This document shows, in pieces, positions 1-40,110 of a DNA stretch of 40,110 nt. The notes beneath the pieces are model-generated. The model was not told the origin of the DNA. It saw nothing but the letters and a program-made list of their open reading frames with translations, and did not search any database. The stretch is from NCBI GenBank assembly GCA_031260285.1, contig JAIRKD010000062.1, positions 1 through 40,110 on the forward strand, written 5' to 3'. Positions within the stretch are counted from its first letter, which is position 1. Each line of letters starts with the position of its first letter. This DNA is from Gemmatimonadota bacterium. GTDB lineage: Bacteria > Gemmatimonadota > Gemmatimonadetes > Longimicrobiales > Longimicrobiaceae. The position numbers were made by a program, and so were the translations under genes.

Positions 1-117
1 AAGGCAAGCCGTCTGCTGAGCGTGTATGGCGAGGCGACCTACCGTCACTCGGTCGGCGGTGCCCGGCATGAACTGACCGGTGTCCATGGAACGCTGGGCG
101 CCCGCCTGAACTGGTAG
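1..117 (+). CDS. C-terminal end of an outer-membrane beta-barrel protein (partial)
   Basis: Frame 1 is open from the window edge to TAG at 115-117 and encodes 38 residues. They alternate polar and hydrophobic residues as in beta strands and end in ...GARLNW. A terminal aromatic residue is the usual BAM recognition signal of outer-membrane barrels, and the GxRLxW/F ending is common in autotransporter-like or OmpA-like barrels. The 5' part lies outside the window, so the family cannot be named. The stop codon sits in GTAG, and a palindromic repeat follows 17 bases later. Confidence 0.6.
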   Translation, partial: KASRLLSVYGEATYRHSVGGARHELTGVHGTLGARLNW

Positions 118-134
118 GCTGCCGTTGTATCTGG

Positions 135-164
135 TACAGGGGCGTTGAATGCAACGTCCCTGTA
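135..164. repeat. REP-like palindrome, GTTG core (family A)
   Basis: A 13-bp stem (one G-T pair) with a four-base loop: outer arm TACAGGGGCGTTG, inner loop AATG, then the complementary arm. It shares the GGGGCG...CG(T/C)CCC frame with the palindromes at 3231-3285, 5546-5577 and 6091-6118. It lies just downstream of the partial barrel gene. Confidence 0.75.
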
Positions 165-196
165 CGGGGTCGGGCTGGGAGGCGGGCGGTAAGAAT

Positions 197-230
197 GGGG
201 TCCGGCGTCTGAAGGAAGGCGCCGGACCCC
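197..230 (+). terminator. Probable intrinsic terminator
   Basis: An 11-bp perfect stem GGGGTCCGGCG / CGCCGGACCCC with a 12-base loop, followed by CTGTTGTTT. It lies about 80 bases past the stop of the barrel gene and would end its transcript. The T-tract is interrupted, so termination may be partial. Confidence 0.6.
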
Positions 231-631
231 CTGTTGTTTCAGGCGGTTCAGATCCCGGTTGATTCCGGATACGTATGCTCATGATCACCCCGAAGACAGG
301 CAGGCCGCAGCGCGCAGCATCCCCCGGTACTCCCCTGCCGGTTGTGTTCATGGACGTCTCCGCTGTACTTTGCCGTCATGAGCGATCAACCCCCATCCGG
401 ATCGCTCCGGTTTCCATCCCCTGAACCGCCATCTCCCTTCGGGAATGGCTGTGTTTCTGCGGATGGCTCCGGAGCAAACCGCGGATCAGGTTTCCTCCCC
501 GGATCCTCGCGGTACTTCCGACAGACTTCCTCTCTGAATCATGCCGGAGGTCAGGCCGGCGGTGGTTCGGGCATGATGCACGCGTTTCCCCCGGGGAACA
601 TGTGTACCTTCCCTCGTCGGGTGGCATCCCT

Positions 632-1921
632 ATGGGTGTGACCATACTTGTCGTTCTGCTTCTCGTACTGGTCAACACCCTGTACGTGGCGGCCGAGTTT
701 TCAGCGGTGAGCGTGCGGCGGAGCCGTATCCAGCAGCGGATGGAGGAGGGGAACGACCTCGCCACCCGCCTCTTCCCGTACATCTCCGATTCGTACGCGC
801 TGGACCGCTATATCGCGACCTGCCAGATCGGGATCACGGTGGCCAGTCTGGTGCTGGGTGCTTTCGCCCAGGCCCGGATCGCGCCGGTTCTGATTCCGTT
901 CTTCCAGAGCTGGGGAAGGATGCAGGTTGCGTCCGCCCAGTCCGCATCCGCGATTCTGGTGCTGGTGGGTCTCACCTGCCTGCAGATGATTCTGGGTGAG
1001 CTGGTCCCCAAATCCCTCGCCCTCCAGTACCCGACGCCGGTTGCGCTGTATACGGTTGTTCCGATGCAGTGGTCGATCCGGGTGCTCTCCTGGTTCATCG
1101 GTCTGCTGAACGGCAGCGGAGTTCTGGTGCTCCGGCTTCTGAGGATGAGCCCTGCCAGCCACCGGCACATCCATTCTCCCGGCGAGATCGAGTACCTGAT
1201 CGCGGAGAGCAAGGAAGGCGGAATGCTGGAAGCCGAGGAGCATGCCCGCCTGCGGAAGGCGTTGCGGCTCGGGGTGACTACGGTGAACGAGGTGATGATC
1301 CCCCGTGTGCGGATCCGCGCCATCGCGGCGGGAACGCCGTTCAACGAGGTGATGCGGATCACCGCGGAGAGTGCCTATACCCGCCATCCGGTTTACGAAG
1401 GGACCCTCGACAATATCGTCGGATACATCCACGTCCAGGATGTTGCGCGGCGTGCGCTGGGTGGAGCGGATGCACTGCCGCTCCGGCGCGCGCTCTTCAT
1501 CCCCACCGGGCTGAGCCTGGAGCGTGTGCTGAATCGGCTGCGCGCTGAGCGCCAGCACATGGCGCTGGTTGCGGATGAATACGGCGGAATCGCCGGGCTG
1601 GTGACGGTCAGCGATGTTCTGGACGATATCCTCGGCGGTGTGGCGGATGAGTTCAAGCCCGCGGAAAACGTTCCCGAGCGGCTGGAGGATGGTCGTTTCC
1701 GGGTCCCCGGATCGCTTCGTGTGGAAGACGCGGAGGCACTTCTGGGTGTTGAATGGGATGTGATCTCCGCCACCGTCGGAGGACTGGTGATGGAGACTCT
1801 CGGGCGGCTGCCTGAGCAGGGAGAGCGACTGGAGATCGACGGGATCCAGGCGGAGGTCACGGAGATGGATGGTCACTCCATCGCCTGGGTGGTTCTCGGG
1901 GCGCGGGAAGGGGAAGCATGA
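632..1921 (+). CDS. CNNM/CorC (HlyC) family membrane protein, first copy
   Basis: 429 residues. An N-terminal CNNM (DUF21) transmembrane domain spans roughly residues 1-190, with hydrophobic helices starting GVTILVVLLLVLVNT and the AAEF motif typical of the family. A pair of CBS domains follows (about 205-330, including the ADEYGG...VSDVLDDILGG stretch). A C-terminal CorC/HlyC transporter-associated domain lies at about 345-425. The family is linked to magnesium/cobalt efflux; the old name hemolysin is historical. ATG at 632 is preferred over GTG 602 because the membrane helix begins directly after it and GGGTGG precedes it. The stop overlaps the next start by four bases (ATGA), so the two paralogues are translationally coupled. 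Confidence 0.9.
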   Translation: MGVTILVVLLLVLVNTLYVAAEFSAVSVRRSRIQQRMEEGNDLATRLFPYISDSYALDRYIATCQIGITVASLVLGAFAQARIAPVLIPFFQSWGRMQVASAQSASAILVLVGLTCLQMILGELVPKSLALQYPTPVALYTVVPMQWSIRVLSWFIGLLNGSGVLVLRLLRMSPASHRHIHSPGEIEYLIAESKEGGMLEAEEHARLRKALRLGVTTVNEVMIPRVRIRAIAAGTPFNEVMRITAESAYTRHPVYEGTLDNIVGYIHVQDVARRALGGADALPLRRALFIPTGLSLERVLNRLRAERQHMALVADEYGGIAGLVTVSDVLDDILGGVADEFKPAENVPERLEDGRFRVPGSLRVEDAEALLGVEWDVISATVGGLVMETLGRLPEQGERLEIDGIQAEVTEMDGHSIAWVVLGAREGEA

Positions 1922-3231
1922 TCACGATCCTTGTCCCCATCCTGCTGGTTGCGCTGCTGATCTGCCTGAACGGGCTCTTTGTCGCGGCGGAGTTCGCGAT
2001 TGTGAGCATCCCGCGCGCGGAAGTGGAGCAGGACGCCCGGCAGGGTAAGCCGCGCGCCGCACTGGTTCAGTGGTTTATTGATGATCCGCAGCACCAGGAT
2101 CGCTTTATCGCCACCGCCCAGCTCGGGGTCACCGCGGCGAGCCTGGGGCTCGGTATGTACGGCGAACAGACGCTGGCGGGATGGATTTCGGGTGGGCTGG
2201 CGGGCTGGCAGATGGAGAGGTGGATCGCGGCGAGCACGGTGGCCAGCGTCATCGCGGTCTCCATCCTCACCTACTTCCATATTGTCCTGGGTGAGATGGT
2301 CCCGAAGTCGCTCGCCCTCCAGTTCCCCGGGCGGGTGATGCGTTCGATCGCTCCGCTGATGCGCGGGGTTCAGCTTGCCGCGTATCCCTTTGTTGTCTTC
2401 CTCAACGGGGCGGGCACAGGGCTGCTTCACCTCTTCGGGATCCACCGTGAGACGGTGGGCGCGGAGTACTACCAGACCCGCGAGGAGATTGCCTACGTCG
2501 TGCGGGAAAGCCAGGCGGGCGGGATGCTTCGCCAGGAGTCGGCCCAGGTGATCTCCGACCTGCTCGAATTCGGCCACCACACGGCGGTGGAGGTGATGGT
2601 GCCCCGGGTCCGGGTTGTGGCGTTACCCGTGGAAGCGGATCTGGAGACCCTCCAGGCGCTGCTGCGTCGTTCCCCGCATACACGTTATCCGGTCTATCGG
2701 GATACACTCGACCAGATCGTCGGGATGCTGCATGTGCGGGATGCGCTCCGCTGGATCCATGCGGGGCATATGGGCACACCGGATGACTACCGGCCTGTTC
2801 CCCACGTGCCCGCCACCGCCACCAGCGATCAGGTGCTGGCTGCGATGCGGCAGGCGGGGGTCCAGATGGTTGTGGTGATGGATGAGCATGGTGGAACCGC
2901 CGGCATTGTCACCCTGGAAGATCTTTTCGAGGAAGTGGTGGGTGACATTACGGAGCGGACGAGCGAGGTGCCGGAGATTGTTGTGGAGGCGAATGGCCGG
3001 GTGCGGGTGGATGGCGCCGTCCGGGTTGAGGAGGTCGGGGACGCACTCGGAATTGTTCTGGAGCATGCCGAGGTGGATACGATCAGCGGCCTCGTGCTCG
3101 CGCTGCTGGGCCGCCCCCCGGTGGTGGGAGATGCCGTGGAGTTTGATGGAGCCTTCTTCCAGGTCGCGGCAGTGCGGGGGAAGGGGGTGCGGAGCTGCGT
3201 GGTCTGGGTTCCCGGGTCGGAGGTTGCGTAG
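1918..3231 (+). CDS. CNNM/CorC (HlyC) family membrane protein, second copy
   Basis: 437 residues with the same architecture as its upstream neighbour: CNNM transmembrane domain (about 1-195, with AAEFAIVS and the LGEMVPKSLALQ motif), paired CBS domains (about 210-345, with DEHGGTAGIVTLEDLFEEVVGD) and a CorC/HlyC C-terminal domain. Tandem pairs of this family are common and may form heterodimers, because CNNM domains dimerise. Substrate is probably divalent cations (Mg/Co), by family only. The TAG stop (3229-3231) is part of the GTAG foot of a REP palindrome, so the gene ends exactly where the repeat begins. Confidence 0.9.
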   Translation: MITILVPILLVALLICLNGLFVAAEFAIVSIPRAEVEQDARQGKPRAALVQWFIDDPQHQDRFIATAQLGVTAASLGLGMYGEQTLAGWISGGLAGWQMERWIAASTVASVIAVSILTYFHIVLGEMVPKSLALQFPGRVMRSIAPLMRGVQLAAYPFVVFLNGAGTGLLHLFGIHRETVGAEYYQTREEIAYVVRESQAGGMLRQESAQVISDLLEFGHHTAVEVMVPRVRVVALPVEADLETLQALLRRSPHTRYPVYRDTLDQIVGMLHVRDALRWIHAGHMGTPDDYRPVPHVPATATSDQVLAAMRQAGVQMVVVMDEHGGTAGIVTLEDLFEEVVGDITERTSEVPEIVVEANGRVRVDGAVRVEEVGDALGIVLEHAEVDTISGLVLALLGRPPVVGDAVEFDGAFFQVAAVRGKGVRSCVVWVPGSEVA

Positions 3232-3285
3232 GGGCGTTGAAGTGCGGCGGCATCCCGGCTGCGGGGGTGTTGCATGCAACGCCCC
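3228..3285. repeat. REP-like element (family A) at the stop codon of the second CNNM gene
   Basis: Starts with GTAG (3228-3231) followed by GGGGCGTTG. This can pair with CAACGCCCC at 3277-3285 around a GC-rich loop. The right half alone is also a near-perfect 22-base palindrome (3264-3285, centred on GCATGC). The element fills the convergent gap between the CNNM operon and engB, where it could act as a bidirectional terminator. Confidence 0.75.
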
Positions 3286-3420
3286 GGGGGGCCTCCCTGG
3301 GGCACAGCAGGTTGCTACCGGGGGAAATCGTTGAATTCCCGGCGCGCCGTCCCCGATCCGGCCTGAAGGTCGGCGGTGAGGGCCTTGGATGTTACAGAAC
3401 CCCCCGGTGCCCTGGCGGGG

Positions 3421-4068
3421 CTATTCCGCGGAGCCCTGATCTCCCCTGTCCTGTGGGGTCACCGACATAAGCAGCGCGCCCAGTGTCTCCCGCAGTTCCT
3501 CCATCCCATCCCCCGTCAGAGAAGAGCAGGCAATGACCTGGGATTCATCCGCGCCGAGGGTGGTGATCGTGGCCGCAATTGCCTCCCGGCGCGCGCGGGG
3601 CTTCAGCTTGTCCGCCTTGGTGAGCGCAAAAAGCACCGGACGCCCGATCCCGGCGAGGTAGTCAACTGCCTTCCGGTCGTCGTCAGTCGGGCCGCGGCGG
3701 AGGTCGATCAGCTGAACCACGCCTGTCAGGGAATCATCGCGGCGAAGAAACTCATCGGTGAGTGAACGCCAGCGTTCCCGCAGCGGGGCGGGGGCCTGTG
3801 CAAACCCGTAGCCGGGCAGGTCCACCAGCGCAAAATCTCCCGCATCAGAACGGACCCGGAAGAAGTTGATCTCCTGGGTCTTCCCCGGCCGCGCCGAGAC
3901 TCGCGCGATCGGGGTGCGCGTGCGGCCAAGCAGGTGGTTGATGAGCGTTGACTTCCCCACATTCGACCGGCCGGAAAACGCGATCTGGGGCATTCCCGTC
4001 ACGAGTTCAGGCGCCGCCTGTCCGATCTGTCCGATCGCGCCCGCAAACTCCACGGATTTGATGTGCAT
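3421..4068 (-). CDS. engB: Ribosome biogenesis GTPase EngB (YsxC/YihA)
   Basis: 215 residues. The TRAFAC GTPase motifs are all present: G1 GRSNVGKS (33-40), G2 region PGKTQEINFF (61-70), G3 DLPGYGFA (83-90), G4 TKAD (150-153) and G5 SSLTG (182-186). EngB acts in late assembly of the large ribosomal subunit. ATG at 4068 is chosen because the protein then begins MHIKSVEFAG, the family N terminus, and AAGGG lies upstream. An open frame extends to 4122 but adds unrelated residues. The gene is convergent with the CNNM operon and divergent from the porin. Confidence 0.95.
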   Translation of the reverse strand: MHIKSVEFAGAIGQIGQAAPELVTGMPQIAFSGRSNVGKSTLINHLLGRTRTPIARVSARPGKTQEINFFRVRSDAGDFALVDLPGYGFAQAPAPLRERWRSLTDEFLRRDDSLTGVVQLIDLRRGPTDDDRKAVDYLAGIGRPVLFALTKADKLKPRARREAIAATITTLGADESQVIACSSLTGDGMEELRETLGALLMSVTPQDRGDQGSAE

Positions 4069-4145
4069 GAATCGCTGATCACCCTTGAAACAGGTTGTTT
4101 TCCGAACGTTCTCCAGGGACAACAGTATGCGTGACCGGCCTGCCT

Positions 4146-4172
4146 CTGTCCAACCCTCGCGTTATACCACAC
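4146..4172 (-). promoter_or_regulatory. Possible engB promoter (extended -10)
   Basis: On the minus strand, TGGTATAAC (plus-strand gttata at 4161-4166) resembles an extended -10 box (TGnTATAAT). It lies about 90 bases upstream of the engB start. No good -35 box is visible, so this is tentative. Confidence 0.25.
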
Positions 4173-4261
4173 TTTGTTGCTCTTCCAGGCGCGACCTCGC
4201 AGGCGGTTGAAGCGCGCCATCGTCCTGTCCGGGACTTATTCATCACAGAACGGTAACCAAC

Positions 4262-5500
4262 GTGACGCGGAACCATTCATCCCGACGGCTGCTGGCCGTC
4301 GCGGGAGGTGTATTTTCTCTCCTTCTCGCTCACCCCGGGACCGGGGCTGCCCAGAGCGGCGGCCAGGGGGGGTACAACGGCGGTTTCTTCATCCGGGATG
4401 CAGCGGGAAACAACGAGCTGCGCATCGGGGGCTTCTATCAGACGCGCTACATCTTCAACTCCAGAGATGAAGATGGACCGGGCAATAATGATCTGGACGT
4501 TGGAGGGTTCCAGCTCCGCCGTGGGCAGATCAACTTCCAGGGGAATATTTTCAACCCTCGCTGGACATTCCGGACCCGTATCGATGCGAGTAACGGGGGT
4601 GCCTTCTCCGCTGCTTATCTGTGGTTCGCCTACACAACCGAGGATGACGAATTCACCTTCCGCGTCGGTCAGCTGAAGCCGGAGTTCCTCCAGGAAGAGG
4701 TGATCAGCGACTACGCCCAGCAGTCGGCGGAGCGCTCTTCCCTGAATGAATACTTCACTACCGATTTCTCGAAGGGTGTCCAGCTTGTGGCCCGCCCGAC
4801 CGATCGCCTTCAGGTGACGGGAACGGTACATGGAGGGTCGTACTCCTATCGTTCGGATTACACGGCCGCACCCACCAGCGTCGGTTTTGCGGGTCGGGCT
4901 TCCTGGGTGGCTGTGGGCGAGAACCCCTCGCGCGCCCGGAGTCAGTTCGGCGACTTTCAGGCCTGGGACGGTGAACAGACCGCTGCGCTTGTCGGTCTGG
5001 CGGCAGACTACGAGCTGGGCCGGGATGGCTTCCCCGACCTCCTCAAGTGGACCGCGGACGGCAGCCTGGAGTCCGAAGGCGTCAGCCTCTTCGGGGCGAT
5101 TGTGGGCCAGCACTTCTCCACCAGCGGACCTCTGAGCGGGGGCGTTCCCGGGGCGATCAACGGGGTGGATCAGCTCGGCTTTATCGGCCAGGCGGCCTAT
5201 ATGGTCCTTCCGAACAAGCTGGATGCCTTCGCTCGTTTTGAGTCGATCGACTTTGACGGCGCCTGGTACCGGCTGAACCAGGGATCGGTGCTGAACGGCT
5301 CCAGAAACCTTGCTGATGATCATCTGTCGCTCCTCACCTTCGGTGTGAACCGCTATCTGGTGAAGAACAACGCCCGGTTTACCCTGGATTTTGTGCATGC
5401 GTTTGATCCGGTTCCCGTGTCGGATGCCGGCAACGCGCTGCTCCAGTCGGATTCGGGAGACCAGACGACAATCCGCGCGCAGGTACAGCTGCGGTTCTGA
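4262..5500 (+). CDS. Phosphate-selective porin O/P (OprP-like) family outer-membrane porin
   Basis: 412 residues starting at GTG 4262. A signal peptide is clear: basic n-region (RNHSSRR), hydrophobic LLAVAGGVFSLLLAHP and cleavage after GAA near residue 30. The mature part opens with a glycine-rich stretch and beta-strand patterns (LRIGGFYQTRYIF, GGFQLRRGQINFQG, FRVGQLKPEFLQEE) typical of the porin O/P family. It ends in QVQLRF with the terminal Phe expected for barrel insertion. Some members carry phosphate or pyrophosphate, but substrate cannot be read from sequence. It appears monocistronic. A family A palindrome follows about 45 bases after the stop. Confidence 0.85.
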   Translation: MTRNHSSRRLLAVAGGVFSLLLAHPGTGAAQSGGQGGYNGGFFIRDAAGNNELRIGGFYQTRYIFNSRDEDGPGNNDLDVGGFQLRRGQINFQGNIFNPRWTFRTRIDASNGGAFSAAYLWFAYTTEDDEFTFRVGQLKPEFLQEEVISDYAQQSAERSSLNEYFTTDFSKGVQLVARPTDRLQVTGTVHGGSYSYRSDYTAAPTSVGFAGRASWVAVGENPSRARSQFGDFQAWDGEQTAALVGLAADYELGRDGFPDLLKWTADGSLESEGVSLFGAIVGQHFSTSGPLSGGVPGAINGVDQLGFIGQAAYMVLPNKLDAFARFESIDFDGAWYRLNQGSVLNGSRNLADDHLSLLTFGVNRYLVKNNARFTLDFVHAFDPVPVSDAGNALLQSDSGDQTTIRAQVQLRF

Positions 5501-5545
5501 CGGGCTGAGGGTTCTGAGGGACCCCGTCGGGGTGTTGAAAGCTGT

Positions 5546-5577
5546 CTGTGGGGGCGTTGCGTGCAACGTCCCCACAG
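5546..5577. repeat. REP-like palindrome (family A)
   Basis: A 15-bp stem with one G-T pair and a two-base loop, outer arm CTGTGGGGGCGTTGC. It lies between the porin and the truncated VapC gene. The VapC reading frame picks up 33 bases after it, with its 5' end missing, so the repeat may mark a rearrangement point. A smaller palindrome (ACCCCGTCGGGGT) lies at 5521-5533. Confidence 0.75.
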
Positions 5578-5609
5578 CTGTTCCGGGGGCATAATGAGCT
5601 TGGCCTGAG

Positions 5610-6005
5610 ATGACGCCGCATCCTGCGGCGTTAGCGTGGATCGACGCCCAGGCGATCGAAACACTCTATCTGTCTGCCGTCACGATTGCTGAGTTACGCT
5701 ATGGTGTGGCAATGATGCCACCGGGAAAGCGGCGTACGATCTATCAGGCGCGGCTGGAGGAGGAGTTTCTACCGATCTTTGAGGGACGTGTTCTCGCCTT
5801 TGACCTTGCCGCGTCCAAGGCATATGCCATCCTGATGGCACAGGCGAAGGCCAATGGTCACGCTATCAGTAAGGCGGATGGCTACATCGCGGCCACGGTC
5901 GCCGCGCATGACCTGATGGTGGCCACCCGCGATACGGGTCCGTTCCTGGCTGCTGGCCTCAGGGTGATCAACCCTTTTGATGGTGAGGACATTTCTCAAC
6001 CCTGA
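5610..6005 (+). pseudogene. VapC/FitB-type PIN-domain ribonuclease, 5' truncated
   Basis: 131 residues from ATG 5610, clearly a VapC-like PIN domain. Visible features are the AELRYG motif carrying one acidic active-site residue, KADGYIAA with the next Asp, and ATRDTGPF with another Asp. What is missing is the first strand (usual form M-x-LDTN-V-S) with the first catalytic Asp. Just upstream, ATAATGAGCTT and WPE in the frame of the gene look like remains of the V-I-S-E-L and R-P-E segments after a small frameshift, but no DTN sequence remains before the REP palindrome. No antitoxin gene sits upstream. The product is probably inactive; a functional alternative start seems unlikely. It is convergent with clpX. 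Confidence 0.7.
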
Positions 6006-6090
6006 AAGGTCCGCAGCGTGATCTCCCCGGCCCGGCGGTTCCGTATGCCCGGCTTTCGACGTGGATGAGCGGAATGGAGCTGTGACGATC

Positions 6091-6118
6091 GCAGGAGCGC
6101 TGCACGCAACGCCCCTGC
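6091..6118. repeat. REP-like palindrome (family A), imperfect
   Basis: Read on the minus strand it begins GCAGGGGCGTTGCGTGCA. The stem is 13 positions with two mismatches and a two-base loop. It fills the convergent gap between the vapC remnant and clpX. Confidence 0.65.
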
Positions 6119-6138
6119 ATCCCGATCCGGCCCCTTCC

Positions 6139-7416
6139 TCAGGCTTCTTTCTTCTGCTTGATCTCGTTCCCGAGAATCAGCAGCGGTGGCAGGCCGTCCG
6201 TAATACTTTCCGCCGTAACCACCACCTCGCGGACATCGATTCGGGAGGGGATGTCAAACATCACATCACACATCACTTCCTCCGTAACCGCCCGCAGGCC
6301 GCGTGCTCCCGTTCCGCGCTCCAGCGCCTTCCGCGCGATCGCCCGGACCGCCGCGGTATCAAAGGTGAGGCCCACCCCTTCCATCCCCAGAATCTTCCGG
6401 TACTGCTTGAGGATCGCGTTCCGGGGCTCGGTCAGGATGCGGACCAGGGCATCCTCGTCCAGATCGCCGAGTGTTACCGTCACGGGAAGCCGTCCGACCA
6501 GTTCGGGGATCAGTCCGAAGCGCAGCAGGTCCTCCGGCTGCACCCGCTCGAAGGGGTTCTTCGCCACTTCGCTACCCGCGCGGGACTCCTGCGGCGAAAA
6601 TCCGATCTGCTGCCGGCCGGTCCGTGACTGGATGATCTTTTCGAGCCCGTCAAACGCTCCGCCGCAGATGAACAGGATATCGCGGGTGTTGATCTGGATG
6701 TACTCCTGCTGCGGATGCTTGCGCCCCCCCTGCGGCGGCACCGAAGCCGTGGTGCCTTCAAGAATCTTGAGCAGCGCCTGCTGGACTCCCTCGCCGGATA
6801 CATCCCGCGTGATGGACGGATTGTCGCTCTTCCGCGCAATCTTGTCGATCTCGTCGATGTAGATGATCCCGCGTTCACACTCGTTGACGTTGAAGTCCGC
6901 TGCCTGGAGGAGTCTGACGAGGATATTCTCCACATCCTCACCCACATAGCCGGCTTCCGTGAGCGTTGTCGCATCCACGATCGTAAACGGCACATGAAGC
7001 GTACGCGCGAGCGTCTGGGCGAGCAGTGTCTTGCCCACCCCTGTTGAGCCGATCAGCAGGATGTTGGATTTGTCGAGCTCAACATCATCCTCCCGGTTCA
7101 GGGGATGACGCTGCGGCACCTCTCCGGAGATTCCGCCGGTGACTCTCTTGTAGTGGTTGTAGACCGCAACAGAGAGCCAGCGTTTGGCGTCGTCCTGCCC
7201 GATCACATACTGGTCCAGCGCCTCCCGGATCTCCCGGGGCGTCGGCAGTGGAGCGGGCGCGCTTACGGCTTCTTTTTCCTCTTCCTCCGCCAGAATCTCG
7301 TTGCAGAGGGAGATGCACTCGTTGCAGATGTAGACCGAAGGGCCGGAGATGAACCGCTTGACCGTATCCTTGGACTTGCCGCAGAAAGAACAGCGAAGAT
7401 GCTTGTCGCTCGCCAT
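6139..7416 (-). CDS. clpX: ATP-dependent Clp protease ATP-binding subunit ClpX
   Basis: 425 residues, full length. An N-terminal C4 zinc-binding domain has Cys 9, 12, 31 and 34. The AAA+ module shows Walker A GSTGVGKT (123-130), pore loop GYVG (156-159), Walker B IIYIDEID (184-191), the RKH pore loop (232-234) and an IGF loop for docking on ClpP. It unfolds substrates and feeds them to ClpP. The start at 7416 (MASDKHLRC) gives the family N terminus; a TTG nine bases upstream is possible. It is downstream of clpP and tig on the same strand, the classical tig-clpP-clpX order. Confidence 0.97.
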
Positions 7417-7493
7417 GGACGTCAAACGCCGAGTTGGAGGGAAGTTGCCGTTCCCGCGCGCCGAAGCCCGATGTTTCCCCGGAAGTTCCTCCG

Positions 7494-7515
7494 GAGAACC
7501 ACGGGAGTGGTTCTC
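7494..7515. other. Hairpin between clpP and clpX
   Basis: A 9-bp perfect stem GAGAACCAC / GTGGTTCTC with a four-base loop in the 189-base gap between clpP and clpX. It has no T-tract on either strand. It may be a processing or attenuation structure. Confidence 0.4.
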
Positions 7516-7555
7516 ATGCTGGTTGCCCGGACCATCCGGACCACCGGTTCATACC

Positions 7556-7594
7556 ATGACGACCGCCGGCGGAAGGAGAGCCAGCGGTCGTCAT
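7556..7594 (-). terminator. Strong hairpin just downstream of clpP
   Basis: An 11-bp perfect stem ATGACGACCGC / GCGGTCGTCAT with a 17-base loop, starting 12 bases past the clpP stop. No U-tract follows on the minus strand, so it may protect the 3' end or reduce read-through into clpX rather than terminate fully. Confidence 0.45.
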
Positions 7595-7605
7595 AAGGAT
7601 GCTTT

Positions 7606-8229
7606 TCAGGTCTCGGATACCGGGTGCCGGACATCCACCACTTCACCCCGTTTGGTGATCACATGATCAATCAGGCCGTACTCCCTGGCCTCATCCGGTG
7701 ACATGAATCGGTCGCGGTCCAGGTCCTCGTTGATCCGTTCCGTGGTCTGGCCGGTATTCCCCGCGTAGATGCTGTTCAGACGTTCACGCAGGTAGAGGAT
7801 CTCCCGGGCCTGGATCTCGATATCCGCCGCGGTGCCCTGCATACCACCGGACGGCTGGTGAAGCATGATACGGGAATTCGGAAGGGCGTACCGCTTGCCC
7901 TTCGTTCCCGCCGCCAGCAGGAACGACCCCATGCTGGCGGCGATGCCCATGCAGTACGTATTCACCGGGCAGGTGAGGAACTGCATCGTATCGTAGATCG
8001 CCAGCCCGGAGTAGACCGAACCTCCGGGCGAGTTGATGTACAGATAGATGTCCTTCTCCGGGTTATCCGCCTGAAGAAAGAGCAGCTGGGCGATGATGAC
8101 GTTTGCGACGTCGTCATTGATCGGGCTTCCCAGAAACACGATCCGGTCCATAAGGAGCCGGGAGAAGATGTCGTACGACCGCTCTCCCCGGCTCGACCGC
8201 TCAATCACGTACGGCGCGTAAATCGGCAT
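7606..8229 (-). CDS. clpP: ATP-dependent Clp protease proteolytic subunit ClpP
   Basis: 207 residues, typical length. The catalytic triad is Ser99 (in GIAASMGSF), His124 (in MLHQPSGG) and Asp173 (in DRDRFMS). It forms the tetradecameric barrel that degrades proteins delivered by ClpX. ATG at 8229 has GAGAAGAG upstream and gives the usual MPIYxPYVIE start. It lies between tig (43 bases upstream) and clpX, and the three are probably co-transcribed. Confidence 0.97.
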
Positions 8230-8272
8230 TAAGAACGCTCTTCTCGGTTGATGGGATGTACGGAAGCCCTGC

Positions 8273-9598
8273 TTACGCCACCGTATTCCGCGACTTCAGG
8301 AAATCAAAGACTTTCTCTTCCAGGATATCGCGCTCCAGAGCATCAAGCTGGCCCGACTTCTCAAGCTGAATCCAGACCTCTGAAGGGGTCCGGTTGTTCT
8401 GCTTCGCCAGCTCCTCGACCCGTTCGTCGATCTCGTCCTGGGTGGCGGCCAGCCCTTCGGACGCCGCGATCCGCTCCACAACAAGCGTGCGCTTCAGCCC
8501 CCATGACGCCTGGGGCACCAGGCTCTCGCGCAGTTCACGGTACCGCTCCTCCTGCTCGGGTGTGCGCTGCTGCTTCCGACGGTGCTGATGCCGGTGGTTG
8601 TGATGATCGTGGTCGTGATCATGATCGTCACCCTCACCCAGCATATAGTCGAGGTAGCGCTCAAGCATCGATCCCGGAACATCAAACGGATTCGCCTCCA
8701 GGATCTGATCCACAAGCTGACGGCGTACCTCGGACTCTGCCCGGCCAACCGCCTCATCCTTCAGATCGGAGAGGATCCGGGCGCGGAGCGCGGCCATATC
8801 CTCGAAGTCACCGACCTTCTTCGCGAAATCATCATCCGCGACCGGAAGACGCTTCACCTGGGCCTCGTCCAGCCGGATCCGCAACTTCTGTGACTGTCCG
8901 CGGCGCTCCTCTGTCGGGAAGTCATCCGGGAAGGAGACGGAGAACTCACCGGTCTCACCCGTGGTCAGCGTTGCGACCGCTGCTTCCACATCCGGAATCG
9001 CCTGGTCGGTGCCAAGAACAAGCCGGTAGTTCCGGGGCTCCTCGGAGTCTCCCTCGTCGAGAGCGACAATCTCCACCAGCACCTGGTCACCCACACCCGG
9101 ACGCTGGCCCGCCTCGATCGCATCCCACTCCGCGCGGTCGTCGCGCAGGCGCTCCATCACGGCATCCACATCAACTTCCGTGACTTCCTCTTCGGGGCGG
9201 CGCGCCGAGAAGCCGGAAAGCTGGCTCAGCTCAATCTCCGGCCGGATCTCGACTTCTACATCAAAAACCATGTCCGAACCGCGATCGAACTGGACCTGAT
9301 CCACCTTCCCCTGGCTGATCGGAGTGATGCCTTCCCTGTCGAGCGCTTCCTTGTAGGTCTCCTGGATCAGGCGATCAATCGTTTCCTGATCGATCTCCGC
9401 TCCGAAGCGCTGCTCAACCACGCTTTCGGGGAGTTTCCCCTTCCGGAAGCCGGGCATCCGGACTCCCTGGGTGACCATTGCGGCAACCTTGCCGCGGGTA
9501 CGCCGAACCCGTTCTGCCGGGACGGTAATAGACAACCGACGGCCCCAGGATGACCCTTCCTGGACCGTGACGAGAAGTTCGTTTGCGCTGGATTCCAT
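8273..9598 (-). CDS. tig: Trigger factor (ribosome-associated chaperone)
   Basis: 441 residues. The ribosome-binding tail domain carries the signature GFRKGKLP (50-57). A central FKBP-type peptidyl-prolyl isomerase domain lies at about 165-255, and the C-terminal chaperone domain follows. It binds nascent chains at the ribosome exit. The odd feature is a His/Asp-rich insert at residues about 324-340 ([11 protein letters not shown]-type, then basic RRKQQR) within the C-terminal arms. Ordinary trigger factors have no such insert. It could bind metals such as Ni or Zn. The order tRNA-Leu, tig, clpP, clpX is all on the minus strand. Confidence 0.95.
8579..8629 (-). other. His-rich coding insert inside tig
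   Basis: Encodes about 17 residues with nine or more His interleaved with Asp, Asn, Arg and Gln. On DNA it is a run of near-repeats of GATCAC/GACCAC. It lies in the part of tig encoding the chaperone arms. Confidence 0.8.
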
Positions 9599-9666
9599 CC
9601 GGAAATCTGTCGTGCTATGCTTGGGAAAAAGACAAGGAACTCACGATTATCAGTTCTGATGCGGCA

Positions 9667-9747
9667 TGCGAAAGGGGGGATTCGAACCCCCAAAGCCGGA
9701 GCCACTGGTTCCTAAGACCAGCGCGTCTGCCATTCCGCCACTTTCGC
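9667..9747 (-). tRNA. tRNA-Leu (anticodon UAG)
   Basis: Reading the minus strand, a 7-bp acceptor stem GCGAAAG / CTTTCGC with discriminator A encloses a full cloverleaf. The anticodon stem-loop is CTGGT-CTTAGGA-ACCAG (anticodon TAG). A long class II variable arm with TGGCTCCGG follows, then the T arm GGGGGTTCGAATCCCCC. The 3' CCA is not encoded. It reads CUN leucine codons. It lies between htrA and tig. Confidence 0.95.
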
Positions 9748-9890
9748 GCATGGCGCAAAGGAAAAATATAGATCCGCCAAGAGGGGCTGGTCAACAAAAC
9801 CCCCGCGCGGGCGTTGCGGCGCCCAGACTGGAAGAACCGCGCCGTTGCGGGGGAGTTGCGGGAAGCCGGGCAGATTCCCGCAGCGGAGCG

Positions 9891-11414
9891 TCAGGGGATC
9901 CTCACATTAACGATGATCTGCTGGCCACCCGGTCGCTCGAAGAGAAACGACGCAACGCTTCCCGCCGACTTTGCCCGGAGGATCCGCTCGAAGTCCGCCA
10001 CATCGGAAACCGCCTGCCGGTCGATGCTGATGATCCGGCTCCCGCGCGGGTCGCCGTACCGGCGGGCGAGTGCTCCGCCCGGGCTGGATCCGGTGATGAC
10101 CACACCGTCTGTGCCGGAGTATCCACGCTGCCGGGCCTCCCCGGGGGTGAGCGGCGCGACCTCGATCCCGAGGTTCTCCTGCGGAGCGCCGTTTCGAACC
10201 ACAGGCACCCGGGGGGCCGGGGCGGGGGAGGTCGCGATCGGAGCCCCCGCATCAATCAGCCGGACATCCAGCGCCTTCTGCTCACCGTACCGGATCACCT
10301 CCAGATGGACCTGCTCACCCGGCCGCCGGCTCGCAACTGTCCGCTGGAGATCGTTCAGCCGGTTCACCGGCTCCCCGTCCACGGTGACAATCACATCTCC
10401 CTGCTGGAGCCCCGCGCGCTCGGTGGGCGTATCCGGAGTGCTGAAGCCCTGAACCACCGCTCCCGCGATGGAGGGCAGGCCAAACGCCTCCATGGCCTCG
10501 GGGTCCACTTCGGTGATCGAAACGCCAAGGATGGAGCGCCGCCAGTGACCGTACCGGATGAGATCGTCCGCGACCCGCTCCGCCAGATCCATCGGGATCG
10601 CAAAGCCGTATCCCTGAGAGTACCCGGTGGATGACGCAATTGCGGTATTGATCCCGATCACCTCTCCCCGGGTATTCACAAGCGGGCCGCCGGAGTTGCC
10701 GGGGTTGATCGCGGCATCGGTCTGGATGAAGGACTCAACAGCCAGCGCGCGCGTCCCGTCGTCCGCACCACGCGCGGAGAGGTTGAGCCCCGACCGATCC
10801 TTCGCGCTGACGATCCCCGCTGTCACGGTGAAGTCCAGCCCCATCGGGTTCCCCACCGCGATCACCCATTCACCTACCCGGGTCCGGCGCGGATCTCCCA
10901 GGCGTACCGTGGGGAAGCCCCTCCCGTCCACACGGATCACCGCGACATCGGTCATCGGGTCCCGGCCGACCAGTTCCGCCCGGTACTGACGCCGGTCCAT
11001 GGTCACCACCTGGATTTCCACCGCATCCGCAACAACGTGGTTGTTGGTGACGATGTATCCATCTTCACGGATGAGGAAGCCCGTACCACCCGCCTCCGGC
11101 CCCACCCGTGGCTGTTCGAAGAAACGACGGAATTCTTCCGGAACGTCATCGGGAATCTGACCACCCCGGGGGATCTCCGCCGCCTGCCGGACGCGGATGC
11201 TCACCACCGCCGGCGTGACTGCTTCGGCAATCGAGATGAACGACTCGTTCAGCTCCGCCAGTGACTGGGTGCTGCCGGCGCCAGCTGCCTGGGAGAAGAT
11301 CGACGCGTACAGGCTCGAGGTCCATTCCATTCCCGAAGCCAGGAACACCCCACCCGCAAACGCCGCCACCACCACCAGGATCAGTCCGAACTTCGCGCGA
11401 ACGGGATCAAGCAT
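9891..11414 (-). CDS. HtrA/DegP-family periplasmic serine protease with two PDZ domains
   Basis: 507 residues from ATG 11414. This start has GGAG four bases upstream; an in-frame ATG at 11438 has no clear ribosome-binding site. One N-terminal hydrophobic segment (about residues 7-28) is a signal or membrane anchor. The trypsin-like domain has His126 (TNNHVV), Asp156 (DPMTDVAVI) and Ser241 (GNSGGPL). Two PDZ domains follow, the first around GLQQGDVIVTVDGEPV, the second near the C terminus around GDPRGSRIISIDRQAV, joined by a Pro/Ala-rich linker. It degrades or refolds damaged envelope proteins. With dnaK and clpXP it makes a stress and quality-control neighbourhood. Confidence 0.93.
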   Translation of the reverse strand: MLDPVRAKFGLILVVVAAFAGGVFLASGMEWTSSLYASIFSQAAGAGSTQSLAELNESFISIAEAVTPAVVSIRVRQAAEIPRGGQIPDDVPEEFRRFFEQPRVGPEAGGTGFLIREDGYIVTNNHVVADAVEIQVVTMDRRQYRAELVGRDPMTDVAVIRVDGRGFPTVRLGDPRRTRVGEWVIAVGNPMGLDFTVTAGIVSAKDRSGLNLSARGADDGTRALAVESFIQTDAAINPGNSGGPLVNTRGEVIGINTAIASSTGYSQGYGFAIPMDLAERVADDLIRYGHWRRSILGVSITEVDPEAMEAFGLPSIAGAVVQGFSTPDTPTERAGLQQGDVIVTVDGEPVNRLNDLQRTVASRRPGEQVHLEVIRYGEQKALDVRLIDAGAPIATSPAPAPRVPVVRNGAPQENLGIEVAPLTPGEARQRGYSGTDGVVITGSSPGGALARRYGDPRGSRIISIDRQAVSDVADFERILRAKSAGSVASFLFERPGGQQIIVNVRIP

Positions 11415-11743
11415 GAGACTCCGATGAAAAACAGTCATGTTCTGTCAGGACATCTCTACAAACCCGTTTGTCGGGAGTTCCGGTTCAGCTGTCCGGAGTT
11501 TTCTGATAAATCGGGGATGGTCCGATAATGCACCCGCTGTGAGCAACCGGAAAGGGAAGGGGCCCGGCGGAAGTTCCTGAGAACTCCCACCGGGCCCCGA
11601 GATTTATTCCCCGCACACACCCCTGCGCAGGACGGGGATGCGTGATTCTGAAGCCTGAGGACCGTCCCGTCTCGTGACCGGAGAGACTGGAAAGGTCACT
11701 GCCGGGGTTCTGACGGGTCCCCGCAGCCGGTCCGACGCTCAGC
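11415..11743. other. Intergenic region between dnaK and htrA
   Basis: About 330 bases with no supported gene. It contains the htrA leader and the long inverted repeat at 11559-11598. The remaining GC-rich sequence shows nothing I can name. Confidence 0.5.
11559..11598. terminator. Long GC-rich hairpin downstream of dnaK
   Basis: GGGGCCCGG pairs with CCGGGCCCC, and inside it GGAAGTTC pairs with GAACTCCC with one mismatch, around the loop CTGA. Together this gives a stem of nearly 18 pairs. It is about 145 bases past the dnaK stop (minus strand). The T-rich part lies on the plus-strand side (GATTTATT). It is probably the dnaK transcript end or a mRNA-stabilising structure. Confidence 0.5.
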
Positions 11744-14259
<2,516 letters not shown>

Positions 14260-14808
14260 GTGGATAATCAAACCAGGCCCCCCGTTCTCCCTTTTGAAGC
14301 CGAAAGGCCGGAGCCGTATGTGGTTTGCTATCTGCCGTATGATCCAGAGTTTCCATTTGTCTTCGAGGCAATCAGAAAACTCATCCAGGCCACCCTTGGC
14401 TCAATCACCGTCGAACACGTCGGGAGCACGGCGATTCCCGGTATCGGTGGTCGGGGTGTTCTGGACATAGCCGTCCCAACCACAGCCGAAGAATATCCGG
14501 GCGTCCAGGCAGCAATGCTTGAGCTTGGCTTTCAGGACAGTCCGTTCCCTCATTACCTGCCTCTGCTGGCAGGCAGGTTCAAGTGGGATGCGACAGAGTA
14601 TCCGGTGCTCTTGTATCTGATCCCCCCTGAGTCATCCGTGTACCAGGACTGGCTCAAATTCCGGGACCACATGCGCAGCAACGCGGCTGATGCAAGCGCA
14701 TATGATACCGTGAAACGCCAGGTCATTGGCCTCGACTCTGTTGACGCAGAACAATATCAAGTCAATAAAACGCCATTCATACAGTCGGTAGCCAGAAAAA
14801 TTCAATGA
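14260..14808 (+). CDS. GrpB-like (UPF0157) nucleotidyltransferase-fold protein
   Basis: 182 residues from GTG 14260. The family pattern is clear: LPYDPEFPFVFEAI near the N terminus, EHVGSTAIPGIGGRGVLDIAV (the GS and D-I motif of the nucleotidyltransferase fold), later KFRDHMRSN and a C-terminal Y-x-x-x-K-x-x-F-I segment. Biochemical role is unknown. Some relatives are fused to CoA biosynthesis enzymes; despite the name this is not the GrpE exchange factor. The ribosome-binding site is poor (GAAG). Composition is more AT-rich than the backbone. Its stop codon lies in a composite hairpin. It is a solo gene, perhaps acquired. Confidence 0.8.
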   Translation: MDNQTRPPVLPFEAERPEPYVVCYLPYDPEFPFVFEAIRKLIQATLGSITVEHVGSTAIPGIGGRGVLDIAVPTTAEEYPGVQAAMLELGFQDSPFPHYLPLLAGRFKWDATEYPVLLYLIPPESSVYQDWLKFRDHMRSNAADASAYDTVKRQVIGLDSVDAEQYQVNKTPFIQSVARKIQ

Positions 14809-14837
14809 ATAAAAGAAGCCACGGCTATGTATTCATT
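14804..14837 (+). terminator. Composite hairpin at the end of the GrpB-like gene
   Basis: AATGAATA pairs with TATTCATT, with an inner AGCC/GGCT stem. The left arm overlaps the TGA stop. AT-rich sequence follows. It is probably the end of the transcript. Confidence 0.4.
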
Positions 14838-14861
14838 TATCGGTTGGTCTGATATTGTATT

Positions 14862-14888
14862 CAACCCGGACGGCTTTGCCGTCGGTTG
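14862..14888. other. Hairpin upstream of the SRPBCC gene
   Basis: CAACC pairs with GGTTG and GACGGC with GCCGTC around the loop TTT, with a two-base bulge (CG) on the left arm. It lies 51 bases before the GTG start of the SRPBCC gene. It has no T-tract. Function unknown; it could be a leader structure or part of a lost recombination site. Confidence 0.4.
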
Positions 14889-14939
14889 ATTCAGGCGTCA
14901 GGTTGTAAAATTTACCCGCCATCCCTTCAGGAGAAATCT

Positions 14940-15359
14940 GTGCAATTTGAAGAAAGCATCGATGTTCAAGCATCAGCACAAGCCGTCTTTGCGCTTTACG
15001 CTGATGTTTCTGCGTGGGCGTCCTGGGACCCCGATGTAAGCTCCTCATCCATTGTGGGAGCATTTGCTACCGGCTCCACCGGAAAACTGAAGCCGTCCAA
15101 TGGCCCGGAAGCAAAAATCACTTTTACAGAGGTTGTGGCCAATAAATCGTTCACCGTAGAAAGTCGGCTTCCTCTGTGCGTCATGCGCTTTGAGCATAAA
15201 CTGTTCCCAACAGCCAGCGGTACAACTGTTGTGCATAGAGTTTCTTTTTCCGGTTTTCTATCGCCATTGTTTTCGCGCATCATCGGCAGCCAGATTCGCA
15301 AAGGTCTGCCCAGAACTATGGCGGGGCTGAAGCGCGCTGTAGAGCGGCCTGAGTACTAG
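14940..15359 (+). CDS. SRPBCC (START/polyketide-cyclase-like) superfamily protein
   Basis: 139 residues. GTG at 14940 is chosen because CAGGAGAAATCT is a good ribosome-binding site and the product then begins VQFEESIDVQAS, the usual first strand of the fold. A pattern of Y-A-D-V-S-A-W-A-S-W-D-P follows, as in the SRPBCC helix-grip fold (lipid or hydrophobic ligand binding). No catalytic residues define a specific reaction. Composition is AT-richer than the backbone. It is a solo gene in the accessory stretch, followed by a small membrane protein gene 46 bases later. Confidence 0.75.
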   Translation: MQFEESIDVQASAQAVFALYADVSAWASWDPDVSSSSIVGAFATGSTGKLKPSNGPEAKITFTEVVANKSFTVESRLPLCVMRFEHKLFPTASGTTVVHRVSFSGFLSPLFSRIIGSQIRKGLPRTMAGLKRAVERPEY

Positions 15360-15405
15360 TTGGGACAGGATGTTCAGCTCCGACATCAAGCGGTGAGGAG
15401 GATGC

Positions 15406-15645
15406 GTGTTACGGATTATTGCTGTTGTGGTCATCTCGGTAATTCTGACCATATCCATATATGCCTGGCTTATTATCCGTTTTGTTCTTGGAAAAGGAGG
15501 CTTCCTTCCCATTCTGATACTGCCTTCGCTGAGCGTCGCCTTCTATGGATATAGCGTTCCAGGAAAACGCCGGCGATTTATCGTGCTGGCAATGCTTTGT
15601 CTATCATGGCTGGCGGTACTCATTGTATACAAGCTTGTACTTTAG
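15406..15645 (+). CDS. Small two- or three-helix membrane protein, unknown function
   Basis: 79 residues from GTG 15406, with AGGAGG just upstream. Hydrophobic segments lie at about 3-28, 33-50 and 58-78, with a basic loop (PGKRRR) between the last two. No family recognised. An ATG four bases upstream in another frame (15402) gives a cysteine/histidine-rich non-membrane product and seems less likely. It may be co-transcribed with the SRPBCC gene. Confidence 0.5.
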   Translation: MLRIIAVVVISVILTISIYAWLIIRFVLGKGGFLPILILPSLSVAFYGYSVPGKRRRFIVLAMLCLSWLAVLIVYKLVL

Positions 15646-16030
15646 ATGTATGGACCCATGGATTGATGGGTCACTCCATTCGCATGAATGGAAGGAGACA
15701 CTATGGGCCAGGTTCACCATGGGAGCGATCGCGCCTGACAGTATAGTCAGTTACGACATTGATCAGCACTTTCCTTGTGCTCCTTTGATCGATCGTCGTA
15801 TCGTGCAGCATGCTCTCGATCGAAGGGATTCGTGAATGGAGAAGGTTTCCCTTTCACCGTTGATCGAGTTGTTCCTCCTCTACATCCGGGTCCCCTCTAG
15901 GAATCGGATCAATCATGGCTCATACAGGTAGCCGAGGTACTGCAGACACACTCACCTGTGATCGTGCGCGTGTGCGTGGTTCCAGCGCAACGGTGGCTCG
16001 CGGCCCTGTCTCAAGTCTGAGCGCTGGAAG
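15646..16030. other. Intergenic region with possible IS481 scrap
   Basis: About 385 bases with no intact gene. It contains the 12-codon reading frame at 15703-15738 described separately. Further on there are several GATCGATC-type near-palindromes (for example around 15786-15825). It ends just before the DHFR-like gene. No promoter can be named. Confidence 0.4.
15703..15738 (+). pseudogene. Possible remnant of an IS481-family transposase start
   Basis: An 11-codon frame encodes MGQVHHGSDRA and is preceded by AAGGAGACACT as ribosome-binding site. IS481-family transposases often start MGQV-x-HGS, so this may be the 5' end of a decayed insertion sequence. Only about 25-40 bases support this and no terminal repeats could be identified. 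It could be chance. Confidence 0.25.
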
Positions 16031-16585
16031 ATGACTCGAACCGTGTATTACACCGCAACGTCGCTTGACGGGTTCCTTGCTGACGAGAATGATTCGCTCG
16101 ATTGGCTGGACAGTCAGCTGATGGATGAGCATGGGCCGATGAACTATGGCGACTTCATCGTTGACATCGGTGCGATGGCGATGGGTGCTGCAACCTACTG
16201 CTGGGTACGCGATCAACTTGCAGTCAGCGGTGAGAAGTGGCCATATGACATCCCGTCCTGGGTATTCACGCACCGCGATCTGACGGCTATCGCTGACGGG
16301 ATTACCTTCACCTCAGCGCCGATCTCCGAGGTTCATGCCGCGATGTCTGCGGCTGCAAACGGCAGGAGTCTGTGGATCGCGGGCGGTGGTGACCTCGCGG
16401 CTCAGTTCGCCGCGCTTGGTCTGCTGGACGAGGTGATCGTGTCTATTGCGCCGGTCACGCTTGGTGCTGGTCGCCCGTTGTTCGGCAGGCGCTGGGATCT
16501 CGATCTTCTGGAGTACAACCGCAACGGCGCCTTCCTGTGCGCCCGCCACGCCGTTCGTCCTCCCGCATTGACTGAGTTGCCGTAG
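16031..16585 (+). CDS. DHFR/RibD C-terminal-like reductase family protein
   Basis: 184 residues. It starts MTRTVYYTATSLDGFLA, the usual first strand and SLDGF motif of the RibD_C/dihydrofolate-reductase-like family. It continues with GAMAMGAATY, a TSAPI segment, and WIAGGGDLAAQF (the G-G-G-x-L NADPH-binding motif). LDEVIVSIAPVTLGAGRPLF is also typical. It is probably an NADPH-dependent reductase of unknown substrate; the solo location argues against a role in riboflavin synthesis. GGAAG lies immediately before the ATG. The gene is convergent with the LemA cluster far downstream. Confidence 0.85.
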   Translation: MTRTVYYTATSLDGFLADENDSLDWLDSQLMDEHGPMNYGDFIVDIGAMAMGAATYCWVRDQLAVSGEKWPYDIPSWVFTHRDLTAIADGITFTSAPISEVHAAMSAAANGRSLWIAGGGDLAAQFAALGLLDEVIVSIAPVTLGAGRPLFGRRWDLDLLEYNRNGAFLCARHAVRPPALTELP

Positions 16586-17139
16586 CTGGCCAGCATTATT
16601 CGGCGATTTCCACATTTGTGCGGCCTTGGTATGCAGTCACTGAAAAAAGGACTGCAGATTCAGGGGAACTTGTGGTCTGGGATCTGATCATGGCGACTCC
16701 GAATCGCTATCACTGGCATCGTACTGACTGGCCATCCCTTGGCATTACCAGCGCCGTGATCCGTTGTGACGGCACGCGCCCGCTTGAGTCCTGGTCTCGA
16801 CCTGAGCCATAGGATGCGGTCGCTGGAAAATGCGCAAATGCCGCTCGCTTCTTTCCGGGGTACAAGAATGTCCGTCAGAAGCGCATAACGACAAGTCTGT
16901 AATGGAGAAGAGTAACTCCATTGTTGTGATGCAGCGGTTCCGTTGCGTGCATGCATGATTGAATTCATGAAGAAACGCGCATGTCGCTTACCGATATACG
17001 CCTGCTTTCAGCAGCCGAGGCGACGGAAATTCGGGCTCTCGTGAGCGCCGGAATGGGCGAGCGGGCGACGCTTCTCCATCAGGAAGCATCTGCCGGTACG
17101 TAGTATATCCGTAGCATTAACGACATTGTACCATGGAGA

Positions 17140-17153
17140 AGGTAACGTTACCT
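17140..17153. repeat. 14-base perfect palindrome
   Basis: AGGTAACGTTACCT, within a GGAG...CTCC surround. It could be a binding site or chance. No adjacent gene explains it. Confidence 0.35.
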
Positions 17154-17496
17154 CCTGACCCTGATTCGATTTTCAACTGTCCTGTACGATTGACGGCCAG
17201 CGAGAGTTCTCAATGCAGTCGGAGTTTCGGCTCTTGTCTTCGTATTGCTTGTCCTGCTTGTGAGCACCCCCAACTCCGGTCTGAGCCAGAGGCGCCTGGC
17301 TGGTACGAAATCGCGCGTACCCCGGAGGTGATTACGGCTGATCTCGATACGGCTTTGATATCGGTACACCCCTTCCCGATACCACCTGGTCATTTATCTG
17401 AACGCATCCACTGAATCCAGGGGTGTTTCTTGTTGCCTGTTGATCCATGGTACGCTGAACCCGGGGCGCAACGAACCCTGGCGAGCATCACGTCCA

Positions 17497-17540
17497 CCAT
17501 GTCAATCACGCTGGATAGCTGAGCGGCGTGATTGACATGG
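17497..17540. repeat. 15-bp perfect inverted repeat
   Basis: CCATGTCAATCACGC (17497-17511) and its exact complement (17526-17540), with a 14-base spacer. The stem can extend by a G-T and a G-C pair. GTCCA stands just outside both arms in direct orientation. It lies about 180 bases beyond the stop of the HtpX-like gene in an otherwise empty region. It could be a terminator, a recombinase site or a mobile-element end. Confidence 0.6.
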
Positions 17541-17717
17541 GTCCAGCCTGATGCAGGGCCGCCGGTAAGGACTGAGGGCCTGTGCAGGCCAGCGGTTGGG
17601 ACTACATATATACAGGTCCCGCGTCCCGACGATATTGCGCGATATGAGTTGGCAGTTCCCACGCCACCTGTTGTCGCTGTTCCTGTCCTCCTTCGAGGGC
17701 TCGCCTCCCCGGCATGA

Positions 17718-19223
17718 TCACGTCAGCCAGAGGACGATGCCGAGCCCGGCGGCGAGGCCGATCGTCATGACCAGGGCGGTGATGTAGCAGATTGCCAGAA
17801 TGAGCATCACGATCAGCGGCGCCAGTGCGAGCAGGAGCAGAATCAGCGCCAGAGTGCGGATCGGATGCTGGAAGAACTCGCCCAGGTCCGGCCTGCCGCG
17901 GCGCCTGATTCCATGTCCCATCGCATTCACGCGCGCGATCCGATCGGTTGAGCGAGGTGCGAGGGCGAGGGTCATGCTGCGCGGGTTCGCGGCCGCCCCT
18001 CGGGCCGCTGCGGGGGCGCCCATGAACAGGTAGGCGTAAGCCTCTCCACCCTCGGGCAGATCCGGCGCTCCGATCTTCTCCAGGGCACGGGCGAAGGCGT
18101 CCGGCTCGCGCGCGAGCTTCACGGTCAGCGCGTCTGTCTGGAAGGCGCGGTTGCGCCATAGCATCCCCATCGGCGGCCCCAGGAAGATCGCGGTCCAGAG
18201 AAACAGGACGAGCTTGTAGAGCAGGGAAAGCAGCAGCGCCGGAATCCAGGGGATCAGAGCGACCTTGGCGATCCCACGCAACTGCGGGGGAACCCTGGCC
18301 AGGACTTCCTCCATATCAGGGATTGTCCTGCTGTCGAACGCGATTTCGAGACCCTCGGCGACCCGGCCCAGCCTCGCTGCGCCTTTCCCGGGCATTACGC
18401 TGGCAAGGCCGAGCTCGCCGAGCGTCCGCCAGGCAGACCGGCGCAGCGGCAGGTCCAACACTGTGAGGAAGAACGCAAACGTCTGGAACACCGCCATCAC
18501 AGCTGCGGCCACATGCAGGTCGCCAGCGCAGATGGCGGATACCAGCCGGGCGACAACGGCCTCGGTCTCGCTGCGGTTCAGGCCGAGCAGCAGGCCGCGC
18601 GTGACCAGGACCACGCCGTCCTCGGGCGAGCGCCCCAGCGCCGCGGCGTTGATCTGTGGCGCGTCGATCACGAACAGGCGCGGTGGCGGACAGCCCGCAC
18701 CGAGGGCGATTTCCTGCACGATGTTGGCGAGTTGGCGTTCCTCGGCATCCTGAAGGTTCGCCGGCCGGGCCTTCATGCGGTCGAGCAGATCCTGGCCACC
18801 CACGCGAGTGAAGAGACCACGAAGCCACAGCCAGACCAGCGCGCCCGCGAACAGCGCCGGAACGGTGACCGGCGCCATCTGGACAAGAGGACCGGTCAGG
18901 ACGCCGATATCCCTCAACCCATTGATCTTATCCAGGGACTCCAGTATGAGATCGAAGTGCGCCATCTGCCCGCGAGCGAACGCGTCGATCGCAGCGATGC
19001 CGGCGTGTGCGGCCGGCGCGGCAGGGATGGCGACGACCCGCAGGATCACGATCAGGATCGCCAGCACCAGCGGGGTGACGATGGCGCTGAGCACCAGGCC
19101 AACGCCGCCGGAGATCAGCAGGCAGATCAGCGAAAGCAGCCAGCCGCCGCGCCGCCGCCGCGCCAGTTCGTCGTAGAAGGTGACGCGCTCGATCCGGCCC
19201 GGTACCTCCTGACTCAACTTCAT
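17718..19223 (-). CDS. HtpX/Ste24-like M48 homologue with degenerate active site
   Basis: 501 residues. Membrane segments lie at about 27-66, 114-138, 322-350 and 458-500. The central part follows HtpX-type M48 peptidases: INAAALGRSPEDGVVLVTRGLLLGLNRSETEAVVA (about 191-225). Where the zinc motif HExxH belongs it has RLVSA (226-230). The downstream Glu ligand is also changed: RAFQTDA (359-365) instead of REF-x-ADA. The HP motif near the C terminus is APRSTDRIARVNAM (HP lost). So every metal ligand is missing while the fold is kept, and it should not be a protease. Its start overlaps the lemA-like stop by four bases (ATGA), so the two are coupled. It is probably an inner-membrane binding or scaffold partner for the LemA protein. 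Confidence 0.8.
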   Translation of the reverse strand: MKLSQEVPGRIERVTFYDELARRRRGGWLLSLICLLISGGVGLVLSAIVTPLVLAILIVILRVVAIPAAPAAHAGIAAIDAFARGQMAHFDLILESLDKINGLRDIGVLTGPLVQMAPVTVPALFAGALVWLWLRGLFTRVGGQDLLDRMKARPANLQDAEERQLANIVQEIALGAGCPPPRLFVIDAPQINAAALGRSPEDGVVLVTRGLLLGLNRSETEAVVARLVSAICAGDLHVAAAVMAVFQTFAFFLTVLDLPLRRSAWRTLGELGLASVMPGKGAARLGRVAEGLEIAFDSRTIPDMEEVLARVPPQLRGIAKVALIPWIPALLLSLLYKLVLFLWTAIFLGPPMGMLWRNRAFQTDALTVKLAREPDAFARALEKIGAPDLPEGGEAYAYLFMGAPAAARGAAANPRSMTLALAPRSTDRIARVNAMGHGIRRRGRPDLGEFFQHPIRTLALILLLLALAPLIVMLILAICYITALVMTIGLAAGLGIVLWLT

Positions 19224-19765
19224 AATTTGACACCGACGGGCCCACGCACTGCACCCTCCGCCTCATACATCGTCTGCGGCTGGAAACCGGCTGCTCCGGC
19301 GAGCAGCATATCGGGGATGCTGCCGATCGCGGTGTTATAGGTCATCACGCAGTCGTTGAAGTGCTGGCGTGCGAACGCGATGCGGTTCTCGGTGGAGGCA
19401 AGTTCCTCCTGCAACGCCAGCACGGTCTCGCTGGCCTTGAGCTGCGGATAGTTCTCGATGAGCATCATCAACCGGGAGAGAGCGCCGCCGAGCGCGCTTT
19501 CGGCAGCGCCGCGGGTGGCCACGTCATCGCCCGCCGACTGTGCCCTGGTCCGGGCCGCGACAACCGCATCCAGTGTAGCGCGCTCGTGGGCCATGTAGCC
19601 CTTCACACTCTCGACCAGATTGGGGATCAGGTCGTGGCGGCGGCACAGTTGTACGTCGATCTGCGACCATGCTGCACGAGCCTGCATCCGCAGCCGTACC
19701 AGGCGGTTGAAGGCCAGCACACCCCAGACCACGACCAGCGCGGCGACGCCCGGAACGATCCACAT
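19220..19765 (-). CDS. LemA family membrane protein
   Basis: 181 residues from ATG 19765. This start has AGGA upstream and gives MWIVPGVAALVVVWGVLAFNRLVRL, the usual single N-terminal transmembrane anchor. Upstream in-frame starts (19783, 19831) lack a site. The coiled-coil/helical domain shows AWSQIDVQLCRRHDLIPNLVESVKGY and the NxRIAFARQHFNDCVMTYNTAI pattern characteristic of LemA. It ends GFQPQTMYEAEGAVRG. LemA proteins often pair with an M48/HtpX peptidase; function is unknown and envelope-related roles are suggested. Here the partner peptidase is catalytically dead. Confidence 0.9.
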   Translation of the reverse strand: MWIVPGVAALVVVWGVLAFNRLVRLRMQARAAWSQIDVQLCRRHDLIPNLVESVKGYMAHERATLDAVVAARTRAQSAGDDVATRGAAESALGGALSRLMMLIENYPQLKASETVLALQEELASTENRIAFARQHFNDCVMTYNTAIGSIPDMLLAGAAGFQPQTMYEAEGAVRGPVGVKL

Positions 19766-19977
19766 GCCTGTTGTTCCTGTCATCTGAAGTTCGGGTGATG
19801 TTTCAGTTCCCCGTCCGCAGGCCGCGAGCATTGCGTCCTGCGTCGGGATGAGGGTTTATCTGCCCGCCCGCAGCCGGAGCAGAGGCAGGGATAGCCGCGA
19901 GTGCCAGCAGGTCCCGAAGCGCGGTGCAGGCCTGGCGGGTGTCCATGGCCCGGCTCTTTCCCGTTGCGAGTGCGCCG

Positions 19978-20475
19978 TTACTGCACTGTCGCGCGTTTCA
20001 TTGCTTCGCGCAGCAGCGCCAGCGCCTGGACTTCGCCAGCCCCCGTACTGATCTCGACATTGATCGAGCGGCCGTCCTGGATGGCGCCCGCCGACCAGCT
20101 GCCCTCCTCGTTGATGACAAAGCCATCCGACCCGACCCCCGGAAGCTCCCTGAAGCCAGGCGCAGCAGACGGAGGATTGTGGTCCTGGGCCCTCACGATC
20201 TGCACCATGACAAAGCCGTTTTCATTCTGTGCCAGCCACTGGCACCCCGTGCCCAGTGCCGCATTTCTCCCCGCCTCGACCGGCGTATCTGCGTAGACGG
20301 CGATTTCAGCCCGGGTGAACATCCTGCATTGCGCGTTGTCCTTCGCGTCTCCGTCGGCGTCGCCGGTGAGCTTGTCAGCGAGTTGCCTGGCTTCGGCGGA
20401 AGCCGAAGACGCCTGATCGCACCCCGCCAGCGCAAGGCCAAGGAAGGCGACGAATATCAAATTTTCAGACGGCAT
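19978..20475 (-). CDS. Putative lipoprotein, DUF3558-like
   Basis: 165 residues from ATG 20475. GGGAAG lies 7 bases upstream, and the start gives a lipoprotein signal (ENLIFVAFLGLALAGC, lipobox LALAGC). A longer frame to 20526 has no site. The rest resembles the DUF3558-like fold: a C-x-x-F/L-T-x-A-E motif (CRMFTRAEIAVYA), a G-T-G-C-Q-W segment with a likely disulfide, and an R-E-A-M-K-R end. It would sit in the periplasm on a lipid anchor. Family assignment is by pattern only. It is in the same orientation as the LemA cluster. Confidence 0.6.
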   Translation of the reverse strand: MPSENLIFVAFLGLALAGCDQASSASAEARQLADKLTGDADGDAKDNAQCRMFTRAEIAVYADTPVEAGRNAALGTGCQWLAQNENGFVMVQIVRAQDHNPPSAAPGFRELPGVGSDGFVINEEGSWSAGAIQDGRSINVEISTGAGEVQALALLREAMKRATVQ

Positions 20476-20631
20476 TGCAAACTTCCCTAAATGGGTCTGA
20501 TTCAAACGTGATCCTCCCGGAATCAATCGCGGCAGTCCGGGGCCACGCCTGTTGGAAGCGACAAGTCGGCCATCAACCTCATCAACTCAGCCTGGTAAGA
20601 ACACGATTGATGTACGAACCAGCTGCCGCGG

Positions 20632-21732
20632 TCACGCGACAACGAGACCGAAATACGCCTTGTAGGAAGCCCCCTGCCCGCTGATGAGTCTGGTTTCAGC
20701 CTTGAAGCCGACGCCCTTCGACACGCTGTTGGGTGTCCGGGCTGCCAGGAGGACCATCTGCTTCGCGGTGAAGGTGGTTGCGTCCCGGCCGATCAGGTCA
20801 TCGCCCGTGTCCAGGACCCCATTGACAGCACCCACGATGGAGTCCTTCACCTCCATGAGACCCCATTCGACCCCGGCGGCAAGGATCGGCCCGATAGCCG
20901 GGACGGCAGTGACCGCACCGGCAACAACCTGTCCGGCCGCCACGACGCCCGCTTCCACTTTGTCGCGGTACTTGTTCGGATCGCCAAAATCGTTTTCCAT
21001 GATTGTGGACGATATTACGAGGCCGGCAGGTTTACCGCGATACAGTTCGATCAGATCAGGGCGCGATTCGCCTCCGTCGACATCCTCGTACACCCGCGTG
21101 GCGACGGTCCTCGTGCCGGTAGGCGACAATACACCGAAAATCGCGTACGGCTCATCCGAGTCCGACCCCTGATCCCAATCTGTCTCACCGAAACAGATCA
21201 GACCTGTGTAGTGAACCACGACCTGATTGAGGTCGATCGCGCCTGTATCGGGCCACCAATAGATCTGTCCACCCTGGAACTGGGTCGCGCGGCCGCCCTC
21301 GTCAAATGGCTGCTCGTCTGAAAGCGGGTAGCCCAGGTACGACTTCTCCCAGCCCATAGCCGCCCACCGATCGCGGATCGCGCCGTACACGATATGGGCA
21401 CCAGTGGTGGGGCTCCAGTAGATCGAGCCGCGCTCGAAGTGGTTATACCGCCCGATACCGTCCGGGCAGCCGGTCTCGTCGGTGATCGGGTAACCGAGCC
21501 CGCCTTCCGGTCCACCGTAGGCGAGGTAGCGTTTCAGAATGTCTCCGTACACCTCGAAGGTGCCTGCCGGTGAGGTGTAAAGATTGCCGCCATGCGGCCC
21601 GGTCTGGGCCTTGAGCTGTTCCAGCATCGCCACTGCCCTCGGCGTTTGTTCGCTCCTGACCTCCACGAATTTCGGCTTCGGCCAGATCACCCGTGCTGAC
21701 GCCAGGTCATCACGACGCGCTTTTTCAGGCAT
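20632..21732 (-). CDS. LGFP-repeat protein, likely surface or wall-associated
   Basis: 366 residues from ATG 21732, with GGAG six bases upstream; a TTG at 21744 is less likely. Two LGFP repeats lie at about residues 50-110 and 110-165, with [54 protein letters not shown] and [19 protein letters not shown] repeats are best known from cell-envelope proteins of mycolic-acid actinobacteria and some hydrolases. The C-terminal 200 residues, with an alanine/valine-rich hydrophobic stretch (about 255-280), are not recognised. No signal peptide is visible, so export is unclear. It lies between the lipoprotein and the LuxR regulator; an 18-bp palindrome sits 85 bases upstream. Confidence 0.75.
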
Positions 21733-21816
21733 TTTGATCTCCAATGCTGTTGAGGACGGGCGCTGCTTGTGTGAATGCCGCCGGAAAAACGGTAGTGGAG
21801 AGGTAAAAAGACAACA

Positions 21817-21834
21817 ATCACCCGATCGGGTGAT
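21817..21834. promoter_or_regulatory. 18-bp perfect palindrome, candidate operator
   Basis: ATCACCCGATCGGGTGAT, in an AT-rich gap between the LuxR-type regulator and the LGFP gene. It lies 85 bases upstream of the LGFP start. Its size and symmetry suit a dimeric regulator such as a LuxR-type protein, and the neighbouring regulator is the obvious candidate. This is inference from position only. Confidence 0.45.
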
Positions 21835-21967
21835 AAAGAGAAAGATTACCTGATATTAATTTTATGTATCATCAGCGCGGCAGAGGTCGCGCCGATGTGC
21901 AGACAATATACTTTTGTGATATGTACAGGTGATGATCTTCGTGTGGGGGCCCTCGGGGGAGAGGCGA

Positions 21968-23113
21968 TCAACCGGAGTGGTTCGCTTCCGTAACAATGGG
22001 AAGGGAGAGCTCAGCCATCAGTCTCACCAGATCGACCTGGCTTGCGCAGCCGGTTTTGCGGAAAATGTGGGACAGGTGTGTTTTTATGGTGTTGGCGCTG
22101 ATCCCGAGAGTATCCTTCAAAGCAGATGCGGCTTGTCCCCGCGCGATGCGCGACATGATCAGGGCCTCGGTCGGCGTCAGGCCGAACAGCGCCATCAGCA
22201 CTGATTCCTCGGGCAGACTCAGGCTTCTGCTGGTCGAGAGGAAGATCGCGGCCAGCGGACGATCCGCGACTCGTCTGACGCCCTCGCCGAGCAGGGGCAG
22301 GATATAGGCATGGGCAGTGCCGAGCGGGATGCCAATGCCACGGCGCCCAAGCGAAAGATCGTCTCTCACGGCGCGTTGCAGCGCCTCACTGAAGTTGGCG
22401 GCGATAGACGTCGATCTCGGTTCCAGCCGCCCGTTACTGACTCTCAAAGAGCCGTCCTTGCCCAAAGCAGCTTCACCGGCTGGATTGACAAAAACCAGAT
22501 TTCCGGTGCCGCTACAGATCAGGATCGGTGTGTCGATCCGCGCTAATGCCGCCAGAGCCACCTGCGCCTCCCAGCGCGCACGTTCCAGCGTCTCTCCAAT
22601 CATCAACGCGCGCCGCAGATGGGGGGACAGCCGCCCCAGCAACGTCACATATTCGGGCCCGATCGGCCTGGAGGAGGCGAAGCCAACCATCATCGTCCGC
22701 TCCGCCGTATAGGCAACCGGCACACCGACTCCGTCGCGGAAGCCCCTGGGTGCCATCCACTCGCGGTGAAAGTCGAGCCGGATGAACTGATCTTCTGAGA
22801 TCAGCGACAGGAACGTGGCGGGTTCGTCCAGCACGTGCGCCTCAAGCATACAGTGGAGCAGCTGATCCTGCCGCATCATCTGGAGCGTGCCAAGCACGCC
22901 GATCGCCGCATGATTCCATCCGACCTGCCAGGTGGGGTCCGCTCCGCTCTGATAGGTATGCACAACCTGCCGGGTCGTATTGTCTATCATGATGGTTGAT
23001 GCGAACTCACCTGTCATGAGCCCGCATATCCGATCCAGAACTGAGGACCAGAGTGTCGGGTCGACAGAGGCATCATAGATCCGGGACACGGTTGCTTCGA
23101 ACAGATCATCCAT
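21968..23113 (-). CDS. LuxR-type (GerE HTH) transcriptional regulator
   Basis: 381 residues. The C-terminal HTH lies at about 312-366: LTPTEALIMSRIARGQ then LGISANTIKTHLSHIFRKTG, the GerE-type pattern. The N-terminal half has no autoinducer-binding signature I can recognise. A PAS-like core (about 190-290, with ILICSGTGNLVFVNPAGEAAL) is suggested. No receiver domain is present. Such proteins are common as orphan regulators in proteobacteria. It is transcribed in the same direction as the LGFP gene downstream and probably regulates it or the cluster. Confidence 0.8.
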   Translation of the reverse strand: MDDLFEATVSRIYDASVDPTLWSSVLDRICGLMTGEFASTIMIDNTTRQVVHTYQSGADPTWQVGWNHAAIGVLGTLQMMRQDQLLHCMLEAHVLDEPATFLSLISEDQFIRLDFHREWMAPRGFRDGVGVPVAYTAERTMMVGFASSRPIGPEYVTLLGRLSPHLRRALMIGETLERARWEAQVALAALARIDTPILICSGTGNLVFVNPAGEAALGKDGSLRVSNGRLEPRSTSIAANFSEALQRAVRDDLSLGRRGIGIPLGTAHAYILPLLGEGVRRVADRPLAAIFLSTSRSLSLPEESVLMALFGLTPTEALIMSRIARGQAASALKDTLGISANTIKTHLSHIFRKTGCASQVDLVRLMAELSLPIVTEANHSG

Positions 23114-23279
23114 AAGCTGGCCTGCTCCCCAGGGGGATTGATGGCGAGAAGGCAGGCCTCGGCGGGGGATCAGATCGTCGAGAGCCCAGGGACCTTCATC
23201 AAAAACGACGACAACCAGACGGTCCGGGCCCGATCACTCAACCAGCAATCGCACGAAGAATTGGAAACTCGCTGCTTTC

Positions 23280-23951
23280 TCATCGCACCGCCACCGGCTC
23301 CTCAATCACAATCTCCGGGCTCCAGTCGGGGTTCACAGTACCCTTGGCCTTCGCAATCTCGAACAGCGTCGGGTAGAACTGAACAAACGTCTGCTCCACA
23401 GCGGTATTCGCCGCATGGCAGATCTGGCAGCGGGCCGTCGGGGGGAAGGCCATCGCGCTGTCTGTGAGTCCCTCGTCGCTGTCAAACGAGTAGTACGCCC
23501 AGGGGTTCTCACCGTTGCGGGAGTCCTTGACGGCGGCTTCCATCTGGAGAGTCTTTGCCTGCGTATAGCCGAACGCATTCGGCCGGACCCGCTCTTCCGA
23601 CTCGCGGATCTCCAGGATGAAGATCGTCTTGTCGGGCCAGCCGCCGGTCTCTACGAAGTGGCGGTAGGCGGCCGGGTTCACAAACACATTGTTGAAGGGA
23701 TGGCTCCGTGTTGCGTCCGGCGCGTTGGGTCCGTAGGTCATGTTGTAGCCGCTCGACAGGAAGATCCACTCCCGGTAGTCGTCCGGCCGGATGAGTGATC
23801 CGTCAGCATTGTAGCTGGGCCCTTCCGCCACCATGTTTTCCCGCGCGGAATCCCCCTGACCGGAGTTCTCCCGGGTACGGGGAATCGCTACCGAGGCAAC
23901 GGCGAGCGTGAGCACAATGGCGACAGCGGAAATGGTGATTACTCGGGTCAT
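23280..23951 (-). CDS. Cytochrome P460 family c-type heme protein
   Basis: 223 residues from ATG 23951. This start gives a signal peptide or anchor (VITISAVAIVLTLAVASVAIP); the open frame upstream to 24185 adds unrelated sequence. The P460 domain contains DYREWIFLSSGYNMTYGP, HPFNNVFVNPAAYRHFVETGGWPDKTIFILEIR and a single heme-binding CQICH at 175-179 near the C terminus. Family members bind a modified heme and can oxidise hydroxylamine or detoxify NO; many relatives lack that activity. It lies in the periplasm. It is divergent from the PNP gene. Confidence 0.85.
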   Translation of the reverse strand: MTRVITISAVAIVLTLAVASVAIPRTRENSGQGDSARENMVAEGPSYNADGSLIRPDDYREWIFLSSGYNMTYGPNAPDATRSHPFNNVFVNPAAYRHFVETGGWPDKTIFILEIRESEERVRPNAFGYTQAKTLQMEAAVKDSRNGENPWAYYSFDSDEGLTDSAMAFPPTARCQICHAANTAVEQTFVQFYPTLFEIAKAKGTVNPDWSPEIVIEEPVAVR

Positions 23952-24108
23952 TGTACCGTTTCCCCCATGGGAAGAACAAAGAAGAACAGCAAGAGAAAAA
24001 GCGGCATCATCTCCGCGTATCGGACCCGCTGATGGATCGCTGCAGGTGAATCCGCAGAAGGGGGTTCCCGGAGCGTATCTCGTTGTCCTGCAAAAGTCAA
24101 GAAAGGTT

Positions 24109-25131
24109 ATGGTGAGAAGCGTCTCTCCCGCTGTTGAGCCGGCGATCGAGTTTCTGCGTGAACGGGTGACCCGTGCTCCCAACACGGTGATTGTTCTGGG
24201 TTCCGGTCTTTCCGGCGTTGCGGAGGAGATCGCGGATCCGTTGAGGATTCCCTATGCAGAGATCCCCGGATTTCCGCGGACGACGGTGGCGGGCCACCAG
24301 GGTGCGCTTCTCTTCGGTGTGTGGAATGGTGTTGAAGTCGCTGTGATGCAGGGCCGTTTCCACTTCTATGAGGGATGGACGCTGGAGGATATGGCGGTTG
24401 CTCCGCGTGTGCTTCGGGCGCTGGGCGCTGACCGGATCCTGCTGACCAACGCCGCCGGAGCGATCCGTCCGGACCTCCAGGCCGGGGACCTGATGCTGAT
24501 CCCGGATCATCTCAACCTGATGTTCCGCGGTCCGGTGTTTGAGGGCCCGACGTCTGGTGATGCACCGTCTGGTCATGCGCAGGCTGGCGGTACACAGGCT
24601 GGTGACACTGTGTCGGGTGACTCCTTCCCCGGTGGCGCCTTCCCGGGTGATCTGCCCCGCAACCAGGCAGTCCGGAATGGGATGATACATGGCCGGGCTT
24701 CCGGGGCTCCGGCTTCGGATGGCGTATTGATCCCTGCATGGGGTGAGTGGAATGAGACCGGCGGGATCGGTGGTTCACCCTACGATGCGGCGGCCGGAGA
24801 GGTTGTGCGGGAGGTCGCGGCGGAGATGGGGATTCCCCTGAAAGCGGGTATCTATACCGGGGTCACGGGGCCCAGCTTCGAAACTCCGGCGGAGATCCTG
24901 ATGCTGCGTCAGCTCGGCGGGGATGCGGTGGGGATGTCCACGGTGCCGGAAGCGCTGATTGCCCGGGCACTGGGGATGAAAACGCTGGCGATCTCCTGCA
25001 TCACAAACGATGCTCCCAGCGCTGACCGGGGGGAGCTGACCCATGCGGAGGTTCTGGAGGTAGCTGCCCGCGCAAGTGAGCGGATGACCGATCTGATTCG
25101 CGAACTGCTGCCGCGGTTTGCTGCGCTGTAG
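24109..25131 (+). CDS. Purine nucleoside phosphorylase with a large insert
   Basis: 340 residues from ATG 24109; GTG 24112 with AAAGG before it is equally possible. It belongs to the trimeric PNP family (MTAP/PNP class): GSGLSG phosphate loop (31-36), RFHFYEG (83-89), TNAAGA (113-118), TGPSFETPAEI, VGMSTVPEA and ITNDA. It cleaves purine nucleosides with phosphate. Residues about 147-224 hold a low-complexity, Gly/Ser/Asp/Ala-rich insert where the family normally has a loop of about 20 residues ending near Y-D. The insert has SGD/AGD-type near-repeats. It lies near the loop that leads from the active-site strand, so it may be a surface extension. Confidence 0.88.
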   Translation: MVRSVSPAVEPAIEFLRERVTRAPNTVIVLGSGLSGVAEEIADPLRIPYAEIPGFPRTTVAGHQGALLFGVWNGVEVAVMQGRFHFYEGWTLEDMAVAPRVLRALGADRILLTNAAGAIRPDLQAGDLMLIPDHLNLMFRGPVFEGPTSGDAPSGHAQAGGTQAGDTVSGDSFPGGAFPGDLPRNQAVRNGMIHGRASGAPASDGVLIPAWGEWNETGGIGGSPYDAAAGEVVREVAAEMGIPLKAGIYTGVTGPSFETPAEILMLRQLGGDAVGMSTVPEALIARALGMKTLAISCITNDAPSADRGELTHAEVLEVAARASERMTDLIRELLPRFAAL

Positions 25132-25158
25132 CCGCGGGCAGGGAATCACCGCCATGGT

Positions 25159-25323
25159 CCGGGGTAGGGGCGGGTTTCAAACCCGCCCTGCCGCTTTCCC
25201 GGGTATCCGGTTCTGGCCTGGTTTGCGTCTGGCAGGCTGATGTCCCCTGTATGCCCAGGGATGCCAGGGATGCCAGGGATGCCAGGGATGCCAGGGCGGG
25301 TTTGAAACCCGCCCCTACCCCGG
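25159..25323. repeat. REP pair (family B) as a 30-bp inverted repeat
   Basis: The outer 30-bp arms (25159-25188 and 25294-25323) are exact inverted copies. Each arm holds its own 21-base palindrome GGGCGGGTTT-C/G-AAACCCGCCC. The left arm has GTAG at 25164-25167; the right arm has the same on the minus strand at 25318-25315. That second GTAG contains the thiD stop codon. Between the arms are 105 bases including a 9-base tandem repeat. The pair fills the convergent gap between PNP and thiD and could be a strong bidirectional terminator or a BIME-like doublet. Confidence 0.85.
25251..25296. repeat. ATGCCAGGG tandem repeat
   Basis: Four exact 9-base units (25261-25296), preceded by a variant with one extra C (25251-25260). 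They lie between the inverted arms. The last unit runs into the right arm. Likely a slippage product. Confidence 0.8.
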
Positions 25324-26118
25324 GTGCCGGGGTGCATCCACAAAATGGTTCACCGGACCATGCCCGGTCCCGATTCCCGGTGCTGACGCGATCGCCCTCC
25401 AGAGGAAGTTCAGCGCATCATCCACCGCCGGGCGCAGGGGGGTACCGCGGGCGAGCCCGGCGGTGATGGCGGCGGACAGTGTACATCCCGTCCCATGGGT
25501 GCTGCGGGTGAGGTGCCGGGGGTGACGCCACTCCGTCCATCCCTCTTTGTCACAGAGAACATCCACAAGCTCATCCCCGTCCATATGGCCGCCCTTCACC
25601 AGAGCCGCCGCGGCGCCCATCTCCACCAGCTGAGCCGCTGCTGCGCGCATCTCTTCCGGTGTACGCACGGGAGCGCCGACAAGGATGGAGGCTTCGTCCA
25701 GATTCGGAGTGACCAGCCGGGCGAGTGGCAGAAGACGCGTGATGATCATCAACTCCGCCTCCGGCTCCAGCAGGCGGGCTCCGCTGGTGGCCACCATCAC
25801 CGGATCCAGGACGTAGTTGGGCGGGGTCAGCCCGGCAATCGCGGATGCAGTGGCTTCAACCAGCCCGGCGGTGGCCAGCATTCCCGATTTTACTGCCCCG
25901 GGGGGAAGATCGGTCAGAACTGCTTCGATCTGGGCGCGGACAACCTCGGCGGGCACCGGATGAATCGCGGTCACACCCAGCGTATTCTGCGCGGTGATCG
26001 CGGTGACCGCGGTGGTTCCATGCACGCCAAACGCATGGAAGGTACGCAGATCCGCCTGGATGCCGGCGCCACCCCCGGAATCAGAACCGGCAATGGAAAG
26101 GGCGATCGGAATTGTCAC
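25315..26118 (-). CDS. thiD: Hydroxymethylpyrimidine (phosphate) kinase ThiD
   Basis: 267 residues, normal length. The ribokinase-like fold shows [17 protein letters not shown] (about 11-27), [15 protein letters not shown] and the anion-hole motif [18 protein letters not shown] (about 218-235). It phosphorylates HMP and HMP-P for thiamine synthesis. No TPP riboswitch motif was seen upstream. It is not next to other thi genes, but thiO lies about 5 kb away. The TAG stop is part of the GTAG foot of the REP pair. Start ATG 26118. Confidence 0.92.
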
Positions 26119-26383
26119 TGGGAGATCAACACCGGAGATAGCTGCCAGGAGATGATGATCAAAAGAAGATCATCAGAAGACGACGATCAAAGATGGGCCC
26201 TCGACGGCGATCCGCAACAATCAACAATGATCAGCAGTGGCCAGGGAGATGTTTATTGACGCTCGTTGAATTATGCTGATACGGCTCGGCTGATACGATG
26301 GGTTCGGCTCTTTTTCCCCGGATCGCCGGATCGGCCCTTCACAATGGGGAACATCTTCGTTCCTGTCCCCCGGCCGGATGCTT

Positions 26384-27292
26384 TCAGTACGACGGGTTCC
26401 GGCCCCTGATCACAAGCGCCCGGAAAAAGGGGAACCCGCTCAGGTCCAGCGCCGGCCCTGGCAGGCTGTCCGGTTTCAGCTGCGAGATGGTCGCCTTTGC
26501 GGCGGTGATCCGTTTGCGGGTCAGCGGGTGTGTCGAGAACCAGTCGACCGACTGGCCGGGTTCACCCGTCTCTTCCTCCGTAAGCAGCATCTCCAGCAGC
26601 GAAACCATCCCCCGGGGGTCAACTCCGGCGGCGTTCATATACTCCACCGCCAGCTGGTCCGCCTCGTGTTCATCGTTCCGGGAGTGTCTCATCGACCAGA
26701 ACGAACCCACAGCCTGAAGCGAATTATCCCGCAGAATCCGGGGTTCCGCACCGAAGATCGTTGTGTAGAGAAGGTTCACCAGCGATTCCGTACGCAGTTC
26801 GCGCTGGAGCTTCCGGACACCATGGCGTGCCGCGACATGCCCGATCTCGTGGGCGAGCGCTCCCGCGAACTCTGCTCCGTCAGTCCGTTCTATCAGGCCA
26901 CGGGTGAGGTAGATATGCCCGCCCGGCAGCGCAAAGGCGTTCACCCCATCGGTGTTGATGATATAGAACGTGTACCGGAGCCCCGGCCGGGCACTCACCT
27001 CCCCGATCCGCTCGCCAACGGCCTGGACGTATTCGTTGAGAAGCGGATCATCAACAATGGGAAGGTGTGGATTGACCTCCGCGGCGAGGGAGTCACCGAT
27101 CACCTGCTCGCGTTCTTCAGAGATGCATCCTGTCGAAATGATGCCGGTCAGAAGCAGCGCGATCAGCGGGCGGGAGTGCGTTCTCCCCGCGGGGCTGTTC
27201 ATCCATCCCAGGGCGGGAACTGGCCGGTGACGTGGCCGCGTTCTCCCCGCGAGGCTGTTCATCCGCTTCACCGCGCTGTTCATCCGCAACAT
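26384..27292 (-). CDS. M48-family metalloprotease lipoprotein, downstream copy
   Basis: 302 residues from ATG 27292, whose A is also the last base of the TGA stop of the preceding gene (TGATG coupling). Three in-frame ATG-AAC-AGC codons (27283, 27262, 27202) precede a lipoprotein signal (LIALLLTGIISTGC). The mature signal fits best with the start at 27202, so the true start may be there. The peptidase domain has HEIGH with the surrounding AGALAHEIGHVAARHG and the third ligand in SRNDEHEADQLAVEYM. It is a periplasmic BepA/LoiP-like quality-control protease by analogy. It is co-transcribed with the second M48 gene. Confidence 0.85.
   Translation of the reverse strand: MLRMNSAVKRMNSLAGRTRPRHRPVPALGWMNSPAGRTHSRPLIALLLTGIISTGCISEEREQVIGDSLAAEVNPHLPIVDDPLLNEYVQAVGERIGEVSARPGLRYTFYIINTDGVNAFALPGGHIYLTRGLIERTDGAEFAGALAHEIGHVAARHGVRKLQRELRTESLVNLLYTTIFGAEPRILRDNSLQAVGSFWSMRHSRNDEHEADQLAVEYMNAAGVDPRGMVSLLEMLLTEEETGEPGQSVDWFSTHPLTRKRITAAKATISQLKPDSLPGPALDLSGFPFFRALVIRGRNPSY
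27179..27290. repeat. Degenerate direct repeats around the M48 start
   Basis: GCGTTCTCCCCGCGGGGCTGTTCATCC at 27179-27205 recurs at 27239-27265 with one change, 60 bases apart. A shorter GCTGTTCATCCGC copy follows. On the minus strand these give repeated ATG-AAC-AGC-(C/T)C-GC-GGG starts. Probable local duplication. Confidence 0.7.
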
Positions 27293-28113
27293 CAGAGTCC
27301 GGCGGTCGCGGGGAGCCGGCTCACCCGGGCCCGGAAGTCGTTGAACGCCTGGGTATTCACTGTGAGATGCATCCCGCTGGCGCCGGATCGGGCAATGGCT
27401 GCCTGGGCGTTCCGGATCCGTTCTTCGGTGGTCGGGTGTGTGGCGAACCACTGCTCCAGCGCGGACGGATTGGCCTGCCGCTCTGCGAGCAGCGTCTCGA
27501 ACATCGTGACCAGACCGTTCGGGTCAAACCCGCTGGCGATCAGATACCCGACCGCTGCCTCATCCGCCTCCCGTTCCGCCTCGCGACTGTATCCACTGAA
27601 CACACCTGCCCCTCCCACCTGGATCGCCGCGGACTCGATTCCCGAGGGAGCGCGCCCGAGCAGCACTCCGTAGAGGACGTTCACACCGAGGTTCGCCCGC
27701 TGCGCCCGGGTCCACTGTTCGACCCCGTGCCGGTGGGTGACGTGCGCAATTTCGTGCGCGAGCACTCCGGCCAGCTCCGACACATTGCGCGACCGCTCGA
27801 TCAGCCCCCGGTTTACATAGACATGACCCCCCGGGATGGCGAAAGCATTGACCTCGGACGCATTAACGATATAGAACCTGTACTGGATATCCCGCGTATC
27901 AGCATGTCGGGCGATCTGGTTGCCGAGCTGGTTGATGTATTCAACCGATGCCGCGTCCCGTACCAGTGGCAGTTCCGCGCTGAGCTGGGCGGCGGTCTGC
28001 TGGCCGAGCGCCACCTCTTCCTGGAGAGTCGGCGCACACCCGGCTGAAAGAGAGATCGTCGCCAGGACGAGCAGCCTGAACACACGTTTGAGCGTTGTAC
28101 CCATCAACAACAT
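27292..28113 (-). CDS. M48-family metalloprotease lipoprotein, upstream copy
   Basis: 273 residues from ATG 28113, which has GGAG eight bases upstream. A lipoprotein signal (LLVLATISLSAGC) is present. The peptidase core has HEIAH within GVLAHEIAHVTHRHG, and the Glu ligand in REAEREADEAAVGYL. A C-terminal WFATHPTTEERIRN motif follows. By family it is a zinc metalloprotease of the periplasm or outer membrane, perhaps removing misfolded outer-membrane proteins. It is a paralogue of the downstream gene, with which it overlaps. It is divergent from the methyltransferase gene. Confidence 0.88.
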   Translation of the reverse strand: MLLMGTTLKRVFRLLVLATISLSAGCAPTLQEEVALGQQTAAQLSAELPLVRDAASVEYINQLGNQIARHADTRDIQYRFYIVNASEVNAFAIPGGHVYVNRGLIERSRNVSELAGVLAHEIAHVTHRHGVEQWTRAQRANLGVNVLYGVLLGRAPSGIESAAIQVGGAGVFSGYSREAEREADEAAVGYLIASGFDPNGLVTMFETLLAERQANPSALEQWFATHPTTEERIRNAQAAIARSGASGMHLTVNTQAFNDFRARVSRLPATAGL

Positions 28114-28213
28114 TTTGATCGCTCCGATCCGCTGTGAGTGATCCCGTCAGATCCGGATCTGATATTCCGGAAGACTACTCTCGGAAAGGCAAGTCACGGA
28201 CCATGGGGAAATT

Positions 28214-28981
28214 GTGCTAAGCGCCCGTGAATCCAAGCGGTTGCGGGCTCTGGTAAGGCGTGAGGAACGGGCGGAATCGGGGCTGTTCCTGGCCGAGGGA
28301 GCCAGGGTGATCGAAGACCTCCTCAACTCCGGATTGACCATCCGGATGTTTATCGTTCCGGAGTCCATTGTGGACCGTCCCGAGGGGCGGAATCTGATTG
28401 TGGAGGCGGACCAGCGGGGACTTGATCTGCGGATTGTGCCCAACCACGAGTTCGAGCGTCTGGCGGTGACGGAAACACCCCGGAACGCGCTTGCCGTGGT
28501 GGAGATTCCCGCTGTCTCTCCGGAGCAGATTCTTTTCGCCCCGGGTCGTGCGGTGGTGCTGCTCCTCGACGGGATCCAGGATCCGGGGAACTTCGGCACC
28601 CTGGTGCGCTCTGCCGAGGCGTTTGGCGCGGCAGGTGTTCTGACGCTGCCGGGAACGGTGGACCCCTGGAACCCGAAGTCGGTCCGGTCCGCGGCGGGCT
28701 CGTCCTTCCGGATCCCCATCGTGGGGGTCAGCTGGAATGACGTGGCGCAACTGCTCCACAGGGCGGAGTTTGTTGTCTGGGGCGCATCGATGGAGGGGGA
28801 AGCAGTTCAGGCGCCGGTGCCGGAACGCGTTGCGCTGGTGATGGGCAACGAGGGGGCGGGGCTTTCCGCCGCCGCGCGCGCCGCCCTGGACCGGGTGGTG
28901 GGAATCCCCACTCCAGGAAGGGCGGAATCGCTTAATGTGGCCGCCGCAGCAGCAATTCTCCTTCACGAGCTCACCCGGTGA
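28214..28981 (+). CDS. SpoU-class RNA 2'-O-methyltransferase (TrmH/RlmB family)
   Basis: 255 residues from GTG 28214, with GGGGAA upstream. A short N-terminal substrate-binding domain (L7Ae-like, about 1-100) precedes the trefoil-knot SPOUT domain: LLDGIQDPGNFGTLVRSAEAFG, DPWNPKSVRSAAGSSFRIP, VMGNEGAGLS and ESLNVAAAAAILLHE. It methylates a ribose in rRNA or tRNA; the exact position cannot be inferred. The TGA stop overlaps the GTG start of the prepilin peptidase (GTGA), so they are coupled. Confidence 0.92.
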   Translation: MLSARESKRLRALVRREERAESGLFLAEGARVIEDLLNSGLTIRMFIVPESIVDRPEGRNLIVEADQRGLDLRIVPNHEFERLAVTETPRNALAVVEIPAVSPEQILFAPGRAVVLLLDGIQDPGNFGTLVRSAEAFGAAGVLTLPGTVDPWNPKSVRSAAGSSFRIPIVGVSWNDVAQLLHRAEFVVWGASMEGEAVQAPVPERVALVMGNEGAGLSAAARAALDRVVGIPTPGRAESLNVAAAAAILLHELTR

Positions 28982-29886
28982 CTTCGTTCCTTTCCATTCT
29001 TCTGCCCGTGATGGTATCCGGCCGTCTCTCCGGCCTCTTCCGGGGACCCTTCTCCGGTCTTATGTCTCCCGGAATCGGATCGGCCGGTTTGTTGTCCGGG
29101 GTTCTGGTGCCCGGGGTGCCGGTCGGGATCGCGGCGCTCGGAGTGGTGGCGGTTTTCGGCGCGATGATCGGGTCGTTCCTCAACGTCTGCGTCTGCCGTT
29201 GGCCGGCGGGGGAGTCGGTGGTCCGGCCGCGCTCCCACTGCCGGGGTTGTCAGACGCCGATCTCCTGGCGGGATAACATCCCGGTTGTCAGCTGGCTGCT
29301 GCTGGCGGGGCGGTGCCGGAGCTGCAGCACACCGATTCCGGCGCGGTATCCGGCGGTTGAGCTGGCAACGGCGCTGATCTGGACCGGGCTGATGATGCAT
29401 TACGGCCTGGGGTGGAGGCTGCTTACGGCGGGTATCTTCTTCACAATCCTTCTGGGGATCGCAATCACGGACGCGGCCGCCTACCTCATCCCCGATGAAT
29501 TCTCTCTGGGCGGGCTGGCTCTGGGGCTGCTTCTCGCGTTCGCGCCGGGAGGGATGACCATCCGCTCGGCGGTGACCGGGGCCGTGCTGGGGTTCAGCCT
29601 CCTGTATGTGACCGCGGCGGCGGGTGAGAAGCTGCTGAAGAAACCCGCGATGGGTGGAGGAGATATCAAGATGCTCGCGATGGTCGGCGCGTTCTTGGGT
29701 CCCTGGGGAGCGGTGCTGTCACTCTTCCTCGGCTCGCTGGTCGGATCGATCGTTTTCCTGCCGGTTTCCTTCCGGAGCCGGCGACCGGTTCCGTTCGGGG
29801 TCTTCCTGGCAGTGGGCGCGGTGATTACAGAGCTCTGGGGCGCGGGGCTGATGGAGTGGTACCGGACGGATCTGCTGGGGTTCTGA
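28978..29886 (+). CDS. Type IV prepilin peptidase/methyltransferase (A24 family)
   Basis: 302 residues. The signature GSFLNVCVCRWPAGES leads to the cytoplasmic domain with CRGC (Cys 88, 91) and CRSC (Cys 113, 116), which may bind zinc. The catalytic aspartates are in ITDAAAYLIPDEF (Asp165) and GGGDIKML (Asp229). About seven to eight transmembrane helices. It cleaves and methylates type IV pilins or type II secretion pseudopilins. The N terminus is about 50 residues longer than usual, so a later start is possible, but no better ribosome-binding site was found. It is coupled to the methyltransferase gene upstream. Confidence 0.92.
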   Translation: MTSFLSILLPVMVSGRLSGLFRGPFSGLMSPGIGSAGLLSGVLVPGVPVGIAALGVVAVFGAMIGSFLNVCVCRWPAGESVVRPRSHCRGCQTPISWRDNIPVVSWLLLAGRCRSCSTPIPARYPAVELATALIWTGLMMHYGLGWRLLTAGIFFTILLGIAITDAAAYLIPDEFSLGGLALGLLLAFAPGGMTIRSAVTGAVLGFSLLYVTAAAGEKLLKKPAMGGGDIKMLAMVGAFLGPWGAVLSLFLGSLVGSIVFLPVSFRSRRPVPFGVFLAVGAVITELWGAGLMEWYRTDLLGF

Positions 29887-30099
29887 CCTTCTTCCGGAAC
29901 CTGTGCGGGGTCGTGGGGTGAGTACCTGTGACGAGTCCGTCGAGGTCCCTCTTCCTGTCTTGTCTGGCAGGGAAGGGAGCGATGGCCGGAGACGGGGCCC
30001 GATGGGGACAAGGCGTGAACCCGTAGAAAAGCCCGCATCTCCATCTCAGATTCATTCACCGCCCCGGGCGGATACAGATACAGAATTCAACTACAGATC

Positions 30100-30849
30100 A
30101 TGCGGAACCGGATTTTTACAATCGCCCTGCTTCTCTGCGCCCTGCCTCTCTGTGCCCTGCCGGTCCCGTCCAGCGCACAGAGCCATGGCGATGATGCGGA
30201 CGAACTTCACATCATCCGGGAGGCTATTGAGAGAATAACCCCGCGGCCTCTGACGCCCGGGGATACTCTGATCAGCTGGAGTCCATCGCCGGTGCTGGTT
30301 CATACTGTGCATCTCGCGGGGGATACCGTCCACTCAAATATGCTCCGGGACGATGGACTGCTGATCGATCTTTCAACCCTCACGGCAAACGGTTTACCTC
30401 TGAGCTTTGATGAAGCCAGCTGGCGCGACAGTGACCTGCCGGCAACTGCTGTCAGCGGATCGGTGGTGGAGGGCAGGCTGCAGCTGACGGGGGGCCGGGA
30501 CACTGTACTTGATATACCGGAGATGATCTGGGCTGTTGCTGATTATGGAATGGACGATCACCTTGTGCCGGCTCTGCTGCGGTTGCCGGATGATGGAGAG
30601 GAGCACTCCATCGCGGTGTTCCGTCCGTATATCGCAAAATGGGATACCATCACCGTTAAAAGCACCTCTCTTGGGGAGATACGCGTGGTGACGGAGTACT
30701 CTCCTTCCGAGGGCCCGATTCACCGGATCATTGTGGATGACCGCCTTCTCTGGATTCAATGGTCCGACTTTGACCGGGTGCGCGAGCCTTTATGGGGATC
30801 ACCGGCGTGGGAACGGTATGTCGAGGTCTTCGAACAGCTGGAGCAGTGA
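30100..30849 (+). CDS. Secreted protein of unknown function
   Basis: 249 residues. A signal peptide is clear: MRNRIFTIALLLCALPLCALP followed by SSAQ. The mature protein is acidic and soluble, with no membrane segments, no cysteine pair and no domain I recognise. Segments such as VHTVHLAGDTVHSNM and ITVKSTSLGEIRVVTEY suggest beta strands. It stands alone between the prepilin peptidase and thiO, with no operon context. A REP palindrome (family C) begins 8 bases after the stop. Confidence 0.6.
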   Translation: MRNRIFTIALLLCALPLCALPVPSSAQSHGDDADELHIIREAIERITPRPLTPGDTLISWSPSPVLVHTVHLAGDTVHSNMLRDDGLLIDLSTLTANGLPLSFDEASWRDSDLPATAVSGSVVEGRLQLTGGRDTVLDIPEMIWAVADYGMDDHLVPALLRLPDDGEEHSIAVFRPYIAKWDTITVKSTSLGEIRVVTEYSPSEGPIHRIIVDDRLLWIQWSDFDRVREPLWGSPAWERYVEVFEQLEQ

Positions 30850-30856
30850 TCGATGC

Positions 30857-30882
30857 GTAGGGGCGACCGGCCGGTCGCCCCT
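30857..30882. repeat. REP-like palindrome (family C), first copy
   Basis: A 24-base perfect palindrome AGGGGCGACCGG/CCGGTCGCCCCT (30859-30882), preceded by GTAG (30857-30860). It is 8 bases past the stop of the secreted-protein gene. A second copy lies 116 bases further on. Confidence 0.85.
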
Positions 30883-30997
30883 GCAGACGTTCCCCCGCGC
30901 CGCGCCGCGTCACCTCACATTGCTCCTGCCTGCCATCGTCGGGTTTTCATGATTCGGGGCCCATCTCGCCGGAGTATCGACGATGTACAGGCGGATG

Positions 30998-31027
30998 GGT
31001 AGGGGCGACCGGCCGGTCGCCCCTACC
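30998..31027. repeat. REP-like palindrome (family C), second copy at the thiO stop
   Basis: A 30-base perfect palindrome with GTAG feet on both strands (30999-31002 plus; 31026-31023 minus). The minus-strand foot contains the thiO stop codon. Together with the first copy it fills the convergent gap between the secreted-protein gene and thiO. Confidence 0.88.
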
Positions 31028-32132
31028 GGAACCGCCCCACCCCGAACGGCGCCAGCTCCTCTCCCCCCCCATCCCCCGCCACCAGCCCGCCAACCAGCTC
31101 CCCCGTCACCGGCGCCAGCAGAATCCCGTTCCGGTAATGCCCCGTGGCGTAGATCACCCCCGGCATCGCCGGATCCTCCCCCAGAACAGGAAGCCCATCC
31201 GGGGTTGCCGGCCGCAGCCCAGACCACCACGAAACCACCGGCCGCTCCGCCAGCCCCGGCACCAGCCGCACCGCCGCTGACGTAAGCCGCTGCATCCCGC
31301 CCGCCGTATTGGCCCGCCGGAACCCCACCCGCTCCGAAGTCGCCCCCACCAGAAGCCGTCCATCCCGGCGCGGTACCAGATAGATATCACCCGAAACCAG
31401 TGTATACCCGAGAGCGGGTGGCGCCATCTCCAGTGCGAGCAGCTGACCATGAACCGGCTCCACCGGCAGCGGGGAAGGCAGCCCGCCGATCTGTCCGGAC
31501 CAGCAGCCGGCGGCAACCACCACGGTGCCGGCCTCAATGACTTCTCCGTTCTCCAGCTTCACACAGATACTGCCGGACCGGGCTTCAATCATCCTGACCC
31601 CGCTCCCGCAACGGAACTCCACTCCCGCATTTATCGCCGAAGCATGGATCGCCCGGGTCAGCTGCCGGTTGTCGATCTGATGGTCGTCCGCGAAGTAGAG
31701 CGCCCCCAGCGCCTCTCTCGCGACTGCCGGCTCCAGCGCGCGCACCTCCGTCCCCGAGAGCCGCTCCACCCGCAACCCCGCTTCCAGCTGCCAGCGCGCC
31801 CGGGCTTCCAGCCGGACGGCATCCTCCTCGTCCAGCGCGATGCGCAGCATTCCCTCGGTACGGTATCCAGCAGCGATCCCGGTTTCCGCCTCCAGCTCAC
31901 TCACAAACGCGGGGAAGAGAACCCGGGAACGCAGCATGAGAGAAAGCAGCGGCCCCGGCCCCTCGCTTTCCTTCTGGGGCGCCAGCATCCCTGCCGCCGC
32001 CCAGGACGCATGCTGACCCGGTTCGTCCCGGTCGATCACGGTGACCCGGACCCCCGCACGGGCCACCTTCCGGGCAACCGAGAGGCCGATGATCCCGGCC
32101 CCGATGATCACTGCATCGCGAGTTGGGTTCAT
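31023..32132 (-). CDS. thiO: Glycine oxidase ThiO (FAD-dependent)
   Basis: 369 residues. The N-terminal FAD-binding motif GAGIIGLSVA (11-20) and HASWAAAGMLAPQ are typical of the ThiO/DadA-type oxidases. SWWSGLRPATPDGLPVLGE and a YATGHYRNGILLAPVTGE segment near the C terminus favour ThiO. It oxidises glycine to the imine used for the thiazole of thiamine. The start overlaps the stop of the carbonic-anhydrase-like gene by four bases (ATGA). The TAG stop is supplied by, or shared with, the GTAG foot of a REP palindrome. Confidence 0.9.
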   Translation of the reverse strand: MNPTRDAVIIGAGIIGLSVARKVARAGVRVTVIDRDEPGQHASWAAAGMLAPQKESEGPGPLLSLMLRSRVLFPAFVSELEAETGIAAGYRTEGMLRIALDEEDAVRLEARARWQLEAGLRVERLSGTEVRALEPAVAREALGALYFADDHQIDNRQLTRAIHASAINAGVEFRCGSGVRMIEARSGSICVKLENGEVIEAGTVVVAAGCWSGQIGGLPSPLPVEPVHGQLLALEMAPPALGYTLVSGDIYLVPRRDGRLLVGATSERVGFRRANTAGGMQRLTSAAVRLVPGLAERPVVSWWSGLRPATPDGLPVLGEDPAMPGVIYATGHYRNGILLAPVTGELVGGLVAGDGGGEELAPFGVGRFR

Positions 32133-32677
32133 TCTGAAGCGGAGCCCTCCGGCCGCCGCCGGGCCGCATCCGCCAGATACCGTCGCGAGAGATCAACGTA
32201 GTGCGCCGCGCTTCCCTCCACCCAGTCCAGCGACGCCCCCGAGATCTCCTTCTTCACCTTCGCGGGCGCGCCCGCGGCAAGTGACCGCGCCGGGATCACT
32301 GATCCCGCGGCCACCACCGATCCCGCCGCGATCAGCGACTGCTCCCCGATCACCACCTGCTGCAGCACCACCGCGTTCATCCCCACGAGCGCGCCACGCC
32401 CGATCTCACAGCTTTCGAGCACCGCGCCATGACCGATTGTGACCTCTTCCCCGATCAGCGTCGGCCCCTGGTCGCTCACATGAACCACACAGTTATCCTG
32501 CACGCTTGTCCGCGCGCCAATCCGGATCACATGCTCCCCTCCGTCACCCCGGATCACCGCTCCGTACCAGACACTCGCCTCCGCACCGATCTCCACATTG
32601 CCGATCACCGTCGCGTTGGGAGCGATCCACGCGCTGGGATGAATCCGGGGCGAAACGCCTTCAAAATCAACAATCAT
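32129..32677 (-). CDS. Gamma-carbonic-anhydrase-like hexapeptide-repeat protein
   Basis: 182 residues from ATG 32677, with GGGGGAAAAGG directly upstream; the frame continues to 32863 but that part is REP-like repeat sequence. The left-handed beta-helix is evident from repeated V/I-G-x-x-x-x-hydrophobic turns. Two zinc-type histidines are present, in VQDNCVVHVS and in TIGHGAVLESC. The third family ligand, usually His in VLHGC, is Glu here. This is seen in some subfamilies, so carbonic anhydrase activity is doubtful. It is coupled to thiO downstream. Confidence 0.85.
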   Translation of the reverse strand: MIVDFEGVSPRIHPSAWIAPNATVIGNVEIGAEASVWYGAVIRGDGGEHVIRIGARTSVQDNCVVHVSDQGPTLIGEEVTIGHGAVLESCEIGRGALVGMNAVVLQQVVIGEQSLIAAGSVVAAGSVIPARSLAAGAPAKVKKEISGASLDWVEGSAAHYVDLSRRYLADAARRRPEGSASE

Positions 32678-32768
32678 CCTTTTCCCCCATTCTGTTTCCC
32701 CGGAATCCTTCCCGGAGGCGGCGGTGTTCAACCGGCGTTCCGCGACACCCGGATCAGCATTGACAGAG

Positions 32769-32852
32769 CCCTCACGGGCAGACGGATGCAGGCGCAACCG
32801 ATAAAAACGATCCGTCCGCGGCAACGGCCCCTCGCGGGCAGACGGATTCAGG
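32769..32852. repeat. Hairpin and direct repeat upstream of the carbonic-anhydrase-like gene
   Basis: CCCTCxCGGGCAGACGGATxCAGG occurs near 32769-32792 and 32828-32852. The second copy is the right arm of a hairpin (ATCCGTCCGC 32810-32819 with GCAGACGGAT 32838-32847, one mismatch). It resembles a fourth REP-like unit. Confidence 0.5.
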
Positions 32853-32931
32853 TGGCGGAGCAAGCCGCAAAAGATAGAAATGACCGTTGAAAAGCGTCAA
32901 GCGAACCCCCTCCCCGGGGATTTCATGAAGC

Positions 32932-32960
32932 TTGCGAAAAATTTCACAAGCGTGCATATT
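32932..32960 (+). promoter_or_regulatory. Candidate promoter of the atp cluster
   Basis: TTGCGA (32932-32937), 17 bases, then CATATT (32955-32960). This sigma-70-like pair lies 20 bases before atpZ, divergent from the carbonic-anhydrase-like gene. Confidence 0.35.
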
Positions 32961-32980
32961 CCGGATCTGAGGGAGGGGGT

Positions 32981-33262
32981 ATGGTCGATCAGAAGCGTTC
33001 GGAGACGGGTCGGGGAAGGAGTCCGGCCTCAACAGGCGAGCCGGGAGAGTATCTCGGTGTAGGTCTGCATCTGGGCGGGTCGATTGTTCTGTTTCTCTTT
33101 GCGGGGCAGTGGCTGGACGGGAAGCTGGGCACCGAGCCCTGGTTCCTTCTCGCGGGGGTGTTTGTGGGGGCCGGGGCGGGGTTCTACTCAGTGTACCGGC
33201 AGTTGGTGATTCTCCCGCGCGAGCGGGAGAGCGAAAAGGGGAAAGAAGGGAAAGGCAGTTGA
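32981..33262 (+). CDS. atpZ: AtpZ/AtpI-type F0 accessory protein
   Basis: 93 residues with two transmembrane helices: GVGLHLGGSIVLFLFAGQWLDGKLGTEPWFLLAGVFVGAGAGFYSVYRQL. The LD-x-x-L-G-T between the helices is the AtpZ family pattern. A strong GGGAGGGGG precedes the ATG. Proteins of this family sit at the head of F-type ATP synthase operons and may import Mg2+ or assist c-ring assembly. The stop overlaps the next start (TTGA). Confidence 0.8.
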   Translation: MVDQKRSETGRGRSPASTGEPGEYLGVGLHLGGSIVLFLFAGQWLDGKLGTEPWFLLAGVFVGAGAGFYSVYRQLVILPRERESEKGKEGKGS

Positions 33263-33624
33263 AGAGAGCGCTGGGGTTCATGCTCGCGACTCTGGGTGTG
33301 GTGGCGCTGGTGGGCTGCGCAGGTGGCTGGATTGCCGGCCCCGGATCACGCGGCGCGGTATGGCTCGGCGCCGGAATCGCCGCGGTGGCTCAGGTGTTTC
33401 TCTTCGTGCTGCTTTTTGTGATCGTGTTTTCGAAGCGCCCGCTGTTGGCGCACGGGCTCGGGATGGCGGGTCGGTTTGCGGTGCTTGCCGCAGTGATGGT
33501 GGCGTTGATGCTGACTCCGGACGGAGGGCCCGGCACCACCCTGTTACTGCCACTCATCGCAGTGCAGTTTCTGACGACGCTCCTGGAGCCGTTCTTTTTA
33601 TCGGGGCCCGAACGGGTACGCTGA
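33259..33624 (+). CDS. atpI: AtpI-like membrane protein of the atp operon
   Basis: 121 residues from TTG 33259, preceded by AAAGG; ATG 33280 is an alternative. Four hydrophobic segments (about 5-25, 34-56, 68-84, 92-112). Position and topology fit AtpI. No strong sequence motif supports this beyond context. Overlaps atpZ by four bases and atpB by one (TGATG). Confidence 0.65.
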   Translation: MKRALGFMLATLGVVALVGCAGGWIAGPGSRGAVWLGAGIAAVAQVFLFVLLFVIVFSKRPLLAHGLGMAGRFAVLAAVMVALMLTPDGGPGTTLLLPLIAVQFLTTLLEPFFLSGPERVR

Positions 33625-34571
33625 TGTCTGCAAGGATCTTTCTTTCGTTGATGGTCGCCGCGGTGATGCTTATGTCCGCGGCTCGTGATGTATCGGGCCA
33701 GGAAGCGCATCCGGTGGCGGCGGAGCAGCACGCCGCGGCTGTCGAGCATTCGGAGGATTCCATTGATATCCTTCACCATATTCTCGACGACCGGCAGATC
33801 GAGCTTCCCTTTGTCGGTTACGTTCCCCTCCCGCCGGCGGGGTCGTGGATGCTCGGACCTGTGGATGTCACCCCCACGAAGTACGTCATCTGGGTGTGGG
33901 TGATCGGTATTCTCATGCTGACGATCTTTGTTCCCACCGGGATCATCGCAAAGCGGAACCAGCGGAACGCCTCCGCACCGAAGGGCGGTCAGAATGCGAT
34001 CGAGGCGATTGTTCTCTTCTTCCGCGATCAGGTGATCATCCCCAACGTCGGGCATGGCGGTGAGAAGTTTGTGCCGTTTGTCATCTCGCTCTTCTTCTTC
34101 ATCCTGATCGGCAACCTGCTCGGGATGATCCCCTACGGAGCCGCGGCCACCGCGAATATCTCGGTGACGGCGTCGCTGGCGATCCTGTCGCTGATCGTGA
34201 TCGAGACGGCCGGGATGCGGGCGCTGGGTCCGGCGGGGTATATGAAGACGATCTTCTACTGGAACCAGGAGCTGCCACTGCCGCTGCGGGTTGCGATGGC
34301 GTTTATTCTCACTCCGGTTGAACTTCTGGGGAAGCTCTCCAAGCCGTTTGCGCTGGCCGTTCGTCTGATGGCCAACATGACGGCGGGCAAGGTGGTGCTC
34401 TATGCCATGCTCGGGCTGATCTTCCTCTTCGGGTCCTGGACGATCGCCATTGCTCCGGTTGCGATGATTGTGGTGCTGTCGTTCCTGAAGATCTTCGTTG
34501 CTTTCCTTCAGGCGTACGTGTTTGCGCTGCTCGTGAGCGTGTTCATCGGGCTGATCACCCATTCGCACTGA
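33624..34571 (+). CDS. atpB: F0F1 ATP synthase subunit a
   Basis: 315 residues, long because of an N-terminal signal-like segment (about 1-26) and a His-rich linker (about 29-51). The membrane core has the essential Arg247 in LAVRLMANMTAG (equivalent of E. coli aArg210) and the IGNLLGMIPYG segment. It forms the proton half-channels against the c ring. The ATG overlaps the stop of atpI (TGATG). A 386-base gap follows before atpE. Confidence 0.95.
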   Translation: MSARIFLSLMVAAVMLMSAARDVSGQEAHPVAAEQHAAAVEHSEDSIDILHHILDDRQIELPFVGYVPLPPAGSWMLGPVDVTPTKYVIWVWVIGILMLTIFVPTGIIAKRNQRNASAPKGGQNAIEAIVLFFRDQVIIPNVGHGGEKFVPFVISLFFFILIGNLLGMIPYGAAATANISVTASLAILSLIVIETAGMRALGPAGYMKTIFYWNQELPLPLRVAMAFILTPVELLGKLSKPFALAVRLMANMTAGKVVLYAMLGLIFLFGSWTIAIAPVAMIVVLSFLKIFVAFLQAYVFALLVSVFIGLITHSH

Positions 34572-34957
34572 GCCGCCATGGTGGTAGCCTGCGGATGACT
34601 GATCGGAATGTACGTTGACGAAGGTCTGATGCCGGATGAAGTCTTTCAGGAGTGACGGCTGGGGGTGGTGAAGCTTTGGGATTGTGAAGCTTCCGGCAGG
34701 GAAGGGTTGCGGCAGGCTGCAGTTTGTGTGACTTCGCGGGATTGGCTCCCCCCGCGTCGTATGTACCCGGGGGATGGGCACCCGGGGAAAGGTGCGCGGT
34801 TGTGATGACCGGGGTAGCACCGGCGGTACCGGAAGTACACCGGAAGGTGGCTTCCCGGGGTTGGACGTGCGCGGGATGAGGTTGTCCCGTATCACAGAAA
34901 ACCATCCGCGTGGAGCGGTGCCCGTTTCGAGATGCTTCGCTCTCTGGAGGAGAGACG
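34572..34957. other. Unusual 386-base gap inside the atp cluster
   Basis: No gene is supported. It holds small repeats: GTGAAGCTT twice (about 34668-34692), CCCGGG dyads near 34768-34791, and several ACCGG-type near-repeats around 34812-34850. It ends with a strong GGAGGAG site for atpE. It may contain a secondary promoter or an mRNA-processing site that raises atpE (c subunit) expression, since the c subunit is needed in many copies. Confidence 0.45.
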
Positions 34958-35200
34958 ATGGAGTTCCTTTCACAGGGTCTGCTCGGTGCCGCGATCGGCG
35001 CCGGCCTGGTGATCATCGGGGTTGGCCTCGGAATCGGTTTGATCGGTGGTCGCGCTGTTGAGGCGATGGCCCGTCAGCCGGAGATCGCTGGCAATATCCA
35101 GACCGCCGCGATCATTCTTGCGGCGCTGATTGAAGGCGCGGCGCTGTTCGCGCTGGTTGTGACGTTCCTGATCCAGAGCGGGGTTCTGGGTGCTGTCTGA
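34958..35200 (+). CDS. atpE: F0F1 ATP synthase subunit c
   Basis: 80 residues, two helices joined by the polar loop ARQPE (38-42). The ion-binding Glu59 lies in AALIEGAALFAL. The residues that follow are Gly-Ala rather than Ser-Thr, and no Gln occupies the helix-1 site, so proton rather than sodium coupling is expected. GGAGGAG precedes the ATG; upstream frame extension (to 34910) is not coding. Confidence 0.96.
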   Translation: MEFLSQGLLGAAIGAGLVIIGVGLGIGLIGGRAVEAMARQPEIAGNIQTAAIILAALIEGAALFALVVTFLIQSGVLGAV

Positions 35201-35351
35201 TTGAAGTCCGGTTCCGCGGGGTGGCGGCTGTCACCTCGCGGACCGTCTTCAGTTGAGTGGAACGGGCTGGCCGGTTTGATTTGCAGGTGTCTGAAGTATG
35301 TCTGATTTGACAAGAATCGAAGATCACGTTCACGATCACGATCGATATAGA

Positions 35352-35942
35352 ATGTCCGCGAAATCTCTGCGGCTCCTGCCGCTGCTTCTGACAGGCTCCG
35401 CCACCCCGCTGATGGCGCAGGAGGGCGGTCTGCTCTCGGTAAGTGGCGGCCTGATGTTCTGGACGACGCTTACCTTCCTGATCGTCCTTGTGGTGCTCTG
35501 GAAGATGGCGCTCCCGCCGATCCTCGGCGCGGTTGAGGCCCGCGAGCGCCAGATCCAGGAGCTGCTGAAGAACACTGAGCGCGACCGGGAAGAAGCCAGG
35601 GCGCTGCTCGCCGAGCAGACCCGGCAGCTCGAAGAGACGCGTTCGCACGTTCAGGAGCTGGTTGCTGAAGGGCGTACCGCCGGTGAGCGGATCCGCGAGG
35701 AAATTGTCGCGGACGGCCATCGCAAGGCGGAGGAACTGCTGACCCGGTCGCGCCGCGATGTCCGGCAGGAGCTGGACCGCGCGCTGGAGCAGCTGCGCCA
35801 GGAAGCGGTGGAGCTCTCTCTTGCCGCGGCGACCCGGCTTGTTGAGCGGAACCTGAACGACGACGATAATCGCCGTCTGGTCCGCGAGTACCTCGACGGG
35901 ATTGACAGCGACGTGGCGGTCCGCGCGCCGGCCGGAGTCTGA
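35352..35942 (+). CDS. atpF: F0F1 ATP synthase subunit b
   Basis: 196 residues from ATG 35352, which gives a signal-peptide-like start (MSAKSLRLLPLLLTGSATPLMAQ) before the membrane helix MFWTTLTFLIVLVVLWKMAL. A long charged coiled-coil follows (about residues 68-175), the peripheral stalk. An in-frame ATG at 35298 would add 18 His/Asp-rich residues; neither start has a strong ribosome-binding site. A signal peptide on subunit b is unusual in model bacteria. Confidence 0.9.
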   Translation: MSAKSLRLLPLLLTGSATPLMAQEGGLLSVSGGLMFWTTLTFLIVLVVLWKMALPPILGAVEARERQIQELLKNTERDREEARALLAEQTRQLEETRSHVQELVAEGRTAGERIREEIVADGHRKAEELLTRSRRDVRQELDRALEQLRQEAVELSLAAATRLVERNLNDDDNRRLVREYLDGIDSDVAVRAPAGV

Positions 35943-35947
35943 GGACG

Positions 35948-36538
35948 ATGGGACCGACTGTAATTGCCCGCAACTACGCGGATACACTGCTCGAACTGGC
36001 CCGTCGCAATGGCGGTGAGGAAGCGGTTGACGAGTACCTCCGCGCGATCGAGGCAGTGGTTGATCTGCTCGCGGGCGAGCCGCTTGTCCGCGACTTCCTG
36101 GACACGCCCCGCGTGCCGATAGACGCAAAGAAACACGCCCTCGAAGTATCTTTCCGGGGGCGTGTGCCTGATCTCTTCCTTCGCTTTCTCCTCGTTGTGG
36201 TCGAGAAGCGACGGCAGGCGGTGATCGCAGAGGTCGCCGAGCAGTACCGCCGGCTGGTGGACGAGGCACGGGGTCGTACCCGCGCCGTGATCACCCTGGC
36301 GCGTGAGGCAGACGAGACGTTCCGTCAGGAAATCGTCACGCGCCTCGAACACCGGACGGGGAAGACGGTGATCGCCGAGTTCTCGGTTGATCCTTCCCTC
36401 GTTGGAGGCGTCATCATTCGCGTTGACGGCGAACTGCTGGACGGGTCGCTCCAGCACCGTATCAACGGGCTCCGGCGCAGAATGATCCGAGCGAAACTTC
36501 CCGTCGTCGGCCTGTCCGGCGTCGATTCTCAGAGCTAG
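35948..36538 (+). CDS. atpH: F0F1 ATP synthase subunit delta
   Basis: 196 residues. The family start VIARNYADTLLELARRNG is present. Late in the protein VDPSLVGGVIIRVDGELLDGSLQHRINGL is the conserved C-terminal motif. It links the peripheral stalk to the F1 head. Five bases after atpF and 24 before atpA. Confidence 0.95.
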   Translation: MGPTVIARNYADTLLELARRNGGEEAVDEYLRAIEAVVDLLAGEPLVRDFLDTPRVPIDAKKHALEVSFRGRVPDLFLRFLLVVVEKRRQAVIAEVAEQYRRLVDEARGRTRAVITLAREADETFRQEIVTRLEHRTGKTVIAEFSVDPSLVGGVIIRVDGELLDGSLQHRINGLRRRMIRAKLPVVGLSGVDSQS

Positions 36539-36562
36539 CATCAACCATACATTCGAAGAACC

Positions 36563-38260
36563 ATGGCTTCCGTCGATACCCAGCTCCGGGCGAGCGAGAT
36601 CAAGAGCATTCTGCTCGATGAGATCGAACGGTATGAAGAGGACTTCAAGGCTGAAGAAGTCGGCGAGGTCCTTGAGGTCAAGGACGGCGTTGCGCGCATC
36701 TACGGCCTGAAGGGAACGATGGCGAGCGAGATGCTCGAGATCGTCGCGGGCCGGAGCGGCCAGCGGATCACCGCACTGGCGCTGAACCTGGAAGAGGACA
36801 ACATCGGCGCGGTCATCATGGGTGACTGGACCGCCGTGCAGGAAGGTGACCAGGTCCGGCGTACCGGCCGCGTGCTGGATATTCCGGTCGGTCCGGCTTA
36901 CCTCGGACGGGTGGTGAACCCGCTTGGCGAGCCGGTGGATGGCAAGGGTCCGATCGAGAACGCGGCTCGCCGCGAGGTGGATATCGTGGCTCCGGGTATC
37001 GTGCTGCGTCAGCCGGTCCATGAGCCGATGCAGACGGGCATCAAGGCGATTGACGCGCTGATCCCGATCGGCCGCGGTCAGCGCGAGCTGATCATCGGTG
37101 ACCGCGGTACCGGCAAGACAGCGATCGCGATTGACACGATCATCAACCAGAAGGGCAAGGGCGTTGTCTGCGTCTACGTGGCGATCGGCCAGAAGGCGTC
37201 GACGGTGGCCAGCGTTGTCCAGCGGCTGACGGACGCGGGTGCGATGGACTACACGATTGTGGTCTCCGCCACCGCGTCGGATCCGGCACCGCTCCAGTAC
37301 ATCGCTCCCTACGCCGGGACCGCGCTCGCCGAGTACTTCATGTACACGAAGGACGAGAACGGGAAGGGCAAGGCGACGCTCTGCGTATACGACGACCTGT
37401 CGAAGCAGGCGGTTGCGTACCGGCAGATGTCGCTGGTCCTTCGCCGCCCGCCGGGCCGTGAGGCATACCCGGGTGACGTCTTCTACCTTCACTCGCGCCT
37501 TCTTGAGCGCGCGGCGAAGCTCTCCGACGAGATGGGTGGCGGGTCGCTGACCGCGCTCCCGATTGTGGAGACCCAGGCGGGTGACGTTTCGGCGTACATT
37601 CCGACCAACGTGATCTCGATCACCGACGGCCAGATCTTCCTGGAGTCGAACCTCTTCTACTCGGGCGTCCGTCCGGCGGTGAACGTCGGTATCTCGGTCT
37701 CCCGCGTGGGTGGCGCAGCGCAGATCAAGGCGATGAAGCAGGTGGCCGGCCGCCTGAAGGGTGAGCTGGCACAGTACCGCGAGCTGGAAGCCTTCGCCGC
37801 TTTCGGTTCGGAACTCGACGCGGTGACGCAGCGGCAGCTTGCCCGCGGCCAGCGGTCGGTTGAGGTGCTGAAGCAGCCCCAGTACTCTCCCGTTCCGGTG
37901 GAGAACCAGGTTGCGGTCATCTACGCGCTGACCAACGGTTACCTGGACGGCCTTGAGGTCTCGCAGATCCGGGCCTGGGAGCGTGACTTTCACGTCTACC
38001 TTCGCGCCAACAAGACTGCGATCCTCGACGATATCCGCGACCGGAAGCAGCTGACGAAGGAGAATGAGCAGGCGCTGGTCGAGGCGATCAGGCACTATGA
38101 CGAGCTGTTCGCAGACCCCGAGTCACCGGTGGGTACGGAGAACTACGCGCAGTCGGCCATTCTGAATGAGACGGACAAGGACCGGCGGATGTCCGAGGAC
38201 CAGCTGCGGCTAGCGCAGCGGCCGGAATCGGGTGCCATGCAGGCCCGCCAGAGCTACTGA
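36563..38260 (+). CDS. atpA: F0F1 ATP synthase subunit alpha
   Basis: 565 residues, longer than the usual 500-515. Walker A GDRGTGKT (179-186), then the Walker B region [13 protein letters not shown], and the arginine-finger segment [18 protein letters not shown]. An N-terminal helix contacts delta. The extra length is mainly a C-terminal tail of about 40 polar residues (after about 525), with no domain I know. A small K/G-rich insert (KDENGKGKA) lies before Walker B. It is a non-catalytic nucleotide-binding subunit. Confidence 0.97.
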
Positions 38261-38273
38261 CAGGCGGTAATCC

Positions 38274-39140
38274 ATGTCTCGAGCCAGAGAACTGAAGGGC
38301 CGGATCCGGTCGGTCCAGAATACGCGCAAGATCACGCGGACGATGGAGATGGTGGCCACGTCCAAGCTGAAGCGCGCGCAGGACCGGCTCGGCGCGGCGC
38401 GCCCTTATTCGCAGCGGCTGAGGGAGGTCATCGGCCGGCTGCTTACTCCGGAGCTGGCCGCGCGTTACGCGCTCCTCCGGCAGCCGGAGAAGGTACGGAA
38501 CGCCGCGGTTGTCCTGGTCACGTCGAACCGCGGGCTTGCCGGCGCGTTCAACGCCAACCTCATCCGCGCAGCCCGGCAGCTCCTTGCTGGGCTGCGGGGT
38601 GAGGGCACGCGGGTGGAGCTGCATATTGTGGGTCGGAAGGGTCTGTCGTTCTTCCGCTTCCTGGGTGAGGAGATCGCCTCCAGCCGTACGGATCTGGGGG
38701 ACCGCCCTTCCGCGGAAGAGGCGTCCGCGCTGGTCGGCGGGTTGATGGAGCGCTTCCAGTCGGAGAGTCTGGACGCGGTGTACGTGATCCACGCCCAGTT
38801 CCACTCGGCGCTTTCCACCCCTCCCCATACTCTCCGGATACTTCCCGTGCAGCCACCGGAGAAGTCGGAAGGCACGGGTGGCGGGGACTACCTTCTCTCC
38901 CCCTCAGGGGATGAGATTCTGGAGCGGATCCTTCCGCTCTACGTTCGTAACTCCGTCTACACGGCGCTTCTGGAGTCCGCCGCGGCGGAGCAGGGGGCGC
39001 GACGGACGGCGATGAAGAGCGCCACCGATAACGCCGGTGAGATTCTTCAGACGCTGACGCGGAGCTACAACCGCGTGCGGCAGGCCGCGATCACCCAGGA
39101 GATCGCTGAGATCGTGGGCGGCGCCGCGGCGCTGGAGTAG
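38274..39140 (+). CDS. atpG: F0F1 ATP synthase subunit gamma
   Basis: 288 residues. The N-terminal helix MSRARELKGRIRSVQNTRKITRTMEMVATSKLKRAQ and the C-terminal AMKSATDNAGEILQTLTRSYNRVRQAAITQEIAEIVGGAAAL form the rotating coiled-coil. Thirteen bases after atpA. A 137-base gap separates it from atpD. Confidence 0.96.
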   Translation: MSRARELKGRIRSVQNTRKITRTMEMVATSKLKRAQDRLGAARPYSQRLREVIGRLLTPELAARYALLRQPEKVRNAAVVLVTSNRGLAGAFNANLIRAARQLLAGLRGEGTRVELHIVGRKGLSFFRFLGEEIASSRTDLGDRPSAEEASALVGGLMERFQSESLDAVYVIHAQFHSALSTPPHTLRILPVQPPEKSEGTGGGDYLLSPSGDEILERILPLYVRNSVYTALLESAAAEQGARRTAMKSATDNAGEILQTLTRSYNRVRQAAITQEIAEIVGGAAALE

Positions 39141-39157
39141 CTGGAGCAGCGGTATGA

Positions 39158-40110
<953 letters not shown>

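Follow-up and report, generated by a model that had tools for sequence, protein, structure and literature searches.

A cross-phylum family of predicted M48 pseudoproteases that may act with LemA as non-cutting membrane adaptors

We describe a family of M48 proteins whose catalytic site is degenerate in every member. In our reading, which we hold with moderate confidence, these are ancient pseudoproteases with a single origin among LemA-linked HtpX-like proteases, kept ever since, typically together with LemA, as a non-cutting adaptor or scaffold. The lineage, the predicted catalytic loss and the coupling to LemA are each supported by sequence comparison. One member lies in the window, by which we mean the whole stretch of 40,110 nucleotides analysed here, from a Gemmatimonadota contig (Table 1), where an earlier sequence-only reading had pointed to LemA coupled to an inactivated HtpX-like protein. 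LemA, a membrane protein, is widespread and tends to be regarded as the companion of M48 proteases. A partner that occurs naturally, is under selection and is protease-dead would separate the role of LemA from proteolysis and offer a clean system for studying LemA function, while M48 would, through this family, be represented among the membrane pseudoproteases. Among open-licence papers we found no description of an inactive LemA-linked M48, most subscription journals lying outside that search.

Table 1. Features of the window, with positions counted from its first nucleotide.
Feature	Position	Strand	Remarks
M48/HtpX-like pseudoprotease gene	17718..19223	-	Intact ORF, 501 aa, polytopic; zinc site degenerate (R226, L227, A230, A360, A422)
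HExxH site, codons 226-230 (RLVSA)	18534..18548	-	Position computed from the translation and the alignment to active M48s
Third zinc ligand site, codon 360 (Ala)	18144..18146	-	Alignment, with position from the translation
lemA	19220..19831	-	ORF; Pfam LemA 4.5e-53; candidate starts 19831, 19783 or 19765
ATGA overlap of lemA stop and pseudoprotease start	19220..19223	-	lemA upstream
DUF3558-like lipoprotein gene	19978..20526
Gene for a protein with three LGFP repeats	20632..21744		Pfam 1e-44

An M48 fold with a degenerate zinc site

The window gene is a single open frame, as had been proposed, and its translation contains all of the fold landmarks named in the sequence-only reading (INAAALGR, LNRSETEAVVA and RIARVNAM). 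Its catalytic positions were read off an alignment with 43 active LemA-linked M48s, all of which (43/43 sampled) carry HExxH, the ligand Glu and the HP motif. In the window protein, HExxH with its catalytic Glu is replaced by RLVSA, aligned as R226-L227-V-S-A230, the third zinc ligand in the ExxxD helix is Ala360 rather than the Glu of all 43 active proteins, and the His of the HP motif is A422, with the Pro retained. The three losses claimed from the sequence thus hold at the aligned positions. We rejected a frameshift or misassembly confined to the HExxH site, as the flanking residues on both sides align gap-free to relatives.

By profile and by predicted structure, the protein belongs to the M48 family (PF01435). 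Residues 160-271 match Pfam Peptidase_M48 above the curated cut-off (E=7e-10); NCBIfam HtpX models match up to 1e-27, with a best score of 97 bits against an equivalog cut-off of 355. The earlier reading had suggested structure prediction and comparison with HtpX, and in an AlphaFold2 model (mean pLDDT 82, pTM 0.78) the M48 core is retained, the best Foldseek matches in the PDB being HtpX 3cqb (probability 1.00), ZMPSTE24 and Ste24p. Since the Foldseek E-values are modest (best 9e-3) and full-length TM-scores are low, this match backs no more than the core domain. 3cqb is also matched by the profile of the whole family (E=2e-15). The M48-domain fold is what the window protein has in common with HtpX of the M48B group (3cqb from Vibrio; E. 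coli HtpX), an active heat-shock zinc protease.

A contaminant contig was considered and rejected: the trigger factor encoded on the window contig shares 63% identity with that of the sole same-genus genome compared and 48-60% with those of the family, and the contig therefore belongs to its genome. A search of a plasmid collection gave no match.

Homologues in several phyla

A scan of genome contigs with the single window protein as query found no relatives. The homologue set was built by searching at class level and by family, and by scanning named genome contigs with a 4-row alignment. This resulted in 17 further homologues, giving 18 with the window protein, from Gemmatimonadota, Acidobacteriota, and one each of the Alpha-, Gamma- and Betaproteobacteria (the last from Burkholderiales). 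Those from the class-level search align across most of their length and likewise have no HExxH. The family is rare: with the sampling used for the class, it occurs in 5 of 394 genomes, and it is found in 4/179 genomes of one family and in 6/249 of an acidobacterial order; among 300 genomes of the order of the Burkholderiales member and 289 of the class of the alphaproteobacterial one, the seed genome alone carried a member.

None of the 18 members has the catalytic Glu or the second His, and the ligand Glu is missing from all 17 that cover its site. Close homologues that retain HExxH had been named as what would speak for a recent loss; no full-length homologue retains it, and a recent loss was rejected. 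The window protein, inside the dead clade and with none of these three residues, is a member of the pseudo-M48 family. The claim that all zinc ligands are lost stands for the window protein and two others (L172 and L083), and not for the family in general, where the first His is kept in 15/18. At the level of sequence, then, what is lost family-wide is the catalytic Glu together with two zinc ligands out of three, the window protein being the extreme of its clade.

This pattern of retention raises another explanation, namely that a new site for catalysis or for binding a ligand or metal is built from the retained first His (His226), Asp residues, and an Arg that replaces the ligand Glu in 13 of the 17 members. 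Conservation is very high in the NGD and WRxRRYLAD motifs, and NGD, R357, R359, D364 and R428 are kept in nearly all members of the residue table. However, His226 and Arg360 are both missing from the window protein, and the His also from L172 and L083; because of these losses, the site would not be common to the whole family, and we consider new biochemistry of this kind improbable.

A single, old origin of the catalytic loss

In a maximum-likelihood tree computed without the catalytic columns, all 18 proteins fall in one clade (bootstrap 100, SH-aLRT 99) that sits inside the active LemA-linked M48s and a long way from classic HtpX, whose clade is separate from the LemA-linked group; a separate tree run gave the same result. 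The active LemA-linked proteins, its sister group in the tree, have the same M48 core, polytopic topology, LemA neighbour and N-terminal FFxxQxxxRR motif as the dead family, and this common motif agrees with the tree. By both its tree position and its overlap with lemA, the window gene belongs to the LemA-linked lineage. Its branch is long (1.29), for which reason its exact place within the dead clade is uncertain. LemA linkage is found on the earliest branches of the clade and has been lost on that of the Gemmatimonadaceae. As judged from these alignments and trees, the catalytic loss is old, a single event and clade-wide rather than locus-specific. The sequence-only reading had rightly seen inactivity, but as a feature of this locus, where the tree makes it the common property of a whole clade.

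Is the gene a relic, decaying beside a LemA left over from an active operon? The long branch of the window protein and the absence of all its zinc ligands would fit such a history. Against this stand the intact frame of 501 codons, a coding-like codon-position composition (G+C of 71/47/84%, resembling that of adjacent genes), the single cross-phylum clade, and the selection seen in relatives: in seven of eight homologue pairs, 59-97% identical and with dS of 0.07-1.7, dN/dS is 0.09-0.26 (one pair giving 0.09 at dS 0.36), and one 53%-identical pair gives 0.48. The values of 0.09-0.26 indicate that the dead form is maintained in these relatives, in line with the earlier view of a gene "maintained, not decaying" and opposite to the relaxed selection that had been named as evidence against it. 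For the window gene itself, which is without a close relative for dN/dS, support is limited to its intact frame and normal codon-position composition. Decay is therefore disfavoured, and we regard it as very unlikely.

Recurrent coupling to LemA

The partner in the window is an ordinary LemA (PF04011; 179.5 bits against a curated cut-off of 26.2), and the proposed ATGA overlap between its stop and the start of the M48 gene is present. The extent of lemA had been placed at 19765, which is a possible start and one of several, the frame being open to the ATG at 19831. Homologues with a dead M48 beside lemA had been suggested as a search, and the pairing does recur: lemA adjoins the dead M48 in 7 of 16 genomes checked, across three phyla. 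These are the window genome, four Acidobacteria, one Alphaproteobacterium and one Burkholderiales, in three arrangements: lemA first and overlapping in the window, the pseudoprotease first and then lemA in the Acidobacteria and the Alphaproteobacterium, and divergent genes in the Burkholderiales. With one to three lemA copies among several thousand genes per genome, repeated adjacency by chance is very unlikely. Furthermore, when all open frames around 18 loci were compared, no neighbour but LemA recurred from one phylum to another; generic ABC ATPase domains matched weakly, and within Gemmatimonadota alone. Around some 70 related active M48 loci, lemA likewise lies beside most, usually just upstream.

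The coupling is not universal, however, as 9/16 genomes have no adjacent lemA, among them most Gemmatimonadaceae members and one gammaproteobacterium. Some of these contigs stop close to the gene; nearly all loci come from draft metagenome assemblies, in which contig ends hide some neighbours. In two Acidobacteria with a lone pseudoprotease, LemA is found elsewhere in the genome and falls inside the clade of acidobacterial LemAs linked to dead M48s (support 95). In G623 and G744, the sole LemA found adjoins the pseudoprotease. That all LemAs next to dead M48s share one origin was also considered and is unsupported across phyla, where they form no single clade.

Elsewhere in the window genome (G000), at C17:52545-53616 on a different contig, is an active LemA-HtpX pair (HEFSH), and active LemA-linked M48s are also present in G252, G069 and G429. 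This co-occurrence would allow the dead M48, with its LemA, to regulate the active pair in the same cell by hetero-oligomerising with, activating or titrating it. MamO offers a precedent, as a degenerate protease that activates MamE non-catalytically (PMC4794232). In the acidobacterial genomes, however, no LemA adjoins an active M48, and a search of G465 at E<=1e-10 found no further M48 of this type. An active paralogue is therefore not a general requirement, to the extent that these draft genomes show, and we consider regulation of an active pair rather unlikely.

Two additional LemA genes are carried by the window genome, that of the active pair on C17 and one at C65:9089-9562.

A possible role as membrane adaptor or scaffold

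By analogy with the systems discussed below, the LemA-M48 module probably serves at the inner membrane as a scaffold or an adaptor for substrates, without proteolysis of its own. LemA would contribute one membrane helix and a helical bundle, and the predicted pseudoprotease is polytopic with the M48 domain fold kept; from their genomic linkage and co-occurrence, the two may form an inner-membrane complex. Within it, the M48 domain would bind membrane-protein substrates or partners without cutting them, much as rhomboid pseudoproteases or protease-dead YqgP hand substrates on to a second protease, for instance FtsH. For the latter, a non-catalytic substrate-adaptor role has been described for the YqgP-FtsH system (PMC7231995). 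The likeness is that of a membrane protease scaffold used as a non-catalytic adaptor; fold and protease class are unrelated, and it serves as an analogy only. The same holds for MamO, a degenerate protease in a bacterial membrane system that also has a LemA protein, MamQ, since MamO is a trypsin-like serine protease and not an M48. Among NCBIfam models, the window LemA matches best that of MamQ, a protein that works in forming the magnetosome membrane (PMC3905215), but it scores far under the MamQ cut-off (82 vs 250 bits). If a cross-phylum, single-origin family of LemA-linked pseudo-M48s is what these loci represent, the basic job of LemA could be membrane scaffolding or substrate capture rather than assistance to proteolysis, a proposal to which we give about an even chance.

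Other neighbouring genes

In one Gemmatimonadota subclade (L060:1845-4798, L061 and L077), a DUF4123 gene (type VI adaptor) immediately precedes the pseudo-M48 gene, and a PAAR gene is divergent from it. Recruitment of this subclade to a secretion locus is possible, and would speak for another use of the protein there than the one proposed above. Extended to the family, the same arrangement, seen in G252 and L077, might suggest an accessory of type VI secretion or polymorphic toxins, either as cargo or as an immunity-type membrane protein; yet type VI genes are near this one subclade only and absent at the other loci, which share LemA alone across phyla, and we take a type VI role for the family to be extremely improbable.

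A DUF3558-like lipoprotein is encoded near the pseudo-M48 both in the window and in G380 (L059:4221-4766). It was rejected as a shared neighbour, there being no BLASTP match between the two at 1e-8. The LGFP repeats encoded next in the window (Table 1) are best known from actinobacterial cell-wall proteins, and are unusual in Gemmatimonadota. Within genus g130 (L058:2890-4848 and L072:7481-9529), the genes after the pseudo-M48 encode a conserved ABC exporter (81% identical) and a protein resembling a SET domain.
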